A DNA stretch of 64,000 nucleotides. Source: Plantactinospora endophytica (lineage in GTDB: Bacteria > Actinomycetota > Actinomycetes > Mycobacteriales > Micromonosporaceae). The stretch lies in assembly GCF_016862915.1 (NCBI RefSeq), contig NZ_BONW01000002.1:434001-498000 (forward strand), read 5' to 3'. This document shows, one piece after another, positions 1 through 64,000 of this stretch (its first letter is position 1; each line of letters opens with the position of its first letter). A program made the position numbers and the translations under genes. Under the pieces are notes generated by a model. It was given only the letters and a program-made list of their open reading frames with translations, made no database searches and was not told the DNA's origin.

Positions 1-1
1 C

Positions 2-115
2 GCGATCCGCCGCTGGCAGGACCTGGCCGAGGACCCGCTACGCGGCGTCGACCAACGCCGCGCCGCCCGCACTGTCGTACGAAGCTGCGAGGGAATGCTC
101 GCCGAGATCACCTGA
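2..115 (+). CDS. C-terminal end of an unidentified protein (cut by window edge)
   Basis: An open frame enters from the left edge and ends at a TGA at 113-115, giving 37 residues beginning AIRRWQDLAEDPLRG and ending CEGMLAEIT. The mixed, helical composition looks coding rather than like a shadow frame. The start and any domain lie outside the window, so no function can be given. It is convergent with the DUF397 genes to its right, and the nested hairpin at 148-223 fits as the shared terminator. Confidence 0.5.
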   Translation, partial: AIRRWQDLAEDPLRGVDQRRAARTVVRSCEGMLAEIT

Positions 116-147
116 TCCGCCGCCTGACGCGCCGCGCCGCGCCGCGC

Positions 148-223
148 AAGATCGTGCACATACCCAGAAGGAGTGCCTACGACCGCCCGACGAAGGCACT
201 CTTTCCCTGAAGCAGCACGATCT
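148..223. terminator. Nested hairpin between convergent genes
   Basis: A perfect 10-bp outer stem (148-157 with 214-223) encloses a perfect 8-bp inner stem (171-178 with 194-201). It lies between the end of the partial plus-strand gene and the end of the minus-strand DUF397 genes. No long T run follows, as is common in high-G+C actinobacteria. A bidirectional terminator is the simplest reading. Confidence 0.5.
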
Positions 224-266
224 TCCCCTGCGGGAGCGGGCGCAGGTCGCGTACTCGGCTGCGGTG

Positions 267-458
267 CTACGGCCGGCGAGTGGCCTCGCCGACGAAGGCT
301 TGCCATGCGGCTGGTGTGAAGGCGAGTACGGGGCCGGTCGTGTCTTTGCTGTCGCGTACGGCCACGATGCTGGGGAGGTTGCGGGCGACTTCGACACAGT
401 CTCCGCCGTTAGTGCTGCTACGCGTGCTCTTGCGCCACTGGGCACCGGTCAGGTTCAT
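267..458 (-). CDS. DUF397 protein, copy 3 of a tandem array
   Basis: This is a 63-residue DUF397 protein with the family pattern of an N-terminal TGAQWRKSTRS, a central CVEVA, a VAVRDSKD strand and a C-terminal FTPAAWQAF. DUF397 proteins in actinobacteria are usually encoded beside an XRE/DUF5753 regulator; the Streptomyces Scr1/Scr2 pair is an example known to me. It is the most distal of three head-to-tail copies and differs from its neighbour at only five residues, so the duplication is recent. It is probably co-transcribed with the regulator from the right. A partner or modulator role is inferred from the family only. Confidence 0.85.
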   Translation of the reverse strand: MNLTGAQWRKSTRSSTNGGDCVEVARNLPSIVAVRDSKDTTGPVLAFTPAAWQAFVGEATRRP

Positions 459-476
459 AGCCGTCCCATCCTTGGG

Positions 477-668
477 CTACGGGCGTCGGGTGACCTCGCC
501 GACGAAGGCTTGCCATGCGGCTGGGGTGAAGGCGAGTACGGGGCCGGTCGTGTCTTTGCTGTCGCGTACGGCCACGATGCTGGGGAGGTTGCGAGCGACC
601 TCGACGCAGTTCCCGCCGTTAGTGCTGCTGCGCGTGCTCGTGCGCCAATCGGCTCCGGTCACGTTCAT
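477..668 (-). CDS. DUF397 protein, copy 2 of a tandem array
   Basis: This 63-residue DUF397 protein is nearly identical to the copy at 267-458; the differences are L3V, Q7D, K10T, D20N and A59V. Its start is 210 bp from that of the left copy and 209 bp from that of the right copy, so gene and spacer were duplicated together. The conserved Cys of CVEVA and the RDSKD strand are kept, so it looks functional. It belongs to the same minus-strand transcript as the XRE gene at 874-1665. Confidence 0.85.
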   Translation of the reverse strand: MNVTGADWRTSTRSSTNGGNCVEVARNLPSIVAVRDSKDTTGPVLAFTPAAWQAFVGEVTRRP

Positions 669-685
669 TGCTGTTCCATCCTTGG

Positions 686-877
686 CTACGGGCGATAGTT
701 AACGCCGCCGATGAAGGCTCGCCACGCGGCTGGTGCGAAGGCGAGCGTAGGGCCGGTCACGTTCTTGCTGTCCCGTACGGCGACGATGTCGGGGAGGTTG
801 CGGGCGACCTCGACGCAGTCTCCGCCGTTCGGGCTGCTGCGTGTGCTCTTGCGCCAATCGGCGCCGGTTAGGTTCAT
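686..877 (-). CDS. DUF397 protein, copy 1, overlapping its XRE regulator
   Basis: This is the third and most diverged DUF397 copy (63 residues, about ten differences from the other two, ending GGVNYRP). Its ATG overlaps the stop of the XRE gene in an ATGA (874-877), showing translational coupling. It is therefore probably the ancestral partner of that regulator, with the two left copies arising later. The family usually pairs one DUF397 with one XRE/DUF5753 protein; three in tandem is unusual. Confidence 0.88.
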   Translation of the reverse strand: MNLTGADWRKSTRSSPNGGDCVEVARNLPDIVAVRDSKNVTGPTLAFAPAAWRAFIGGVNYRP

Positions 878-1665
878 AGCTGTTCCATCGCTTCCGTGAT
901 CAACTTAGTTGACTGCGGAACTGGCAGCGCACTGCCCCGAATGGCCTCCCACGACCGACGCAACTGCAACACGTCGGCGGCCTGCTCGACCACATCTCCC
1001 TGCAACTGGTTGTCGATGTAGCCCACGTCTGCGTTGGTCGGCAGGGTCGCCAACACGAACGGCCCGCCGAGTCCAGGGTACGACCCGGCGTCCGCAGGTA
1101 CTACCTGTATCTGCACCAGGGACGTGGTGCCGAGCTTGAGTAGGTGGGCCAACTGGTCCCGCATCACGTCACGCCCGCCGATGACCCGACGGAGAACGCA
1201 CTCGTCGACAACCGCGATGACCAGGGGTGGCTCGTCACGGGTGAGGATGGATTGCCTGTCCAGCCGCTCAGCGACCTTCTGCTGCACCTGTTCGACCGTG
1301 AATAGCGCGCCGCTGAGCAGGGCCTGTGCGTACGCTTCGGTCTGGAACAGGCCGGGTAGCACGGCGTTCTCGAACGATCGTAGGGTGACTGCCTCGCGTT
1401 CGTGGTCGATCCACTCGCGGAGCCAGGTGGGGACGCCGAGTGTGATCACGAGGCGTTCGTGCACGCCGCCTGTCTTCAGGGCGCGGTCGGCGCCGGCGAT
1501 GAAGTCCATGGTCAGGGCGCGGGTCCGTTTCTCGACGGCACTCACGTGGGACGCCGAGAAGTTTGCCAACCGCCCGAACGTCTCCTGTGTCATCTTGGCC
1601 GCCTGCCTGCCCTGACGGATCTCGGCAACTATGAACGCGGCCAGTGGTTCCGGTACTTCGGTCAT
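874..1665 (-). CDS. XRE-family helix-turn-helix regulator with DUF5753 domain
   Basis: The 263-residue protein has an N-terminal Cro/C1-type helix-turn-helix (about residues 10-65, with MTQETFGRLA and SASHVSAVEK) and a long C-terminal DUF5753 domain (about 85-260), marked by LPGLFQTEAYAQAL, the central VIGGRDVMRDQL and the ending LRRSWEAIRGSALP. Such regulators are abundant in Streptomyces and Micromonospora, where WhiJ-like and Scr1-like proteins affect development or antibiotic production and act with a DUF397 partner. Here the partner gene overlaps by 4 bp and is followed by two more copies. Its own target is not evident; autoregulation from the divergent region 1666-1927 is likely but inferred. 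Confidence 0.9.
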   Translation of the reverse strand: MTEVPEPLAAFIVAEIRQGRQAAKMTQETFGRLANFSASHVSAVEKRTRALTMDFIAGADRALKTGGVHERLVITLGVPTWLREWIDHEREAVTLRSFENAVLPGLFQTEAYAQALLSGALFTVEQVQQKVAERLDRQSILTRDEPPLVIAVVDECVLRRVIGGRDVMRDQLAHLLKLGTTSLVQIQVVPADAGSYPGLGGPFVLATLPTNADVGYIDNQLQGDVVEQAADVLQLRRSWEAIRGSALPVPQSTKLITEAMEQL

Positions 1666-1927
1666 CAGAATTCCCCAGGATGTAGATCAATTATTCAGGA
1701 CTCTGCAATGGCACTCACGCCTCCTGTGGATCTGCCAGCACCGCCCATAGGTGCGTGACGTGTTCCCAGCGTAGGGCCTACGTGTCCAAGGTGGAACCAG
1801 GAATTTTCGCTCGGTCACCGCACTTTCGGCGAGGCGCGGAAATGTCGACGGATGCGGCGGCGGCAGGAGCAACAGGAACGAGCAAGCGGAACGCCGTCCC
1901 GAGCAATTTCCACCGATGGGAGGCAGC

Positions 1928-2203
1928 ATGAAAATCGGTCGCGGGACGAAGCCGTATCACCGCCGGAACTGGCGTCGGCTGTGGCGGTACTGCCGGTGTG
2001 GTCTGCGTTGGCGGTGCCCGGACTCGGTCGACCTGGTGCCGATGCCGTACGCGCCGGTGGTGCCGCCCGCCCCGGGCCGGCTCAGGGCCTACAACCGCCG
2101 TTCCGGGTGGGATGCGTCGACCCGCCCGTACCTCGAAAACAGCCGGGTCGGCGCACTGAGGCCGGCACGGGCGGCGCGTATTCGGGACGGGGAGCGGGTG
2201 TGA
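1928..2203 (+). CDS. Small Arg/Cys-rich basic protein
   Basis: This 91-residue ORF starts at an ATG preceded by a good ribosome-binding site (GGGAGG). It begins MKIGRGTKPYHRRNWRRLWR and holds two Cys pairs around residues 22-30, so it is strongly basic, with a possible metal- or nucleic-acid-binding N-terminus. It is divergent from the XRE gene and followed seven bases later by another small gene on the same strand. Similar small pairs occur next to XRE/DUF397 loci in Micromonosporaceae, to my recollection, but no function is known to me. Confidence 0.6.
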   Translation: MKIGRGTKPYHRRNWRRLWRYCRCGLRWRCPDSVDLVPMPYAPVVPPAPGRLRAYNRRSGWDASTRPYLENSRVGALRPARAARIRDGERV

Positions 2204-2209
2204 GGACGG

Positions 2210-2494
2210 GTGATCGGGCCGCAGGAACGTTGGTATCGGGCCGCGCGGCGGATGGGACGCCGGTACCCGACCGGTCGGCACCTGCCGGCGGAGGCGTACC
2301 GATGTCAGACCTGCACCGACCCCTGGCCGTGCGCGCCGGCTCGGCTGGCGCTGCTGATCGGCTTTCGGGGTGACCGGGTTGGCCTGCTGATGTATCTCGC
2401 CGGACACCTCGTCCGCGCTCTGGAGGCGCTGCCCGACACGCATCCGGCGCTGGTCACCGGCCAGATCCTCTACTGGGTACCCCGCCGGCGCTGA
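2210..2494 (+). CDS. Small hypothetical protein with CxxC motif
   Basis: A 94-residue product with a GTG start six bases after the preceding stop, so the two small genes form an operon. It has an N-terminal basic helix, a central RCQTCTDPWPC Cys cluster and a C-terminal helical half (LALLIGFRGDRVGLLMYLAG). The Cys cluster suggests metal binding or a disulfide, but I cannot assign a family. The hairpin at 2519-2559 ends the transcript. Confidence 0.6.
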   Translation: MIGPQERWYRAARRMGRRYPTGRHLPAEAYRCQTCTDPWPCAPARLALLIGFRGDRVGLLMYLAGHLVRALEALPDTHPALVTGQILYWVPRRR

Positions 2495-2518
2495 CCGCCC
2501 CCGGGGGGATGAACAAGA

Positions 2519-2559
2519 GGCACCGCCCCGCCACCTGCGTACGGTGGAGAGGCGGTGCC
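2519..2559. terminator. Bidirectional terminator hairpin
   Basis: A 9-bp outer stem (GGCACCGCC at 2519-2527 with its complement at 2551-2559) encloses a 5-bp inner stem (2531-2535 with 2543-2547). It sits between the plus-strand small genes and the minus-strand amidase, which end towards each other, so it can serve both. Confidence 0.65.
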
Positions 2560-2566
2560 GGGTGGA

Positions 2567-4237
2567 TCAGGTTTCGTCGCTGGCGTCGTACTCGGCGGGG
2601 ACCTTGTAGGGGGCGGCCCGGCGGGTGCCGGCGGTGGCCGTCGGGTCCGGTGGCCGGCGCAGGTGGTGTTCGGTCACCGCCTGGTACGCGGCGACCACCG
2701 CCAACAGTCGCTCCTCGCCGAACGGCGGCGCCCCGAGCGTGGTGCCCCGGGGCACGGTCAGCCCGGTCGTGGTGTCGACGCCGGTGCCGTAGGGGAAGGC
2801 GATCAGCGGCAGCCCGATCCCGTCGAAGACGGTGCCGGTCAGGAAGACGTCGCACTTGTCGAAGACGTCGGTCAGCACCAGGTGCAGGAACTGGTAGCGG
2901 GCCTGAAGCATCTTCATGTAGCTGTCTGAGCTGCGGAACATCCCGTTGAGGAAGCCCGGCAGCCGGTCGGCGAAGAGGCTGACGTCCCGGCGGAGCTGCG
3001 GCAGGAACATGTTCGTCGCCTCGCCGGCCGTGCTGGACAGCCCGGAGAGCAGGTCCCAGTCGGCCGGGTACGCCACCTCGACCACCCGGCAGCCGACCGA
3101 GGTGAGGGTGGTCAGGAGTTGTTGGCGCAGCGCTGTCGTCTCCGCGTTCGAGCCGGTGAGGAAGTCCGGCGGGTAGCCGACGGTGGTCGCCCAGCGGACC
3201 TTCGGCCGGCCCCGGTGCCGGTACACGGTGGCCGCCTTGACCAGGTTCGGCACCGGCGGCATGCCGAGGGTACGCGGGTCGTTGCGGTCCGGGCCGGCGA
3301 TCGCCTGCAACATGATCGCCGCGTCCATCGCGTCCCGGGCCAGCGGACCGGGATGATCCCGGGTGAAGGTGAGCGGGATGATGCCGTACAGCGAGGCCCG
3401 GCCGAAGGTGGGCTTCAGGCCGGTCAGGTTCTGTGCGGTCGACGGGCTGGTGATCGAGCCGCCGGTCTGGGTGCCGGTGCCGGAGGTGGCGAGTCGGCCG
3501 GCGACCGCCGTGGCGGTGCCGCCGCTGGAGCCGCTCGGGCTGTACCGGATGTCGTCCGGGGTCCAGGCGTTGACGGTGGTCGCGGTACCGTCGGCCAGCC
3601 GGGCCCGGCCGGAGGCGAGCGGACCCATCGCCGCCTTGCCCATCATGATCGCCCCGGCCGCCTTCAGTCGGGCGTGCACGGTCGAGTCGTACTCGGGGAC
3701 GAAGCCGCCGTAGACCGGGGACATCGCGGTGGTCGGGATGCCCTTGGTGTAGAAGTTGTCCTTCTCGGCGGTGATGATCCCGGCCAGCGGCGTCGACTTC
3801 GAGGTGATCCGCACCCGGCGGGCCGCCGCGAGCAGCTCGGCGTTGCTCGGCCGCCACAGGTACGCCTGGTAGACGCCGTCGAAGCGGTCCAACCGGTCCA
3901 GATAGGACTCCATCAGTTCGACCGGGTCGAGCAGTCGGCGCCGGAACGCGGCGGCAGCCTCGCTGACGGTCAGCTCGGTGGGGTCGGCCAGTGCCGCCCG
4001 GCGGATCGTCGGCGCGTACGCGGTCTCCCAGACGTTGCCGGCCGGCCCGCTGCCGCTGCCGGTTGCCAGCGCGGGCGCGGTGAGGCTCGTGGCGCCGAAG
4101 AGGCCACCGGCACCGGCCGCCGCCCACACCCCGGCCATCCGGGAGAGGAACCAGCGCCGGTCGACGGCCAGATCCTGGGGTACCGCCCCGGTCTCGTCGC
4201 CGCCCGTCGAAGTCGATGTGGTGGGCGTCGTCGTCAC
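2567..4237 (-). CDS. Tat-exported amidase-signature hydrolase
   Basis: This 556-residue amidase-signature enzyme hydrolyses an unidentified amide. A twin-arginine signal, DRRWFLSRMAG (about residues 27-37) followed by a hydrophobic Ala/Gly stretch, predicts folded export by Tat. The Ser-Ser-Lys triad is visible: Lys in AEKDNF (about 159), the cis-Ser in PSGSSGGTA (about 237) and the nucleophile in TQTGGSITS (about 261). Its GTG start overlaps the stop of the upstream small gene (GTGA at 4234-4237), so translation is coupled and the two products may work together. Substrate cannot be read from sequence. Confidence 0.88.
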   Translation of the reverse strand: MTTTPTTSTSTGGDETGAVPQDLAVDRRWFLSRMAGVWAAAGAGGLFGATSLTAPALATGSGSGPAGNVWETAYAPTIRRAALADPTELTVSEAAAAFRRRLLDPVELMESYLDRLDRFDGVYQAYLWRPSNAELLAAARRVRITSKSTPLAGIITAEKDNFYTKGIPTTAMSPVYGGFVPEYDSTVHARLKAAGAIMMGKAAMGPLASGRARLADGTATTVNAWTPDDIRYSPSGSSGGTATAVAGRLATSGTGTQTGGSITSPSTAQNLTGLKPTFGRASLYGIIPLTFTRDHPGPLARDAMDAAIMLQAIAGPDRNDPRTLGMPPVPNLVKAATVYRHRGRPKVRWATTVGYPPDFLTGSNAETTALRQQLLTTLTSVGCRVVEVAYPADWDLLSGLSSTAGEATNMFLPQLRRDVSLFADRLPGFLNGMFRSSDSYMKMLQARYQFLHLVLTDVFDKCDVFLTGTVFDGIGLPLIAFPYGTGVDTTTGLTVPRGTTLGAPPFGEERLLAVVAAYQAVTEHHLRRPPDPTATAGTRRAAPYKVPAEYDASDET

Positions 4238-4494
4238 GGCTGGTACGCCCCCGTCCAGATCGACATCGGTGCGGGGTAGAGCACGGCGGCGTGCGCCTGC
4301 TGGTCCGGTACGTAGTCGGCGTAGCTGACCTCCTGCCGGATGGTGCTCCGGGCGTTGGCCAGTACCCGCGCCTGGTCCATCGGGGCGCCCGGGTCGTTCT
4401 CGGGCAGGGTGGACAGGTCGATGCCGATCAGCGCGTACCGGGTCCGGATGTAGGTGTCGAGTTCCGCGTCGGTGGGGGGTGGGGGGATCGCCAT
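4234..4494 (-). CDS. Small protein coupled to the amidase (possible accessory subunit)
   Basis: An 86-residue protein starting at an ATG with a strong ribosome-binding site (GAGGAAGGA). It begins MAIPPPPTDAELDTYI and ends SIWTGAYQP. It has no signal peptide or transmembrane segment. The position directly upstream of an amidase, with a 4-bp overlap, resembles AtzG- or GatC-like small partners of amidase-signature enzymes, but I see no convincing sequence match. A longer in-frame start at 4605 (MLLDPKQLV) exists without a good ribosome-binding site. If it binds the amidase, export on the Tat signal of its partner is conceivable; this is inference. Confidence 0.7.
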   Translation of the reverse strand: MAIPPPPTDAELDTYIRTRYALIGIDLSTLPENDPGAPMDQARVLANARSTIRQEVSYADYVPDQQAHAAVLYPAPMSIWTGAYQP

Positions 4495-4658
4495 GCCATT
4501 CCTTCCTCGGACAGGAACAGTGCGAGGAGTCAAGGCGGCGATTGTTTCGGCGGCGGGCGTGCGGGGTTGCGCGGCGGTGACCAACTGTTTCGGGTCCAGC
4601 AGCATGAGCCGGCGCCGGCCGGTCCAGCGTCGGGGGCGGGATCGGCCGGCACCGGGGC

Positions 4659-6470
4659 TCACATTCGGTCCGGGGCGGTGATGCCGAGCAGGTGCAGGCC
4701 CTGCCGGAGTACCCGGGCGGTGAGGTCGCAGAGGACCAGCCGGCTGTCCCGGACGGCTGGCTCGGCCCGGAGCACCGGACAGTGCTCGAAGAAGCTGCTG
4801 AACGCGACCGCGTACAGGTGGCCGGCGAGGCGGTGGAACTCCAGGGTCCGTTCGACGGTGCCGACGACCGCGCCGAAGTCGAGCAGTTCGAGCGCGAGCG
4901 TCCGTTCCTCCGGCGCGCCGATCGACACCGGCACGCCGGTCGGGACCGGCCCACCCGCCTTGCGGAAGATGGAGCGGATCCGGGCGTGCGCGTATTGCAG
5001 GTAGGGCGCGGTGTTGCCGTGCAGCGCGAGCATCCGGTCCCAGTCGAAGACGTAGTCCCGGGTCCGGTCGGCGGAGAGGTCGGCGTACTTGACCGCCCCG
5101 ATCCCGATCGCCTTCGCCACCTCGGCCACCGCCGCCGGATCCAGTCGCGGGTTCTTCTGCCGGGCCAGCGCGGCGGCCCGGTCCACCGCCTCGTCGAGCA
5201 GTTCGACCAGCTTCACCGAGTCGCCGGCCCGGCTGGCCAGTTTCCGGCCGTCCGGGCCGAGGACCAGACCGAAGCCGACGTGTTCGGCACGGGCCGGCGG
5301 GGACAGCCAGCCCGCCTGCCGGGCGACCACGTACACCATCTCGAAGTGTTGCCGCTGCGGCAGGCCGACGACGTAGAGCAGCCGGGTGGCGCCGAGTTCC
5401 CTGGTCCGGTGGCGGAGCGCGGCGAGATCGGTCGCGGGGTAGCCGTACCCGCCGTCCCGCTTGCGCACGATCAGCGGTACCGGTTCGCCGTCCCGGCCGG
5501 GAAAGCCGGGTGGAAAGACGCAGGCGGCGTCGCCACTGTCGACGAGCAGGCCGAGCCGGTCCAGCTCGTCGGTCACCGGGCCGAGCATCCCGTTGTAGTG
5601 GCTCTCGCCGACGAAGTCCGGCCGGGTCAGCAGCACGTCGAGCCGGTCGTAGACGGCCAGGAAGTACGACTCCGACTCGGCGACCAGCCGCCGCCACAGC
5701 CGTACCGTCGACTCGTCGCCGCCCTGTAGCGCCACCACCCGCTGCCGGGACCGCTGCCGGAACGCCTCGTCGGCGTCGAACTTGGCCCGGGCCCCCTTGT
5801 AGAACGAGTCCAGGTCACCGATCGACAGTTCGGATCCAGCACCGATGGGCAGTTCGGATCCAGCGGCGACGGACAGTTCGGATCCAGCACCGATGGGCAA
5901 CTTGGACCCGGTGCCGATGGACAGATTGGACGCGGCGGTGGACTCGCCGAGGTCGATCAGGTGCTCGATCAGCATCCCGAACGGTGTACCCCAGTCGCCC
6001 AGGTGGTTGGCCCGGACGACCCGGTGCCCGAGCCAGTCCAGCAGCCGGGCGGTGGCGTCGCCGATGATGGTGGACCGGAGGTGGCCGACGTGCATCTCCT
6101 TGGCCACGTTCGGTGCCGAGTAGTCGACCACCACCGTCTCCGGGGTGGGCGTGACCGGCACGCCGAGCCGGGGGTCGGCGGCCAGCTCCGACACCAGCCT
6201 GCCGAGCAGTTCGTCCGCGACGGTGAGGTTGACGAACCCGGGTCCGGAGACCGCCACCGACGAACACAGGTCGGCCAGCGCGGCCCGCTCGACCACCTCG
6301 ACGGCGATCTCCCGGGGCGGCCGGCCGAGCCGACGGGCCAGCGACAGGGCGGCCTCGGCCTGGAAGTCCGCCCGCCGGGAACGCCGGACCACCGGGTCCA
6401 CCGGACCGCCGCCGGCCACGGCCGCGAACGACGATGCCAGCCGGTCGGCCAGCAGACTTTCGAGATTCAT
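4659..6470 (-). CDS. argS: Arginyl-tRNA synthetase
   Basis: This class I synthetase (603 residues) charges tRNA-Arg. The HIGH-type motif HVGH is at residues 127-130, in a typical SAPNVAKEMHVGHLRSTIIGD context. ArgS lacks a canonical KMSKS, and the equivalent here is KLASRAGDSVKL. It ends in the usual anticodon-binding alpha-helical domain and the motif LLGITAPDRM. The odd feature is a 40-residue insertion (about 179-218) between GMLIEHLIDLGE and DSFYKGARAKFD, made of five imperfect octapeptides of the type IGAGSELP and encoded by a 24-bp tandem repeat. Most ArgS have only a few residues there. The insertion keeps frame and lies in a surface loop of the catalytic domain, so activity is probably kept. 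Confidence 0.95.
   Translation of the reverse strand: MNLESLLADRLASSFAAVAGGGPVDPVVRRSRRADFQAEAALSLARRLGRPPREIAVEVVERAALADLCSSVAVSGPGFVNLTVADELLGRLVSELAADPRLGVPVTPTPETVVVDYSAPNVAKEMHVGHLRSTIIGDATARLLDWLGHRVVRANHLGDWGTPFGMLIEHLIDLGESTAASNLSIGTGSKLPIGAGSELSVAAGSELPIGAGSELSIGDLDSFYKGARAKFDADEAFRQRSRQRVVALQGGDESTVRLWRRLVAESESYFLAVYDRLDVLLTRPDFVGESHYNGMLGPVTDELDRLGLLVDSGDAACVFPPGFPGRDGEPVPLIVRKRDGGYGYPATDLAALRHRTRELGATRLLYVVGLPQRQHFEMVYVVARQAGWLSPPARAEHVGFGLVLGPDGRKLASRAGDSVKLVELLDEAVDRAAALARQKNPRLDPAAVAEVAKAIGIGAVKYADLSADRTRDYVFDWDRMLALHGNTAPYLQYAHARIRSIFRKAGGPVPTGVPVSIGAPEERTLALELLDFGAVVGTVERTLEFHRLAGHLYAVAFSSFFEHCPVLRAEPAVRDSRLVLCDLTARVLRQGLHLLGITAPDRM
5817..5936. repeat. 24-bp tandem repeat x5 inside argS
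   Basis: Five consecutive 24-bp units at 5817, 5841, 5865, 5889 and 5913, each resembling ACCGATGGGCAGTTCGGATC plus four bases. The left units are the most alike and the right two are more diverged. Because 24 is a multiple of three the repeat adds eight residues per unit without breaking the frame. Confidence 0.95.
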
Positions 6471-6848
6471 CCCGGGTACGCCTCTCGCTCCGGTCCGTCA
6501 CCGGACCAACCTTCTTCGGGTGGGGGAGCGGATCGATCGGCGTACGGGCGTTACCGGCGGATCGATCCGCCGGATGCGCGTGGAACAGTCAGCTCAGGCG
6601 CCCTCGGCGGGCTCGGAGACGAGCCACCGGACGCCGTCGGCACAGCACCGTGACCGACCCGGGCGAGGACACCTCGGGGTACGCCGGAACGGCAGGACTG
6701 GCCACGGCGGCAGCCTACCGGGGTGGCCTCCGCCGGCACACCACATATCCGGGCCGCCCGGGACGGTCGGTCCGGTGCCGACCGCTGTCCCGGGACGTCG
6801 CGCCGCCCGGCAGAGCACCGGAACCAGCACCCGGCCTACGGTGGGGCG
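6471..6848. other. Divergent intergenic region with a 20-bp perfect palindrome
   Basis: This 378-bp gene-free stretch separates argS (minus) from the M55 peptidase gene (plus). It holds one perfect palindrome, CCGGCGGATCGATCCGCCGG at 6554-6573, about 85 bp upstream of the argS start. It could be a repressor site or a hairpin. I see no convincing promoter hexamers and no coding frame. Confidence 0.5.
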
Positions 6849-7688
6849 ATGACGAACCGGCTGCGCGTCCTGATCTCCGCCGACCTGGAGGGCATCTCTG
6901 GAGTCGTACATCCCACCGAGACCAACCCGGGGAGCTACGACTACGAACGCGGACGGGCCCTCATGACGGCCGAGGTGAACGCCGCCGTCGCCGGAGTGCT
7001 GGACGCCGAACCCGACGCCGAGATCTCGGTCGCGGACTCGCACGGGCCGTTCCGCAACCTGCTGCCCGAGGAACTCGACCGCCGGGTACGGCTGATCCGG
7101 GGCAAGCCCCGCCCGCTGGGCATGGTGGCCGGGTTGGAGGCGGGGGTCGACGCGCTGCTCTTCGTCGGCTACCACGCCCGGTCCGGAGCCGGTCCGGCCG
7201 TACTCGCGCACACGATCAGCGACGCCGTGCTCGACGTACGCCTCGACGGGCGGTCCGTCGGCGAGATCGGCCTCAACGCGGCCGTCGCCGGGCACTACGG
7301 GGTACCCGTGCTGCTGCTCAGCGGCGACGACGCCGCCTGTGCCGAGCTCCGCGAGTTGGTGCCGGCGGCGGTGACCGTCGAGGTCAAACAGGCGCTCGGT
7401 CAGGCCGCCGCGCGCACGTTGCACCCGCAGGAGGCCCGGGACCGGATCCGCCAGGGAGCCGCCGAGGCGATCCGAACACGTCGCCAGGTCAGCCCGCTAC
7501 CGACCCCCACCCCGGTACGGGTGGAACTCGACCTGTACGGCCCGTACAGCGTCGACCTGGCCACCCTGGTACCCGGCGTCACCCGGGCGGCCGGCGCCCG
7601 CACGCTCGTCTTCACCGGCGAGGACATGGCCGAGGCGTACCGGGTGGTCCAGCTCCTGGTGCAGCTCGCCCAGATCAAGCCCGGCTGA
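6849..7688 (+). CDS. M55-family D-aminopeptidase (DppA-like)
   Basis: This 279-residue protein matches the DppA/M55 zinc peptidase family, whose members cleave D-amino-acid dipeptides and form decameric rings. Metal-binding patterns are visible: SADLEGISGV near the N-terminus, then ADSHGPFRNLLPEEL, FVGYHARSG and the HTISDAV strand with EIGLNAAVAG. There is no signal peptide, so it should act in the cytosol, possibly in recycling of cell-wall or D-amino-acid peptides. No dpp transporter genes are adjacent. The ATG at 6849 is the first start in register with the family's N-terminus. Confidence 0.88.
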   Translation: MTNRLRVLISADLEGISGVVHPTETNPGSYDYERGRALMTAEVNAAVAGVLDAEPDAEISVADSHGPFRNLLPEELDRRVRLIRGKPRPLGMVAGLEAGVDALLFVGYHARSGAGPAVLAHTISDAVLDVRLDGRSVGEIGLNAAVAGHYGVPVLLLSGDDAACAELRELVPAAVTVEVKQALGQAAARTLHPQEARDRIRQGAAEAIRTRRQVSPLPTPTPVRVELDLYGPYSVDLATLVPGVTRAAGARTLVFTGEDMAEAYRVVQLLVQLAQIKPG

Positions 7689-7944
7689 CCGCCTGGTCCG
7701 GACCTCGGCGGGCCGGGTGGCGTGAGCCTTGCCCGAGGAGTCCGTGGGGGCGGCCGGGCGGGTCGGTGAACCGGGGACGGCGAAAATCCGTAATCCGCTG
7801 GCAGTGGCCCGGTCTCCTGATCGGGGCGACCGAACCACGTATCGCGCTCGACGAGCGACCGGCGTCCCGGTTGCCCGCCGTGGGCACGTCGACCGATGGA
7901 GGGTGCCCGCCGTGCGGAACGTCGACCGATGGGAGGAAGGCAGC

Positions 7945-9972
7945 ATGTCCGGAGCCGGCCGGGGTGGACCCGACACCGGAACCGTCGTCGCGGCCCGCGC
8001 GGGTGACCCGCGGGCCCTCGACGCGCTGGTGGCCAACTCGCTGCCGCTGGTCTACAACATCGTCGGCCGGGCGCTGCACGGGCACGCCGACACCGACGAC
8101 GTGGTCCAGGAGACCCTGCTCCGGATGGTCCGGCACCTGGCCGGGCTGCGGGAGCCGGCGGCCTTCCGGTCCTGGCTGGTGGCGATCGCGGTACGCCAGG
8201 TCCGGGACTGGCAGCAGCACACGGCCACGCTCCGGGCCCCGGATGCCGGCCCGGACGAGGTAGCCGATCCGGCGGCGGACTTCGCCGAGCTGACCGTCGT
8301 CCGGTTGGGGTTGACCGACCAGCGCCGGGAGGTTGCCGAGGCGACCCGCTGGCTCGACCCGGACGACCGGGAGCTGCTCGCCCTCTGGTGGCTGGAGGAG
8401 ACCGGCGAACTGGACCGCGCCGACCTCGCGGGGGCGCTCGGCCTGCCCGGTGGACATGCCGCCGTCCGGGTACACCGGATGAAGGAGCAGCTCGACGTCG
8501 CCCGTACCGTCGTCCGGGCGCTCCGGGCCCGACCCGGCTGCCCCGACCTGCACGCCGTCGCCCAGGGCTGGACGGGTCAGCCCAGCCCGCTGTGGCGCAA
8601 GCGGCTCGCCCGGCACGTCCGGGACTGTGCCCGGTGCGCGCCGCAGTACGGCGACCTGCTGCCGGTCGACCGGCTGCTCGCCGGACTTCCGCTGCTGCCC
8701 GTACCGCCCGGACTCGGCGAGTACGTCGGTGCGGCCGGCGGCACCCTCGCCGGTTCCGCCACACCGGCCGCCGCGCCGTTCGCCCCACCCGTCACCTCGC
8801 CGTTCACCTCGCCTGGTGCCGTCGCTGCGTCGGGCCCGAGCGGTGCAGTCGGGCCGACGGACCCGAGCGGTGCTGTCGGCACCGGCCCGACGGCTCCGGC
8901 CCGTGCCGGGGCGACGCCTGTCCGGGCCGGTGCGCCGGGGCGGGGAGCGGGGCGGCGACCGGCGGTCGGGGTACGCCGAGTCGTCGGGCCGGTCTCGGTC
9001 GCGGCGGCGGTCGCCGGGCTCGTGGTGGCGGTCCTGGTGGCGGTGCAGGTGACCAAACCGTCCACTCCGGACGTCGCCGCTGCCGACTTCGCCGGGGCGC
9101 CGACCGCCGGGGCCGGCAGCACGGCCGCCACTCCCACGCCGACCGTCACCGGGATCACCCCCACCCCACGCCGGGCCACCCCGACACCGAAGCCCCGGAC
9201 GTCGACCCGGCCGGCCGCAGCGGCGGGACCGGCCCGGACCTCCGACAAGAAGGGCGTGGCGGTCTGGAACTTCTCCGGGGTCAGCCAGGCGCTGGCGAAC
9301 TCCAAGGCGAGCTGGTACTACACCTGGGCCACCCACCACGACGGGATCAGCACGCCGCGCGGTGCCGAGTTCGTGCCGATGATCTGGGGTCGGGACAACG
9401 TCGACAGCGCCAGCCTGGCCAAGGCGAAGGCGGCCGGACCCTACCTGCTCGGGTTCAACGAGCCGGATCTGGCCGGGCAGGCGGAGATGAGCGTGGACGA
9501 GGCGCTCACGCTCTGGCCGAAATTGCAGTCCACCGGCGCCACCCTGGGCAGCCCGGCGGTCGCCTTCGGCGGGGCCACGCCCGGCGGCTGGCTCGACCGG
9601 TTCATGTCCGGCGCGAAGTCGCGCGGCTACCGGGTCGACTTCATCGCCCTGCACTGGTACGGCGGAGACTTCGTCACCGCCAACGCGGTGAACCAGCTCA
9701 AGCAGTACCTCCAGGCGGTGTACCAGCGTTACAAGCTGCCGATCTGGCTCACCGAGTTCGCCCTGATCGACTTCTCCAACGGCACCCGGTTCCCGAGCGA
9801 ACAGCAGCAGGCCGCCTTCCTCACCGCCGCCACCAAGATGCTCGGCGGGCTCTCCTTCCTGCACCGGTACGCCTGGTTCGGGCTGCCCGCCACCGACAAG
9901 GACCGGACCGGGCTGTTCCGCAGCGGCAGCCAGCCGACAGCGGTGGGCCGGGCGTTCCAGGCGGCGGGCTGA
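7945..9972 (+). CDS. ECF sigma factor fused to a membrane-anchored extracellular GH128-like domain
   Basis: The 675-residue protein reads as a one-component signalling chain. Residues about 10-75 are an ECF sigma-2 region (ADTDDVVQETLLRMVRHL) and about 130-190 a sigma-4 region. A short anti-sigma-like zinc motif, HVRDCARC, lies at about 223-230. A Pro/Ala/Gly linker, one transmembrane helix (about 345-369) and a Thr/Pro-rich spacer follow. A C-terminal Asl1/GH128-type glycosidase fold occupies about 432-675, with the acid/base Glu in GFNEPD (about 506) and the nucleophile Glu in WLTEFAL (about 604). Topology predicts sigma inside and glycosidase outside, so glycan binding could control sigma release. 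ECF proteins with such C-terminal sensory extensions are known in actinobacteria. Start 7945 has a strong GGGAGGAAGG site. No separate anti-sigma gene is adjacent. Confidence 0.9.
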   Translation: MSGAGRGGPDTGTVVAARAGDPRALDALVANSLPLVYNIVGRALHGHADTDDVVQETLLRMVRHLAGLREPAAFRSWLVAIAVRQVRDWQQHTATLRAPDAGPDEVADPAADFAELTVVRLGLTDQRREVAEATRWLDPDDRELLALWWLEETGELDRADLAGALGLPGGHAAVRVHRMKEQLDVARTVVRALRARPGCPDLHAVAQGWTGQPSPLWRKRLARHVRDCARCAPQYGDLLPVDRLLAGLPLLPVPPGLGEYVGAAGGTLAGSATPAAAPFAPPVTSPFTSPGAVAASGPSGAVGPTDPSGAVGTGPTAPARAGATPVRAGAPGRGAGRRPAVGVRRVVGPVSVAAAVAGLVVAVLVAVQVTKPSTPDVAAADFAGAPTAGAGSTAATPTPTVTGITPTPRRATPTPKPRTSTRPAAAAGPARTSDKKGVAVWNFSGVSQALANSKASWYYTWATHHDGISTPRGAEFVPMIWGRDNVDSASLAKAKAAGPYLLGFNEPDLAGQAEMSVDEALTLWPKLQSTGATLGSPAVAFGGATPGGWLDRFMSGAKSRGYRVDFIALHWYGGDFVTANAVNQLKQYLQAVYQRYKLPIWLTEFALIDFSNGTRFPSEQQQAAFLTAATKMLGGLSFLHRYAWFGLPATDKDRTGLFRSGSQPTAVGRAFQAAG

Positions 9973-10036
9973 TCGACAGCGTCCTCCGGTAGCCGCCGAC
10001 GCGCCCTCCGGCCTTCCAGCGTTCTGCCGGATCGCC

Positions 10037-10094
10037 TTGAGGGTTTGGCCAGGAAGACGGCCTATTCTGTGCGGATGCGTGTGGCAACCCTCAA
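10037..10094 (+). promoter_or_regulatory. MerR-type promoter with long spacer and flanking 9-bp inverted repeat
   Basis: A -35-like TTGAGG (10037-10042) and a -10-like TATTCT (10063-10068) are separated by 20 bp, the over-long spacing typical of MerR-activated promoters. The motif TTGAGGGTT at 10037-10045 recurs inverted as AACCCTCAA at 10086-10094, one copy at -35 and one in the leader. It lies just upstream of the double-MerR gene (start 10128), suggesting autoregulation. This is inferred from sequence alone. Confidence 0.5.
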
Positions 10095-10127
10095 CCCTGG
10101 CCGTCCCGTATCCAGGCGGGCGGTGCG

Positions 10128-10940
10128 GTGAGCGGGGCGGGACGACGGCTGCGCCCGGTCGACCTCGCCCGGTTGGTCGGCATCTCTACCCAGCAGATCC
10201 GCAACTACCTGGACGCCGGCGTCCTGCCCCCGGCGCCCCGGTCCGCGTCAGGCTATAGGCAGTTCGACGACCGGCATCGCCGGGCGCTGCTGACGTACCG
10301 GGCGCTGGCGAAGGGCTACGGCTGGGACGTCGCCCGGTCGATCATGCACGCGGTGCACGCCGGGGACCTGCCGTCGGCGCTCGCACTGGTCGACGCCAGC
10401 CACGCCGGGCTGCACGAGGAACGCCGCTCGCTGGCCGAGACCGCTGCCGCGCTGGAGGCGGTCGCCGGGCAGGAGACCGACCCGGTGGGCGTACCCCGGC
10501 TGACGCTGCGGATCGGCGAGCTGGCGGCGCGGCTCGGTGTGCGTACCTCGGCGCTGCGGGTCTGGGAGGCGGCCGGGTTGCTGGTGCCGGAGCGGGAACC
10601 GGGCACCGGGTACCGCCGGTTCGGTCCGGCCGAGATCCGCGACGCCCAGATGATCAACATGCTCCGGCGCGGGCGCTATCTCCTGCCACAGATCCAGCCG
10701 ATCCTCGACGGTCTCCGCCGGACCGGCAGTACCGCCGCACTCCGGGCTGCCGTGGCCCGGCGCCAACTGGAGTTGACCGCGCGGGCCACCGCGATGCTCG
10801 AAGGGTCGGCCCGACTGCACGACTACCTGGACACCGTGCCGGGTGAGAGCAAGAGCGGGGGCGTCGACGGCGGGGACTTCATCGGAAGCGAAGACGTGGG
10901 CGCGGGCGGGGTGCGGGGTTTCGGGGACGGCGAGCGGTGA
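10128..10940 (+). CDS. Double MerR-domain transcription regulator (TioE-like)
   Basis: The 270-residue protein contains two MerR-type winged-helix domains. The first, at about 5-70, has RPVDLARLVGISTQQIRNYLDAG and SGYRQFDD. The second, at about 126-195, has LRIGELAARLGVRTSALRVWEAAG and TGYRRFGPAE. MerR proteins normally carry one domain and dimerise; a tandem pair in one chain occurs in the TioE-like group. A helical tail follows with no metal-binding Cys, so an organic effector or protein partner is likelier than a metal. The GTG start follows a GGCGGGCGG stretch. Its promoter has the long spacer MerR proteins act on. Confidence 0.85.
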   Translation: MSGAGRRLRPVDLARLVGISTQQIRNYLDAGVLPPAPRSASGYRQFDDRHRRALLTYRALAKGYGWDVARSIMHAVHAGDLPSALALVDASHAGLHEERRSLAETAAALEAVAGQETDPVGVPRLTLRIGELAARLGVRTSALRVWEAAGLLVPEREPGTGYRRFGPAEIRDAQMINMLRRGRYLLPQIQPILDGLRRTGSTAALRAAVARRQLELTARATAMLEGSARLHDYLDTVPGESKSGGVDGGDFIGSEDVGAGGVRGFGDGER

Positions 10941-10976
10941 CCCGGCGGCCGGTACCGGAGGGTTAGGCTGCCGGGC

Positions 10977-12440
10977 GTGGAGTCCGTGCCGTTCCTCCTC
11001 GCCGGCCGGCCGGCCCGGGGTGCCGATCCGCTTCCGGTCCGGCACCCCTACGACGCTCGTGAGGTCGGCCGGACCAGCCACGCCGACCCGGAGCAGGTCG
11101 AGGCGGCGGTCGCCGCCGCAGCAGCGGTGGCGGACCGGGCCGCCGCCCTGCCGGCACACGTCCGGGCCGCTGCCCTGGACCACGTCTCGCGCCGGCTCGC
11201 CGAGCGGGCCGACGAGGTAGCCCGGCTGGTCACCGCCGAGAGCGGCAAACCGATCAGGTGGGCCCGGGGCGAGGTGGCCCGTGCGGTCGCCACCTTCCGG
11301 TGGGGTGCCGAGGAGGCCCGGCGCTGGTCCGGCGAGGTGCAGCGGCTGGACACCGAACCGACGGGCGACGGCCGGATCGCGCTGGTCCGCCGGCTGCCCC
11401 GGGGACCGGTGCTCGGCATCACGCCGTTCAACTTTCCGCTGAACCTGGTCGCACACAAGGTCGCCCCGGCGCTCGCGGTCGGGGCACCGATCGTGGTCAA
11501 GCCGGCGCCGGCGACCCCGCTGACCGCACTGCTGCTCGGCGAGCTGCTGGCCGAGGTGACCGAGCCGGACGGTCCGGGGACCGGACTGCCGGCCGGGATG
11601 GTCTCGGTGCTGCCGCTGCCGAACGACCGGGCGGCCGAACTGGTCCGCGACCCCCGGCTGCCGGTGGTCTCGTTCACCGGGTCCGGGCCGGTCGGTGCCG
11701 CGATCCGGCGGGCGGTGCCGGAGAAGCACGTCACGCTGGAACTCGGCGGCAACGCCGCCGCCGTCGTCTGCGCGGACTGGGCCAGCGCCGACGACTTCGA
11801 CCACGCCGCGCACCGGATCGCCACCTTCGGCAACTACCAGGCCGGGCAGAGCTGCATCGCGGTGCAGCGGGTCTTCGTGCACGAGTGGCTGCTCGACGGG
11901 TTCCTGCCCCGGCTGGTCGCCGCGGTCGCCGCGCTGCGTACCGGGGATCCGGCCGACGAGGCGACCGACGTCGGGCCGCTGATCGACGACGCCGCCGCCC
12001 GGCGCGTCGAGGAGTGGGTCGACGAGGCCGTGGCCGCCGGGGCCACCTTGGCGCTGGGCGGTCGGCGCGAGGGCACCAGCTACGCGCCGACCGTACTGAC
12101 CGGGGTGCCGGCGGGCTGCCGGGTCAACACCGAGGAGGTCTTCGGGCCGGTCCTGGTGGTGGCGCCGGTGCCGGACGATTCGGCCGCGTTCGCCGCCGTC
12201 AACGATTCGGCGTACGGGTTGCAGGCTGGGATCTTCACGCACGACCTGCGGACGGCGTTCACGGCGTACCGGACGTTGCGGGTCGGTGGCGTGGTCGTCG
12301 GAGACGTGCCGTCGTACCGGGCCGACCAGATGCCGTACGGCGGGGTGAAGGGCAGCGGCGTCGGCCGGGAAGGGGTACGCAGCGCGATGGAGGACTACAC
12401 CGAGTCCCGGGTGATGGTGCTGAGCGGGATCGAGTGGTGA
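10977..12440 (+). CDS. NAD(P)-dependent aldehyde dehydrogenase
   Basis: A 487-residue ALDH-superfamily enzyme that oxidises an aldehyde to its acid. The Rossmann segment has ITPFNFPLNLVAHK and VVKPAPATPL. The general-base Glu lies in TLELGGNAA and the catalytic Cys in YQAGQSCIAVQR. The C-terminus EVFGPVLVV and MPYGGVKGSGVGREG is typical of the succinate-semialdehyde/phenylacetaldehyde branch, but the substrate is not determinable. The GTG start at 10977 matches the family N-terminus. The last codons overlap the start of the endonuclease V gene (GTGA), so the two are translated together. Confidence 0.9.
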   Translation: MESVPFLLAGRPARGADPLPVRHPYDAREVGRTSHADPEQVEAAVAAAAAVADRAAALPAHVRAAALDHVSRRLAERADEVARLVTAESGKPIRWARGEVARAVATFRWGAEEARRWSGEVQRLDTEPTGDGRIALVRRLPRGPVLGITPFNFPLNLVAHKVAPALAVGAPIVVKPAPATPLTALLLGELLAEVTEPDGPGTGLPAGMVSVLPLPNDRAAELVRDPRLPVVSFTGSGPVGAAIRRAVPEKHVTLELGGNAAAVVCADWASADDFDHAAHRIATFGNYQAGQSCIAVQRVFVHEWLLDGFLPRLVAAVAALRTGDPADEATDVGPLIDDAAARRVEEWVDEAVAAGATLALGGRREGTSYAPTVLTGVPAGCRVNTEEVFGPVLVVAPVPDDSAAFAAVNDSAYGLQAGIFTHDLRTAFTAYRTLRVGGVVVGDVPSYRADQMPYGGVKGSGVGREGVRSAMEDYTESRVMVLSGIEW

Positions 12441-13144
12441 GCCGACCGCCGAAGTTGTCGACCGTTCCCGCCATGGTGGAGATCCCAAGCACGGTTGCCG
12501 AGGCGGAGGCGGTACAGGACCGGCTGCGTCCACTGGCCGACCTGGTGGGGCCGGGGCCGACCGCGCCCCGCACGGTGGCCGGGCTCGACGTGGCGTACGC
12601 CGAGGACGGCGACCGGCTCGCCGCCGCGGTGACCGTGCTCGACGCGGACACGCTGGTGGTACTCGACACGGCGGTGGCGACCGGCCGGGCCGCCTTCGAC
12701 TACGTACCCGGGCTGTTCGCCTTCCGGGAACTGCCCGCCCTGCTCACCGCGCTCGCCCGGCTGACCGTCGAGCCGGAGTTGCTGGTCTGTGACGGGCACG
12801 GCCTCGCCCACCCGCGCCGGTTCGGGCTGGCCTGCCACCTGGGCGTGCTCACCGACCGGCCGGCGATCGGGGTCGGCAAGACGCCGCTGGTCGGGACGTG
12901 GACCGGGCCGGAGCAGCGGCGTGGCTCCTGGGCGCCGCTGCTCGACGGTGCGGAGCAGGTCGGCCGGGTGCTGCGTACCCAGGACGGCGTCAAGCCGGTC
13001 TTCGTCTCGGTCGGGCACCGGATGGACCTGGACAACGCTTGCGCCCAGGTACTCCGGCTGGCGCCGCGCTACCGGTTGCCGGAGACCACCCGGCAGGCCG
13101 ACCGGCTCTGCCGCGACGAACTCCGCAGATTCGCCGGAGTCTAG
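12437..13144 (+). CDS. nfi: Endonuclease V (deoxyinosine 3'-endonuclease)
   Basis: This 235-residue protein is endonuclease V, which nicks DNA one base 3' of deoxyinosine to start repair of deaminated adenine. Family signatures are clear: the catalytic Asp in VAGLDVAYAEDG, the FAFRELPALL helix, the LLVCDGHGLAHPRRFGLACHLG block and GVGKTPLVG. The start chosen is the GTG at 12437 that overlaps the preceding TGA; an ATG at 12473 would give a 223-residue protein still complete in all motifs. Coupling to an aldehyde dehydrogenase has no obvious metabolic logic. Confidence 0.92.
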   Translation: MSRPPKLSTVPAMVEIPSTVAEAEAVQDRLRPLADLVGPGPTAPRTVAGLDVAYAEDGDRLAAAVTVLDADTLVVLDTAVATGRAAFDYVPGLFAFRELPALLTALARLTVEPELLVCDGHGLAHPRRFGLACHLGVLTDRPAIGVGKTPLVGTWTGPEQRRGSWAPLLDGAEQVGRVLRTQDGVKPVFVSVGHRMDLDNACAQVLRLAPRYRLPETTRQADRLCRDELRRFAGV

Positions 13145-13152
13145 GATCGCCC

Positions 13153-13287
13153 GAACCTGCCGGGGCGGAGAACCGGGCGTGCCGGCGCGGAGAACCAAAG
13201 CTGGCGGCGTGTCGGAAACGAGCGTGCCGGGGTGCAGACACGAACCTGCCGGCGTGCGGAAATGACGCGCCGGGGCGCAGAACCGCG
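13153..13287. repeat. 22-23-bp degenerate tandem repeat x6
   Basis: Six consecutive units start at 13153, 13176, 13199, 13222, 13244 and 13266, each following the pattern CCTGCCGGGGCGGAGAAC. They fill the first half of the 316-bp gene-free gap between nfi and the next gene. Copies are diverged, so the array is old. No coding potential is seen. Confidence 0.7.
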
Positions 13288-13405
13288 CGAACGGAGCGCG
13301 GCGGGCCGGCGGAAGTCGTTCGGTCGCGTCCGGTGGCAGAAGCGTCACTTCCGGCCATCGTCGGAGGATTCGACGCGGGGCCGGCCGGGCATGACAGAGG
13401 AGGGT

Positions 13406-13425
13406 TACCGGTACACCGGTAGCCT
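13406..13425 (+). promoter_or_regulatory. 16-bp palindrome overlapping a -10-like element
   Basis: TACCGGT and ACCGGTA form a perfect 7-bp inverted repeat with a 2-bp centre (13406-13421). It runs into a -10-like TAGCCT at 13420-13425, about 36 bp ahead of the membrane-protein start at 13461. A repressor bound here would block the promoter. No convincing -35 is seen, so confidence is moderate at best. Confidence 0.35.
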
Positions 13426-13460
13426 GTGCCCGGATCTTGCAACGCGGGAGCGAGGTAATC

Positions 13461-14777
13461 ATGTCGGTACGGCGTGGCGCGACCTGGCTGGGAACTGTCT
13501 GCCTGTTGGTGGGCGCGACGCTGGCACTGGCCGCCGCTCCGGCCGTGGCCGAGGGCGAGTCGGTACGGGTCCGGGCGCCAAGTTCGATCAACGCGGGCGG
13601 CTCGCCGGGCTCGGTGACGGTGAACGTCTCGATGCGCGGCGGCGACTGCGTGAACGTCCGCACGGTGCTCGGCGTACACCTGCCGGGGCTGACCGCCGAC
13701 CGGGTCGAGGTGCGGGTCGCGGCCGACGGCGCCTGGCGCCCGGTGCCGCTCTCGAACGGCGCGAACGGGCTGGTCGTGACGGAACGTACCGCGCCGGAGC
13801 GGGCCGAACTCTGCGCCCGGAAGAGCGTCTCCAGCCGGTACCGGGTGAGTCTGCTGGCCGGTGCCCCCGGCGGCCGGGTGACCGTGCTCGCCGAGGCGTA
13901 CGCGGCGGGCGGCCGGCTGCTCGGCCGTGACAGCGACTCGGCCAAGGTGGGCGGCCGGACCGGGGACACCCCGGATGCGCCGGAGCGTACCCCCGAGCTG
14001 GTGATCCCGTCGGAGACGCCGCAGGCGACCGAGGAGCCGGTGGCGGAGGCCACCCAGGACGTGGCCGCCGCGCTGCCGACGGTGCCCGCTGCCGACGAGT
14101 CCGGCAGCTCGCTCGGGCTGGGCGGCATGGTGATGGTGGTCGGGGTGGTGATGGTCGGGATCGGGATCGCCCTGATGGTGCTGCTGATCCGGCGGAGCCG
14201 GGGCGACCGGCGCCGGCCCTCCGCCGAGGCGGACCCGACCGCCCGGATCGTGCTGCTCGGCGCGGAGCCGACGGCCCGGATCGTGCCGGCCAACCCGACG
14301 GCCCGGATCGTGCCTGCCAACGCCGACCGGACCGCCCGGGTCGCGTCGGCCGACGCGGACCCGACGACCCGGATCGCCCCGACGGGTCCGGTGTTCCGCA
14401 GCGGCGGCCCGGTGCCCGGCGCCGGCCAGGCGAACCCGGCCGGACCGGTGGCCGGTGGGTCCTCGCCGAACGCGGCGCCGGCCTTCGGGGACCAGACGCT
14501 GATCCTGCCGACCGCCGGAGCCGTACTGCCGCGATCGGCCAGGACGACGCCGTCCCGGCAGCCCGGGACGGTCGTACCCCGGCAGGCCGGACCGGTGCCG
14601 GCAGGACTGGCGGGGAGCGCCGCACCCGGCGCCGCGCCAGCCCAGCCGAGCGGTACGCCGACCCAGCCGAGCGGTACGCCGGCACGGCCGGCCGCACCGG
14701 TGCCTCCGGAGCCGCCCTCGGCCGGTTCGCCCGACGCGACCCTGATCCTGCCGCCGGCCCGTCGGCCCGAGCAGTAG
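13461..14777 (+). CDS. Secreted-domain membrane protein with repeated threonine motifs in its cytoplasmic tail
   Basis: The 438-residue protein has a Sec signal peptide (residues 1-31, ending APAVAEG), a beta-rich extracellular domain with two Cys (about 32-175), a Thr/Pro-rich stalk and a single transmembrane helix (about 220-241). A basic stop (RRSRGDRRR) precedes a long disordered cytoplasmic tail. The tail carries a recurring motif: DPTARIV, EPTARIV, NPTARIV, DRTARV, DPTTRI and later DQTLILP and DATLILP, each with a central Thr. Evenly spaced acidic-X-Thr motifs of this type look like Ser/Thr-kinase substrate or FHA-docking sites, which is inference. The ATG at 13461 is preferred over the in-frame TTG at 13437 because it begins a normal signal peptide. 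Confidence 0.75.
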   Translation: MSVRRGATWLGTVCLLVGATLALAAAPAVAEGESVRVRAPSSINAGGSPGSVTVNVSMRGGDCVNVRTVLGVHLPGLTADRVEVRVAADGAWRPVPLSNGANGLVVTERTAPERAELCARKSVSSRYRVSLLAGAPGGRVTVLAEAYAAGGRLLGRDSDSAKVGGRTGDTPDAPERTPELVIPSETPQATEEPVAEATQDVAAALPTVPAADESGSSLGLGGMVMVVGVVMVGIGIALMVLLIRRSRGDRRRPSAEADPTARIVLLGAEPTARIVPANPTARIVPANADRTARVASADADPTTRIAPTGPVFRSGGPVPGAGQANPAGPVAGGSSPNAAPAFGDQTLILPTAGAVLPRSARTTPSRQPGTVVPRQAGPVPAGLAGSAAPGAAPAQPSGTPTQPSGTPARPAAPVPPEPPSAGSPDATLILPPARRPEQ

Positions 14778-14956
14778 TCGGGTCACCGACGGTAGCCGGC
14801 GTGCCCGTTCCGGTCGGGCGCGTCGGCCGAGGTGGGCGCGGTGACCCGGCCGGATGGTGGCTGTTCGCCGCCGGCAGATCGCCTTGGGGCGGGGCGCGGG
14901 GTCCGGCTCCGATACGCTCAGGCCGTTGACCGAGTGTCCGGCTGAGGGGCGAGATC

Positions 14957-16360
14957 TTGTCTGATTTGTCCGCTATCGTCAAGGCGTACGACGTCCGTGG
15001 CACCGTTCCCGAGCAGTGGGACGAGCGGGCCGCCGAGGCGTTGGGCGCGGCATTCGCGCAGCTTCTCCTCAGCTCGGGAGAGCCGGCCGGGACCGTCGCC
15101 GTCGCCCACGACATGCGGGAGTCGTCGCCGGGCCTGGCCGCCGCCTTCGCCGACGGGGTCCGGGCCGAGGGGCTCGGTGTGCTGCACCTCGGGCTGGGCA
15201 GCACCGACCTGCTCTACTACGCCTCCGGCAGCCTCGGCCTGCCCGGCGCGATGTTCACCGCCAGTCACAATCCGGCGGCCTACAACGGGATCAAGATGTG
15301 CCGGGCCGGCGCGAGGCCGATCGGCCAGGACACCGGGCTGGTCGAGCTGCGGGACCGCGCCCAGGCGCTGCTGGACAAGGGCGAGATGCTGGACGAGGGT
15401 GAGTCGGAGCCGGCGGGGGAGCCGCTGCCGCCGCTGGAGCACCGGGACCTGCTGCCCGCGTACGCCGCCCACCTGCGCACCCTGGTCGACCTGACCGGGA
15501 TCCGCCCGCTCAAGGTGGTGATCGACGCGGGCAACGGCATGGGCGGGCACACCGTGCCAGCCGTGCTCGGCGACGCCGTCCTGCCGGCACTGCCGCTGGA
15601 GATCGTGCCGCTCTACTTCGAACTCGACGGCTCGTTCCCCAACCACGAGGCGAACCCGCTCGACCCGGCGAACCTGGTCGACCTCCAGGCGGCGGTACGC
15701 GAGCACGGCGCCGACCTCGGGCTGGCCTTCGACGGGGACGCCGACCGCTGCTTCGTCGTCGACGAGCGGGGCGAGCCGGTCTCCCCGTCGGCGATCACCG
15801 CCCTGGTGGCCGTACGCGAGCTGGCCAAGCACCCGGGCGCGACGATCATCCACAACCTGATCACGTCGAGCGCGGTACCCGAGATCGTCCGCGAGCACGG
15901 CGGCGAGCCGGTCCGGAGCCGGGTCGGGCACTCGTTCATCAAGGCCGACATGGCCCGGACCAACGCGGCCTTCGGCGGCGAGCACTCGGCGCACTACTAC
16001 TTCCGGGACTTCTGGTTCGCCGACACCGGGATGCTCGCCGCGATGCACCTGCTGGCGGCGCTCGGCGAGCAGGACGCCCCGCTGTCGGAACTGGGCCGGG
16101 CCTACGAGCGGTACTCCGCCTCGGGTGAGATCAACTCGACGGTGCCGGACCAGCGGGGCAAGCTCGCCGAGGTCCGGGCGGCCTACCCGGACGCCGAGAC
16201 CGACGAGCTGGACGGGCTGACCCTGCGCTTTCCCGACGGCGCCTGGGTCAACCTGCGCCCGTCCAACACCGAGCCGCTGCTCCGGCTGAACGTCGAGGCG
16301 CCCACCCCGGAACGCATGGTGGCGCTCCGCGACGAGGTGCTCGGACTGGTTCGCCGATAA
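14957..16360 (+). CDS. manB: Phosphomannomutase/phosphoglucomutase
   Basis: This 467-residue alpha-D-phosphohexomutase interconverts mannose-6-P and mannose-1-P, the precursor of GDP-mannose for mannolipids and glycoproteins. Signatures are the phospho-Ser loop FTASHNPAAYNGIKM, the metal loop AFDGDADRCFVVD, the sugar-binding GGEHSAHYYFRDFW and the phosphate loop RPSNTEPLLRLNVE. The start is a TTG at 14957 behind GAGGGGCGAG; the next codons (SDLSAIVKAYDVRG) match the family N-terminus. It heads the block manB, Trm112-like, SIS isomerase, CDF and manA on one strand. Confidence 0.93.
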   Translation: MSDLSAIVKAYDVRGTVPEQWDERAAEALGAAFAQLLLSSGEPAGTVAVAHDMRESSPGLAAAFADGVRAEGLGVLHLGLGSTDLLYYASGSLGLPGAMFTASHNPAAYNGIKMCRAGARPIGQDTGLVELRDRAQALLDKGEMLDEGESEPAGEPLPPLEHRDLLPAYAAHLRTLVDLTGIRPLKVVIDAGNGMGGHTVPAVLGDAVLPALPLEIVPLYFELDGSFPNHEANPLDPANLVDLQAAVREHGADLGLAFDGDADRCFVVDERGEPVSPSAITALVAVRELAKHPGATIIHNLITSSAVPEIVREHGGEPVRSRVGHSFIKADMARTNAAFGGEHSAHYYFRDFWFADTGMLAAMHLLAALGEQDAPLSELGRAYERYSASGEINSTVPDQRGKLAEVRAAYPDAETDELDGLTLRFPDGAWVNLRPSNTEPLLRLNVEAPTPERMVALRDEVLGLVRR

Positions 16361-16429
16361 GATCCATCGCGCTGGTCGGGCACCGCCGTATCCCGACCTG
16401 GTCGCACGAGGAGTGGAAGGAGCCGCACG

Positions 16430-16648
16430 GTGGCCCTCGACCCGCAGTTGCTGGAGATCCTGGCCTGTCCGGACACCCATCACGCACCACTGAACTACGA
16501 CCCGGAGGCGCAGACCCTGACCTGCACCGAGTGCGCGCGGATCTTCGAGGTGCGTGACGACGTACCGGTGCTGCTGCTTGACGAGGCGCGCGGCGGCCCG
16601 TCGGCCGGCTCGGACGCCACCCCCGGCGGCACCACGGACCAGCGATGA
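16430..16648 (+). CDS. Trm112-like small zinc protein
   Basis: A 72-residue protein of the Trm112 (UPF0434) family, with the start MALDPQLLEILACPDTH, a CTEC pair and a hydrophobic DVPVLLLDEA end. Eukaryotic and archaeal Trm112 stabilise methyltransferases; the bacterial role is less clear. In actinobacteria it commonly lies between manB and the SIS-domain isomerase, as here. GTG start with AAGGAG upstream. Its stop overlaps the next ATG (ATGA at 16645-16648). Confidence 0.88.
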   Translation: MALDPQLLEILACPDTHHAPLNYDPEAQTLTCTECARIFEVRDDVPVLLLDEARGGPSAGSDATPGGTTDQR

Positions 16649-17838
16649 TGGACGGTACGGCCGGACTGCGCGGTCGCCCGGTCGCCGACGAGGCGCTGCT
16701 CGACGACGTCGCCGCGATGAGCGAGAACGACCCGGGCGGGATGCTCCGGCACACCGCAGCGGCCGGCGCACAGGTCCGGGAGACCGCCGCGCTGGCCGCC
16801 GAGGCCAACCTCGGGGTACTGGCCGACGAGGGCCGGCCCCGGGCGGTCGTGATCGCCGGAATCGGCACCGCCGCCCGTACCGGTGAGGTGCTGGCCACGG
16901 TCGCCGGCCCGCGCTGCCCCGTACCCGTGATCCAGCACCGCAGTGCCGGGGTGCCCGGCTGGGTCGGTGCGGCCGACGTGGTGATCGCGGTCAGCGCCTC
17001 CGGGCGCAGTCCCGAGGCGCTCGGCGCGGCCGAGGCCGCCGCCCGGCGCGGTGCCCGGCTGGTCGCGGTCGGCGCGCCGGACTCGCAGCTCCAGTCGGTG
17101 GCCGAGGGGGCCAGGGCGCCGTTCGTCCCGGTACCCCGCCGGGCGCCGGCCCGGGCCAGCCTCTGGGCGCTGACCGTGCCGGTACTGCTGGCCGCCCGCG
17201 CGCTCGGCCTGGTCAAGGTGAACGAGGCGGACCTGGCCGAGACGGCGGCCCGGCTGGACGCGGACGCCGACCGGTGCCGCCCGTCCGCCGAGTCCTTCGT
17301 CAACCCGGCCAAGTCGCTGGCGCTCGGGCTGGCCGGTTCGGTGCCGATCGTCTGGGGCTCGTCGCCGCTGGCCACGGTCGCGGCGCGGCGGTTCGGCGAC
17401 ACCCTCTCGGCGAACGCCCGCTACCCGGTGGTGGCCGGCGCGCTCGGCGAGGCGGGTCGGGGCCGGGTCGGCCTGCTCGACGGCGTCTTCGGCGGCCTCG
17501 GCGAATCCAGCCGGGACATCTTCGCCGACCCGGACGACGAGGTGGGCGGCACCCGGCTGCGGCTGGTGCTGCTCCGCGACGGCGGGCTGAACGCCGACGA
17601 CGACACCGACGAGCCGCTGGTGGTCGAGGAGCGCCGGGCCGACGCCGTGCAGACCCTCGCCGAGCGGCGCGGCGTCCGCTGCGACGTGGTGACCGCCGAG
17701 GGCGGCTCCACGCTCGAACGGCTCGCCTCGCTGACCTCGGTACCCGACTTCGCCTCGATCTACCTGGCGTTGGCGCACGGCCTCGACCCGATGGCCGTAC
17801 CCGCCATCACCGAGATGAAGGAGCTGTCGAACCCGTGA
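16645..17838 (+). CDS. SIS-domain phosphoglucose/phosphomannose isomerase-like protein
   Basis: The 397-residue protein has two sugar-isomerase (SIS) domains. The first has VVIAGIGTAARTGEVLA and VIAVSASGRSPEALGAAEAA; the C-terminal half has VGLLDGVFGGLGESSRDIF and ends in LAHGLDPMAVPAITEMKEL. This matches the bifunctional PGI/PMI-like family that interconverts glucose-6-P, fructose-6-P and mannose-6-P. It is translationally coupled to the Trm112-like gene and shares the operon with manB and manA, so a role in the mannose-phosphate pool is likely. A second ATG at 16648 is an equally good start. Confidence 0.85.
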   Translation: MMDGTAGLRGRPVADEALLDDVAAMSENDPGGMLRHTAAAGAQVRETAALAAEANLGVLADEGRPRAVVIAGIGTAARTGEVLATVAGPRCPVPVIQHRSAGVPGWVGAADVVIAVSASGRSPEALGAAEAAARRGARLVAVGAPDSQLQSVAEGARAPFVPVPRRAPARASLWALTVPVLLAARALGLVKVNEADLAETAARLDADADRCRPSAESFVNPAKSLALGLAGSVPIVWGSSPLATVAARRFGDTLSANARYPVVAGALGEAGRGRVGLLDGVFGGLGESSRDIFADPDDEVGGTRLRLVLLRDGGLNADDDTDEPLVVEERRADAVQTLAERRGVRCDVVTAEGGSTLERLASLTSVPDFASIYLALAHGLDPMAVPAITEMKELSNP

Positions 17839-17893
17839 CCGAGCAGACCACAAGGCCCGTGGCCGGCGCCGCCGGGTCGGCCGGGAGCCGGCC

Positions 17894-18862
17894 GTGAGCG
17901 CGAGCGGCGGTACGAAGGCGATCGTCGCCGCCCTGCTGGCCAACCTCGGCATCGCGGTCACGAAGTTCGTCGCGTTCGGGCTGAGCGGCTCGTCGTCGAT
18001 GCTGGCCGAGTCGATCCACTCGGTGGCCGACTCCGGCAACCAGGCGCTGCTGCTGCTCGGCGGGCGCCGGGCCACCCGCAAGGCCACCCCGGAACACCCC
18101 TTCGGGTACGGTCGCGAGCGCTACATCTACGCGTTCATCGTCTCGATCGTGCTGTTCAGCGTCGGTGGCCTGTTCGCCCTCTACGAGGCGTACCACAAGT
18201 GGCACGAGCAGCGGGACCACCCGGGCGGCATCGAGTCCTGGCAGTGGTTGCCGGTGGTGGTGCTGGTGATCGCGATCATCCTGGAGTCGTTCTCGTTCCG
18301 GACCGCGATCGTCGAGTCGAACGCGATCCGGGGCAAGGCGTCCTGGAAGGAGTTCGTCCGCCGGGCCAAGGCGCCGGAGCTGCCGGTGGTGCTGCTGGAG
18401 GACCTCGGCGCCCTGCTCGGCCTGGTCTTCGCCCTGGTCGGCGTCTCGATGACGCTGGTCACCGACAACGGCTACTGGGACGCGGCCGGTACGGCGGCGA
18501 TCGGCTTCCTGCTGGTCACCATCGCGGTCATCCTGGCCCTGGAGACCAAGAGCCTGCTGCTCGGCGAGGGCGCCACCCCGGAGCAGGTACGCCAGATCGA
18601 GCAGGCGATCACCAACGGTTCCGAGGTCGAGCGGATCATCCACATGAAGACCCTGCACCTGGGGCCGGAGGAGCTGCTGGTCGCGGCGAAGGTCGCGGTA
18701 CGGCCGTACGCCACGGCGGCCGAGCTGGCCGAGGGGATCAATTCGGTCGAGGCGCGGATCCGCAACTCCGTACCGATCGCCCGGGTGATCTACCTGGAGC
18801 CGGACATCTACCGCAACGCGGAGCAGCCCGCGGACGGCGTCCCGGAACTCAAGGAGGCGTGA
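17894..18862 (+). CDS. Cation diffusion facilitator transporter
   Basis: This 322-residue CDF-family protein exports divalent metal (Zn, Mn, Fe or Co) in exchange for protons. Five to six transmembrane segments are visible. The metal-site motif ESIHSVADSGNQ lies in TM2 and the second half-site LLEDLGALLGLV in TM5. A soluble C-terminal domain (about 215-310) of the usual ferredoxin-like fold follows. There is a CDF-type ATPEHPFGYGRERY loop. GTG start at 17894. Its 3' end contains the AGGAGG that serves manA four bases downstream, so the two are coupled. Confidence 0.9.
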   Translation: MSASGGTKAIVAALLANLGIAVTKFVAFGLSGSSSMLAESIHSVADSGNQALLLLGGRRATRKATPEHPFGYGRERYIYAFIVSIVLFSVGGLFALYEAYHKWHEQRDHPGGIESWQWLPVVVLVIAIILESFSFRTAIVESNAIRGKASWKEFVRRAKAPELPVVLLEDLGALLGLVFALVGVSMTLVTDNGYWDAAGTAAIGFLLVTIAVILALETKSLLLGEGATPEQVRQIEQAITNGSEVERIIHMKTLHLGPEELLVAAKVAVRPYATAAELAEGINSVEARIRNSVPIARVIYLEPDIYRNAEQPADGVPELKEA

Positions 18863-18866
18863 GCAG

Positions 18867-20042
18867 GTGGAGCCGCTGCACGGCCGGATCCGCGACTACG
18901 CGTGGGGGTCGCGGACCGTCCTCGCCGAGTTGCAGGGTCGCCCGGTGCCGAGCGAGGGCCCGGAGGCGGAGCTGTGGCTGGGCGCCCACCCCGGTGACCC
19001 GAGCACGCTGCACCGGGGCGGGGCGCCGCTGAGCCTGGTCGACGCGTTCGCCGAGGACCCGGTGCGCTGGCTCGGCGCCGACGTGGTCGACCGGTTCGGC
19101 CAGCGGCTGCCGTTCCTGCTCAAGGTGCTGGCCCCGGAGGCGCCGCTGTCGTTGCAGGCGCATCCGGACGCCGAGCAGGCCCGGGCCGGGTACGCCGCCG
19201 AGACGACCGACCCGGAGCTGACGCACCGCAACTACGTCGACCCGTACCACAAGCCGGAGATGCTGGTGGCGGTCTCGCCGTTCCATGCGCTCTGCGGGTT
19301 CCGCGATCCGAAGAACTCGGCGGACCTGCTCGACGCGTTCGGCGTACCGGCGCTGGATCCGGTGGTCGCGGCGCTGCGGGCCGGCACGGACGGGTTGCCG
19401 GACGCGGTGCGTACCCTGCTCACCTGGCCGTCGTCGGAGCGGGCCGAGTTGGTCGCGGCGGTGGCGGCGGCGGAGGTCGGCGCGCAGTTCGCGGCCCCGG
19501 CGGAACTCGCCCGCGACCTGGCCCGGCGCTATCCGGCGGATCCCGGGGTACTGGTCGCGCTGCTGCTCAACCACGTCAGCCTGGCGCCCGGCGAGGCGAT
19601 CTGGATGCCGGCCGGCAACCTGCACGCCTACCTGTACGGCGCCGGGGTGGAGATCCTGGCGGCCAGCGACAACGTGCTCCGGGGCGGGCTGACCCCGAAG
19701 CACGTGGACGTGCGGGAACTGCTCCGGGTGCTCCGCTTCGAGGTGCTCGGCGATCCGGTGGTCGCACCGGTGCCGGTGGCGCCCGGCGTGGTCACCTGGC
19801 CGGTGCCGGTCGACGACTTCGCCCTGCACGGCGTACGCCTCGACGACCGGGTCGGGTCGGCCCGGCTCGACCTGCGGGGGCCCAGGATCGCGCTCTGCCT
19901 GGCCGGCGAGGTCACCGTGGCGGACGGTGCGGGTTCGGCGCTGCTCGGTCCCGGTGCGGCGGCGATCGGCCGGGCCGACGGCGGTCCGTTGACCGTCAGC
20001 GGCGACGGCGAGCTGTACGTCGCCTCGGTCGGCCTGGCCTGA
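18867..20042 (+). CDS. manA: Mannose-6-phosphate isomerase, class I
   Basis: This 391-residue cupin-type zinc isomerase interconverts fructose-6-P and mannose-6-P. Features are the YAWGS start, the zinc ligands in [11 protein letters not shown] and the catalytic segment [19 protein letters not shown]. The signature [20 protein letters not shown] and [11 protein letters not shown] follow. The GTG start at 18867 uses an AGGAGG inside the preceding CDF gene. With manB it supplies mannose-1-P; the manC guanylyltransferase is not in the window. Confidence 0.93.
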
Positions 20043-20111
20043 TCCGTCCGGCCGTTCCGCCCACGGCTCCTCGAATCCGAATCCCCGCGAAACGGGAATT
20101 TGCGGATCAGC

Positions 20112-20155
20112 TTGACACCACTCTTGCTCAGTGTGACGCTGTGTGTACGCAGCGT
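20112..20155 (+). promoter_or_regulatory. Candidate ahcY promoter with downstream inverted repeat
   Basis: A consensus -35 TTGACA (20112-20117) is followed 17 bp later by GACGCT (20135-20140), a weak -10 preceded by TGT. An inverted repeat, ACGCTG (20136-20141) with CAGCGT (20150-20155), overlaps the presumed start point. The rest of the 371-bp gap (20043-20413) is a long G+C-rich leader in which I see no coding frame and no recognisable SAH or SAM riboswitch. Confidence 0.45.
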
Positions 20156-20413
20156 TATCGCGACGCAGGTCCGAGACACGCGCGGGGAACCAAACCGGGG
20201 GGATGCGCGGGGCGGCCGGAGACTGGGTGGAACGTCCGCCCGGGACCGACCGCCCCGCGCGCTGTCCGCCCCGGGCCCGGCACGTCCCGCCCGGTTCGGG
20301 TGGCCACCGCCTCGACCCGTACTGTCCGGATTGCGACCCGACCGGGGTCCGTCGCGGTACGGCCGGGGCGTAACGTGGAGGGTCGCGCCGCAGACCGTAC
20401 GACAGGAGCCTTC

Positions 20414-21913
<1,500 letters not shown>

Positions 21914-21987
21914 GCAACATCGCTACAGAGCTACTGAACAGCTACTGAGCTACTGAACAGCAACACCGCTACCGAGCATCGATAGAC

Positions 21988-22021
21988 GAGCCCGGACCGG
22001 CGATCCTGCCGGTCCGGGCTC
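21988..22021. terminator. Strong hairpin terminator between ahcY and the convergent small membrane gene
   Basis: A perfect 14-bp stem (21988-22001 with 22008-22021) with a 6-base loop lies 75 bp after the ahcY stop. It also lies just beyond the end of the minus-strand gene at 22048, so it can serve both directions. Confidence 0.8.
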
Positions 22022-22047
22022 GCGTCGTCGGTGCGGGGCGGAACTGT

Positions 22048-22194
22048 TCAGTCGCGGCTTCGGAGCCGGACCCAGGTCCAGATGCAGTAGCCGAGCCAGC
22101 AGATCGCGACCGCCGTGGCGAGGGGGCGCAGCCGCAGCGCGTTCAGCGCGATCACCACCGCCAGGACCAGCAGCCAGGGCAGGAACGCCTTCAT
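22048..22194 (-). CDS. 48-residue membrane peptide coupled to the RDD protein
   Basis: The short ORF starts MKAFLPWLLVLAVVIALNAL and ends WTWVRLRSRD, two hydrophobic segments with a basic tail, so a small two-helix membrane protein is predicted. Its ATG overlaps the stop of the RDD gene (ATGA at 22191-22194), which supports it being real and co-translated. No family is recognised. Confidence 0.65.
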   Translation of the reverse strand: MKAFLPWLLVLAVVIALNALRLRPLATAVAICWLGYCIWTWVRLRSRD

Positions 22195-23183
22195 CGGGTC
22201 GATCCGTTCGACGTGCCGGAACCGGCCACCGCCGGCTGCGCCGCGACCAGCGCCGGGGCCGCCGGCCGGACCGCCGCCGGCCCGGGCGCCTCCGCCGGCG
22301 CCGCGCCGAGTTCCGGCCAGAGCGCAGAGGTCACCGACCGGGTACGCGCCAGCCGGCGTCGGGCCCGGGCGTGCCGCTCGGCGAGTACGGCCGCCAGGTA
22401 GGCCCACTCGGGCAGGCCGGGCGGCGGCGGTGGTGACGTCACCGCCGCCACCTCCGCCCAGAGTGACCGGGTCAACTGCCGTCGGGCGTCCCGGGTCAGC
22501 GTCCCGGTCCGACTGAGCAGTTGGCGTACGGCCAGCGCCAGGCCGTCGTCGAGCCGGGTCAGGTCCAGGGTGGCCGCCCAGCCGGCCAGTGGCGGGACCA
22601 TAGTCGGCAGGTAGCCGGTGCCGGCGGGACTCCGGTCGTGGATGACCAGCGTGCCGGCGGCCAGGTCACCGAGGCGTCGACCCCGGGGATCGGTGAGCAT
22701 CACGGTCACGCCCACCGCCCAGGTCAGCAGGGGCAGCACCAGACCCGGCCACTCCACCGCGACGCCGACCAGGCTGCGGGTCAACGCCTGCCGGAAGCCG
22801 ACCCGGCCACCGTCGGCGCGTACCACCCGGAGGCCGACGGCGAGCTTGCCGACCGTACGGCCGGAGTTGAGGGTCTCGAACAGCACCGGGTAGCCGACCA
22901 GGACCAGTACCACGCCGACGGTCTGCAACCCGCGCAGCACCGCCCCGTCCAGGGCGCCCGGGCCGACGAGCGAGGTGAGCAGGATCCCCGCGCAGGTCAC
23001 CAGGATCACCGCCAGTGCGAACTGGGTCAGGATGTCGACGAGCAGGGCCAGCACCCGGGAACCGAGCCGGGCGGCCCGGATGTCCAGCTCGACCGCTTCT
23101 CCGCTGACCAGCCCGGCGTCCGCGCCGTACCCGACCATGGCCGGCCGGCGGCCCGGAGCCGACCTCGGTGGTTGCGCTGTCAC
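22191..23183 (-). CDS. RDD-family membrane protein
   Basis: The 330-residue protein begins with an RDD domain: VELDIRAARLGSRVLALLVD, then three to four membrane segments, VGYPVLFETLNSGRTVGKLAVGLRVVR and a DPRGRRLGDLAAGT motif. A cytosolic Arg/Ala/Pro-rich tail of about 150 residues follows. RDD proteins are small transport-like membrane proteins of uncertain function that cluster with SpoIIM-like, MoxR and DUF58 genes in actinobacteria, as here. Start GTG 23183 is placed 11 bases after a TAGTGT -10-like box on this strand; ATG 23138 is an alternative. Only 36 bp separate it from the divergent SpoIIM-like gene. Confidence 0.85.
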   Translation of the reverse strand: MTAQPPRSAPGRRPAMVGYGADAGLVSGEAVELDIRAARLGSRVLALLVDILTQFALAVILVTCAGILLTSLVGPGALDGAVLRGLQTVGVVLVLVGYPVLFETLNSGRTVGKLAVGLRVVRADGGRVGFRQALTRSLVGVAVEWPGLVLPLLTWAVGVTVMLTDPRGRRLGDLAAGTLVIHDRSPAGTGYLPTMVPPLAGWAATLDLTRLDDGLALAVRQLLSRTGTLTRDARRQLTRSLWAEVAAVTSPPPPPGLPEWAYLAAVLAERHARARRRLARTRSVTSALWPELGAAPAEAPGPAAVRPAAPALVAAQPAVAGSGTSNGSTR

Positions 23184-23219
23184 GTGGACAGTGAACACTA
23201 TGGTCGCGAACCCTGGGGA

Positions 23220-24185
23220 GTGGAGTTGGATCTCGACGCGTACACCGCGGAGCACGACCGGGAGTGGCGGCGACTGGCCGTGCTGACCCGGAAGTACCGG
23301 CTCGGCGCCGACGAGGCCGACGAGTTGATCGCCCTCTACCAGCGGGTGGCCACCCACCTGTCGGTGGTACGCAGCCGCTCACCCGATCCCGTGCTGGTCG
23401 CCCGGCTCTCCCAGTTGGTGCTGGCCGCGCGATCCCGGCTGGCGGGTCGGTCCGGCTTCTCCTGGGCGGCCGTCGGCCGGTTCTTCTCGACCGGCTTTCC
23501 GCTGGCCGTCTACCGGGCCTGGCCGTGGTGGACCGCCGTCGGAGCCGGGTTCGTGCTGGTCGCGGGCTTCCTGATGTACTGGACCGCCGAGCATCCGGAG
23601 ACCGCCGCCGCGTTGATCGGGGAGGACGCCGCCGCCGAGGCGTTCGAGGCCCGGTTCGTCGGCTACTACAGCGAGTACGCCGCGCCGAGCTTCGCCTTCC
23701 AGTTGTGGACCCACAACGCCTGGATCGCCGCCCGGTGCCTCGCCTCCGGCATCCTGGTCGTGCCGGTGGTCTACCTGCTCTGGCAGAACGCCCTGAACAT
23801 CGGGGTGACCGGCGGGGTGCTCGCCGCCTACGACCGTACCGACGTCTTCTTCAGCATGATCACGCCGCACGGCCTGCTGGAACTGACCGGGATCTTCGTG
23901 GCCGCCGGGGTCGGCCTGCGGATCGGCTGGGCCTGGATCGCGCCGCCGCGTGACCTGACCCGGGGCCAGGCGGTGGCCCGGGCCGGCCGGTCCGGCGTCC
24001 TTGTCGCGGTCGGTCTGGTCGGGCTCTTCGCGGTCGCCGGCCTCATCGAGGCGTTCGTCACCCCGGCGGCGGTGTCCACCGCGATCCGGGTCGGCGTCGG
24101 GGTACTGGCCTGGCTCGGCTTCCTCGGCTACGTGCTCTACTTCGGCCGCCGCGCGGCGACCACCCACCCGCCGCAGGGAAGCTGA
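23220..24185 (+). CDS. Stage II sporulation protein M-like membrane protein
   Basis: The 321-residue protein has a charged N-terminal helical region (about 1-80, HDREWRRLAVLTRKYRLGADEADEL) and five to six transmembrane segments. These include the family's FQLWTHNAWIAARCLASGILVVP and MITPHGLLELTGIFVAAGVGLRIG blocks. SpoIIM in Bacillus belongs to the engulfment complex; actinobacterial homologues occur next to MoxR/DUF58/RDD genes and their role is unknown. It is divergent from the RDD gene, with the GTG 16 bases downstream of a TATGGT -10-like element, so the mRNA leader should be very short. Confidence 0.88.
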   Translation: MELDLDAYTAEHDREWRRLAVLTRKYRLGADEADELIALYQRVATHLSVVRSRSPDPVLVARLSQLVLAARSRLAGRSGFSWAAVGRFFSTGFPLAVYRAWPWWTAVGAGFVLVAGFLMYWTAEHPETAAALIGEDAAAEAFEARFVGYYSEYAAPSFAFQLWTHNAWIAARCLASGILVVPVVYLLWQNALNIGVTGGVLAAYDRTDVFFSMITPHGLLELTGIFVAAGVGLRIGWAWIAPPRDLTRGQAVARAGRSGVLVAVGLVGLFAVAGLIEAFVTPAAVSTAIRVGVGVLAWLGFLGYVLYFGRRAATTHPPQGS

Positions 24186-24197
24186 CCGGGCCGGTCC

Positions 24198-24300
24198 AGA
24201 GCCGACCGGAATCGGTGCAGCGTCGACCGGAGTCGGTGGAGAGTTGACCGGGGTCGGTGGAGAGCTGACCGGGGTCGGTGGAGAGCTGACCGGGGTCGGG
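24198..24300. repeat. 21-bp tandem repeat x5 between convergent genes
   Basis: Units at 24198, 24219, 24240, 24261 and 24282 (last one 19 bp) follow the pattern AGAGCTGACCGGGGTCGGTG. Each contains a small dyad, GACC with GGTC. The array fills the gap between the SpoIIM-like stop and the DUF58 stop, so each copy could act as a weak hairpin in either transcript. The three right-hand copies are almost identical, indicating recent expansion. Confidence 0.92.
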
Positions 24301-25607
24301 TCAGAGTTGGCCGAGGGCCTTCAGCCGCAGGTAGGTGTCGGTGACCATCGGGGCCAGCCGGTCCGTCGGGGCGTCGACCACGGTCACCCCGTGTCGGGCC
24401 AGCGCCGTCCGGACCCGGTCCCGGTCGCCCAGCGCCCGCCAGGCCGCCGCGGCGGCGTAGGCGTCCTGGACGCGTCCCGGTGGCCGGGAGGTGAGGTCGG
24501 TCAGCACCGGGTCGTGCACGGCCGCCACGATCACCCGGTGCCGGGCCGCCAGCCGGGGCAGGATCGGCAGCAGCCCCTCGCCGAGCGCGCCCGGCTCCAG
24601 GGCGGTGAAGAGCACCACCAGGGAGCGCCGACGCTCCCGCCGCAGGATCTCCCCGGCGATCAGCTCGAAGTCGGTCTCCACCAGCGCCGGCTGGAGCGGT
24701 GCCAGCGCGTCGACCAGCCGGGGCAGCAGCGTGGACTGGCTGCTCCCGGTCATCGCCACCCGCACCGCGTTGTCCACGGCCAACAGGTCGACCCGGTCAC
24801 CGGCCCGGGCCGCCAGCGCCGCCAGCAGCAGGGCGGCGTCGATGGCGCCGTCCAGCCGGGGCTCGTCGCCGACCCGCACCGCCGAGGTACGGCCGGTGTC
24901 GAGTACGCAGACCACCCGCCGGTCGCGCTCCGGCCGCCAGGTCCGGACGAGTACGTCCGCCCGGCGCGCACTGGCCCGCCAGTCGACCGAGCGCACGTCG
25001 TCGCCGACGACGTACTCGCGGAGGGTGTCGAACTCGGTGCCCTGGCCACGTCCCCGGGTCACCTCGGTACCGTCGATCACCCTTAGCCGGGCCAACTTCT
25101 CCGGCAGGTGTCGGCGGGACTCGAAGCGGGGCAGCACCCGCAGGGTCCACGGTGGGGTCGGCGGCTGCTCGGCCCGCTGCCGGAACGCCAACCCCAGCGG
25201 CCCGTACGAGCGCAGCGTCAGTCGCAGTGCCGGCCGGTCGCCGCGCCGGGTCGGGGTCAGCCGGCTGGGCAGCTCCACCCGGGCACCGGGGTCCACCCAC
25301 AGCGTCGGGGCGCCGGGAAAGTCGGGTACCGCCCCGGCGGACGGCACCCAGGCGTCCCGGACCAGTGCCCGCAGCGGCCGGGACGAAGTGTTGTGCAGGT
25401 GTACCGCGACGGTGGCGGTGTCGCCGAGCCGGACCACCCGGTCACCGTCCCGGGTCGCCCGTACCGCGCCCGGCGGGACGGCCAGCCGCCAGTCGAGTAC
25501 GGTCAGCGCCAGCACCACCCCAGACATGACCAGTACGCCGAGCCACGGCGCGGGCCAGAGTGGCAGGGTCAGCGCGCCCGCACCGAGCAGGGCCGCCGCC
25601 CGTCCCG

Positions 25608-25611
<4 letters not shown>
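24301..25611 (-). CDS. DUF58 protein with von Willebrand A-like domain
   Basis: The 436-residue protein has two N-terminal transmembrane segments (about 5-45) and a beta-rich domain. The DUF58 signature follows: GTEFDTLREYVVGDDVRSVDWRAS, then VRTWRPERDRRVVCVLDTG, the start of a vWA-like metal-binding fold. DUF58 proteins act with MoxR AAA+ ATPases, probably as adaptors or substrates in assembly of secreted or membrane complexes. Its ATG overlaps the stop of the moxR-like gene (ATGA at 25608-25611). It is the last gene of a five-gene, fully overlapping operon. Confidence 0.9.
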
Positions 25612-26668
<1,057 letters not shown>

Positions 26669-26672
<4 letters not shown>

Positions 26673-28225
26673 CGGGCTTCTCCTTCGATGGGGCGGTCGT
26701 GCCGGGGCGGGTCGGCGGGGGAACTGCCGGCCGGGCCGGCCAGTACGTCGAGGGCCTGCGCCAGGTCGAGCAACTCCTGGTCGGTCTCCGGAGCCGGCCC
26801 GTACAGCAGGTCGTGCACCTGCGCCGGAGCCCGACCGGTACGGGTGGCGACGGCACCGGCCACCTCGTCCGGCTCGGCGTCTGGCGGCAGGCCACGCGAC
26901 TGCGTCAGCCGGTGCAGCGCGGCGGCCCGCAACGTCTCCGCCGCCGGCCCGTACGCCCGGGCGCGCTGGTAGAGCCGGCCCCGGCCGAGCACCGTCTCGG
27001 CGGACGGGACGGTCACCGGCAGCGGCTCGGCGACCGGTGGCCCGAGCCGGCGAGCCCGCCAGAGCACCACCAGCAGCAGAGCCAGGGCGAGCTGCGCCAG
27101 CAGGGCCCAGAACCAGGGCGGGAAGGCGTCCCAGAGCGGGTTGCGCTGCTCCTGCGGTTCCGCCTGCGGGTCGCCCTGCCCAGGCGCCGGCTGCCTCCCG
27201 TCGTACCCCGGGGTGCCGTCGCCCTCCTCGGACTCGCCGTCGCCGTCCGAGCCGGAGTCGTCGGGGGCAGACGTCCACGGGTCCAGTTCGCCGTCGCGAT
27301 GGTACGGCGGCGGTGGCTCCGGACCGGCCAGGTCGAGCCAGACGACCCGGTCGTGGATGCCGAGCAGTCCACCGGCCAGCGCGGCGTTGCCCCGCTCTGC
27401 TATCCGGTCGTTCCGGAACGGGTCGCTGGCGCCGATCACCACCACCTCGCTGCCGCGCCGCTCCGTCCGGACCAGCCCGCCCGAGTAGCAGTAGTCGGTG
27501 CCGTCACCCAACCCGGACGGGTTGGCGTACCGCTGTAGCAGCGCGGCGGCCCGCCCGGCCGCCGCCACCTCGGGCAGCGGGCAGGGCCGGCCGTCCGTGT
27601 CGGCCTCGACCGCGTTGGCGGCCCACCGCCGGCCGGTTGCCGCCAGCGGCAGTTCGGCGCCCTCCAGCACCCGCTGGGGCGGGTCGACCAGCACCACCCG
27701 GGCGCGGGCGGCCGGCTCGGCGAGGAACGGCAGGTACAGCGGATGCACCAGCCCCGGCGAGGGTACGAACAGGGTGAACCCCTCGCTGGACGCCTCGATC
27801 AGGGCCTGGCGGGTACTGGTCATCCGCTCGACGGTGACGCCCTCGGCGCGCAGCCGGTCGGCGAGCCGGCTGCCGCCCTCGTCGTCGGCGTTGACCGGAG
27901 AGAGGAAGCCGGGGGAGCCGGGATCGGGCTGGTCGATCGCCTGGGTGATCCCGGTGACGGCGAGCAGCAGGGTGACGATGCCGAGCGGAATGGCGATCCG
28001 GTGCCAGCGACGCCGTCGACGGCCCACGGCCGAGGATGCCGGCGACCGGTCCGACGTGGACGATCCGGCACCGGCCGGCCGACCGTCACCCGGCCCGGAC
28101 CCGTGTGGCCCGGACCCGGGTGAGGTGGACCCCTGCGAGGTGGGCCTGTGCGGAGTGGGGCTGTGCGGAGTGGGCTGGTGTGAGGTGGCGCCGTGCGGAG
28201 GTGGGGTGTCCGGGGCGACGGTCAT
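26669..28225 (-). CDS. DUF4350 membrane protein with His/Pro-rich N-terminus
   Basis: The 518-residue protein starts with a disordered, His/Thr/Pro/Ser-rich stretch of about 65 residues, then a basic patch (RRRRRWHR) and a transmembrane helix (about 75-95). The extracytoplasmic DUF4350 domain begins near DEGGSRLADRLRAEGVTVERM and contains LFVPSPGL and VVVIGASDPFRNDRI. An acidic Asp/Gly/Ser linker leads to a second transmembrane helix (about 390-412) and a cytosolic helical tail. In MoxR clusters the DUF4350 protein usually lies between the DUF4129 and MoxR genes, as here. ATGA overlap with the gene upstream. The N-terminal low-complexity region is coded by short DNA repeats at about 28125-28215. 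Confidence 0.85.
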
Positions 28226-28821
28226 TTCCGGGCCATCCCGTCGTCGTTGGCGGGTACCCCGTCGGTGAGGGTTCGGCCCAGCTCGGTCGCGAGGGCGCGC
28301 ATCCGCTCGTCGTGCTCGGGTCGGGCGGGCCGCTGGGCGTACCAGAGGTCGGAGAAGACCCGACCGGCCTCGGAGAGCGGCGGATCCACCTCGGGCCGGT
28401 TCCGGGCGGCCGCCGCCGCGAGTTCGGTGACGGTCAACCCGGGTCGGTGCTCCAGCACTCCACGGTCGACCAGTTCCCGGATCATTCCCCGGAACCGTTC
28501 GCGGGCCGCCTCGGCGTACCGGCCCTCGGCGGCCAGCCGGTCGGCGAGGGCGACCAGCCTCTCCGCCGGTACGTCCGGCAGCTCCGGATCGTCGACCGCC
28601 GCCGGCTCCGGCGTGGGTTCCGGGGTCGGTCGGGTCCGCCGCTGTCGCCGCCACCGGGACAGGCGCCAGCGGGGCAGCTGGCGGGGCACCCATGCGGGGT
28701 AGTGGTACCAGCCGAGGCCGACCAGCACGGCGGCCAGTATCAGCACCAGTGCGACCAGGGAGAGCGGCAGGCGGTCGCCGAGTGCCGCCACCGTCTCCGT
28801 CCACCAGCGGCTGAAGCTCAC
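28222..28821 (-). CDS. DUF4129-domain membrane protein
   Basis: A 199-residue protein with one N-terminal transmembrane helix (about 18-38) and a cytosolic or periplasmic C-terminal DUF4129 domain. The domain has the pattern ERFRGMIRELVDRGVLEHRPGLTVTELA, then FSDLWYAQRP, which resembles the C-terminal domain of transglutaminase-like membrane proteins. GTG start overlapping the upstream stop (GTGA at 28818-28821). Its place between the large membrane protein and DUF4350 suggests one complex with MoxR/DUF58; the function is unknown. Confidence 0.82.
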   Translation of the reverse strand: MSFSRWWTETVAALGDRLPLSLVALVLILAAVLVGLGWYHYPAWVPRQLPRWRLSRWRRQRRTRPTPEPTPEPAAVDDPELPDVPAERLVALADRLAAEGRYAEAARERFRGMIRELVDRGVLEHRPGLTVTELAAAAARNRPEVDPPLSEAGRVFSDLWYAQRPARPEHDERMRALATELGRTLTDGVPANDDGMARK

Positions 28822-29663
28822 GGTCGACCCGCCGTCGGAGTGCGGATCGGCTGCCCGGTCTGCCGGGCCCGGCTGACGACGATGTCCAGCCCTTCGGTGC
28901 GGATCCGCGTCTCCAGGTAGACGACCGCGTCGATGCAGGCGAGGGCGGGATAGGCGACGCTGTTCACCAGTGCCCAGATCGCCAGGGCGACCGGCACCCG
29001 CCACTCCGGCGCGAGCAGGCCGGCCGAGCCCAGGCCGGTGACGGCGCCCACCGCCAGCCCGATCCGCAGCACCCACCAGACCAGGTAGCCGAGTACGCGT
29101 ACCGCCGCCGCTCGGGCGCCGGTGCGCAGCGCGAGCGTGCCGGAGCGCCAGAGCGCCCGGAACGGCCCGAGCCGGTCCAGCACGATCGCCGGCGCCACCG
29201 AGCCGAGCAGCGCGAACCCGACCACCCAGAGCGGCATGACCAGGGACGCCACGAACATGACGGCGCCGGCCAGCAACGCGACCAGGACCGTGGCCGGCAG
29301 CCGGGCGTCGCGCGGGCGGAGCAACCGGCGGACCCGGGTACCCGGATCGAGCAGCACCGTACCGCCGGCCCGCGCGGTCAGGTTGCCGAGCAGCGCGATG
29401 ATCACCCCTTCGCAGGCGGCGCCGACGGCCAGCAGGAACCAGTACGCCGGCAGCTCGTCGATCCGGGGCAGGTAGGCGGGCGGGGTCACCTCGGCGACCA
29501 GACGCAGCGGGTGCAGCAGGAGCTGTTCGAGCACGGCCAGTACCAGCGCGACCGGCACCAGCACCCGGGCGTGGTCGCGGAGCAGCAGGACCGCCGAGTC
29601 GATCAGCTCACCGACGGTGAGTGGCCGCAGCGGCAGTACGGCGGTCGGGCCGGCGTCGGGCAA
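28818..29663 (-). CDS. Polytopic membrane protein heading the MoxR operon
   Basis: The 281-residue protein has six or more transmembrane segments and an N-terminal LRPLTVGELIDSAVLLLRDHARVLVPVAL. That start is typical of the glycerophosphoryl-diester-phosphodiesterase membrane-domain-like family found at this position in actinobacterial MoxR clusters. There is no phosphodiesterase catalytic domain. The start is a TTG at 29663 with a CAGGAG five bases upstream, better than any internal ATG. It heads the five-gene operon running left to DUF58. Confidence 0.78.
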   Translation of the reverse strand: MPDAGPTAVLPLRPLTVGELIDSAVLLLRDHARVLVPVALVLAVLEQLLLHPLRLVAEVTPPAYLPRIDELPAYWFLLAVGAACEGVIIALLGNLTARAGGTVLLDPGTRVRRLLRPRDARLPATVLVALLAGAVMFVASLVMPLWVVGFALLGSVAPAIVLDRLGPFRALWRSGTLALRTGARAAAVRVLGYLVWWVLRIGLAVGAVTGLGSAGLLAPEWRVPVALAIWALVNSVAYPALACIDAVVYLETRIRTEGLDIVVSRARQTGQPIRTPTAGRP

Positions 29664-29994
29664 ACGTACTCCTGGCGGGCTTCGGGGGAGGGCGGGAACG
29701 CGCCGCAGCAGTCATGGTGTCACGTCGGCTCATCCCGGGCCGAGCCGCTCGGCCGGTTCCCGTGTCACGGTCCGGTCGGCCGGGGCGGACGAGATCCGGA
29801 CGGGCGCCGACCGGCGGGCCGGAGCCGCCCCGGGCGGCCGTCCGCACGCCGCTGATCAGCGGCGGTCCATGCCTGGTGCGGGGTGGTTGGCCGGGGTAAG
29901 CTTCTGCGCTTCGTGGCCCCGGCACGGGTCCTCGGCGCGCCGCGCCGGAGGGCGCGGGACCACGGTGTGGAAAAGAGAGTGGAATATTAGTGTC
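29664..29994. other. Divergent intergenic region upstream of mtrA
   Basis: This 331-bp gap lies between the MoxR-operon head (minus) and mtrA (plus). It is G+C-rich apart from the last 25 bases before mtrA. Only 4-8 bases before the mtrA ATG there is an A/T-rich GGAATATTAG, and no good ribosome-binding site is visible, so the mtrA mRNA may be nearly leaderless. No coding frame and no repeat array are seen. Confidence 0.4.
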
Positions 29995-30684
29995 ATGAGA
30001 GCCCGGGTACTGGTCGTCGACGATGACCCCGCGCTGGCCGAGATGCTCGGCATCGTGCTGCGCAGCGAGGGGTTCCTGCCCTCGTTCGTCGCCGACGGAG
30101 AACGGGCACTGGCCGCGTTCCGGGAGAATCGGCCCGACATCGTCCTGCTCGACCTGATGCTGCCGGGGATGAGCGGCATCGACGTCGCCCGCGCCATCCG
30201 CTCCGAATCGGGCATTCCGATCGTCATGCTCACCGCCAAGAGCGACACCGTCGACGTGGTGCTCGGGCTCGAGTCGGGCGCCGACGACTACGTGGTCAAG
30301 CCGTTCAAGCCCAAGGAACTGGTCGCCCGGATGCGGGCCCGGCTGCGCCGGGGCGAGGACGCCGCGCCGGAGCTGCTGACCATCGGCCCGCCCGGCAACC
30401 AGATCAACATCGACGTGCCGGCGCACACGGTGAGCCGGGACGGCGAAGAGGTCAAACTGACGCCGTTGGAGTTCGACCTGCTGGTGGCGCTGGCCCGTAA
30501 GCCGCGCCAGGTCTTCACCCGCGAGGTGCTGCTGGAGCAGGTCTGGGGCTACCGGCACGCCGCCGACACCCGGCTGGTCAACGTGCACGTCCAGCGGCTC
30601 CGGGCCAAGATCGAGCCGGATCCGGAGCGACCCGAGGTGATCCTGACGGTGCGGGGAGTCGGCTACAAGGCGGGTACCGGATAG
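29995..30684 (+). CDS. mtrA: Two-component response regulator MtrA
   Basis: This 229-residue OmpR/PhoB-type response regulator has a receiver domain (1-120) with the acidic pocket VVDDDP, the phospho-acceptor Asp53 in LLDLMLPG and the switch residues TAKS and VVKPFKPKE. The C-terminal winged helix has LTPLEFDLLVALARKPRQVFTRE and TVRGVGYK. The strong match to MtrA and the following mtrB and lpqB identify it. MtrA controls cell-division, cell-wall and replication-linked genes in actinobacteria and development in Streptomyces. ATG 29995 begins MRARVLVVDDD as in orthologues. Confidence 0.96.
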   Translation: MRARVLVVDDDPALAEMLGIVLRSEGFLPSFVADGERALAAFRENRPDIVLLDLMLPGMSGIDVARAIRSESGIPIVMLTAKSDTVDVVLGLESGADDYVVKPFKPKELVARMRARLRRGEDAAPELLTIGPPGNQINIDVPAHTVSRDGEEVKLTPLEFDLLVALARKPRQVFTREVLLEQVWGYRHAADTRLVNVHVQRLRAKIEPDPERPEVILTVRGVGYKAGTG

Positions 30685-30697
30685 CCTGGGCTGCACT

Positions 30698-32599
30698 GTG
30701 GCGCCCACCCTGACCTCGTCTTCCGCCCTGCTCGCCCGTGCCGCGGCGACCGGGCGGCGGTTGCGGCGTCTCGGCACGGTGCGGCTGGCGAGGTCCGCGA
30801 CCGGCCTGCACCGCACCTGGCGGCGCTCGCTCCAGGTCCGGGTGGTCACCATCACCCTGGTGGCGTCCAGCCTGCTGGTCGGCGGGTTCGCCTATCTGGT
30901 CGCCGACAACATCACCGAGATCGTGCTGGACAACGCCACCAGCGACGTCAGGAGCCGGCTCGAGGACGGCCAGGAGTACGCCTCCGAGCAGCTCAGCAAC
31001 CACACGAACGTGCTGGAACAGGGCCTGCGGGCGACCCTGGAGAACACGGTCAACTATCTGGCCGGCGGGGATCCGGCCCAGCTCGGTGGCGTGGTGGTGG
31101 CGCTGCGGGCGGGCAACTATCCCGGCGTACCACCCGCGACCTCGCCCCAGGTCGACGTCAGCGGCATCCTCACCCCCGGCCTGGAGGACAGGGTCAAGCG
31201 CGGCGACATCGCGCACCAGTTCCGCACCGGCGACCTCTTCGACGAGGGGCCGACGAAATACCTGGTCTACGGTTCGCCGGTGCCGACCCAGTTCGGTCAG
31301 GTCGAGCTCTACTACTTCGTACCGCTGACCCGGTGGGACCAGATCGCGGACGGCTCCCGGGCCACCGTGCTTGCCACCGGGTTCGCCCTGGTCGTCCTGC
31401 TCGGGCTGCTCTCCGGGCTGGTCACCCGGCTGGTGGTCAATCCGGTACGGGTGGCCGCCCGCACCGCCCAGCGGCTCTCGGCGGGGCTGCTCGACCAGCG
31501 GATGGTGGTCAACGGCGAGGACGACCTGGCGATGCTCGCCTCGTCGTTCAACCAGATGGCGACGAACCTGCAACGCCAGATCGTCCGGCTGGAGGAGATG
31601 TCCCGGCTGCAACGGCGGTTCACCTCGGACGTCTCGCACGAGCTGCGTACCCCGCTGACCACGGTACGGATGGCGGCCGACCTGATCTACGCGGAGCGGG
31701 ACGGGTTCGACCCGGCCGTCACCCGTACCGCCGAGCTGCTGCACGCCGAACTCGACCGGTTCGAGGACCTGCTCACCGACCTGCTGGAGATCAGCCGGTT
31801 CGACGCCGGTTTCGCCATGCTGGACGCCGAGCCCACCGACGTGGTGCCGGTGGTGCGCCGGGTGGTCGACCGGCTGGAGTCGCTCGCCCGCCGCTGCGGT
31901 ACGCCGCTGGAGGTGACCGTGCCGGACGCTCCGGTGATCGCCGAGGTGGATCCGCGCCGGGTGGAGCGGATCCTGCGCAACCTGGTCGGCAACGCGGTGG
32001 AGCACGGCGCCGGGCAACCGGTGGTGGTGGTGCTGGCCGCGGACGAGACCGCGGTGGCGATCACGGTCCGCGACCACGGCGTCGGACTCAAACCCGGCGA
32101 GGAGAAGCTCGTCTTCAACCGGTTCTGGCGGGCCGACCCGTCCCGGGCGCGGCAGACCGGCGGCACCGGACTCGGCCTCTCGATCAGCCTGGAGGACGCC
32201 CGGCTGCACGGCGGCTGGCTGGAGGCGTGGGGTGCGCCCGGTGAGGGTGCCCAGTTCCGGCTGACCCTGCCGGCCCGGGCCGGCGACCGGCTGACCTCGT
32301 CGCCGTTGCGACTGGTGCCGGCCGACGCGTCGATCGCGGTCGCCGACCCGCTCGGCTGGAGCGTCGCGATCCCGGGCGGCGGTGGCCGGCCCGGCGAGCC
32401 GGCCGAGCCGGACCTGCCGGCGGCCACCTCCGACACCGTACGTGCCACCTCCGACTCCGTACGTGCCGCCGCCGGACCGACCGGGCCGGTGCCGTCGGTC
32501 GGCCCGGCCGCCCCGGGCGGGGTCGCCGGATCCGCGCCCGGTGCGCTGACCGGGCCGAGGGAGCCGATCGACCCCGAGCGCAGCGAGGTGGCGGGATGA
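30698..32599 (+). CDS. mtrB: Sensor histidine kinase MtrB
   Basis: The 633-residue kinase has a transmembrane helix at about 48-70 and an extracytoplasmic sensor of about 160 residues. A second helix at about 225-248 is followed by HAMP and a HisKA domain with the phospho-acceptor His (about 314) in VSHELRTPL. The ATPase domain has NLVGNAVEHG, DHGVGL and GGTGLGLSIS. A Pro/Ala-rich tail of about 100 residues includes a duplicated TSDTVRA/TSDSVRA. It phosphorylates MtrA. The stop overlaps lpqB (ATGA at 32596-32599). The GTG start has no clear ribosome-binding site, so coupling to mtrA is likely. Confidence 0.96.
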   Translation: MAPTLTSSSALLARAAATGRRLRRLGTVRLARSATGLHRTWRRSLQVRVVTITLVASSLLVGGFAYLVADNITEIVLDNATSDVRSRLEDGQEYASEQLSNHTNVLEQGLRATLENTVNYLAGGDPAQLGGVVVALRAGNYPGVPPATSPQVDVSGILTPGLEDRVKRGDIAHQFRTGDLFDEGPTKYLVYGSPVPTQFGQVELYYFVPLTRWDQIADGSRATVLATGFALVVLLGLLSGLVTRLVVNPVRVAARTAQRLSAGLLDQRMVVNGEDDLAMLASSFNQMATNLQRQIVRLEEMSRLQRRFTSDVSHELRTPLTTVRMAADLIYAERDGFDPAVTRTAELLHAELDRFEDLLTDLLEISRFDAGFAMLDAEPTDVVPVVRRVVDRLESLARRCGTPLEVTVPDAPVIAEVDPRRVERILRNLVGNAVEHGAGQPVVVVLAADETAVAITVRDHGVGLKPGEEKLVFNRFWRADPSRARQTGGTGLGLSISLEDARLHGGWLEAWGAPGEGAQFRLTLPARAGDRLTSSPLRLVPADASIAVADPLGWSVAIPGGGGRPGEPAEPDLPAATSDTVRATSDSVRAAAGPTGPVPSVGPAAPGGVAGSAPGALTGPREPIDPERSEVAG

Positions 32600-34413
32600 A
32601 CCGACGGCGTCTGGCGCTCGGCGCCGTGGCGGTGCTGCTCTCCGGGCTGGTCGGCTGCGGTATCCCGGACGAGACCGACGTGCGGATCGACGGTAGGGGG
32701 CCGGTGGCCAACACCGCTCCGGAGGCGCGTACCGGTGGCCAGCCGCCGGGCCGTACGGACAGCGGCAGCGACCAGGAGACGTTCGCGATGAACTACCTGA
32801 CCGCCGCCGCCGGTGAGCCGGGCGACGCCTACAAGCGGGTCAACGAGTTCATCCTGGAGGGGAGCCGGCTCAAGCCGAAGGCGGAGGACGACGGTGCGGT
32901 CAACGTCGTCCGGATCGACGCCGACAAGGGTGGGATAGTCGTCACCCAGCGCAATGACGGCACGAGTGTGGTGACGGTCTTCGTCCAGCAGGTCGGGGTG
33001 CTTCAGGGCAACGGGTCGATCGACGAGCCGGTCGAGGCGAAGACGTCGTACAGCTTCGTCATCGGTGGGGCACCGACCGACCCCGGGCTGGGCGGTGGGC
33101 TCTGGGTTCTCGAACCGCCGTCGGTCCTGCTGATGGCCGACACCGCCCTGGCCACCTACTACCAGGAAACCACCATCTACTTCTGGAACTTCGACAAGAC
33201 CACCCTGCTGCCGGACCTGCGCTATCTGCCGAGGTCGGTACCGGTGCAGGCGCACGCCACCGCAGTGCTCAACTGGCTGATCGACGGGCCGTCGCACTGG
33301 CTCACCCCGGTCGCCGCCCGGCTGCCCGAGGGCACCACGCCGGTGGGCAACGTGCCGGTGCCCGAGCGCGGTGGTCGGCTCGAAGTCAACCTCTCGGTCA
33401 AGGCCGGTGCCCTGGAGACCGACCTCGACCTGCAACAGCTCTTCACACAGATCGTCTGGTCGCTGCGCCTCAACCAGTTGCTGGACAACGAGCTGGAGTT
33501 GAAGATCCAGAACCAGCCCCGGATGGTCGAGGTCGCCGACGACTACCGGCAGAAGCACCCGCTGTACCAGATCGACGGCGCACCGGTCGGGTACGCCGTG
33601 TTCGACGGCCGCATCCACGAGTTGGCCGGCTCGGCCAGTCCGGTTTCGGTCCCGATCCCGGCGACGGAGAACCAGAACATCGTCACCGCGGGGATGAGTC
33701 GGGACGGTGACGCCGTCGCGGTGGCGCTGGTCCGCCGCGAGGGTGACTCCGTCCGGTTGCGGACCGGCTCCGGCGTCAAGGTCGCGCAGACCCTGGTGAA
33801 CAGCGGCGGCCGGTACACCACACTGGGGCGGCCGGTGTGGCTCAAGGAGACGGGGAACGGCGGCCCGGTCGGGCTCGTCGTCGCCGACGACCGGCTGATG
33901 ACGTTCACCGCCGGTGGCCCGAACCTCAACGCGGTGTCCTTCTCCGGTACGGCTCCCTCGGTGAGCGCGGTGGGCGCGGCGATGGACGGCAACCGGATCG
34001 CCTTCGTCAGCAAGGGCCAGCTCTACGTGGCCGGGGTACGGCTGGAGAGCGACGGCCTCAAGGTCGTCTCGACCCGCCGCCTGTCGACCTCGCTGCACGA
34101 GTTGAGCGCGGTCGACTGGTTCGGCGAGAACCTGCTCGTGGTGGCCGGCATGGACGGTACCGGCCACCGGGCGATCCATCGCGTCAACGTCGACAGCGCG
34201 CGGGAGTCTCCGCAGGGCGTCAACCTCGGCGCCGCCCCCATCGAGGCGCTGGCCGCGTACCCCGTGGAGGGCCAGCCCTTCCAGTTGATGCACGAGGCGA
34301 ACCAGGTGGCCTTCATGGGCGACCAGGCGATCAGCCCGAAGCAGGTCGCCCCGGGCGAGGTACCGCCACCGTCCAGTTCGACGTCGGCGAACGCGGCCTT
34401 CTACCTCTACTGA
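32596..34413 (+). CDS. lpqB: Lipoprotein LpqB (MtrAB accessory)
   Basis: The 605-residue lipoprotein has signal MNRRRLALGAVAVLLSGLVGC with lipobox Cys21, so it is anchored on the outer face of the membrane. A GerMN-like domain follows (about 60-310, with FAMNYLTAAAG and AVLNWLIDGPSHWL), then a beta-propeller-like C-terminal domain. In mycobacteria LpqB interacts with the MtrB sensor domain and affects MtrA signalling. Overlap of 4 bp with mtrB supports co-translation and a shared function. Confidence 0.95.
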   Translation: MNRRRLALGAVAVLLSGLVGCGIPDETDVRIDGRGPVANTAPEARTGGQPPGRTDSGSDQETFAMNYLTAAAGEPGDAYKRVNEFILEGSRLKPKAEDDGAVNVVRIDADKGGIVVTQRNDGTSVVTVFVQQVGVLQGNGSIDEPVEAKTSYSFVIGGAPTDPGLGGGLWVLEPPSVLLMADTALATYYQETTIYFWNFDKTTLLPDLRYLPRSVPVQAHATAVLNWLIDGPSHWLTPVAARLPEGTTPVGNVPVPERGGRLEVNLSVKAGALETDLDLQQLFTQIVWSLRLNQLLDNELELKIQNQPRMVEVADDYRQKHPLYQIDGAPVGYAVFDGRIHELAGSASPVSVPIPATENQNIVTAGMSRDGDAVAVALVRREGDSVRLRTGSGVKVAQTLVNSGGRYTTLGRPVWLKETGNGGPVGLVVADDRLMTFTAGGPNLNAVSFSGTAPSVSAVGAAMDGNRIAFVSKGQLYVAGVRLESDGLKVVSTRRLSTSLHELSAVDWFGENLLVVAGMDGTGHRAIHRVNVDSARESPQGVNLGAAPIEALAAYPVEGQPFQLMHEANQVAFMGDQAISPKQVAPGEVPPPSSSTSANAAFYLY

Positions 34414-34427
34414 CCAGGGGGAGCGCG

Positions 34428-35138
34428 GTGCTGGCGGGCGTATTGGCCGAACTGACCGACCTGGTACTGCCGGCCGAGTGCGCGGGCTGTCGCGGTGAGC
34501 GGCTACCACTGCGCCAGGGCACCTGCCCGGCCTGCGTCGCCGCCCTCGGTGCGTTGCGCCCGACCGCGGTACGCCCCACCCCGGCGCCGCCGGGACTGCC
34601 GGACTGCGTGGCGCTCGGCAGTTACCAGGGCGCGTTGCGGGAGTCGCTGCTGGCCTACAAGGAGCGCGGGCGGCACGGGCTGGCGCGCCCGCTGGGCCGG
34701 CTGCTCGCCGAGGTGGTGGCGGAGGCGGCCGGGAACCGCAGGCCGCTGCTCCTGGTGCCGGTACCGGCGACGGCGCGGGCGGTGCGGGCCCGGCACGGGG
34801 ACCATCTGCGCAGGCTGGCCCGGCATGCGACGGCCCGGTTGCGGGCGGCCGGTTGGCCGGTCGCGGTGGCGCAGCCGCTCCGGGCGCTGCCCCGGCCGGA
34901 CTCCGCGACGCTGGACAGCGCCGGCCGGGCGGCGGCGGCCAGCGAGGCGTTCCGGCTGCGGGCCGGCCGGTTGCGCGTGGTGCGCTGCAGTGCCGCCGGC
35001 CGCGCGGTGGTGCTGCTCGACGACATCGTGACCACCGGGGTCACGCTGGCTGCGGTGACCGGCCGGCTGGAGCAGGCCGGCATTCCGGTGTACGCGGCTG
35101 CGGTGCTCGCCGCCACCGTCCGGCGAGGCCGCTGCTAA
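34428..35138 (+). CDS. ComF-family phosphoribosyltransferase-like protein
   Basis: This 236-residue ComF-family protein has an N-terminal zinc ribbon (CAGCRGERLPLRQGTCPAC) and a type I phosphoribosyltransferase fold. Its PRPP loop is VVLLDDIVTTGVTLAA. Bacillus ComFC/ComF acts in DNA uptake; the role of actinobacterial homologues is open. The gene follows lpqB by 14 bases behind CAGGGGGAG, so it is probably co-transcribed with mtrAB-lpqB, as in other actinobacteria. GTG start at 34428. Confidence 0.9.
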   Translation: MLAGVLAELTDLVLPAECAGCRGERLPLRQGTCPACVAALGALRPTAVRPTPAPPGLPDCVALGSYQGALRESLLAYKERGRHGLARPLGRLLAEVVAEAAGNRRPLLLVPVPATARAVRARHGDHLRRLARHATARLRAAGWPVAVAQPLRALPRPDSATLDSAGRAAAASEAFRLRAGRLRVVRCSAAGRAVVLLDDIVTTGVTLAAVTGRLEQAGIPVYAAAVLAATVRRGRC

Positions 35139-35230
35139 CTCTGCGTGCCACCAATTTCACCCAATCGTGCGCCTCCTGCAAATCTTCTCGAACTGGTCTT
35201 GGTGACCGGGGTGACGGACGGGTCGATTGG

Positions 35231-35257
35231 GGTTAGCGTCTTATTCACCGGGGGTAT
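35231..35257 (+). promoter_or_regulatory. General-stress (SigB/SigF-type) promoter candidate for hpf
   Basis: GGTTAG (35231-35236), a 15-bp spacer and GGGTAT (35252-35257) fit the actinobacterial stress-sigma consensus (GTTT, about 15 bp, GGGTA). It lies 147 bp upstream of hpf, a gene commonly induced by stress and stationary phase. Match and context agree, but this is by eye. Confidence 0.5.
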
Positions 35258-35403
35258 GACGGGTGTTCCATCGCCCCGCGGACGCACCTGGAGGGAGGCA
35301 TCGCCGTTGTTCCCGATCCGGTCAAGCCGAATGGACACTCCAGGGGCGGGCTGACCGGGATTTTTGTTACCGCAGACTCTCCGATGGCGCAGGGAGGTCA
35401 CGC

Positions 35404-36057
35404 ATGGATCTCGTGGTCAAGGGTCGAAACGTCGAGGTGCCGGATCATTACCGGGTGCACGTAGCCGAGAAGCTCGCCAAGATCGAGCGCTACGACCACA
35501 AGCTAATTCGGATCGACGTGGAACTCTTTCACGAACGCAATCCGCGACAGTCCGATCACTGCCAGCGTATAGAGATTACCTGCTTCTCCCGGGGCCCCGT
35601 GGTCCGCGCGGAGGCGTGCGCGAAGGACTTCTACAGTGCCCTCGACGCGGCAATCTCGAAGCTCGACACCAGGTTGCGCCGGGCGGCCGACCGCCGTCGC
35701 GTACACCGTGGCCGGCACGCGCCGGTCTCCGTCGCCGCCGCCACGGCCCGGCTGCCGGTGGTGGACTCCGCCGACTCGGCGCTCGCCACCCTCACCGCGC
35801 CCGCACCCGCGCGCGCCAACGGCAACGGCCATGCGGCCCCCGAGCCCGAGTTCGACGAGTACGACGACGCGCAGCCCTGGCACATCGCCCGCGAGAAGCT
35901 GCACCCGGCCGATCCGATGACGGTCGACGACGCGCTGTTCCAGATGGAACTCGTCGGCCACGACTTCTATCTGTTCCTGGACAAGGAGTCCGGCCGCCCC
36001 AGCGTCGTCTACCGGCGCAAGGGCTACGACTACGGCATCATCGCCCTGGCCGGCTGA
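35404..36057 (+). CDS. hpf: Long-form ribosome hibernation promoting factor
   Basis: The 217-residue long HPF silences ribosomes by driving 100S dimer formation in stasis. The N-terminal S30AE domain (1-100) starts MDLVVKGRNVEVPDHYRVHV. A variable Ala/Pro/His-containing linker follows. The C-terminal dimerisation domain (about 165-217) has MTVDDALFQMELVGHDFYLF and RRKGYDYGIIALAG. The ATG at 35404 is chosen because it matches the family; the in-frame upstream extension is not conserved-looking. A stress-type promoter lies upstream and a strong hairpin downstream. Confidence 0.95.
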   Translation: MDLVVKGRNVEVPDHYRVHVAEKLAKIERYDHKLIRIDVELFHERNPRQSDHCQRIEITCFSRGPVVRAEACAKDFYSALDAAISKLDTRLRRAADRRRVHRGRHAPVSVAAATARLPVVDSADSALATLTAPAPARANGNGHAAPEPEFDEYDDAQPWHIAREKLHPADPMTVDDALFQMELVGHDFYLFLDKESGRPSVVYRRKGYDYGIIALAG

Positions 36058-36071
36058 TCCCCTGCGGTGTC

Positions 36072-36104
36072 CCACCGGCCCGGGGACCTGCCCCGGGCCG
36101 GTGG
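36072..36104. terminator. Perfect 14-bp hairpin after hpf
   Basis: Stem 36072-36085 pairs exactly with 36091-36104 around a 5-base loop, 14 bp after the hpf stop and 52 bp from the end of the convergent GNAT gene. A bidirectional terminator is likely. Confidence 0.8.
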
Positions 36105-36156
36105 TACGACCGTTCCCGCCGTCGCTGCCGACGGTCCGGAAGTCGGCGGAAGCCGG

Positions 36157-37446
36157 TCAGCTGGCGACCTGGGCGTGCCCCGGGGCGGCCGAGAGGCCGA
36201 GATCTCCGGGCAGCAGGGCGCCGGACCAGGCGTCGACCCGGGTACCCCGGTGGTTGAGGGCGTGCCGGGCGGTGCCCTCGAAGGTGAAGCCGGCCTTCTC
36301 GACGGCCCGACGTGAGGCGGTGTTGCCCACGTTGGCCCGCCATTCGATCCGGGCCAGGTCCAGGGCGGTGAACCCCCAGGCGGAGACGGCGACGACCGCC
36401 GCCGGACAGTACCCGCGACCGCGCGCCTGCGGCGCGACCAGGAATCCGAGGTCGCCGATCTGCGGATCTTTCGGCGAGATCCGAAGTTCCATGATCCCGG
36501 CGTACCGGTCGGACTCGTCGGCGATCACGAAGACCGCGCCGGTGCCCTGGCGCCAGACGGTCGGGCCGTGTTCGTGCACGAAGAACTCCGCGTCCGACCA
36601 CTGGTACGGGTCCGGCACGGTGGTCCAGCGGATGACCTCCGGATCGCGGCACGCCTGCACGATCGGCTCCAGGTCCGGCTCGTGCAGCGGGCGGAGCCGG
36701 AGTTCCGTACCGTCGCCGGACCGGGCGAAGAGCACCGGCTGGGGTGCGGCGAAGACGGCCGCCCGACGTGCCTGGAGCGAGCCGGGCCCGGCCGGTCCGT
36801 CCGCCGCCCGCCCGCCGTCGACCGCCCGTCCGTGGTCCGCCGCCCGCCCGTCGTCCATCGTCCGGTTGTCGTCGGACCGGTCCGGCTCGGCCAGGTCCTC
36901 GGGCAGCAGCGAGCCCACCCAGCCGTCCCGGGTGCCGCGCGGGTGCGGATCGGCGAGCCGGAGCCGCCCGTCGACCTGGAAACCGGCCCGCAGCGCGACC
37001 AGCCGGGACGCGTGGTTGCCGACCTCGGCCTGCCAGACCACCCGGCGCAGCTTCAACTGCCCGAACGCCCACCGGCAGACCGCCCGGGTGGCCCGGACGG
37101 CGACGCCCCGACCCCGGGCCCACGGAGCGGTCCAGTAGCCGACCTCGGCCGATCGGAGCACCGGGTCGACGCTGATCAGCCCGCACGAACCAAGGAGTTC
37201 GCCCGTGGCGGCGTCGCAGACCGCGAACGGCGCTCCGGAGCCGGCCGACCAGGCCTGCGGAGCCCGCTTGGTCACGAAGTCGATCGCGTCGTCGAGCCGG
37301 TACGGGCTGGGCACGGTGGTCCAGCGTTGGATGTCCGGATCCTGGCACGCCCGGCGTACGTCCTCGGCGTCCTCGGCCCGCCACGGCCGCAACAGCAGCC
37401 CCGCCTCGATGATCTCGACCCCGTCCGGCCTGCTGTTGGAGTTCAT
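36157..37446 (-). CDS. Tandem double GNAT acetyltransferase
   Basis: The 429-residue protein contains two RimJ-like GNAT domains. The first is about residues 12-185 (LRPWRAEDAEDVRRACQDPDIQRWT, ARGRGVAVRATRAVCRW). The second is about 245-415 (LRPLHEPDLEPIVQACRDPEVIRWT, QARGRGYCPAAVVAVSAWGF). The domains are clearly paralogous, both with RWTTVP followed by PY. A linker made of repeated DGRAAD/HGRAVD units joins them. RimJ-like enzymes acetylate N-termini of ribosomal proteins or small molecules; the target here is unknown. ATG at 37446; convergent with hpf. Confidence 0.88.
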   Translation of the reverse strand: MNSNSRPDGVEIIEAGLLLRPWRAEDAEDVRRACQDPDIQRWTTVPSPYRLDDAIDFVTKRAPQAWSAGSGAPFAVCDAATGELLGSCGLISVDPVLRSAEVGYWTAPWARGRGVAVRATRAVCRWAFGQLKLRRVVWQAEVGNHASRLVALRAGFQVDGRLRLADPHPRGTRDGWVGSLLPEDLAEPDRSDDNRTMDDGRAADHGRAVDGGRAADGPAGPGSLQARRAAVFAAPQPVLFARSGDGTELRLRPLHEPDLEPIVQACRDPEVIRWTTVPDPYQWSDAEFFVHEHGPTVWRQGTGAVFVIADESDRYAGIMELRISPKDPQIGDLGFLVAPQARGRGYCPAAVVAVSAWGFTALDLARIEWRANVGNTASRRAVEKAGFTFEGTARHALNHRGTRVDAWSGALLPGDLGLSAAPGHAQVAS

Positions 37447-37505
37447 CGGGTCATCGTGCCGGAGGGTTCGCGCTGGGCGTAACCGGATTTACCGGCCCCC
37501 AAGGC

Positions 37506-37526
37506 TACTATCGGACAGATTGTCCG
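37506..37526 (+). promoter_or_regulatory. -10 element and abutting inverted repeat upstream of secA
   Basis: TACTAT (37506-37511) fits a -10 box. CGGACA (37512-37517) and TGTCCG (37521-37526) form a 6-bp inverted repeat with a 3-bp centre at the expected start point. The secA GTG is about 100 bp downstream. The -35 region is not convincing. Confidence 0.4.
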
Positions 37527-37617
37527 GTTCGAAGAACGGGAGGGGCGGCGCGACTGACGACAGGGCCGGTGATGCGCCTACGATGGTTCGGCAGACTGTC
37601 TAGGGGAGCGTTGATCC

Positions 37618-40479
<2,862 letters not shown>

Positions 40480-40490
40480 CGGATCATCCC

Positions 40491-40526
40491 GGTGCCCCCG
40501 ATCGCCGAACGGCGACCGGGGGCACC
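40491..40526 (+). terminator. secA terminator
   Basis: A 10-bp stem (GGTGCCCCCG at 40491-40500 with its complement at 40517-40526) continues through an A-C mismatch into a 5-bp stem capped by GAAC. It starts 12 bp after the secA stop. Confidence 0.8.
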
Positions 40527-40533
40527 GCTGTCT

Positions 40534-40714
40534 CTTCCCCGGCGCCATCCGATCCGGGACGCCACCGCCCAGGTACGGCGGTCGGGGCAACGCGCGGGAC
40601 GTCATCGCCCAGGGTTGGTGGTCAGGGCAATGCGCGGGAGGCCATTGCTCAGGGCCGGTGGTCAGAGCAATGCGCGGGACGTCATCGCGAAGGCCGGCGG
40701 TCAGAGCAACGCGA
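40534..40714. repeat. 40-bp tandem repeat x3.3 plus a diverged copy of the neighbouring gene's 3' end
   Basis: Units at 40581-40620, 40621-40660 and 40661-40699, each like GTCAGAGCAATGCGCGGGAC followed by about 20 bases, continue into a partial unit at 40700-40714. That partial unit contains the stop of the Rv3235-like gene. The preceding segment 40534-40580 matches most positions of 40732-40778 inside that gene. The array therefore looks built from the gene's own 3' end by duplication and decay. Confidence 0.85.
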
Positions 40715-41522
40715 CCGAGGTACCGACCCAGCTTCCTCGGCGTCGCTCGATCCGGAACGCCATCGCCCAGGTACGCCCGGCGACCCCGACCGCCGCAGCC
40801 GCCTCGACCACCCCGGGCCGTGGCTCGCAGACCCGCAGCCGGCGCAGCCGTACGGTGCGGACGGGCTGGCCCGGTCGACGACGGCCGGAGACCCGGCTCG
40901 CGGCGGAGGTGAGTTGCGCGACCATCCCGGCGGCGTCGGGCGGGCTGGCCAGTGCCCGGACGTGTCCGGCCGGTCGGTAGCCGTTGACGATCTCCAGGCA
41001 GGTGTCCAGGAACCGCTTGGCCGCCTGTTTCGCCTCCGGAGTCGCGCCCGCGAGGGCGGCCGGGGCCGGCGGGAGAGTGCTTGCCCGGCCGTGGGCGGGT
41101 TCGGGGTGGACGCCCGGCCCGGTCGCCCGTCCGGCGGCCCGGGTGAGTGTCGCCGGCGCCGACCGGGCGGGCTGTGGCGGCGCCGACCGGGCGGGCTGTG
41201 CTGGCGTCGACCGGGTGGCTTGGGCTGGCGCCGACCGGGTGCGTGCTTCCGGCACCGGCCGGACGGGCTGTGGTGGCGTCGACCGGGTGTGTGCTTTGGC
41301 TGGTGCCGGCACGGCGACGGGCGTCGCCATCCCGCCGGGGCGGCGGTGCACTGTGGTCGGGGGCTGGGGCTGCTCGGTGCCGGGCGGCGCGGCACCGGGT
41401 CGGGGTGGTGGGGTGATCCAGGTCTCCGGGACGTACTCGTCGTCGAAGGGCGGATCAAGGGGCGGCACGGGGCGCAGGCGAACGGTGGGCCGGACGGATG
41501 GCCGAGTGCGGGCGAGGGGCAT
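40701..41522 (-). CDS. Rv3235-family protein with Pro/Ala-rich repeat region
   Basis: The 273-residue protein has an extended Pro/Ala/Arg/Thr/Gln-rich N-terminal half (about 1-155) containing short tandem peptides such as TRSTPAQPARSAPPQPAR. A compact C-terminal domain (about 160-273) runs from QAAKRFLDTCLEIVNGYRPAGHVRAL to RTWAMAFRIERRRGSWVG. This layout and the position next to secA match the Rv3235 family of unknown function. ATG 41522 is chosen because AAGGGAG lies at proper distance; GTG 41528 is too close to it. Its stop codon lies in the 40-bp repeat array. Confidence 0.82.
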   Translation of the reverse strand: MPLARTRPSVRPTVRLRPVPPLDPPFDDEYVPETWITPPPRPGAAPPGTEQPQPPTTVHRRPGGMATPVAVPAPAKAHTRSTPPQPVRPVPEARTRSAPAQATRSTPAQPARSAPPQPARSAPATLTRAAGRATGPGVHPEPAHGRASTLPPAPAALAGATPEAKQAAKRFLDTCLEIVNGYRPAGHVRALASPPDAAGMVAQLTSAASRVSGRRRPGQPVRTVRLRRLRVCEPRPGVVEAAAAVGVAGRTWAMAFRIERRRGSWVGTSVALL

Positions 41523-41575
41523 CCTCACTCCCTTCTTGATCTTGCGTTTGCTTTCGTTTGCCTCCGACGGGCTAA

Positions 41576-41604
41576 TTTCTAGCCGACGTACTGGCCTTCG
41601 TCAA
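41576..41604 (-). promoter_or_regulatory. Sigma-A-type promoter for the Rv3235-like gene
   Basis: On the minus strand TTGACG (plus coordinates 41599-41604), a 17-bp spacer and TAGAAA (41576-41581) form a near-consensus promoter about 55 bp upstream of the ATG at 41522. The rest of the 331-bp gap (41523-41853) shows no coding frame or repeat. Confidence 0.65.
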
Positions 41605-41853
41605 TGACTTCACGCCGTCGGATGGGTAGATTGCGGAAATCCGTCTCCTGCTGGGAGTGGTCATCCAGCGAGGGAAGAGTGGCCGGGCGGGGTTGCGGCC
41701 ACCATGGAACGTCCGCGTCGTCCGGGCGTACGACGCAGTCGTCGGCCCGGCGACCGGTCGGAGTGCACGCTAGCCGAGCGGTCTGACACGGAGCACCGAG
41801 CGAGGTCGGCGTCTGCTGCGAGGGAATCTCCGTCTCTCAGGGCGGAGAGATCG

Positions 41854-42081
41854 TCAATCGGGCAGGCGCTCGACCAACGGGTTGCCGGCCACCCACTCGG
41901 CGGTCTCGGCGTACTTGCGCTGGATGTACTCCTCCAGGCGGGCGCGCTCGACCCGCCACTGGCCCCGTCCACCGATCTTGATCGCCGGCAGTTCGCCGCT
42001 GCGCACCATGTGGTAGACCTGCGAGTCCGAGACGTTCAGCTCGGCGGCGACGTCGGACAACAGCAGGAACCTGGGTTCCAC
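41854..42081 (-). CDS. BldC-like MerR-type small DNA-binding protein
   Basis: This 75-residue protein is a single winged-helix domain of the excisionase/BldC type. It starts MEPRFLLLSDVAAELNVSDS and has QVYHMVRSGELPAIKIGGRGQWRVERARLEEYI. BldC in Streptomyces is a developmental regulator that binds DNA as asymmetric head-to-tail oligomers; this protein has similar length and design. It lacks phage context, so excisionase is unlikely. The GTG start has GGGAG upstream. It lies 28 bp downstream of the Lrp gene on the same strand. Confidence 0.85.
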   Translation of the reverse strand: MEPRFLLLSDVAAELNVSDSQVYHMVRSGELPAIKIGGRGQWRVERARLEEYIQRKYAETAEWVAGNPLVERLPD

Positions 42082-42109
42082 GGAGAACTCCCGGTAGTCG
42101 GTGGCCGCC

Positions 42110-42592
42110 TTAGTTTGCCATCGACTGCGGTGCTGTCGCCTCCGCCGTCAGGTCCCGCCCGGGCAGCGGGCTGGAGTAGACGACGCTGGTGGTGACCGGG
42201 CCGAGGCCGGCGATCCGGCCCGCGACCTGTTCGAGGTGGCGCATCGACCGGGCGACGACCTTGAGCACGAAACAGTCCTCGCCGGTCACGTGGTGCGCCT
42301 CGACGATCTCCGGGGTGCTGTCCAGCAGCGCGTGGAACGGTCGGTAGTTGCCGCTCGGGTAGCGGAGCCGGACGAAGGCGAGGATGTCCAGCCCGATCCG
42401 CTCCGGCACCACGACCGCCCGGTAGCCGGCGACCACGCCGGCCTCCTCCAACCGGCGGACCCGTTCGGTGACTGCGCTCGGCGACATCGCGACCAGCCGG
42501 GCGAGCTCGGCGAAGCTGGCCCGGCCGTGCCGCTGAAGCTCGGCGAGGATTCGCCAGTCGGTCGGGTCGAGCTGCGGGGAATCAGCGGCCAT
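42110..42592 (-). CDS. Lrp/AsnC-family regulator
   Basis: The 160-residue protein has an N-terminal helix-turn-helix (LDPTDWRILAELQRHGRASFAELARLV, SPSAVTERVRRLEEAGVV). The C-terminal RAM effector domain (about 70-150) has VTGEDCFVLKVVARSMRHLE. Lrp/AsnC regulators bind amino acids and control nearby metabolic genes. A rhodanese gene starts 94 bp away in the opposite direction, the classical layout for a regulator and its target, so it probably represses or activates that gene. ATG start at 42592. Confidence 0.92.
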   Translation of the reverse strand: MAADSPQLDPTDWRILAELQRHGRASFAELARLVAMSPSAVTERVRRLEEAGVVAGYRAVVVPERIGLDILAFVRLRYPSGNYRPFHALLDSTPEIVEAHHVTGEDCFVLKVVARSMRHLEQVAGRIAGLGPVTTSVVYSSPLPGRDLTAEATAPQSMAN

Positions 42593-42685
42593 CGGCTCAG
42601 GATAGCGGGGATTCCCCGGCCGACCGTAGCCACTGCCGGGGAACTCTTGTTCAGCTGCCGAGGCTGCGGTCGTACCGTTTCGGTC

Positions 42686-43147
42686 ATGACCACGACCACC
42701 TCGAACCCGGTGCTGGCGGTGCCGCCGGCCGCGCCCGAGCAGGCCGCCGCCTGGTTCGCCGCAAAGCTCGCGGTGCAGACGGACGTCTCCGACGTGCACG
42801 CCGCGCTCGACACCGGCGACCCCGGCTTCGTCCTGCTGGACACCCGCGACCTGGCCGCCTGGCGGCAGGGGCACATCCCCGGCGCGCTGCACCTGCCCAC
42901 CCGGACGATCCCGCTGCGCGCCGCCCGACTGCTCGACCTCGCCGTCCCGGTGGTCACCTACTGCTGGGGGCCCGGCTGCGACGGCGCGACCAGGGCCGCC
43001 CTCGCGCTGAGCGGCCGGGGTTACCGGGTCAAGGAGATGATCGGCGGCATCGAGTACTGGATCCGGGAGGGCTTTCCGGTCCAGGTCGCCGAGTCCGGGC
43101 TGGTGACCGGGGACGTCGACCCGCTGACCGCGCCGGTCGGCCGCTGA
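42686..43147 (+). CDS. Rhodanese-like sulfurtransferase
   Basis: The 153-residue single rhodanese domain has LLDTRDLAAWRQGHIPGALHLP and the active-site segment VVTYCWGPGCDGATRAA, with Cys in the phosphate-like loop, then GIEYWIREG. It would transfer sulfane sulfur or detoxify reactive sulfur in the cytosol. A -10-like TACCGT (42673-42678) lies only 7 bases before the ATG, so the transcript appears leaderless. Control by the divergent Lrp-type gene is likely. Confidence 0.9.
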   Translation: MTTTTSNPVLAVPPAAPEQAAAWFAAKLAVQTDVSDVHAALDTGDPGFVLLDTRDLAAWRQGHIPGALHLPTRTIPLRAARLLDLAVPVVTYCWGPGCDGATRAALALSGRGYRVKEMIGGIEYWIREGFPVQVAESGLVTGDVDPLTAPVGR

Positions 43148-43297
43148 GTCCCGGCACCCGACGCGCGCCCCGGCCCGAACCGGGTCCGCTGCGGCTTGGC
43201 ACGCCGTGGGTGTACTACCGTCGCGGGTGAAGCACAGCGACGCCGCCGCCCGGCCCGGGCGCCGTCGCGGGCGGCGTCGAGGCGGGGGAGACCTACG

Positions 43298-43810
43298 GTG
43301 ACAGACCAGCTCGTCCGGGTGTACGTCCCGGCCACCGTGCCGATGCTCGCCGAGTTGCGCCAGGAGGGCTGGATCATGACCGCCCAGGCACACGCGGTCA
43401 CCCCCGAACTGCGCGAGTGGTACGCCGAGGGCGACGAGGAGGAGCTGGAGTACGTCGCCTTCACCCGAGCGGCCCAGGAGGCGTTGCGGCTGCTCCGGGC
43501 CGATCCACAGGCGCCCCGGCGTCGGGCGGTCGTCGCCGTCGACCTGCCCCCGGGGGCGGTCCACCGGGGTGACCCCGAACTCGGCTCCAGCACGGTACGA
43601 CTGAACGGGCGGATCGCGATGGCTGCGGTCGCCGCGATCCACCTGGACGGTACCGACGCGACGGACGACGTGGCGGCGGCGGTCGAAGTGGTCGAGAAGG
43701 CGCTGGCCGGCGACCCGGACGCGCAGTTCACCGTGGACGGCGCCGAGGACCACGAGCTTGAGTGGTACGACCCCTCGGAGCTGGACGCGCTCTCCGGCGT
43801 CACCGGCTGA
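43298..43810 (+). CDS. DUF6912-type cytosolic protein
   Basis: The 170-residue protein starts [20 protein letters not shown] and contains [23 protein letters not shown] and [13 protein letters not shown]. It ends [13 protein letters not shown], the pattern of a conserved actinobacterial family of unknown function (DUF6912). It is acidic, without signal or membrane segments. GTG start eight bases after GGGGGAG. It is convergent with the membrane protein to its right. Confidence 0.8.
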
Positions 43811-43843
43811 CCCGCCGCTACATCCGGTACGGGCCTCTCGGGC

Positions 43844-45022
43844 TCAGCGGCCGGCGACCGGTTCCGGGCGGTCGGCTGGCTGGTGGTCGGTTCCGTCACC
43901 CGCGTCGCCGTCCGTGGTCGGTCTGTCGGACTCCGCCGTCGGCGCCCCGTCCGGGTCGTCGTCGTGCTCGGTCCGGTCCGCCGGCCCGTCCCCGCCGGCA
44001 CCGTCCTCGTCCGGATCCCGGGGACCGGGCGTCGACGCCTCGGTGGACTCTTCCGTCGGCCGGAGCGTACGGCCGAAGGCGATCAGCGCGGTGAGCGCGC
44101 CGACGAAGAGCACCAGCAGCAGGTGGTTGATCCGGGAGCGTCCCAGGTCGTCCTGCACGACCTGATCGGCCTCGCTAATCGCGCCGGCCAGCCTGATCAC
44201 CTCGGCTCCGGCGGTGCGGACGAGGATCTCGGTGGTGAGCAGCAGCAGACCCGGCCCGGCACCCGCGACCAGGTACGCCGGCCAGCGCAGCGGCGGTACG
44301 GCATCGGTGGCCCGCTCGGCGGTCCGTCGTGCAGCCGCCCGAAGGTATCCGAACACCAGCAGTCCGGCGGCCAGTCCGCTGGCCAGCGAGATGGTCCGGG
44401 AGAACCAGCGGTACGCGTTGACCTGGGACGCCTGGGTGTCGCCGAAGCCGTACAGGTCGAGGATCGGGTCCTTGAAGTAGTTCAGGGCGAAGCCGACCGC
44501 GAAGGCGGCCAGTCCGGCCGCGACGACGGCGGCCACCACCCGCGTGTTGCGCAGTCCGCCGGCGATGGCGCCGACCGTGGCAGCCGCTGCGGTGGTGCCG
44601 GCGAGAACCATGATCGCCGTACCCTCGCCGTAGCTGAGGGTCACCACCAGTGCGGCGAGGAAACCGACGCTGAGGCCGGTGGCCAGCGACACGGCGAACC
44701 GGGGGGTACTGCGCGAGATCCGGAGCCGGGTCATCAGGTTGCCCAGGACCAGGCTGACGGCGGCACCGCCGACCAGGCTCGCCGAGACCAGCTTGGGCAG
44801 GGCGTACGCGGCCAGGGTCGTCGTCATCGAGCTGAGCCCGGCCGTGGAGATCTCAGCCTTGGTCGACCAGAGCATCGCGGCCAGCCAGCCCAGGGCGAAT
44901 ACCGCGAGGACGAAAGCGCCGGGCGCCGGCAGCGGAGGCGGAGCGGCCGTCACCGGCGACTCCGGCTCGCCCGGTTGGTCGGGAGCCGGGATCGCGGTCG
45001 TGCCGGACTCTTTCGTCATCAT
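43844..45022 (-). CDS. Polytopic membrane protein of unknown function
   Basis: The 392-residue protein has a Pro-rich cytosolic start, about eight transmembrane segments (first near residues 35-55, last near 300-318) and a 70-residue acidic tail rich in Asp, Glu, Pro and Gly. No transporter motif is recognised. It ends 33 bp from the DUF6912 gene on the opposite strand and is divergent from pruA. The double ATG (45022 and 45019) is preceded by AAGGGGAG; the second codon has the better spacing. Confidence 0.75.
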   Translation of the reverse strand: MMTKESGTTAIPAPDQPGEPESPVTAAPPPLPAPGAFVLAVFALGWLAAMLWSTKAEISTAGLSSMTTTLAAYALPKLVSASLVGGAAVSLVLGNLMTRLRISRSTPRFAVSLATGLSVGFLAALVVTLSYGEGTAIMVLAGTTAAAATVGAIAGGLRNTRVVAAVVAAGLAAFAVGFALNYFKDPILDLYGFGDTQASQVNAYRWFSRTISLASGLAAGLLVFGYLRAAARRTAERATDAVPPLRWPAYLVAGAGPGLLLLTTEILVRTAGAEVIRLAGAISEADQVVQDDLGRSRINHLLLVLFVGALTALIAFGRTLRPTEESTEASTPGPRDPDEDGAGGDGPADRTEHDDDPDGAPTAESDRPTTDGDAGDGTDHQPADRPEPVAGR

Positions 45023-45305
45023 CTCCCCTTCAGCAGGTGGCCGGCCGCGGCGGCGGGGCGGCGACGGGGGCTGCGGCGGTGTGGCCCGGCCGCCGGTCCC
45101 TCAGCGTACGCGGGCGGCCGGGAGCCACCGCCGCTACGGTGCCCCGGCGAGCGGGTCGGCGGCGACAACCATGTAAGGATTGGCGCAGGTCCCGCCCCCG
45201 TACTCCCGGCATCCTCCGGGGCACCGGGTCGAGGTGTCCGGCCGACCGGTCGGTACCGGCGGGTCCGGTTTCGCCGTCGTTGTCGAGATCGCCCAGGAGA
45301 ATCCC

Positions 45306-46934
45306 ATGGACGCCGTTCTCTCCGTACCCGAGCCGCGTAACGAGCCGGTCCGCGACTACGCGCCCGGCAGCGCCGAACGGGCCAGCCTGCAACGTCGGCT
45401 CGGCGAGCTGGCCGCCGAGCGGCACGAACTGCCGATGACCATCGGCGGTACGCAACGGATGGGTGCGGGTGCCGCGATCGACGTCGTACAGCCGCACCGG
45501 CACCAGCATGTGCTGGGGGTCACCCACAACGCAACCAACGCGGATGCGCAGGCGGCGGTGACGGCTGCGAAGCAAGCTGCCCCGATGTGGCGTGATTTGT
45601 CCTTTGCAGACCGGGCTGCCGTTTTCCTCCGCGCCGCCGACCTGCTCGCCGGACCCTGGCGGGACACCCTCAACGCGGCGACGATGCTCGGCCAGTCCAA
45701 GACGGCGATCCAGGCCGAGATCGATTCCGCCTGCGAGCTGATCGACTTCCTCCGCTTCAACGTCGCCTTCGCCCGCAAGCTCCTCGCCGAGCAACCGCTC
45801 TCGTCGAGCGGGGTGTGGAACCGGTTCGACCACCGGCCGCTGGAGGGCTTCGTCTACGCCGTCACCCCGTTCAACTTCACCGCGATCGCCGGCAACCTTC
45901 CGGCCGCGCCCGCGCTGCTCGGCAACACCGTCGTCTGGAAGCCCGCGCCGACCCAACAACTCGCGGCGCACTTCACCATGCGGCTCTTCGAGGCGGCCGG
46001 CCTGCCGCCCGGCGTGATCAACATGGTCACCGGGGACGGCATCGCGGTCTCCGAGGTGACCCTGGCCGACCCCGATCTGGCCGGCATTCACTTCACCGGC
46101 TCGACCAAGGTGTTCCAGAAGCTCTGGCAGGGCGTCGGCGAGAACATCGCGAACTACCGGGGCTACCCCCGGCTGGTCGGCGAGACCGGCGGCAAGGACT
46201 TCGTGGTCGCGCACCCCAGCGCCGACGCGGACGCGCTGCACACCGCGCTGATCCGCGGGGCGTACGAGTACCAGGGGCAGAAGTGCTCGGCCGCGTCCCG
46301 GGCGTACGTGCCGCGGTCGCTGTGGGAGGCCGGCCTGCGGGATCGGCTCGCCGCCACCGCCGACGGGCTGGCGTACGGCGACGTCACCGATTTCACCAAC
46401 TTCGGTGGCGCGGTGATCGACGCCAAGGCGTTCGCCCGGCACACCGACGCGCTCGACATGATCGGCAGCGACTCCGCCTGCCGGATCGTGGCGGGCGGCA
46501 CCGCCGACGACTCGGTCGGCTGGTTCGTCCGGCCGACCCTGTTCGAGTGCTCCGACCCCGGGCACAAGTCGTTCACCACCGAGTACTTCGGGCCGATCCT
46601 CGGGGTGCACGTCTACGAGGACGCCCGGTTCGAGGAGACGGTGCGGCAGGCCGAGTCCGTCGCCCCGTACGCCCTGACCGGCGCGATCTTCGCCACCGAT
46701 CGCCGGGTGGTCGACTGGGCCACCGAGACCCTCCGGTACGCCGCCGGCAACTTCTACATCAACGACAAGCCGACCGGTGCGGTGGTCGGGCAGCAGCCGT
46801 TCGGCGGCGCCCGGGCCAGCGGTACCAACGACAAGGCCGGCTCGTGGCACAACCTGGCCCGGTGGATGTCGCCGCGCACCGTGAAGGAGACCTTCGCCCC
46901 GCCGACCGACCACCGCTACCCGCACATGGCCTGA
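45306..46934 (+). CDS. pruA: L-glutamate gamma-semialdehyde dehydrogenase (P5C dehydrogenase)
   Basis: This 542-residue ALDH completes proline degradation by oxidising glutamate semialdehyde to glutamate. Features are the Rossmann segment AVTPFNFTAIAGNLPAAPALLGN, the RLVGETGGKDFVVAH block with the general base and the catalytic Cys in YEYQGQKCSAASRAYVP. The C-terminal QQPFGGARASGTNDKAG is typical of the stand-alone PruA type. ATG 45306 has CAGGAGA upstream. No putA-like proline dehydrogenase gene lies in the window. Confidence 0.95.
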   Translation: MDAVLSVPEPRNEPVRDYAPGSAERASLQRRLGELAAERHELPMTIGGTQRMGAGAAIDVVQPHRHQHVLGVTHNATNADAQAAVTAAKQAAPMWRDLSFADRAAVFLRAADLLAGPWRDTLNAATMLGQSKTAIQAEIDSACELIDFLRFNVAFARKLLAEQPLSSSGVWNRFDHRPLEGFVYAVTPFNFTAIAGNLPAAPALLGNTVVWKPAPTQQLAAHFTMRLFEAAGLPPGVINMVTGDGIAVSEVTLADPDLAGIHFTGSTKVFQKLWQGVGENIANYRGYPRLVGETGGKDFVVAHPSADADALHTALIRGAYEYQGQKCSAASRAYVPRSLWEAGLRDRLAATADGLAYGDVTDFTNFGGAVIDAKAFARHTDALDMIGSDSACRIVAGGTADDSVGWFVRPTLFECSDPGHKSFTTEYFGPILGVHVYEDARFEETVRQAESVAPYALTGAIFATDRRVVDWATETLRYAAGNFYINDKPTGAVVGQQPFGGARASGTNDKAGSWHNLARWMSPRTVKETFAPPTDHRYPHMA

Positions 46935-46969
46935 CCCGCGCCCTGCGGGCCTGACCGTCGAATGCACGT

Positions 46970-46998
46970 CGGGGTCCCGACCTCGTGTCGGGGCCCCG
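46970..46998 (+). terminator. Hairpin after pruA
   Basis: CGGGGTCCCGAC (46970-46981) pairs with 46987-46998 around a 5-base loop with one G-U type pair, 35 bp after the pruA stop. Confidence 0.55.
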
Positions 46999-47188
46999 CC
47001 GATGTGCCGGGTCCCGGGTTCGTGCCAGCCGGGCACGCCCGGCGTCCCCGGTTCGTGCCAGCCCGGCTCCGGCCGGCTCGCCGCCCGATCCGATCGCCCT
47101 AGCGTCACTCCCAGACAGCGGAAGGTGACCGTCCGTCCGGCAACGGCGACGCGGCGGACGGCGACCCGGGGTCAGGGGAGGGCACGTG

Positions 47189-48664
47189 ATGGATCGGGTG
47201 CTGGGCGACCGATACCGACTCACCCGGGAGGTCGCGCGCGGCGCGACCGGGATGGTCTGGCAGGCGGTCGACCTGCGCGACGGCAGACCGGTGGCGGTCA
47301 AGATGCTGCGTCCGCAGGCCGCCACCCGGCCGGACGTACTGGCAGCGTTCGCCGCCGAGACGGAGATCCTCGCCGGTCTCGACCACCCGTGCGTGGTCCG
47401 CGCCATCGAGGTACTCGGGCAGGGGTGGGACCGGGCGCTGGTGATGGAGTTGGTCGCCGGGGAGGACCTGCGGCGGCGGCTGTGGCGTACCGGACCGGTC
47501 CCGCCGGGGATCGCGGCCGAGGTGACGGCGCAACTCGCCGGGGCACTGGCCTACCTGCACGGCCGGGACATCGTGCACGGCGACGTGAAGCCGGGCAACC
47601 TGGTCGTACCGGCCGACGGCGGGCTGGTCCGGCTGGTCGACTTCGGCGCGGCCCGTCCGGTGGGTTCCGGACCGGCCTGGCCGGACACCCAGGCCACTCC
47701 GGAGTACGTGGCGCCGGAGGTGGTCGACGGCGGCCCGCCCACCCCCGCCAGCGACGTGTACGCGCTCGGCATCGTGCTCTTCGAACTGGTCACCGGGCGC
47801 AGCCCGTACCGGGGCGGGTCGCCGGCCGAGGTGCTCGACCGGCACCGCAACTGCCGGCCGGTACCGCCGCCCGGACTGCCGCCGGTGGTCTGGCAGTTCG
47901 TCGAGCACTGCCTGGCGACGGATCCGGCCGACCGCCCCGACGCGGTACGCGCCGCCGCCCGGCTACGCGGCATGGAGCCGGCCCTGGACGGGCTGACCGC
48001 CCTGCCCCGTCCCTCGGCCGACCTGGTCACCTGGTGGCCCCGGTCCGCCGGTACGGCCACCGGCTCGGCCCGGGTCGGCCGCACCACCGCCACCACGCCG
48101 ACCCGGCCGGACCCACCGGCCACGTCGGGGTCGCTCGGTACGGCCACCGGCTCGGCCCGGGTCGGCCGCACCACCGCCACCACGCCGACCCCGCCGGACC
48201 GGCCGGATCCGCCGGCCACGTCGGGGTCGCTCTACCCCCGTCGGCCGACGGTCGCGGCGGCGTCGCCGTACTCCGGGCGGGCAACCGCCGTGTCGGCGTG
48301 GCCGTACCGGCGCCGGCCACCGGCCGCCGCTGCCGTGCTGGTGGGTGCCGGCGCGGTGTTCGCCGCCACGCTGCTGGCCACGCTCTCCGTCGATCCCGGG
48401 ACGGCGCACGACCGGCACCGGAAAGCGAGCCCGGTCGCGCCGAGCCTGGTCGGGTCCGCTTCGAGTAGTGGTGCCGGCCCCTCGGTGGGCGGCCCGCCGC
48501 AGACCTCCGGCGCCGCACCGACCGGGCCGGTGCCCCGGTCGTCCGAGGGGATGCCGTCGGCAACTCCGACCGGAACGGCGGACGGTGTCGGGGCGCCGGA
48601 CGGGGTTAGCCCGATGCCCGACGACATCCCGACCTCCGGTCACCCGGACCGACGGCTCCGGTAG
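47189..48664 (+). CDS. Membrane-anchored Ser/Thr protein kinase (non-RD)
   Basis: The 491-residue protein has a Hanks-type kinase domain (about 8-265): glycine loop [11 protein letters not shown], Lys38 in VAVK, catalytic loop H130-G131-D132 in [10 protein letters not shown], then VDFGAAR and YVAPEVV. HGD replaces the usual HRD, making it a non-RD kinase, which often does not need activation-loop phosphorylation. A low-complexity juxtamembrane region follows, containing an 87-bp DNA duplication, then one transmembrane helix (about 375-398). The extracellular tail of about 90 residues is Ser/Pro/Gly-rich with no PASTA repeats. GTG 47186 is an alternative start; both use AGGGGAG. The stop lies in a 27-bp tandem repeat. 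Confidence 0.9.
48050..48228. repeat. 87-bp in-frame duplication in the kinase juxtamembrane region
   Basis: Copy 1 (48050-48136) and copy 2 (from 48137, with about nine extra bases) encode the same stretch, starting [18 protein letters not shown]. Near-identity indicates a recent duplication. It adds Thr-rich sequence between kinase and membrane. Confidence 0.9.
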
Positions 48665-48730
48665 GTGACCCGGACCCGACGGCCCTGGTGGGTGACCCGG
48701 ACCGGACGGCTCCGGTAGGTGACCCGGGTC
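48639..48730. repeat. 27-bp tandem repeat spanning the kinase stop codon
   Basis: Units at 48639-48664 (26 bp), 48665-48691, 48692-48718 and a partial copy after 48719 follow the pattern GTGACCCGGACCGGACGGCT. The TAG stop of the kinase (48662-48664) is the end of the first unit, so unit gain or loss could change the C-terminus. Confidence 0.9.
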
Positions 48731-49229
48731 CGCCGACCCCGGGCGTCGAGCTGAACGCGGCCGGTGCGCGTAACATGGCCGGGCGCAAGCCCGATTGCGA
48801 GCCTTCCGGCAAAAGCCCACATAAGCGATGAAAGTTTACTAACCTCCCCAATTGGCGCACGGTGTAACCAGTGGTCGCGCGCTCGACGTCGGCCACGCCG
48901 GGAACCGGAGTGACCAGGGTGTGCAACGGCACACCGGTCACCGTCCGATCCCCCGCGGGGGGTTCCCGCACCGGGTCGCCGAGCGGCGGCCGGGTGTCCT
49001 GCCCCGGCCCGCCGGAACGCGGAACCGCCGCCCGCCCGGGTGGCGCGGCCGGGTCGCCGGAGCTGGCGCACCGCGCGCCCGGCGGTCGGCTCCGCCGTGC
49101 CCCGGTGGGCCCGATCCATCGATCGTCCTCATCCGACTGTCGCCCGAGAACAGTGCACAATGGAGACGGTTACCAGCGGATAGTGCCAAATCCTGGACGC
49201 GGCGCCGGCAAAGTGGCAGCGTGGAGGCC
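48731..49229. other. Gene-free region with an A/T-rich, promoter-like patch
   Basis: Between the kinase repeats and padR no coding frame is credible. Around 48810-48855 the composition drops sharply in G+C. This patch contains GAAAGTTTACTAACC, whose core reads nearly the same on both strands and resembles a regulator site. It is more than 370 bp from padR. It may be the remains of the promoter of a lost gene. The remainder is G+C-rich with nothing recognisable. Confidence 0.35.
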
Positions 49230-49742
49230 ATGGCGGATACTGGTATCAACCCCACCGCGGCAGCCCTGCTCGGGCTGCTCCACGAAGGACCGATGACAGG
49301 CGGCCAGTTGATGGCCGCCGCCGAGCGCCGGCTGGCGCCGTACTGGTCGATGACCCGGAGCCAGGTCTACCGGGAGTTGCCGGCATTGGCCGAGCAGGGC
49401 CTGGTCCGGCTCGGCAAGCCCGGCCCCCGCTCCAGCCAGCCCTACGCGATCACGGCGGCCGGGAAACGGACGTTCTCCCGCTGGCTCACCGAGATGCCCG
49501 GGCGGGACACGGTGCGTAACCCGACGGCGCTCCGGGTCGCCTTCGGCCCGCAGCACTCGGCGACGCAGTTGCGCACCCTGATGAGCAGCGCTAACGAGTA
49601 CCACGCCGAGGCGCTCGCGGCAGCCCGGGAGCAGGCCAAGGACGCCAAGAAGGCCGGCGACTCGTACGGCGCCGCCGCCTTGGAGTTCGCCGTCGCGTAC
49701 CACAAGGCGGCGCTGTCCTGGCTGAAGAGCGCGCCCGTCTGA
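49230..49742 (+). CDS. PadR-family transcription regulator
   Basis: The 170-residue protein has the PadR winged helix ([46 protein letters not shown]). A C-terminal helical dimerisation segment has [20 protein letters not shown]. PadR proteins usually repress a nearby detoxification or transport gene, but none is adjacent. ATG 49230 follows GGAGG at very short distance; a GTG at 49221 is an in-frame alternative. Confidence 0.88.
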
Positions 49743-49851
49743 GCCGATTCCGGCCCGGCCGACCGGCCAGGGTGAGGCCCGGCGGACGCGCCGAAGCGCT
49801 TCGCTGCCGGCGCCGACCCGGTCGTGCGGACGACCAGTACTCTTGACTGTC

Positions 49852-50973
49852 GTGACCGCTGCCGATTACGCCGACCAACTCAAGGATCTTGACGCTACGC
49901 TCCGCAACATCGAGGCCGTCCTCGATGTTGATCGGCTGCGTCAGGCCAAGGCGGAACTGGAGGAGGCGGCCTCCGCGCCGGACCTGTGGGACGACCAGGC
50001 CCGCGCGCAGGATGTGACCTCCAAGCTTTCGTACGTCAACGGAGAGATCGCCAAGCTGGAGAGCCTGCGCGGTCGGCTCGACGACGCCCGGGTGCTGCTC
50101 GAACTCGCCGAGGCGGAGGCCGACGCGGGGGTGCTCGGCGAGGTCGAGACGGAGATCGGCGGGCTGACCAAGGCCATCCAGGAGATGGAGGTTCGTACCC
50201 TGCTGTCCGGGGAGTACGACTCCCGGGAGGCGCTGATCGCGATCCGGGCCGGTGCCGGTGGCGTCGACGCGGCCGACTTCGCCGAGATGCTGCTCCGGAT
50301 GTACCTGCGCTGGGCCGAGCGGCACGGCTACCCGACCGAGGTCTACGAGACGTCGTACGCCGAGGAGGCGGGGCTGAAGTCGGCCACCTTCGCGGTCAAG
50401 GTCCCGTACGCGTACGGGACGCTCAGTGTCGAGGCCGGCACGCACCGGCTGGTCCGGATCAGCCCGTTCGACAACCAGGGCCGCCGGCAGACCAGCTTCG
50501 CCGGGGTCGAGGTGCTGCCGGTCACCGAGCAGACCGACCATATCGACATTCCGGAGAACGAGCTCCGGGTCGACGTCTACCGGTCGTCGGGTCCCGGCGG
50601 GCAGAGCGTGAACACCACCGACTCGGCGGTGCGGATCACGCACATCCCGACCGGCATCGTGGTGACCTGCCAGAACGAGAAGTCCCAGCTCCAGAACAAG
50701 GCGTCCGCGCTGCGGGTGCTCCAGGCCCGGCTGCTGGAGCGCAAGCGCCGGGAGGAGCAGGCCAAACTGGAGGGCCTGAAGACCGACGCCGCCGGCTCGT
50801 GGGGCGACCAGATGCGGTCGTACGTCCTGCACCCTTATCAGATGGTGAAGGATCTGCGTACAGAACAGGAGACGGGCAACCCGGCTTCGGTGTTCGACGG
50901 TGATTTGGACGGTTTTATCGAGGCCGGGATCCGCTGGCGGAAACAGCGGCAGCTTGCCGGTGACGCCGCGTGA
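49852..50973 (+). CDS. prfB: Peptide chain release factor 2
   Basis: The 373-residue RF2 terminates translation at UGA and UAA. The SPF-type recognition segment [17 protein letters not shown] and the hydrolysis motif [20 protein letters not shown] are intact. There is no in-frame stop or frameshift site, unlike the autoregulated E. coli gene. GTG 49852 is preferred: a -10-like TACTCT (49838-49843) ends eight bases upstream and no ribosome-binding site is seen, so the mRNA is probably leaderless. An upstream TTG at 49843 is the alternative. It heads the prfB-ftsE-ftsX-smpB-ssrA block. Confidence 0.96.
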
Positions 50974-51137
50974 ACACGGCTCGCGTCCGTGTCGCTGCGT
51001 TGCGTCGACAGCGGTGATCGTTTCCATGTGCAGGGCGTGAGGAACGCCGGACGCAGTGCAGTTTCACGATAAATGTCGCACGGACAGGCCGGGCTCCGGG
51101 CTTGGCCTTTTCGTTACGACGCGTAGACTCACCACCC

Positions 51138-51818
51138 GTGATTCAGCTTGAGCAAGTGACGAAGACGTACCCGAAGGCGTCCCGGCCGTCGCTCGACAGC
51201 GTGTCGGTCTCGATCGAGAAGGGTGAGTTCGTCTTCTTCATCGGTCCCTCCGGTTCCGGCAAGTCGACAATCATCAAGCTGCTGCTGCACGAGGTGACGC
51301 CCAACAAGGGCCGGGTGATGGTCAACAACAAGGACGTCACCTCGATGCGTTCCTGGAAGATCCCGAACTTCCGGCGCTCGATCGGCTGCGTCTTCCAGGA
51401 CTTCCGGCTGCTGCCCAACCGCACCGCGTACGAGAACGTCGCGTTCGCCCTCGAAGTCATCGGCAAGACCAAGGCGGTCGCCCGCCGGGTCGTGCCCGAG
51501 GTGCTGGAACTGGTCGGGCTCGGTGGCAAGGAGCACCGCTACCCGCACGAACTCTCCGGCGGTGAGCAGCAGCGCGTGGCGGTGGCCCGGGCGTTCGTCA
51601 ACCGGCCGCTGATCCTGCTGGCCGACGAGCCCACCGGAAACCTCGACCCGGACACCTCGATCGAGATCATGCGTCTGCTGGACCGGATCAACCGCACCGG
51701 TACCACGGTCGTGATGGTCACCCACGACTCCAACATCGTCAACCAGATGCGCCGTCGCGTCATCGAGATCGAGAGTGGTCGCATCGTGCGTGACCAGGCC
51801 CGGGGCGTCTACGGCTGA
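51138..51818 (+). CDS. ftsE: Cell-division ATP-binding protein FtsE
   Basis: This 226-residue ABC ATPase works with FtsX to activate peptidoglycan hydrolases at the septum. Walker A is [10 protein letters not shown], the Q-loop [13 protein letters not shown], the signature [14 protein letters not shown] and Walker [15 protein letters not shown], followed by MVTHD. The GTG start at 51138 lies eight bases after a -10-like TAGACT (51124-51129) and has no ribosome-binding site, so it appears leaderless. ftsX follows after 104 bp. Confidence 0.97.
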
Positions 51819-51922
51819 CCGTGTCCCCGTCGGCCCCGGCCGGACCTGCCCCCGGTCCGGCCCGACACCGGCCCTGATTCGACGACGAACGACTCCTGCG
51901 GAGATCCGGAAGGAACCCCCCG

Positions 51923-52798
51923 ATGCGCTTGAAATACGTCCTGTCCGAGGTGTTGGTCGGGCTGTGGCGCAACGTGACCATGACCATCGCGATGATCATC
52001 ACGATGGCGGTCTCACTGACCATGCTCGGCGCGAGCGGCCTGATGTACCTCCAGGTCGACGCCATGAAAGACGCGTACTACAAGGACATCGAGGTATCGA
52101 TCTTCCTCGTCGCGGGCGTGACCGAGGAACAGCGCACCCAGTTGCAGACCGACCTGGAGGGCGACCCGCTCGTCCGGGAGGTCAAGTACGAGTCCAAGCA
52201 GGAGGCGTACGAGCGGTTCCAGAAGCTCTTCGCCGACTCGCCCGACCTCGTCAAGGCGGTGCAGGCGGACAAGCTCCCCGAGTCGTTCCGGGTCAATCTG
52301 GTCGACCCGGAGCAGTACCAGAAGATCTTCGACACCTACAAGGGTCGCGAGGGCATCGACGACATCATCGACCAGCGTCGCCTGCTCGAACAGATCTTCA
52401 ACATCCTCGGCGCGGTCCAGAACATGGCCCTGGTGTCGGCCTCGGTGATGGCGATCGCCGCGCTGCTGCTGGTCGCGAACACGATCCAGGTGGCCGCCTA
52501 CAGCAAGCGCCGCGAGGTCGCGGTGATGAAGCTGGTCGGTGCCTCGAACTGGTTCATCCAGGCGCCGTTCGTGCTGGAGGCGGTGGTGGCCGGCCTGCTC
52601 GGCGCGATCATCGGCTTCGGTGCGCTGGTGCTGGGCAAGATCTTCCTGCTGGACGGTTCGCTGCGGGACCTCACCGACCTGCTCACTCCGATCGAGTGGA
52701 GCACGGTGCTGCTGATGTTCCCGTTCATGGCCGGGGTCGGTGGTCTGGTCAGCGCCGTCACCGCCTGGGTGACGCTCCGGTTCTACCTGAGGGTCTAG
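51923..52798 (+). CDS. ftsX: Cell-division permease-like protein FtsX
   Basis: The 291-residue membrane protein has the FtsX layout: one N-terminal transmembrane helix (about 20-42) and an extracytoplasmic domain (about 43-165, with VSIFLVAGVTEEQRTQLQ). Three C-terminal helices follow, with the cytoplasmic SKRREVAVMKLVGASNWFI loop that contacts FtsE. Start ATG 51923 behind GGAAGGAA. It forms the FtsEX complex that transmits ATP hydrolysis to cell-wall hydrolases. Confidence 0.97.
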   Translation: MRLKYVLSEVLVGLWRNVTMTIAMIITMAVSLTMLGASGLMYLQVDAMKDAYYKDIEVSIFLVAGVTEEQRTQLQTDLEGDPLVREVKYESKQEAYERFQKLFADSPDLVKAVQADKLPESFRVNLVDPEQYQKIFDTYKGREGIDDIIDQRRLLEQIFNILGAVQNMALVSASVMAIAALLLVANTIQVAAYSKRREVAVMKLVGASNWFIQAPFVLEAVVAGLLGAIIGFGALVLGKIFLLDGSLRDLTDLLTPIEWSTVLLMFPFMAGVGGLVSAVTAWVTLRFYLRV

Positions 52799-52834
52799 CT
52801 TCCTCCCGCCGCTGACGCGGCTTCCGATCGACCG

Positions 52835-52878
52835 CAGGGCCTCCGGTGCGCGTGGAAAAGCGTGAGCCGGAGGCCCTG
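52835..52878 (+). terminator. Hairpin after ftsX
   Basis: CAGGGCCTCCGG (52835-52846) pairs exactly with CCGGAGGCCCTG (52867-52878), 36 bp after the ftsX stop. The loop is 20 bases. Confidence 0.65.
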
Positions 52879-52930
52879 TGTCGCGAGGTAGCATTGCGCG
52901 GTTGTCCACAGGTACGACGAGGAGAGGGGT

Positions 52931-53416
52931 GTGGCGCCGATGCCACGGGAGAAGGGGCGGAAGGTCGTCGCCTCCAACCGCAAGGCGCGGCACGACTACG
53001 CCATCCTCGACACCTACGAGGCGGGCATGGCGCTGACCGGTACCGAGGTCAAGTCGCTGCGCGCCGGACGGGCGTCCCTGGTCGACGCCTTCGCCCAGGA
53101 GCGGGACGGCGAGATCTACCTACACGGGATGCACATCCCGGAGTACGCCCAGGGGACGTGGACCAACCACGAACCCCGGCGTACCCGCAAACTGCTGCTC
53201 AACCGCCAGGAGATCAGCCGACTGATCGGCAAGTTGAAGGAGAGCGGCCTGACCCTGGTGCCGCTGTCGGTGTACTTCTCGGACGGCTGGGCCAAGGTCG
53301 AGATCGGCCTGGCCAAGGGCAAGAAGTCGTACGACAAGCGGCAGGACCTGGCCAAGCGGGACGCCGATCGGGAGATCGCCAAGGTGGCCGGCCGGCGCGG
53401 CAAGGGCATGGGCTGA
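52931..53416 (+). CDS. smpB: SsrA-binding protein SmpB
   Basis: The 161-residue SmpB brings tmRNA to stalled ribosomes. It has the OB-fold core [47 protein letters not shown] and the basic C-terminal tail [21 protein letters not shown] that mimics the missing mRNA. GTG 52931 with GGAGAGG at proper distance is preferred over ATG 52940. Its partner ssrA lies 231 bp downstream on the same strand. Confidence 0.97.
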
Positions 53417-53647
53417 CGTCCGGCCCCGGTCCTCCGGTGATTGCCCCGACGTCCCGTCCGGCCGGGAACGGTCCCACCCGGCCCGGAACGGCCTGTGACG
53501 CACGTTACCGCCGGCTGTCCGGCTCCGCCGGTGTGGCGGGCCGGTATCCGGAATGAAGTCGGCGGGCCGAGGCGTTAGGCTTGGGGTGGCCGCCGACAGG
53601 CGGTGCGGAAACTCTCTCGGTTCGTGTCCACGAGCCGGGAGGACACA

Positions 53648-54020
53648 GGGGGTGACTGGTTTCGACTTCGTACGTTAAGGCAGGGGAAGCGAGCCGAGGA
53701 AGCCGACGTCGTCTCGAGAATCGGTCGTCGGAAACCAATAAGCGCCAAGAGCAATCGCGCTGACTTCGCTCTCGCCGCCTGAGGCGAGTAGCAAGTCTGT
53801 CGGCCTGGGAGTGCCTTCGACCCAGCTAGCCGGCATCAGCTAGGAGGCTGGCCAACCGGACCCGGTCGCGGGGTCCGTGCGGCGAGATTAATCAGCGACT
53901 GGGCCCGTCACACCGACTCGCTCGCGTGATCGGAGGGGCCGAGTAGAGGCACAGCGAGCTGCGCTCGGAGAAGCCCTGGCAAGGCGACGAAGGACCCGGG
54001 TTCGATTCCCGGCACCTCCA
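53648..54020 (+). ncRNA. ssrA: Transfer-messenger RNA (tmRNA)
   Basis: The 5' GGGGGTG (53648-53654) pairs with CACCTCC (54013-54019), closing the tRNA-like domain. The TGGTTTCGAC block, the T-arm GGTTCGATTCC and the discriminator A at 54020 are typical; CCA is not encoded. The tag frame at 53744-53782 reads AKSNRADFALAA followed by TGA, with the ALAA ending recognised by Clp-type proteases. Only 231 bp separate it from smpB. A perfect hairpin terminator follows. Confidence 0.96.
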
Positions 54021-54032
54021 CGACGTCGATGG

Positions 54033-54065
54033 CTGCGCCCCGGTCCACCACGGACCGGGGCGCAG
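54033..54065 (+). terminator. ssrA terminator
   Basis: A perfect 14-bp stem (54033-54046 with 54052-54065) around a 5-base loop lies 13 bp after the tmRNA 3' end. It is followed by a weak CTTTCC. Confidence 0.82.
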
Positions 54066-54238
54066 TCGCCTTTCCGGCTTCGCCGGTCCCGCCAGGGTGG
54101 TCGGCGGTGCTGCTGGGGTGGCTGAGGCCGCTGGGGCCAGTGGGGCAGATGAGCCGCACCGCAAGGCTCGACAGCGGTACGCGGCTGGCAGCACCATCGT
54201 GGATACATCCGGTAGGTGCCGCTCCGCGGGAGGTGGTT

Positions 54239-54745
54239 ATGCCGACCAACCCGAACCAGCACCAGCTATCGATCCCCACGCCGCCCGCGTCGCCGTCACC
54301 GGAGACGCCGTCCGGGTCGGCCACGGTGCGGATGGTCAGACGTCGACGGGCGGCGTTGCGCAGCGAGATCCAGTTCCTGGAGCAGGCGCTCGCCGCACCG
54401 GCCCGGGATCCGGGCTGGCGACCCCGGGTCCGGTCCAGCCTCGGTGGACTGCGGGGCGCCTTCGCCGAGCACATGGTGGTCACCGAGGGGCCGGACGGGC
54501 TCTACGCCGAACTGCTGGACCACGCGCCCCGGCTGGCCCGGGGCGTACACGTGCTGATCCGGGAACATGTCGCGGTGGTCGCCACGATGGCTGCCCTGCA
54601 ACGTCGGGTCGACCTGCCGGAGATCGGTGTGAGCGAGCTGCGGAACCGGGCCACCGATCTGCTCCGGGAACTGTCCCGGCACCGGCAGCGCGGCGCGGAC
54701 CTGGTCTACGAGGCGTACCAGACGGACATCGGCGGGGAGACCTGA
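54239..54745 (+). CDS. Hemerythrin-like helical protein
   Basis: The 168-residue protein has a Pro-rich start and a basic helix (VRMVRRRRAALRSEI). A four-helix region follows with His/Glu at hemerythrin-like spacings: AFAEHMVVTEGPDGLYAELL, VHVLIREHVAVVATM and LLRELSRHRQRGADLVYEAY. An HHE-type oxygen- or iron-binding domain is plausible but not proven. ATG 54239 with GGGAGG upstream. The gene lies alone between the ssrA terminator and the convergent mtnP. Confidence 0.65.
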   Translation: MPTNPNQHQLSIPTPPASPSPETPSGSATVRMVRRRRAALRSEIQFLEQALAAPARDPGWRPRVRSSLGGLRGAFAEHMVVTEGPDGLYAELLDHAPRLARGVHVLIREHVAVVATMAALQRRVDLPEIGVSELRNRATDLLRELSRHRQRGADLVYEAYQTDIGGET

Positions 54746-54786
54746 CGGGGTACCCGGCGGGTTGTCCCGACCCGGGCTAGAAGTGC

Positions 54787-55590
54787 TCAGGGCAGGTCGA
54801 TCGGCAGCTTGATGCCGTCGAGGCTGTGCGGGCACGGGCAGTCGCGGTCGGTGGAGAGCCGGCCGACGGCGTCGAGCAGTACCTCGCGTAGCCGCGCGGT
54901 GTTCTCGCCGAAGACCCGGAACACCTCCTCCTGGGTCACCGCGTGCCCGCCCTCCACGCCCGCGTCGAGGTCGGTGACCAGCGCCACGGCGGTGTAGCAG
55001 AGCGCCAGCTCGCGGGCGAGTACCGCCTCCGGATGACCGGTCATGTTGATGATCGCGCCACCGATCGCGGAGTACCAGCGGGACTCGGCCCGGGTGGAGA
55101 ACCTCGGCCCCTCCACCACCACCATCGTGCCGCCGTCGTGCGCCTCGATGCCGTGCGCGGCCGTGGCGGCCAGCACCGTACCCCGGCCGCGCGGGCAGTA
55201 CGGGTCGGCGAACGAGACGTGCACCGCGCCCTTGTCGTAGTAGGTCTGGGCCCGGCCACTGGTCCGGTCGACGAGCTGGTCCGGGACGACGAACGTGCCG
55301 GGGCCGAGTTCCGGCCGCAGCCCGCCGACCGCGCAGGGGGCGAGGATCTGGCGTACGCCGATCGACCGCAACGCCCACAGGTTCGCCCGGTACGGAATCA
55401 GGTGTGGCGGAAAGCGGTGGTCGCGCCCGTGCCGGGGCAGGAACGCGACCGCACGTCCGGCCACCCGCGCGACGGTGATCGGATCGGACGGCGGTCCGTA
55501 CGGCGTCTCGACCTGGTGCTCGGTAGCGTCCTCCAGCAGCGCGTAGAGGCCGGATCCGCCGATCACCGCGAGTTCCGCCTGCGGACCCAT
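54787..55590 (-). CDS. mtnP: S-methyl-5'-thioadenosine phosphorylase
   Basis: The 267-residue enzyme cleaves methylthioadenosine to adenine and methylthioribose-1-phosphate in methionine salvage. Family features are AVIGGSGLYALLE, the phosphate-binding FLPRHGRDHRFPPHLIPYRANLW, CAVGGLRPELGPG and the base-binding EGPRFSTRAESRWYS and INMTGHPEAVLARE. A CPCPHSLDGIKLPI tail ends the protein. ATG at 55590. It ends close to the hemerythrin-like gene on the other strand. Confidence 0.92.
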   Translation of the reverse strand: MGPQAELAVIGGSGLYALLEDATEHQVETPYGPPSDPITVARVAGRAVAFLPRHGRDHRFPPHLIPYRANLWALRSIGVRQILAPCAVGGLRPELGPGTFVVPDQLVDRTSGRAQTYYDKGAVHVSFADPYCPRGRGTVLAATAAHGIEAHDGGTMVVVEGPRFSTRAESRWYSAIGGAIINMTGHPEAVLARELALCYTAVALVTDLDAGVEGGHAVTQEEVFRVFGENTARLREVLLDAVGRLSTDRDCPCPHSLDGIKLPIDLP

Positions 55591-55708
55591 CGTCCCCCGC
55601 CTCTCCCGTTCCGGTCTCGTCCGGCTCGCCAGATTGTCGTGAAAGCGCTCTGTGGACTAGCCCTACAGACCTTAACCAGCGCCAGTGCCGCAAGCTATGG
55701 TGCGTGGC

Positions 55709-55846
55709 ATGGCGTTTACTGCGCGCAGGATCACCATCGATCCTGCGGATCCGGCGAGGCCGGTGAAGTACCGGGTCGTGGCGACCGACGACGAGACGCG
55801 GCGGCGGCCCGGGGAGTGGTCTCTGGTCCTCGGGCCGGCCGAGTAA
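55709..55846 (+). CDS. 45-residue small protein, apparently leaderless
   Basis: The frame reads MAFTARRITIDPADPARPVKY through to SLVLGPAE, a balanced composition with alternating hydrophobic residues that suggests a small beta-rich protein. A -10-like TATGGT (55696-55701) lies seven bases before the ATG and TTAACC (55672-55677) is at -35 distance, so the mRNA should start at the ATG. The stop is three bases before a GTG in the YqgE frame, suggesting co-transcription. No family is recognised. Confidence 0.6.
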   Translation: MAFTARRITIDPADPARPVKYRVVATDDETRRRPGEWSLVLGPAE

Positions 55847-55894
55847 CGGGTGGCTGGCGTGTTCGGCGAGGGGCAGGCGATCGGGGGACGGTCA

Positions 55895-56449
55895 ATGGAG
55901 TCGATGACCGGTCAACTACTGGTCGCGACCCCTGCGCTCAAGGACCCGAACTTCGACCGGACCGTGGTGCTGCTGGTCGCCCACGAGGCGGGCGGCGCAC
56001 TCGGGGTGGTGCTCAACCGCGCCACCGAGGTACCGGTCTCCGAGGTACTCGGTGCCTGGGGCGGACTCGCCCGGGACCCGGCGGTGCTCTTCGAGGGCGG
56101 CCCGGTGCAGCCGGAGTCGGCGATCTGCCTGGCCCGGATGCGTACCCCGACCCAGCGGGTCAAGGGCATCCACCAGGTCACCGGCGCGGTCGGCACGGTG
56201 GATCTGTCGGTGGACCCGGACCGGCTCCGGGACGCGGTCACCGGCATCCGGGTCTTCGCCGGATACTCGGGCTGGTCGCCAGGGCAGGTGGAGGAGGAGG
56301 TCGCCCGGGGATCCTGGTTCGTCCTGGACGCGCTGCCCGGTGACGCGTTCATGGAGCGCCCCGACGATCTGTGGCCGATGGTGTTGCGCCGGCAGGGCGG
56401 GATCATGGCGGCGGTGGCGCACTTCCCACCGGACGTACTGCTGAACTGA
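55895..56449 (+). CDS. YqgE/AlgH family protein (UPF0301)
   Basis: The 184-residue protein matches UPF0301: MTGQLLVATPALKDPNFDRTVVLLVAHE, GALGVVLNRATEVPVSEVL, FEGGPVQPESAICLAR and FAGYSGWSPGQVEEE. Family members have been linked to transcription or iron/copper handling without a settled function. ATG 55895 behind GGGGGA matches the family N-terminus; an in-frame GTG at 55850 would add 15 residues and sits just behind the stop of the small upstream gene. Confidence 0.9.
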   Translation: MESMTGQLLVATPALKDPNFDRTVVLLVAHEAGGALGVVLNRATEVPVSEVLGAWGGLARDPAVLFEGGPVQPESAICLARMRTPTQRVKGIHQVTGAVGTVDLSVDPDRLRDAVTGIRVFAGYSGWSPGQVEEEVARGSWFVLDALPGDAFMERPDDLWPMVLRRQGGIMAAVAHFPPDVLLN

Positions 56450-56543
56450 CCCGGGGCGGTACGACGGCCCCTCGGATGACCGGGGCCGTGCGGGTGTGTA
56501 CTATTGCGCGGGTGCCCGGGAGATCGGGCAGGCAGTAAAGCAA

Positions 56544-56616
56544 GGGGCCGTGGCGCAGCTGGTAGCGCACCACACTGGCAGTGTGGGGGTCAGGGGTTCG
56601 AGTCCCCTCGGCTCCA
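56544..56616 (+). tRNA. tRNA-Ala (anticodon GGC)
   Basis: A 73-nt cloverleaf: acceptor GGGGCCG (56544-56550) with CGGCTCC (56609-56615), D-arm GCGCAGCTGGTAGCGC, anticodon stem-loop with GGC in CTGGCAG, T-loop GGTTCGAGTCC and discriminator A. CCA is not encoded. Its 3' half is duplicated at 59.8 kb, suggesting use as an integration site. Confidence 0.95.
56577..56598 (+). repeat. Left copy of the 22-bp att-like direct repeat
   Basis: Covers the anticodon loop through the first part of the T-arm of tRNA-Ala. It is identical to 59805-59826. Confidence 0.85.
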
Positions 56617-56634
56617 CCCTGAGCGTTACTGAGA

Positions 56635-56684
56635 CCGAAGCCCTGGTCAGGAGCGAGCCTCCTGACCAGGGCTTCGGCTATTTT
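56635..56684 (+). terminator. Rho-independent terminator after tRNA-Ala
   Basis: A perfect 18-bp stem (56635-56652 with 56660-56677) around a 7-base loop is followed by CTATTTT. It is the strongest intrinsic terminator in the window. Confidence 0.9.
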
Positions 56685-57178
56685 CGTAGTGGTGCGGCCG
56701 TACGTGCCACATCAAGTTGTGATCTTGGCCTGCGTTCAGTCGATCAGGCGTCTAATGCTTTGACCACGAGCATCCGTGGTCTTGCGCGACGCGTCGCGGG
56801 CGTTTGCCCGGGCGGCGTAGACCCGCTTCGTCCCAACCGGACTAGGACTCAGCGGGCGGGATCCATCGGTTCGACGAGTTTGATCGACACGGTCGCGTAT
56901 GTGATCAAGGCGACGGGTCGAGGTGCGGGAATGGTAGAACGATCTACCATATATGCTCCCAAAACTTGTCAATTGGGAGACCGCATCAAGGTATGAGATC
57001 CAGCGATCGCCGTTGCAGGTTGATCGAACCCGGCCGGAATCCAGCAGGCGCTCAGCATGGCTGTTGGCGCGGAGCGGAACGCGAGCGCGACAACACCTGG
57101 CTGACCTTCGCACCGCGCACGGTACAGGGGCAGAGGTACGGCGGTAGAGAGCACCGCAACCGTCGTGATTTAAGGCGG
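56685..57178. other. Gene-free left part of the island with two inverted repeats
   Basis: No credible coding frame is seen in about 490 bp, although base composition is lower in G+C than the core genome. ATGGTAGA (56931-56938) and TCTACCAT (56943-56950) form a perfect 8-bp inverted repeat with a 4-bp centre. CTCCCAA and TTGGGAG (about 56957-56980) form another. A minus-strand TTGACA (complement of 56968-56973) lies between them. This looks like the control region of a lost gene such as an integrase or repressor, which is inference. Confidence 0.4.
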
Positions 57179-57541
57179 CTACGGTTGACGGGGGTCTGTG
57201 CGCGATGCCTTGGCAGCCGATCCGCGCGCCTCCTCGATGGGGTATCGGATAGCGGAGTCTGTCAGCTTGTCGTGTGCTGCCTGTATCAGGTCGACCCCGA
57301 GAACGTCTGCGAGCCGGGTCAGGTAGATCATCACGTCGCCGATCTCCGCGCGGACGCCTTCAGCGGCGGAAGTGTCCATGACGACCACGGACTCCTCGGG
57401 TGTGAGCCACTGCAGTTCGGCCAGGAGTTCACCAACCTCCCCGGCCAAGGCCATTGCGAGGTTCTTGGGGGTATGAAACTGCTGCCAGTCCCGGCCCTCC
57501 GCGAATGCCCGTAACCGCGCGGCCAAGTCTTCGTAAGACAT
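57179..57541 (-). CDS. MazG-like nucleotide pyrophosphohydrolase
   Basis: The 120-residue all-alpha NTP pyrophosphatase starts MSYEDLAARLRAFAEGRDWQ. The two metal-binding helices are AGEVGELLAELQWL and RAEIGDVMIYLTRLADVLGVDL, matching the MazG/RS21-C6 E-x(2)-E and E-x(2)-D pattern. Such enzymes hydrolyse (d)NTPs to monophosphates and pyrophosphate, cleaning the pool or starving phage replication. It lies 86 bp downstream of the nuclease-helicase on the same strand and is probably co-transcribed. The ATG at 57541 has GGAAGG upstream. It is a single compact domain, not the tandem MazG of E. coli. Confidence 0.88.
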   Translation of the reverse strand: MSYEDLAARLRAFAEGRDWQQFHTPKNLAMALAGEVGELLAELQWLTPEESVVVMDTSAAEGVRAEIGDVMIYLTRLADVLGVDLIQAAHDKLTDSAIRYPIEEARGSAAKASRTDPRQP

Positions 57542-57627
57542 GGGCTCGCCCTTCCTTCCGTGGTCGACTCCAGCCGCAACGGTACGGGCCCGCCGGTCGC
57601 GACGACGGACCCGGCGAGCCCCGGTGG

Positions 57628-59583
57628 CTATGTCGCTGGTTGGGCGGGGTTGACGATCCGCTTGAGTAACGCCTGAGTTGCGGGGTCGGTGGAGTACAAG
57701 ACGACGCTGCTCATGGCACGGGTGAGGAGCACGCGGTACTGGTTCCTGATCCGAACTTCTTCGGTGGGATCCTGTCGGCACAGCTGGACCAGCTTCTTGT
57801 AGTGGGAAGCCTCTATCTGGACGGTCAGACGCTGAACTGGGTCACTCCAAACCAGGTCAGGACCGATGATGACCCCACAGCGGTCGAACTCGAAGCCCTG
57901 AGCGGTGAAGACCGAGCCAACCTGATCTGCCCCATTGGAGTTGTGGGCCCATGCGGAGTCCTTGGGAAAGTTGTCAATGGAATTGCGGAGATTCCAGCGC
58001 TTCCGCCAACCGTTGATTTCGATGTCGTGGGGGATTTCGGCGATCGCCTTGGGGGACTTGGGCCAGGGCAGCCACTTCCAGCAGAAGCCGGCCATGAGCC
58101 GTGCGCTGCGGGCGGACGGGTCGCCGAGGACCAACTCCTCCAGGTCTTCGGGGGAGTTCGCGACCTGCACCGTGAACGCCTCCTCGTCTTGCCAGGCCGT
58201 GGGGGTGCCGTCGAGGAGGGCGTCGACCCAGGCTTCGTAGGTCTGCGAGCCACCGCTGCGGTGCTGCTCCTGTAGCTCCAGTACCTCAAATGAGGCGCCT
58301 GTGCGGTTGGCGATCTCGCGGGCGTGCTCGATGGTGGCGAAGTCGCGGTAGGTCGATGCCTGGTCCTCGTCGATGAAGAGCACCAGCACCCTTGCTGACT
58401 TCTTTAGCTCGAACAGTTGGGTGATGTTGTTGACTTCCAGGTGCCGCTGGACTTCGGGGCGATTGTTGTGTACCTCCCGGACGGTGTACCGCTCCAGACG
58501 ATGGGCTTCATCGACGACGAGTAGGTCGAGAGGCTGCACCCATCGGGTTTTGTCCCAGTAGGTGCGGGCTGAGGTGATGAGCTTGTTGGCCTGGCCGACG
58601 CCGAATGTCTTTCTGAAGTTGGTCGACCGCTTGAGCGCTTGCACCAGCGAGGACGAATTTGTGGCGTAGCTGATCTGCCGGCCCGCGTGCGCGTTGGCGC
58701 CGAGCAGGTGCAACGCGATCCATGTCTTGCCCGTACCGGGGCCGCCCTTCACCACGATCACTGCGTGGCTGCGATCGGCGGTGACGTTCAGGGCATCGGA
58801 GACGGCATTTTGAATGGTCGCGAAGACGCCGTGCTGCTCGTCGGTGAGCGGGTACTGGCTCCGGTCGCTGAAGATTTGGGCGGCGGCTTCGAGGACGGCA
58901 GGTCCCTGGGCGTAGCGCGCCTCCAGTAGGCGATCCTTGGCATCCCGGCCGTCACCGGATGCGTCGAATAGCTTCTGGAGCAACTGCAGGAACCGGTTTC
59001 GTCCTTCGCCATCACCGCTGAAGGTGCCCCTTCCCTCCTCGTCGCCGGCCGTGCGTAGCGTACTGATGGGTCCCGCATTAGCGTTGTGTAGGTAGGCCGC
59101 CGCTTCGATGCGAACCCCGGCCTCGTCGTGCATTCCTTCCGTAAAGTTGCGGACAAACCAGGCGTAATCGCGGGCTTGGCGGTAGGGATGGCGCAAACCT
59201 CCGGTTCCCTCGTACCGTGATCCGGTACCGGTGACACGCTCGTGCACAGCGTCCCAGGCCGCAGCCTGCCACTGTTTGAGTTCCACGACCAGATAGGTGA
59301 GCCGACCATCACTTCCGATCCCCATGACGACCGCGTCGGCACGACCTGACCCTGCCTGAAACGGGTTGTACTCCACGGCTATCCACGATCGCTGGAGCCC
59401 TGCCGCCTCCAGAAGATCCGCCAACGCAGGTAGGCTGCGTGCCCACGACCCGGACTCGCCCTTAGAGTCCCAGCGGTCCGGCAGCGCGGATCCCCGCAGG
59501 TTGCGGACGAGACGCTCGATCGTCTGCGGCCGGGTGGCTCCGATGAACTCCGCAATGGGCGCTACGTAACGTGCCTGCCGCAC
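57628..59583 (-). CDS. DUF2075 nuclease-helicase (candidate phage-defence effector)
   Basis: The 651-residue protein has an N-terminal PD-(D/E)xK-like domain (about 65-130: VEYNPFQAGSGRADAVVMG and YLVVELKQW). A superfamily 1 helicase core of the DUF2075 type follows: Walker A KGGPGTGKTW (about 279-288), Walker B LLVVDEAHRLERY, motif III-like VLFIDEDQAS, EQHRSGGSQ, FTAQGFEFDRCGVIIG and NQYRVLLTRAM. It would unwind or translocate on nucleic acid and cut it in the cytosol. DUF2075 helicases include, to my recollection, the staphylococcal Nhi anti-phage enzyme. GTG start behind AGGAGGG. Lower G+C than its neighbours and tRNA-side location suggest transfer. Confidence 0.88.
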   Translation of the reverse strand: MRQARYVAPIAEFIGATRPQTIERLVRNLRGSALPDRWDSKGESGSWARSLPALADLLEAAGLQRSWIAVEYNPFQAGSGRADAVVMGIGSDGRLTYLVVELKQWQAAAWDAVHERVTGTGSRYEGTGGLRHPYRQARDYAWFVRNFTEGMHDEAGVRIEAAAYLHNANAGPISTLRTAGDEEGRGTFSGDGEGRNRFLQLLQKLFDASGDGRDAKDRLLEARYAQGPAVLEAAAQIFSDRSQYPLTDEQHGVFATIQNAVSDALNVTADRSHAVIVVKGGPGTGKTWIALHLLGANAHAGRQISYATNSSSLVQALKRSTNFRKTFGVGQANKLITSARTYWDKTRWVQPLDLLVVDEAHRLERYTVREVHNNRPEVQRHLEVNNITQLFELKKSARVLVLFIDEDQASTYRDFATIEHAREIANRTGASFEVLELQEQHRSGGSQTYEAWVDALLDGTPTAWQDEEAFTVQVANSPEDLEELVLGDPSARSARLMAGFCWKWLPWPKSPKAIAEIPHDIEINGWRKRWNLRNSIDNFPKDSAWAHNSNGADQVGSVFTAQGFEFDRCGVIIGPDLVWSDPVQRLTVQIEASHYKKLVQLCRQDPTEEVRIRNQYRVLLTRAMSSVVLYSTDPATQALLKRIVNPAQPAT

Positions 59584-59666
59584 GGACCCTCCTATGTGGT
59601 GCCTGCTGAAGCCTGGCGCCTAAGGTACTAAATCTCTCTGACACATCGCCGTAGGTTGAGCAGCGA

Positions 59667-59846
59667 GGGGCCTTGGAGCGCCTGGAGCCGGCCGGCGCCA
59701 GCCGGACGAGGCCCGGTCGGGAAGCGTGGGAGAGTCGCGGAAGACACTTGTGCTCATTTGGAGGGCCCGGCTTTGCTGGCCGGCTCCACCGTGGAGGTGC
59801 CGCCGGCAGTGTGGGGGTCAGGGGTTTCGGTTCCTCAGCTGACCGG
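59667..59846 (+). pseudogene. Broken tRNA-Ala-like sequence
   Basis: GGGGCC followed by TTGG at 59667 resembles the 5' end of tRNA-Ala for about 19 bases (15 matches). CGGCTCCACC at 59781-59790 equals the tRNA 3' end. The exact 22-bp repeat at 59805-59826 is followed by a T-arm-like but mutated stretch. The order is scrambled and no cloverleaf can form, so it is a remnant. Confidence 0.5.
59805..59826 (+). repeat. Right copy of the 22-bp att-like direct repeat
   Basis: Identical to 56577-56598 inside tRNA-Ala. The following bases diverge after a T insertion. Confidence 0.85.
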
Positions 59847-60370
59847 CTCTGTATCGCAATCCGTCGCGGGTTGGCTGGTTCGGTAGCCGACTGTGACTGA
59901 TCGACGTGGTCGCGCTGCCAAGCTCAGGTAGGGCTTCCGCCGAAGGGATGTACGAACCCTAGGGTTAGGGTGTCTAGCGTGATAAATCGGTCACGTGAAC
60001 CGGGAGGTTCGGATCGGCACGGATGCCAGGCGATCGTTTGCGCTTGTTCACGCCACCTCGCACAATTCTGGCTGTCTTGACACGCGGCGTCGTCGCCACC
60101 GCAGTTCGGTCTGCTCCGCTGGAAAACGGCAATTGACGGGCGGCGACCTCGGCTTGGAACAGAATGCCGCCGAGCCGCCGCCGCTCGACGGATACCTCGG
60201 GGAACCGATGTTGTCCGGTACCCGCGGCCGTCGCTGCGGCTGCCGCCGACTCCGAGCCGTGCCGCCACTTCTGCCTGCCTAAATGCGATGCCGCGCGGAT
60301 GATCCGGGCCGGCAGAGATGTCGCTCACGGGTTCTCCTCGGTCGGCGGGGACTGTTCCGCCGGGTAGGGG

Positions 60371-61788
60371 GTCACGTCCACTGGAGTGGTGTACGACTTG
60401 CCCGTGATAGGCGTGTTGCGTAGATAGGAGACGGCCACCGCGCGATCCTTCGAGACGGCTAAATTCAACAACGAAGGAGACAACGCGATGGCCGCATCTG
60501 AGAGTGTGAACCCTGTTGACCTGCTACGCGAGCAGGTGGAGTCCGCGTCACCGGACGTGTTGCGGACGATGGTCCAGACGTTCGCGCAGGCGTTGATGTC
60601 CGCCGAGGCGGACGCGGTCTGCGGCGCACCGTACGGGCAGCGCAGCGATGAGCGGGTCAATTCCCGGAACGGCTACCGAACCCGGGAGTGGGACATTCGC
60701 GGCGACACCATCGACTTCGCCGTGCCGAAACTGCGTACCGGCTCGTATTTCCTGGATTGGTTACTGACCCACCGACGGCGCGCCGAGCAGGCCCTGGTGT
60801 CGGTGGTCGCGACGTCGTATCTGCTCGGGGTATCGACCCGGCGGGTGGAGAAGCTTGTCGAGCAACTCGGGGTCCGGCAGCTGTCGAAGTCGCAGGTCTC
60901 GGAGATGGCGGCGCATCTGGACGCGCAGGTCGAAGCGTTCCGGAACCGGCCCCTCGACGCAGGGCCCTACGCATTCGTGTGGATGGACGCGTTGACGATG
61001 AAGGTCCGCGAGGCCGGCCGGACGGTCAACGTCCACGCCCTGATCGCCGTCGGAGTCAACGCCGACGGCCAGCGTGAGGTCCTCGGGCTGGACGTGGCCT
61101 CGGACGAGGACGGGGCCGGTTGGTTGGCGTTCCTTCGATCGTTGACCGCCCGCGGCCTGTCCGGGGTTACCCTCGTCATCTCCGACGCCCACCGTGGTCT
61201 CGTCGCCGCGATCGGCGCTGCCCTGCCCGGCGTCGCCTGGCAGCGATGCCGCTCCCACTACCTGCGGAACCTGCTCACGAAGGTCCCCAAGACCGCGCAG
61301 CCGTGGATCGCCACCCTCGTGCGGACGGTCTTTCGACCAGCCCGACGCCGACGCCGTCCGGGCCCAGTTCGACCGGGTCGTGATCACCATCGAGGCGAAG
61401 TTCCCCGCCGCCGCTGAACACCTCGCCACCGCCCGCGACGACCTCCTCGCCTTCACCGGATTCCCGCGTGAGATCTGGCGTCAGATCTGGTCCAACAACC
61501 CGCAAGAGAGGCTGAACAAGGAGGTCCGCCGCCGCACCGACGTCGTCGGGATCTTCCCGAACCGGCCAGCGATCATCCGCCTCGTCGGCGCCGTCCTGGC
61601 CGAACAGACCGACGAATGGACCGAAGGCCGCCGATACATGGGACTGGAACTACTGGCCAAAGCCCGGCACACCATCCTCCAACCCGACCAACACGGCACC
61701 ACCGAGCCTGACCCGACCCCGATCGCCGCATAACATCAAACCGGATCCCGCGAAGGCCGTCTCCTACACCACCAGCGCGGACGTGACC
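60371..61788 (+). mobile_element. IS256-family insertion sequence
   Basis: The element is about 1.42 kb. The 8-bp GGTAGGGG is present on both sides (60363-60370 and 61789-61796) as a target duplication. The ends are imperfect inverted repeats: 60371-60393 pairs with 61765-61787. An inner repeat, 60425-60449, pairs with 61742-61766. On the left the two blocks are separated by about 30 extra bases. It carries one transposase gene on the plus strand. The intact target duplication suggests recent insertion. Confidence 0.85.
60488..61733 (+). pseudogene. IS256-family (mutator type) transposase with +1 frameshift
   Basis: Frame 1 (from ATG 60488) gives the N-terminal DNA-binding part and the first DDE Asp (AFVWMDALTMKVREAGR), then the second Asp in [13 protein letters not shown] and [14 protein letters not shown]. 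At GTC-TTT-CGA (61328-61336) one extra T shifts the frame. The continuing frame (from 61332) reads the catalytic Glu region in [27 protein letters not shown] and ends at 61733. The product is either inactive or made by +1 slippage from TTT to TTC. Combined length of about 414 codons is normal for IS256. Confidence 0.9.
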
Positions 61789-61937
61789 GGTAGGGGTCGG
61801 GAGAATCGACGGCCGGATGCCGAACGAAGAACCCACACGAGCGCCTCCGCCGGCTGCTCGACGCGGCCGATGGGTACGTCGAGGATCCAGCTGGACGGGT
61901 TTACCAGGCGCTGCCCGAGATGGGCCACGGACGAAGC

Positions 61938-62389
61938 TCAGACGGTCGCGTCGGTCGGATCGCCCGGTCCGGCGAAGATGAGCCGTAGCGACCGGCGCGG
62001 TCTAGCGGTGACAACGACGTGGTCCAGCTCTGTCCAGGCGACGGACTCGGCGACAGCCCCCGGACCAGTGTGCTCCGGTGCCGTCCAGCACCAGCGTGAA
62101 GTCCTTGAGCAGCGTCGCCTGCCGACGGACGTACCTCCCGACGAACATCATCGGCGCAGCGACGCAGATCCCTCGGCCAGCCAAGAGAAACAGACCGGTG
62201 GCGAATCGTTGGTCGTCCCCGGATGTTCCACCGGATGCCGAGCAGCACGACGGCGACGATTGCCACGACGGTCGAGCCGCCCAGCAGGACACCGCCCGCG
62301 GACTCCATACCTTGGCCGAGAGCCGAGCGGAACGCTCCACCGGCAGGACGAGTCTTAATCGGCGGGCGAGCATTGGGCGTTGAATCCAT
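61938..62389 (-). pseudogene. Small membrane-protein gene with two frameshifts
   Basis: Three minus-strand frames join into one plausible protein. ATG 62389 starts MDSTPNARPPIKTRPAGGAF with one hydrophobic helix. A second frame gives FATGLFLLAGRGICVAAPMMF and ATLLKDFTLVLDGTGAHW. A third gives AVAESVAWTELDHVVVTARP and ends at TGA 61938-61940. The pattern of two helices followed by a beta-rich PH-like domain suggests a small membrane protein. Two frameshifts mean it is probably dead. Confidence 0.6.
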
Positions 62390-62788
62390 CCGCGATCTCC
62401 GATCAACCTCGATGACACGAGACGAGGCACCGCTGGATGGTCGAAAGGTGGACCCATGCTAATGACCGGCAAGCCCGTCCGGGGCCCGTCACCGATCCGG
62501 TGTCCGTCGCCCTGGACCGGCGTTCAGGATCTCGTTCCGGATCGCCCGCCGAACTTGTCGTCCACGGTGGACAGGGGCGCGTGGAGGACGGCTGGTGCGG
62601 CCTTCCCGGCCTTCCGTCGGATGGCACGCCGGCCGGTCGACCTTCCGTGCTGAGGCGCGCGGCTTCGCCCGGTGGGATCGGATTCCCGGACGCTCGGCCG
62701 CCGGCCGTCACGAATCGCCGGTCCGTTCGGTCGTTGTAGGTGACAGGGCGTCTGTCGGCGCCACGAACACGTGAGCAAGGGAATCCTG
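62390..62788. other. Gene-free region before the reductase gene
   Basis: About 400 bp with no credible frame; several open frames exist only because of high G+C. No promoter hexamers stand out, apart from a weak TTGTAGGTGACAG about 50 bp before the reductase start. Confidence 0.35.
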
Positions 62789-63544
62789 ATGAAGATCGTC
62801 GTCATCGGCGGTAGCGGACTTATCGGCTCCAAGGTCGTGAACCTACTCGGCGCGCAGGGCCACGAGGTGCTGGCGGCGTCGCCGAAGAGCGGGGTGAACG
62901 CGGTGACCGGCGAAGGACTGGCCGAGGCCCTCGATGGCGCCTCGGTCGTGGTCGACGTGTCGAACTCGCCCTCCTTCGACCCGGGCGCCGCGAAGCAGTT
63001 CTTCGAGACCTCCGCCGGTAACCTGGCGGCGGCCGAGGGCGCGGCCGGCGTGGGCCACCACGTGGCGCTGTCGGTCGTCGGGGCGGACCGGATGCCGAAC
63101 GTCGGGTACATGCAGGCGAAGGTGGCCCAGGAGGCGATGATCACGGCGTCGCCGATCCCGTACTCGATCGTGCGGGCCACGCAGTTCTTCGAGTTCCTCG
63201 ACGCCATCGCCGCCACCTCGACCGACGGCGACACCGTACGCCTGGGACCGGTGCTCTTCCAGCCGATCGCCGCCGACGATGTGGCGGCCACGGTGGCGGA
63301 CGTCGCACTCGGCGCCCCGGTCGGCGGCATCGTCGAGGTGGCCGGCCCCGACCGGTTCCGTCTCGACGAGGTGATCCGGTCGGTGCTGCGCGGGGAGCAG
63401 GACCCGCGGCAGGTGGTGACCGACCCGGCAGCCGGGTACTACGGTGCCGCCGTGGCGGAGGACGCGCTGGTGCCGCTCGGTGCCGCCCGGACCGGTCAGA
63501 TCCGGCTGGCCGATCGGCGGACGCTGGACGGGGCGGGGCAGTAG
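62789..63544 (+). CDS. NAD(P)-binding SDR-type oxidoreductase (NmrA-like)
   Basis: The 251-residue atypical short-chain dehydrogenase/NmrA-like protein has a Rossmann start MKIVVIGGSGLIGSKVV. VVVDVSNSPSFD, ALSVVGADRMPNVGYMQAKVAQE (with the Tyr-x3-Lys-like YMQAK) and YSIVRATQFFEF follow. It is cytosolic with unknown substrate. ATG 62789 follows AAGGGA; a GTG at 62771 would add six residues. Such reductases are often neighbours of MmyB-like XRE regulators, and one ends 230 bp downstream on the opposite strand. Confidence 0.88.
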   Translation: MKIVVIGGSGLIGSKVVNLLGAQGHEVLAASPKSGVNAVTGEGLAEALDGASVVVDVSNSPSFDPGAAKQFFETSAGNLAAAEGAAGVGHHVALSVVGADRMPNVGYMQAKVAQEAMITASPIPYSIVRATQFFEFLDAIAATSTDGDTVRLGPVLFQPIAADDVAATVADVALGAPVGGIVEVAGPDRFRLDEVIRSVLRGEQDPRQVVTDPAAGYYGAAVAEDALVPLGAARTGQIRLADRRTLDGAGQ

Positions 63545-63773
63545 TCGCCGACCCGCCCTGTCGACCGTCCGACCTCCGGCCGGCCCGCCGCGCGAGATAC
63601 GACGGTGCCAAGGTCTACCTGGACGCGGTGCCGGTCGGAGGCCAGGGTCGCCGCCGGACCGGGAACGTCGGCCGGACACGCGTGGCTCTGCGTACGACGT
63701 TCGGGGCGCTGCCGAACGTCCCGGAGAGGCGGCGCCGGTACCTCGGCGTCGCCCAACCGCCCGATGAGACCGT

Positions 63774-64000
63774 CTACGCGGCGACGACCGAGAGGAGGCG
63801 CAGTTTCTCGTAGCTTTCGCTGCCGGGGGTGGCGGTGAATACCTGCAACGACTGGGACTGGTCGGGATCGAGCAGCACCTGACAGTGCAGTTCGAGAAGT
63901 CCGAGCTGCGGATGGTCGATCCGTTTCTGGCCGCAGTACGCGGTCGGCACCGGATGCTCGCTCCAGAGCGCGGCGAACTCGGCGCTGCCGGCGAGCAGCG
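63774..64000 (-). CDS. XRE regulator with MmyB-like C-terminal domain (partial)
   Basis: The last 74 codons of a gene entering from the right edge read LLAGSAEFAALWSEHPVPTAYCGQKRIDHPQLGLLELHCQ in part and end FTATPGSESYEKLRLLSVVAA. This is the typical C-terminus of XRE-family regulators with a MmyB-like ligand-binding domain. The helix-turn-helix would lie outside the window. It probably controls the convergent reductase gene or another neighbour. Confidence 0.85.
   Translation of the reverse strand, partial: LLAGSAEFAALWSEHPVPTAYCGQKRIDHPQLGLLELHCQVLLDPDQSQSLQVFTATPGSESYEKLRLLSVVAA

Follow-up and report, generated by a model that had tools for sequence, protein, structure and literature searches.

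Why is a single XRE regulator followed by three genes for its small DUF397 partner, and do these encode parts of different complexes or simply alter the stoichiometry of one? The question is raised by a locus in the 9.68-Mb draft genome (90 contigs) of Plantactinospora endophytica, lying in a 64,000-nt stretch of contig C2 (C2:434001-498000) that was analysed as a whole and is called the window here. The initial annotation had described three DUF397 genes with a 209/210-nt period behind one XRE/DUF5753 gene, and its coordinates, period and overlap all proved correct (Table 1). The direct repeat is 210 nt long and present in three copies, spaced by 210 and 209 nt and 91% and 80% identical to the reference. 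All three reading frames are intact, the proteins score 82 to 85 bits against the Pfam DUF397 model, whose cut-off is 24 bits, and the motifs CVEVA and VAVRDSK (names from PMC10294661) occur in each of them. Copy 1, whose start overlaps the end of xre, is the most diverged, as had also been noticed at the outset: it differs from copies 2 and 3 by 14 and 13 residues, and the two distal copies differ from each other by 5.

Table 1. Features of the XRE-DUF397 locus and its divergent neighbours (window coordinates).
Feature	Coordinates	Strand	Remarks
xre, HTH (XRE) + DUF5753 regulator, WhiJ/Scr1-like, 263 aa	874..1665	-	Pfam PF19054 174.5 bits, PF13560 (HTH_31) 31.4 bits
DUF397 copy 1, 63 aa	686..877	-	Pfam PF04149 82.6 bits; start overlaps xre stop (ATGA)
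DUF397 copy 2, 63 aa	477..668	-	Pfam PF04149 82.3 bits
DUF397 copy 3, 63 aa	267..458	-	Pfam PF04149 84.8 bits
Spacer before copy 2, CCAAGGATGGAACAGCA versus xre tail GAAGCGATGGAACAGCT	669..685	-	12/17 identical, shuffle P 0.0008; presumed ribosome-binding site
Spacer before copy 3, relic of xre 3' end	459..476	-	last 17 nt: 11/17 identical, shuffle P 0.0018
Bipartite element upstream of xre, TTCCACCTTGGAC-N17-GGAA	1763..1796	-	putative xre promoter and/or operator, divergent intergenic region
Element upstream of xre, also cited by sequence TTCCACCYTGGAC			xre-orfA intergenic region
orfA, 91 aa, Arg/Trp-rich, WRYCRCGxRWRCPDS core	1928..2203	+	divergent to xre; candidate target
orfB, 94 aa, GTG start, CxxC...WPC motif	2210..2494	+	divergent to xre; candidate target

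With an N-terminal HTH-XRE domain, a C-terminal DUF5753 domain and a DUF397 gene directly downstream on the same strand, the locus fits the XRE-DUF397 (WhiJ/BldB-type) pair, and with at least two tandem DUF397 genes behind one XRE gene it also fits the XRE-(n)DUF397 tandem unit. Gene spacing suggests that xre and the three DUF397 genes most likely form one transcript, the extent of which is assumed; a scan of window positions 1-2000 for intrinsic-terminator-like and sigma-70 consensus sequences gave no match.

Comparison of synteny and copy number in related strains, proposed in the initial annotation as a check, located the orthologous locus in four relatives, G001, G003 (P. mayteni NBRC 109088, of the same genus), G004 and G005, whose XRE genes are 86, 86, 79 and 71% identical to xre of the window, respectively. 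Two other genomes of the genus, G002 and G006, contain only more distant XRE relatives (identity of 55% or less). The orthologous locus carries four DUF397 copies in G001, three in the window, two in G003 and one each in G004 and G005; the array expands and contracts between species. The same locus with 4, 3, 2 and 1 copies amounts to a natural dosage series for the effect of DUF397 on XRE regulators, a question left open in the available parts of the literature cited here.

Such arrays are not confined to this locus. The P. endophytica genome has 61 DUF397 and 52 DUF5753 matches, and 12 of 60 DUF397 genes (a 57-nt fragment, C32:30861, being dropped) stand in five arrays of 2, 3, 3, 2 and 2 copies, an array being defined as same-strand DUF397 neighbours with starts no more than 300 nt apart. 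The one-contig relatives have two arrays with 6 of 42 DUF397 genes, one of them four-copy (G001), and five arrays with 11 of 54, one of them three-copy and one including a partial DUF397 domain (G005). At least two DUF397 genes at array spacing were found at 4 of the 30 XRE loci examined in the genus (44 XRE matches in all). An exact-pattern survey of the family detected arrays in at least 5 of 300 genomes, our own included, which is a weak lower bound, as the survey missed the known arrays of G001, G003 and G005; a scan of named genome contigs, possibly leaving out records close to our genome, gave two loci, both in P. mayteni.

Several of these loci have peculiarities of their own. A second DUF397 triplet in the same genome (L029, G000:C22:108501-112500) lies behind another XRE gene, and its middle copy, in which a TGA in frame separates the start codon from the domain, is thereby probably broken. 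A DUF397 pair (L031, G000:C8:143501-147500), 94.8% identical, adjoins an XRE/DUF5753 gene that has DUF5753 matches in two different frames and is possibly a broken regulator. At G000:C9:66437-67775 (-), the usual order is reversed, the DUF397 match standing upstream of the adjoining DUF5753 match. G001 has one more small ORF (starting MTRYLISFDDG), located between the fourth DUF397 copy and the convergent gene (L022).

The spacers between the copies indicate what was duplicated. Both spacers in the window resemble the 3' end of xre (Table 1), and relics of the xre tail also precede the three downstream copies in G001 (shuffle P 0.00005-0.0017, one base being omitted in the fourth copy for register) and the downstream copy in G003 (shuffle P 0.0001), these values, like those in Table 1, coming from mononucleotide shuffles at sites picked after inspection. 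One of the G001 spacers still encodes, in one frame, MEQL-stop, the C-terminus of XRE. The relic also recurs in a paralogous G005 pair (14/17 nt) and in the unrelated C8 array of our own genome (30/30 nt); arrays C22, C39 and C1 and the wider pair C19 were compared by eye, C39 and C1 being ambiguous. Given that relics of the xre tail stand before the downstream copies, the duplicated unit is, to judge from the spacers, the xre tail with its presumed ribosome-binding region plus one DUF397 gene, and the overlapping position, that of copy 1, is the founder position. Because such a unit would begin in the xre 3' end, each copy would have carried a presumed ribosome-binding region along and would remain translatable.

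The age of the copies was judged from dS. Within the arrays it is 0.25 for window copies 2 and 3, 0.14-0.22 in G001 and 0.23 in G003; for xre, in the six pairs of four species, it is 0.37-0.51. Copy 1 of the window, at dS 0.41-0.50 from copies 2 and 3, is older, of about the age of the species splits. The longest identical tract shared by copies 2 and 3 measures 68 nt (P 0.008 under random placement of differences), the G001 copies share such tracts of 62-101 nt (P <= 0.011), and those of G003 one of 53 nt (P 0.027); copies 1 and 2 of the window have no excess identical tract (P 0.81). Taken together, the low within-array dS and the long identical tracts point to recent duplication or gene conversion in the arrays, window copy 1 having been left out. 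The tree of 17 short DUF397 genes has little resolution, with 2 of its 14 inner branches starred, and is compatible either with ancient duplication followed by conversion or with repeated duplication: window copy 1 groups weakly with G003 copy 1 (support 50/67), and the AU test does not reject a clade made up of the three window copies (p-AU 0.348).

Within arrays, pooled dN/dS amounts to 0.32; between species, with G005 omitted, the value is 0.26, and xre itself has 0.16-0.23. The window copies show less amino-acid change than a simple neutral simulation gives (P 0.0003-0.0015), constraint is less clear in G001 (P 0.02-0.33) and G003 (P 0.04), and no positive selection was seen in ten pairs of copies, which share sequences and hence are not independent. 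All nine array copies at the three array-bearing orthologous loci (window, G001 and G003) are intact. By these substitution patterns, purifying selection acts on the window copies, which have also been homogenised in part.

The locus is a WhiJ/BldB-type module with a tandemly duplicated DUF397 gene, and we consider it moderately likely that its array supplies excess interchangeable subunits for a single XRE regulator. Under this model, recombination and purifying selection would keep the copies partly alike, the DUF397 subunits encoded by what is most likely one xre-DUF397(n) transcript would form oligomers that attach to the single XRE regulator or modulate it, and the regulator would control its own promoter and the divergent orfA-orfB genes through the intergenic element described below, so that the array would set the level of an oligomeric co-regulator. 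The initial annotation had left two possibilities side by side, namely that one regulator with three partner variants could form different complexes or alter stoichiometry. The second is favoured by the copy numbers of 4, 3, 2, 1 and 1, the homogenised tracts and the within-array dN/dS of 0.32, and the first is less favoured, yet pure redundancy is opposed by the intactness of all nine array copies and by the grouping of window copy 1 with G003 copy 1 (50/67). Further points count against the model: two of the five orthologous loci are single-copy, so the array is dispensable there; pure dosage has no need of an older and distinct copy 1; constraint on the four-copy G001 array is weak; not every array has a divergent orfB; and, in Streptomyces, BldB7 failed to interact with BldB and contact between Scr1 and Scr2 was not demonstrable.

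There is some room, although not much, for three specialised DUF397 proteins, each of which would join the XRE protein in a complex of its own, with different outputs or in response to different signals. Besides its divergence (dS 0.41-0.50), copy 1 has in common with G003 copy 1 the codons 39-40 (Asn-Val), which occur in none of the nine other copies at the five orthologous loci; however, the grouping of the two is supported by only 50/67, the data are compatible with monophyly of the window copies, dN/dS stays far below 1, and the four G001 copies are all alike, copy 1 included (90.5-92.6% nucleotide identity). The distribution of variable residues is likewise divided. In G001 all 14 lie outside residues 23-49, confined to the N-terminal segment/first loop and the C-terminal helix/tail with strands 3 and 4 invariant, as if one surface varied, whereas the 16 variable residues of the window array are scattered along the chain, and residues 29-48 include 5 of them. 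Clustering at both ends, clear in G001, is not seen in the window array.

The arrays could also be a neutral by-product, in which frequent small tandem duplications persist for a while without benefit. This is improbable for the window, although the occurrence of arrays at 5, 2 and 5 loci in three genomes, the unstable copy number and the in-frame TGA in the C22 triplet are what it would lead one to expect. The window copies are intact and differ in protein sequence less than neutrality predicts (P 0.0003-0.0015), a result to be read with the facts that 45-68% of simulated neutral copies were stop-free for the three window pairs and that part of the pattern could also be produced by gene conversion if a single copy were under selection and served as donor. 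A toxin-antitoxin role has been proposed for the family from genome context (PMC2701414; PMC7159879). A type II system here, with DUF397 as a toxin in three doses and XRE as the antitoxin, is very unlikely and was rejected as the leading idea, published homologues having been found not toxic under the conditions used. Anti-phage defence was also considered and rejected: at E 0.01, PADLOC matched none of the three DUF397 proteins and gave only a weak HTH match for the XRE protein (E 5e-4).

Expansion of the repeat during assembly, named in the initial annotation as what would refute the array, can practically be dismissed even for a 90-contig draft, because an expanded repeat would yield identical copies, whereas those of the window are set apart by 16, 34 and 36 differences in 189 nt, and because the four copies at the same place in G001, a single contig, are unlikely to be an assembly error. 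The array is real, and may include a further, collapsed copy.

The conserved bidirectional cassette around the array is a more interesting lead than the triplication itself. Divergent to xre stand orfA and orfB, neither of which has a Pfam or NCBIfam match at E 0.1. At the orthologous locus, orfB is 94% identical in G001 and 87% identical in both G003 and G004; orfA has 116 matches over seven Plantactinospora genomes, some genes being counted in two pieces. Members of the orfB family (cut-off E <= 1e-6) lie divergent to a DUF397 gene within 3.5 kb in 18 of 20, 14 of 18 and 21 of 21 cases in three genomes (53 of 59), against an expectation of about 0.2 per genome. Conversely, a divergent orfB accompanies 3 of 5, 2 of 2 and 3 of 5 of the arrays of three genomes, and since not all arrays have one, the link between arrays and orfA-orfB is not a strict one. 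An order-wide sample of 25 genomes contained orfB relatives (E <= 1e-10) in 2, namely our own and one of the same family. At G000:C2:354917-356204, an orfB relative is divergent to a DUF5753 gene with no DUF397 match nearby, a cassette seemingly without partner.

The wider neighbourhood includes an amidase family gene (PF01425; window 2567-4153, -) convergent to orfB and, on the other side, two large genes convergent to the array (L021 2410-6115, +), which end at window position 115. Both have GxxxxGKS-like P-loops and are possibly dynamin-like GTPases. For the second, a C-terminal part gave no Pfam match, and the end of this gene is kept in G001 and G003. An abaA-type gene adjoins whiJ-bldB in 5 of 10 S. 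venezuelae clusters (PMC10294661); here, in a scan for such a gene (HATPase), orfA, orfB and a C-terminal part of the convergent gene gave no Pfam match, and the gene beyond orfB is the amidase.

The intergenic region between xre and orfA contains a bipartite element, TTCCACCTTGGAC-N17-GGAA, conserved at all five orthologous loci. Sixty loci provided 57 xre-orfA regions, of which 12 duplicates were dropped. The palindrome TCCAnnnTGGA occurs in 28 of the 45 distinct regions, which include orthologues and are not independent, and is absent from 17; mononucleotide shuffling gave an expectation of 0.1. GGAA follows at one fixed offset (18) in 24 of the 28 palindrome-bearing regions, the consensus of which is TTCCACCCTGGAC-N17-CGGAAGAT. 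Our own genome has 23 exact TCCACCYTGGAC sites; 10 of them precede DUF5753 genes, against 0.04 expected, and the other 13 lie elsewhere; the reversed pattern, used as a control, gave 3 sites. G001 has 19 TCCACCYTGGAC sites and G005 has 22. The spacing of the element resembles that of a promoter and its palindrome an operator, and it may be both. By analogy with Streptomyces, the most likely targets of the XRE protein are its own promoter and orfA-orfB. The divergent pair together with the common element offers a concrete candidate target and site for regulators whose targets are mostly unknown.

Structure prediction adds a possible route for signal input. In the AlphaFold2 model of DUF397 copy 1 (mean pLDDT 85.9), four strands are combined with a C-terminal helix, in agreement with the published description of DUF397 (PMC7159879). 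Structure searches gave no convincing fold relative (no Foldseek match at E <= 0.001; best Z 4.3), which does not imply that the fold is novel, and sequence searches found no solved structure for DUF397 (E up to 1) or for the XRE protein (E up to 0.1). In the XRE model (mean pLDDT 88.2), an N-terminal HTH is followed by DUF5753, the best structural match of which is SauUSI (Z 11.1 over 140 residues, 3.0 A), with further matches to the NgoAVII R protein (10.9), PLD3 (10.3), Zucchini (10.1), FAM83B (9.8), NucT (9.8), Nuc (9.5) and TrmBL2 (9.2), where the tool's note puts the chance best Z at 7-8. Foldseek alone gave no match to DUF5753 at E <= 0.001, its best phospholipase-D-like rows being 4urj (3.9e-3) and 4rct (5.1e-3). 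From these models, DUF5753 is predicted to have a phospholipase-D-like fold. The catalytic motif of phospholipase-D-like enzymes is HxK. None is present in the 263-aa XRE protein, the motif occurs in 2 of 25 aligned relatives but at positions that do not correspond, and no His is invariant or nearly invariant among the aligned XRE relatives. As HxK is missing from the XRE protein, catalysis is unlikely, and we infer a sensor or scaffold role for DUF5753; TrmBL2 likewise joins an HTH to a phospholipase-D-like domain. The predicted fold provides a testable idea on signal sensing by XRE regulators.

A bolder extension of the interchangeable-subunit model, which we regard as speculative and unlikely as a whole, is that orfB-orfA / xre-DUF397(n) are bidirectional cassettes dispersed in Plantactinospora genomes, many of them with one promoter/operator element, whose DUF397 arrays form a shared tunable pool and thereby a genome-wide rheostat. 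If this were true, additional copies at one cassette would alter the distribution of hetero-oligomers among many XRE regulators reading the same element, and the rheostat would be developmental or metabolic, with an inactive phospholipase-D-like DUF5753 sensor as its signal input.

The locus has counterparts in several known systems. In Streptomyces, WhiJ has been proposed to repress development until relieved by its DUF397 partner (review PMC4255298). The iosA-whiJ9-bldB9 cluster of S. venezuelae resembles the window in that its HTH-XRE gene stands beside a DUF397 gene and faces a small gene across a regulatory intergenic stretch. WhiJ9 binds this stretch, between iosA and whiJ9; its site, however, consists of three CGxxCTCAAC direct repeats, unlike the element described here (PMC10294661). 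The neighbours in S. venezuelae are abaA or iosA, not known to be orfA or orfB, and no tandem bldB array is mentioned in the accessible parts of that account (PMC10294661). BldB interacted in two-hybrid assays with 9 of 10 paralogues, two more weakly, and BldB7 did not (PMC10294661). In the accessible parts of the literature on DUF397, DUF5753 and whiJ/bldB/abaA, no description of the gene pair, the element or the phospholipase-D fold was found. Scr1/Scr2 and 14 XRE/DUF397 pairs of S. coelicolor share the architecture of the window, with HTH plus DUF5753 regulators and DUF397 proteins of 63-96 aa, but the published tables list a single DUF397 gene for each XRE gene (PMC6262351; PMC10364602). 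Scr1 needs Scr2, although contact between the two was not demonstrable, Scr2 being insoluble (PMC6262351).

Tandem copies have been described in two other settings. "Multiple tandem copies" of DUF397 occur near HTH genes, as in the window, and near VMAP-ternary conflict systems, and multimeric complexes are proposed; unlike in our reading, they are treated there as toxin parts or co-effectors (PMC7159879). In S. clavuligerus, 24 XRE genes adjoin 33 downstream DUF397 genes, and five tandem units have, like the window, one XRE gene followed by tandem DUF397 genes, with a DUF397:XRE ratio consistently above 1 for both RNA and footprints (PMC8269248). That several DUF397 partners per regulator alter the composition or stoichiometry of the complex was proposed for S. 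clavuligerus (PMC8269248) and in general (PMC7159879). The S. clavuligerus account, in its accessible parts, does not deal with the origin of the spacers, copy-number change at one locus or divergent partners (PMC8269248). The triplication in the window is an ordinary case of this published arrangement, and what is new relative to the published accounts is the origin of its spacers from the xre 3' end.

Follow-up and report, generated by a model that had tools for sequence, protein, structure and literature searches.

Can a single bacterial protein recognise a glycan outside the cell, cut it and answer with a change in transcription? The question is raised by a gene in the window (the whole analysed stretch of 64,000 nucleotides, from contig NZ_BONW01000002.1 of Plantactinospora endophytica), for which the original prediction described a one-component ECF sigma factor carrying its own membrane anchor and an extracellular glycosidase. 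We consider it fairly probable that the product is a one-protein signalling system of the ECF52/ECF53 type for beta-1,3-glucan, with proteolytic release of the sigma factor and an output through promoters that share a motif.

Structure and conservation of the fused gene

The reading frame is uninterrupted and its ATG is preceded by a good ribosome-binding site. Its neighbours, both assigned by eye, are a gene for an M55-type peptidase upstream and one for a MerR-type regulator downstream. The gene and its parts are as follows:

7931..7939, + strand: ribosome-binding site GGGAGGAAG (sequence reading)
7945..9972, + strand: sigma-GH128 fusion gene, 675 amino acids plus stop (open reading frame; 60 full-length orthologues)
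8026..8211, + strand: sigma region 2, residues 28-89 (Pfam PF04542, E 2e-11; helices, pLDDT about 90)
8317..8526, + strand: sigma region 4, about residues 125-194 (within the TIGR02937 span 24-184; helices 125-194)
8539..8637, + strand: anti-sigma-like zinc segment C199...H224xxxC228xxC231 (four ligands invariant in 60/60 orthologues)
8989..9045, + strand: single transmembrane helix, residues 349-367, N-terminus inside (hydropathy 2.59)
9046..9246, + strand: Pro/Thr-rich extracytoplasmic linker, residues 368-434 (pLDDT below 50; poorly conserved)
9247..9969, + strand: GH128 endo-beta-1,3-glucanase-type domain, residues 435-675 (PF11790, E 5e-50; 64% identity to PDB 6uaq_A)
9460..9462, + strand: E506 in NEPD, catalytic acid/base (kept in 60/60 fused and 12/12 other GH128 frames)
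9754..9756, + strand: E604 in LTEF, catalytic nucleophile (kept in 60/60 fused and 12/12 other GH128 frames)

The ECF sigma regions 2 and 4 are recognised above cut-off by both PF04542 and TIGR02937 (the latter with E 4e-16). The HxxxCxxC motif (H224, C228 and C231) is joined by a fourth invariant cysteine, C199, located 25 residues upstream, and these four presumed zinc ligands are kept in every one of the 60 orthologues. The anti-sigma-like motif of the original prediction is thus present and strictly conserved, while taken alone it falls below Pfam thresholds, and no zf-HC2 match was found in the protein; its assignment as a putative anti-sigma segment is based on the invariance of the ligands, together with a helical stretch predicted by AlphaFold2.

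The expected single membrane helix was located by hydropathy at about residues 349-367. One such helix is predicted in 58 of the 60 orthologues and two in the remaining pair, and the sigma side of the helix is the more positively charged in 52/60. In the AlphaFold2 model (mean pLDDT 69, pTM 0.43, a confidence at which the relative placement of the sigma and anti-sigma parts is not readable) the sigma domains are confident and the linker between them and the glycosidase-type domain is disordered; the structure prediction that had been proposed as a check on this latter domain gave a largely confident fold. The architecture and topology, like the invariant zinc and catalytic residues and the shared promoter motif considered below, are read from the sequences themselves.

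Our orthologue scan, with one genome per species, retrieved 76 loci, in which 60 fusions are whole and in frame. About 60 actinobacterial species, from the Micromonosporaceae, Streptosporangiaceae and Streptomycetaceae, carry the fusion, always with the same order of parts. The mean identity of the orthologues is about 71% in the sigma part and 69% in the GH part, and therefore both halves are similarly constrained. An early division into sigma-only and GH-only loci was discarded as an effect of BLAST reporting, as most loci have both parts.

A sequencing or annotation artefact that fused two separate genes would account for the unusual protein, and broken frames in a GC-rich stretch of three orthologues could be cited in its favour. 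The 60 uninterrupted copies, however, come from independent assemblies, complete chromosomes among them; they rule out a gene-joining or frameshift artefact, whose probability we place close to nil. The claim of a single 675-residue chain with sigma-2 and sigma-4 regions, anti-sigma-like motif, transmembrane helix and GH128 domain thus stands, and the frameshift that might have overturned it was not found in this frame or in the 60 full-length orthologues. In the three exceptions (L018, L063 and L076) the reading frame is interrupted after the sigma part and before the GH part; these copies are either genuine pseudogenes or the result of misassembly in the GC-rich stretch. Another variant, in a metagenome-assembled genome assigned to Frankia (L045), has two fused sigma-GH128 genes in tandem.

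The genome containing the window also encodes a paralogous fused sigma factor of the same plan (L135, C28:64262-65005 region), in which an AbfB domain replaces GH128. The outside domains joined to this sigma core therefore appear to be interchangeable.

The GH128 domain: enzyme, sensor or both

The GH128/Glyco_hydro_cc profile matches residues 450-671 (E 5e-50), and the 64% identity extends over 238 residues of 6uaq_A, which we take to be AmGH128_I, a subgroup-I endo-beta-1,3-glucanase of Amycolatopsis. E506 aligns with E96 of this structure and E604 with E193. The same catalytic pair is present in subgroup-II GH128, as reported in a study that refers to AmGH128_I as subgroup I (PMC10956234). 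The predicted GH128 fold is supported by the identity to a solved structure together with the model confidence. A GH128-type domain retaining both catalytic glutamates had been foreseen, and this is confirmed; the loss of either residue in orthologues, which would have weakened the claim, was not observed in any of the 60. The domain probably functions as an enzyme in addition to sensing.

Intact glutamates do not by themselves prove enzymatic work, because RsgI6-GH10 of Clostridium thermocellum, the closest studied parallel, has very low hydrolytic activity (PMC4711584). According to one alternative the GH128 domain would likewise be a binding-only sensor, whose catalysis is weak or irrelevant. 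RsgI6-GH10 does bind its polysaccharide, and binding domains without catalytic function are found in sister sigma factors (the AbfB paralogue, and SCO4117; PMC5826349). Against this, both glutamates are invariant in 60/60 orthologues from three families, the domain is 64% identical to a solved enzyme, and GH128 is kept in a natural deletion without the sigma part, where sensing through this sigma factor is impossible. We regard the binding-only alternative as quite improbable.

This natural deletion was encountered in a survey of the genus, in which a GH128 domain was present in 3 of 7 genomes. The sister species G032, represented by a single-contig chromosome, has a 390-residue frame (L152, minus strand) from which the sigma and anti-sigma parts have been lost in frame: a similar leader (MSGTGHSGADTG) is followed by the transmembrane helix, the linker and GH128, with NEPD and LTEF intact. 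Remnants of the promoter are kept together with the ribosome-binding site, with a -10 element GTCTGC instead of GTCTCC. Nothing else in G032 closely resembles this sigma core; the one paralogue found there shows 56% identity. Between the window and G032 the omega value of the GH domain is 0.23, similar to that between intact copies. Retention of GH128 in G032 therefore counts against a purely sensory, non-enzymatic domain and suggests that the anchored enzyme is useful alone; this evidence is suggestive and not proof, because the loss of the sigma part may be recent.

These observations bear on a different explanation, in which enzymatic activity is the main role of the outside domain, and the sigma factor provides feedback on the amount of anchored glucanase through envelope stress or proteolytic turnover, without specific glucan sensing. 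Such a role would agree with the invariant glutamates and with G032, where promoter remnants, ribosome-binding site, membrane helix and a GH128 domain with its glutamates have outlived the sigma and anti-sigma parts at an omega of 0.23. The AbfB binding domain that occupies the same position in the same-genome paralogue, in contrast, fits a sensor role. The genes that share the promoter motif also bear on this explanation.

Promoter motif and predicted regulon

A predicted autoregulatory promoter lies upstream of the gene:

7783..7817, + strand: AAAATCC-GTAATCC, 15-base spacer, GTCTCC (motif upstream of 53/61 sigma-GH128 genes)
7790-7796, + strand: -35 element GTAATCC, part of the predicted promoter
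7812-7817, + strand: -10 element GTCTCC, part of the predicted promoter

The general form, (A/T-rich)GTWRTCC-N15/16-GTCTCC, precedes 53 of 61 fusion genes at 29-127 bases before the start, while in 12,200 shuffled upstream regions it occurred 10 times. Searching 20 orthologue-holding genomes for a close form of the motif gave 35 sites, versus 1 for a backwards control pattern, and most of the sites in these genomes that do not belong to sigma genes are found a short distance before genes for secreted glycan-active proteins.

In many cases a sigma gene is accompanied by another copy of the motif in divergent orientation. The gene read divergently from the sigma gene in Streptomyces, Planotetraspora and Streptacidiphilus encodes a member of the thaumatin family (Pfam E 2e-50), with osmotin and the thaumatin-like proteins of plants among its relatives; in Streptosporangiaceae it encodes a secreted F5/8C protein that also contains GH128 or DUF1996. 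Elsewhere in the genomes of these relatives the motif precedes further F5/8C-DUF1996 genes (L117, L118, L124, L127 and L130), F5/8C-GH128 genes (L123, L125 and L129) and another thaumatin-like gene (L132). Two sites have no obvious link to beta-glucan (an alginate-lyase-like gene, L116, and a beta-helix-like gene identified by eye, L120), and four others (L119, L126, L128 and L131), at which no convincing matching gene was found, were not counted as support. In our tree the secreted GH128s adjoin fused GH128s from their own bacterial family; in Streptosporangiaceae the two are sisters, and the sensor domain and the secreted enzyme are therefore paralogues there. The F5/8C-DUF1996 proteins of several Streptosporangiaceae, through the shared motif, link DUF1996, for which we know of no activity, to a glucan-type regulon.

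The motif is also found before two paralogous fused sigma genes of Streptomyces (L121 and L122), which encode an unidentified C-terminal domain and have a closely similar promoter (AAAGTGTTATCCC...GTCTCC). Cross-regulation between these paralogues and sigma-GH128 is therefore possible.

Beta-1,3-glucan, the principal glucan of the fungal cell wall, is indicated by the GH128 and the thaumatin-like families alike. The co-target genes of the relatives thus point to beta-1,3-glucan as the signal, whose source, in our view, is probably the fungal wall. A beta-glucan or similar glycan had been suggested as the ligand, and the more specific beta-1,3-glucan is supported by the nearest solved enzyme as well as by the genes sharing the promoter motif.

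In the genome containing the window the situation is simpler. In its 9.68 Mb no site other than the promoter at 7783..7817 comes within 2 mismatches of the motif, the fusion itself contains the only GH128 domain, and the whole-genome motif search found no targets beyond the fusion gene. Matches to the core motif at L077 and L079-L082 were rejected as chance occurrences, since they fall within other genes or straddle them and have no A/T-rich block. A single strong site and the absence of another GH128 would suit an enzyme with mere feedback control, but the motif before separate secreted glucan-active genes in other genomes suggests signalling that reaches beyond the gene itself, and we judge the feedback explanation unlikely. 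We also give a low probability to a narrower form of the glucan-sensing model, in which the system has become, within this genus, a one-gene glycan circuit: its own promoter would be the sole strong target and its own surface glucanase the output, so that glucan would raise the level of the enzyme by which it is detected and cut, and loss of the sigma half could leave a mere anchored enzyme, as in G032.

Proposed mechanism and relation to known systems

Returning to the signalling system that we favour, we infer its ligand, its proteolytic release and the use of the motif promoter by this sigma factor. At rest, the sigma domains would be held at the membrane, masked in cis by the zinc anti-sigma segment next to them. 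Outside, on its flexible linker, the GH128 domain would bind, and probably cut, beta-1,3-glucan such as that of fungal or oomycete walls. Binding would then trigger proteolysis near the membrane; cleavage within the membrane and breakdown of the anti-sigma segment would follow and free the sigma factor. Genes of the site-2-protease family are present in the genome, a weak support for this step because they also occur in all 14 control genomes (14/14). The freed sigma factor would read the GTWRTCC-N15/16-GTCTCC promoter of its own gene; its targets in relatives would include the secreted GH128, thaumatin-like and F5/8C-DUF1996 genes as well. In the genome studied here, where no strong target other than the gene itself was found, the system would chiefly yield additional anchored enzyme-sensor.

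Antibiotic-producing actinobacteria commonly encode fused ECF sigma factors of this type. The conserved motif and its co-targets (GH128, thaumatin-like and F5/8C-DUF1996 genes) make the sensing of fungal beta-1,3-glucan specifically and cheaply testable. If correct, the model would show how soil actinobacteria could recognise fungi, and would offer a single-gene tool for glucan-responsive expression.

The fused architecture itself is already published (ECF52/ECF53; PMC8999054, PMC10766802). In the literature searched, with most subscription papers outside that search, we found neither the promoter motif nor the regulon of the GH128 type, and no report of a ligand for any glycosidase-bearing fused ECF sigma factor. 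The new element therefore appears to be the predicted regulon of a GH128-type fused sigma factor, with its likely signal and target genes.

Proteins of groups ECF48, ECF52 and ECF53 join a sigma factor to a zinc anti-sigma domain and a transmembrane segment, and their proteolytic activation is expected (PMC8999054); glycosyl hydrolase domains have been predicted in some ECF52/53 proteins, none of them experimentally validated (PMC10766802). The features of ECF52/ECF53 are all found here: sigma regions 2 and 4, a zinc anti-sigma segment in the C-terminal extension, one or two transmembrane helices after it, and a Pro-rich outside region with a carbohydrate-related C-terminal domain (residues 368-434 and 435-675). 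Predicted proteolytic activation and autoregulation are shared as well (PMC8999054, PMC10766802, PMC5826349). We therefore class the protein as ECF52/ECF53-type by architecture. The studied ECF52 member SCO4117, whose truncated form behaves as partly active and autoregulating (PMC5826349), has a carbohydrate-binding module in place of a GH128 domain with an intact catalytic pair, and its proposed motif is CSGYN-17bp-SRHA, as opposed to GTWRTCC-N15/16-GTCTCC. AmGH128_I-type enzymes (6uaq) share the Glu pair and 64% of catalytic-domain residues, whereas the domain described here is tethered through the membrane to a sigma factor. IutY of Pseudomonas putida (ECF243) likewise unites sigma and anti-sigma functions in one membrane protein subject to proteolytic release (PMC8999054), but responds to a siderophore within a cell-surface signalling system and contains no glycosidase.

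The SigI/RsgI pairs of Clostridium thermocellum, especially that with RsgI6-GH10, resemble the proposed system in having an extracellular sensor of a glycoside hydrolase family, a transmembrane segment, intramembrane proteolysis, autoregulation and matching hydrolases as targets (PMC4711584, PMC12203970). They differ in consisting of two proteins, with a nearly inactive GH10 domain, a SigI that is not an ECF sigma factor and an RsgI_N that is not a zinc anti-sigma domain. The protein encoded in the window, a single polypeptide with an ECF sigma factor and an HxxxCxxC motif, would thus work like the SigI/RsgI systems without being a member of them.
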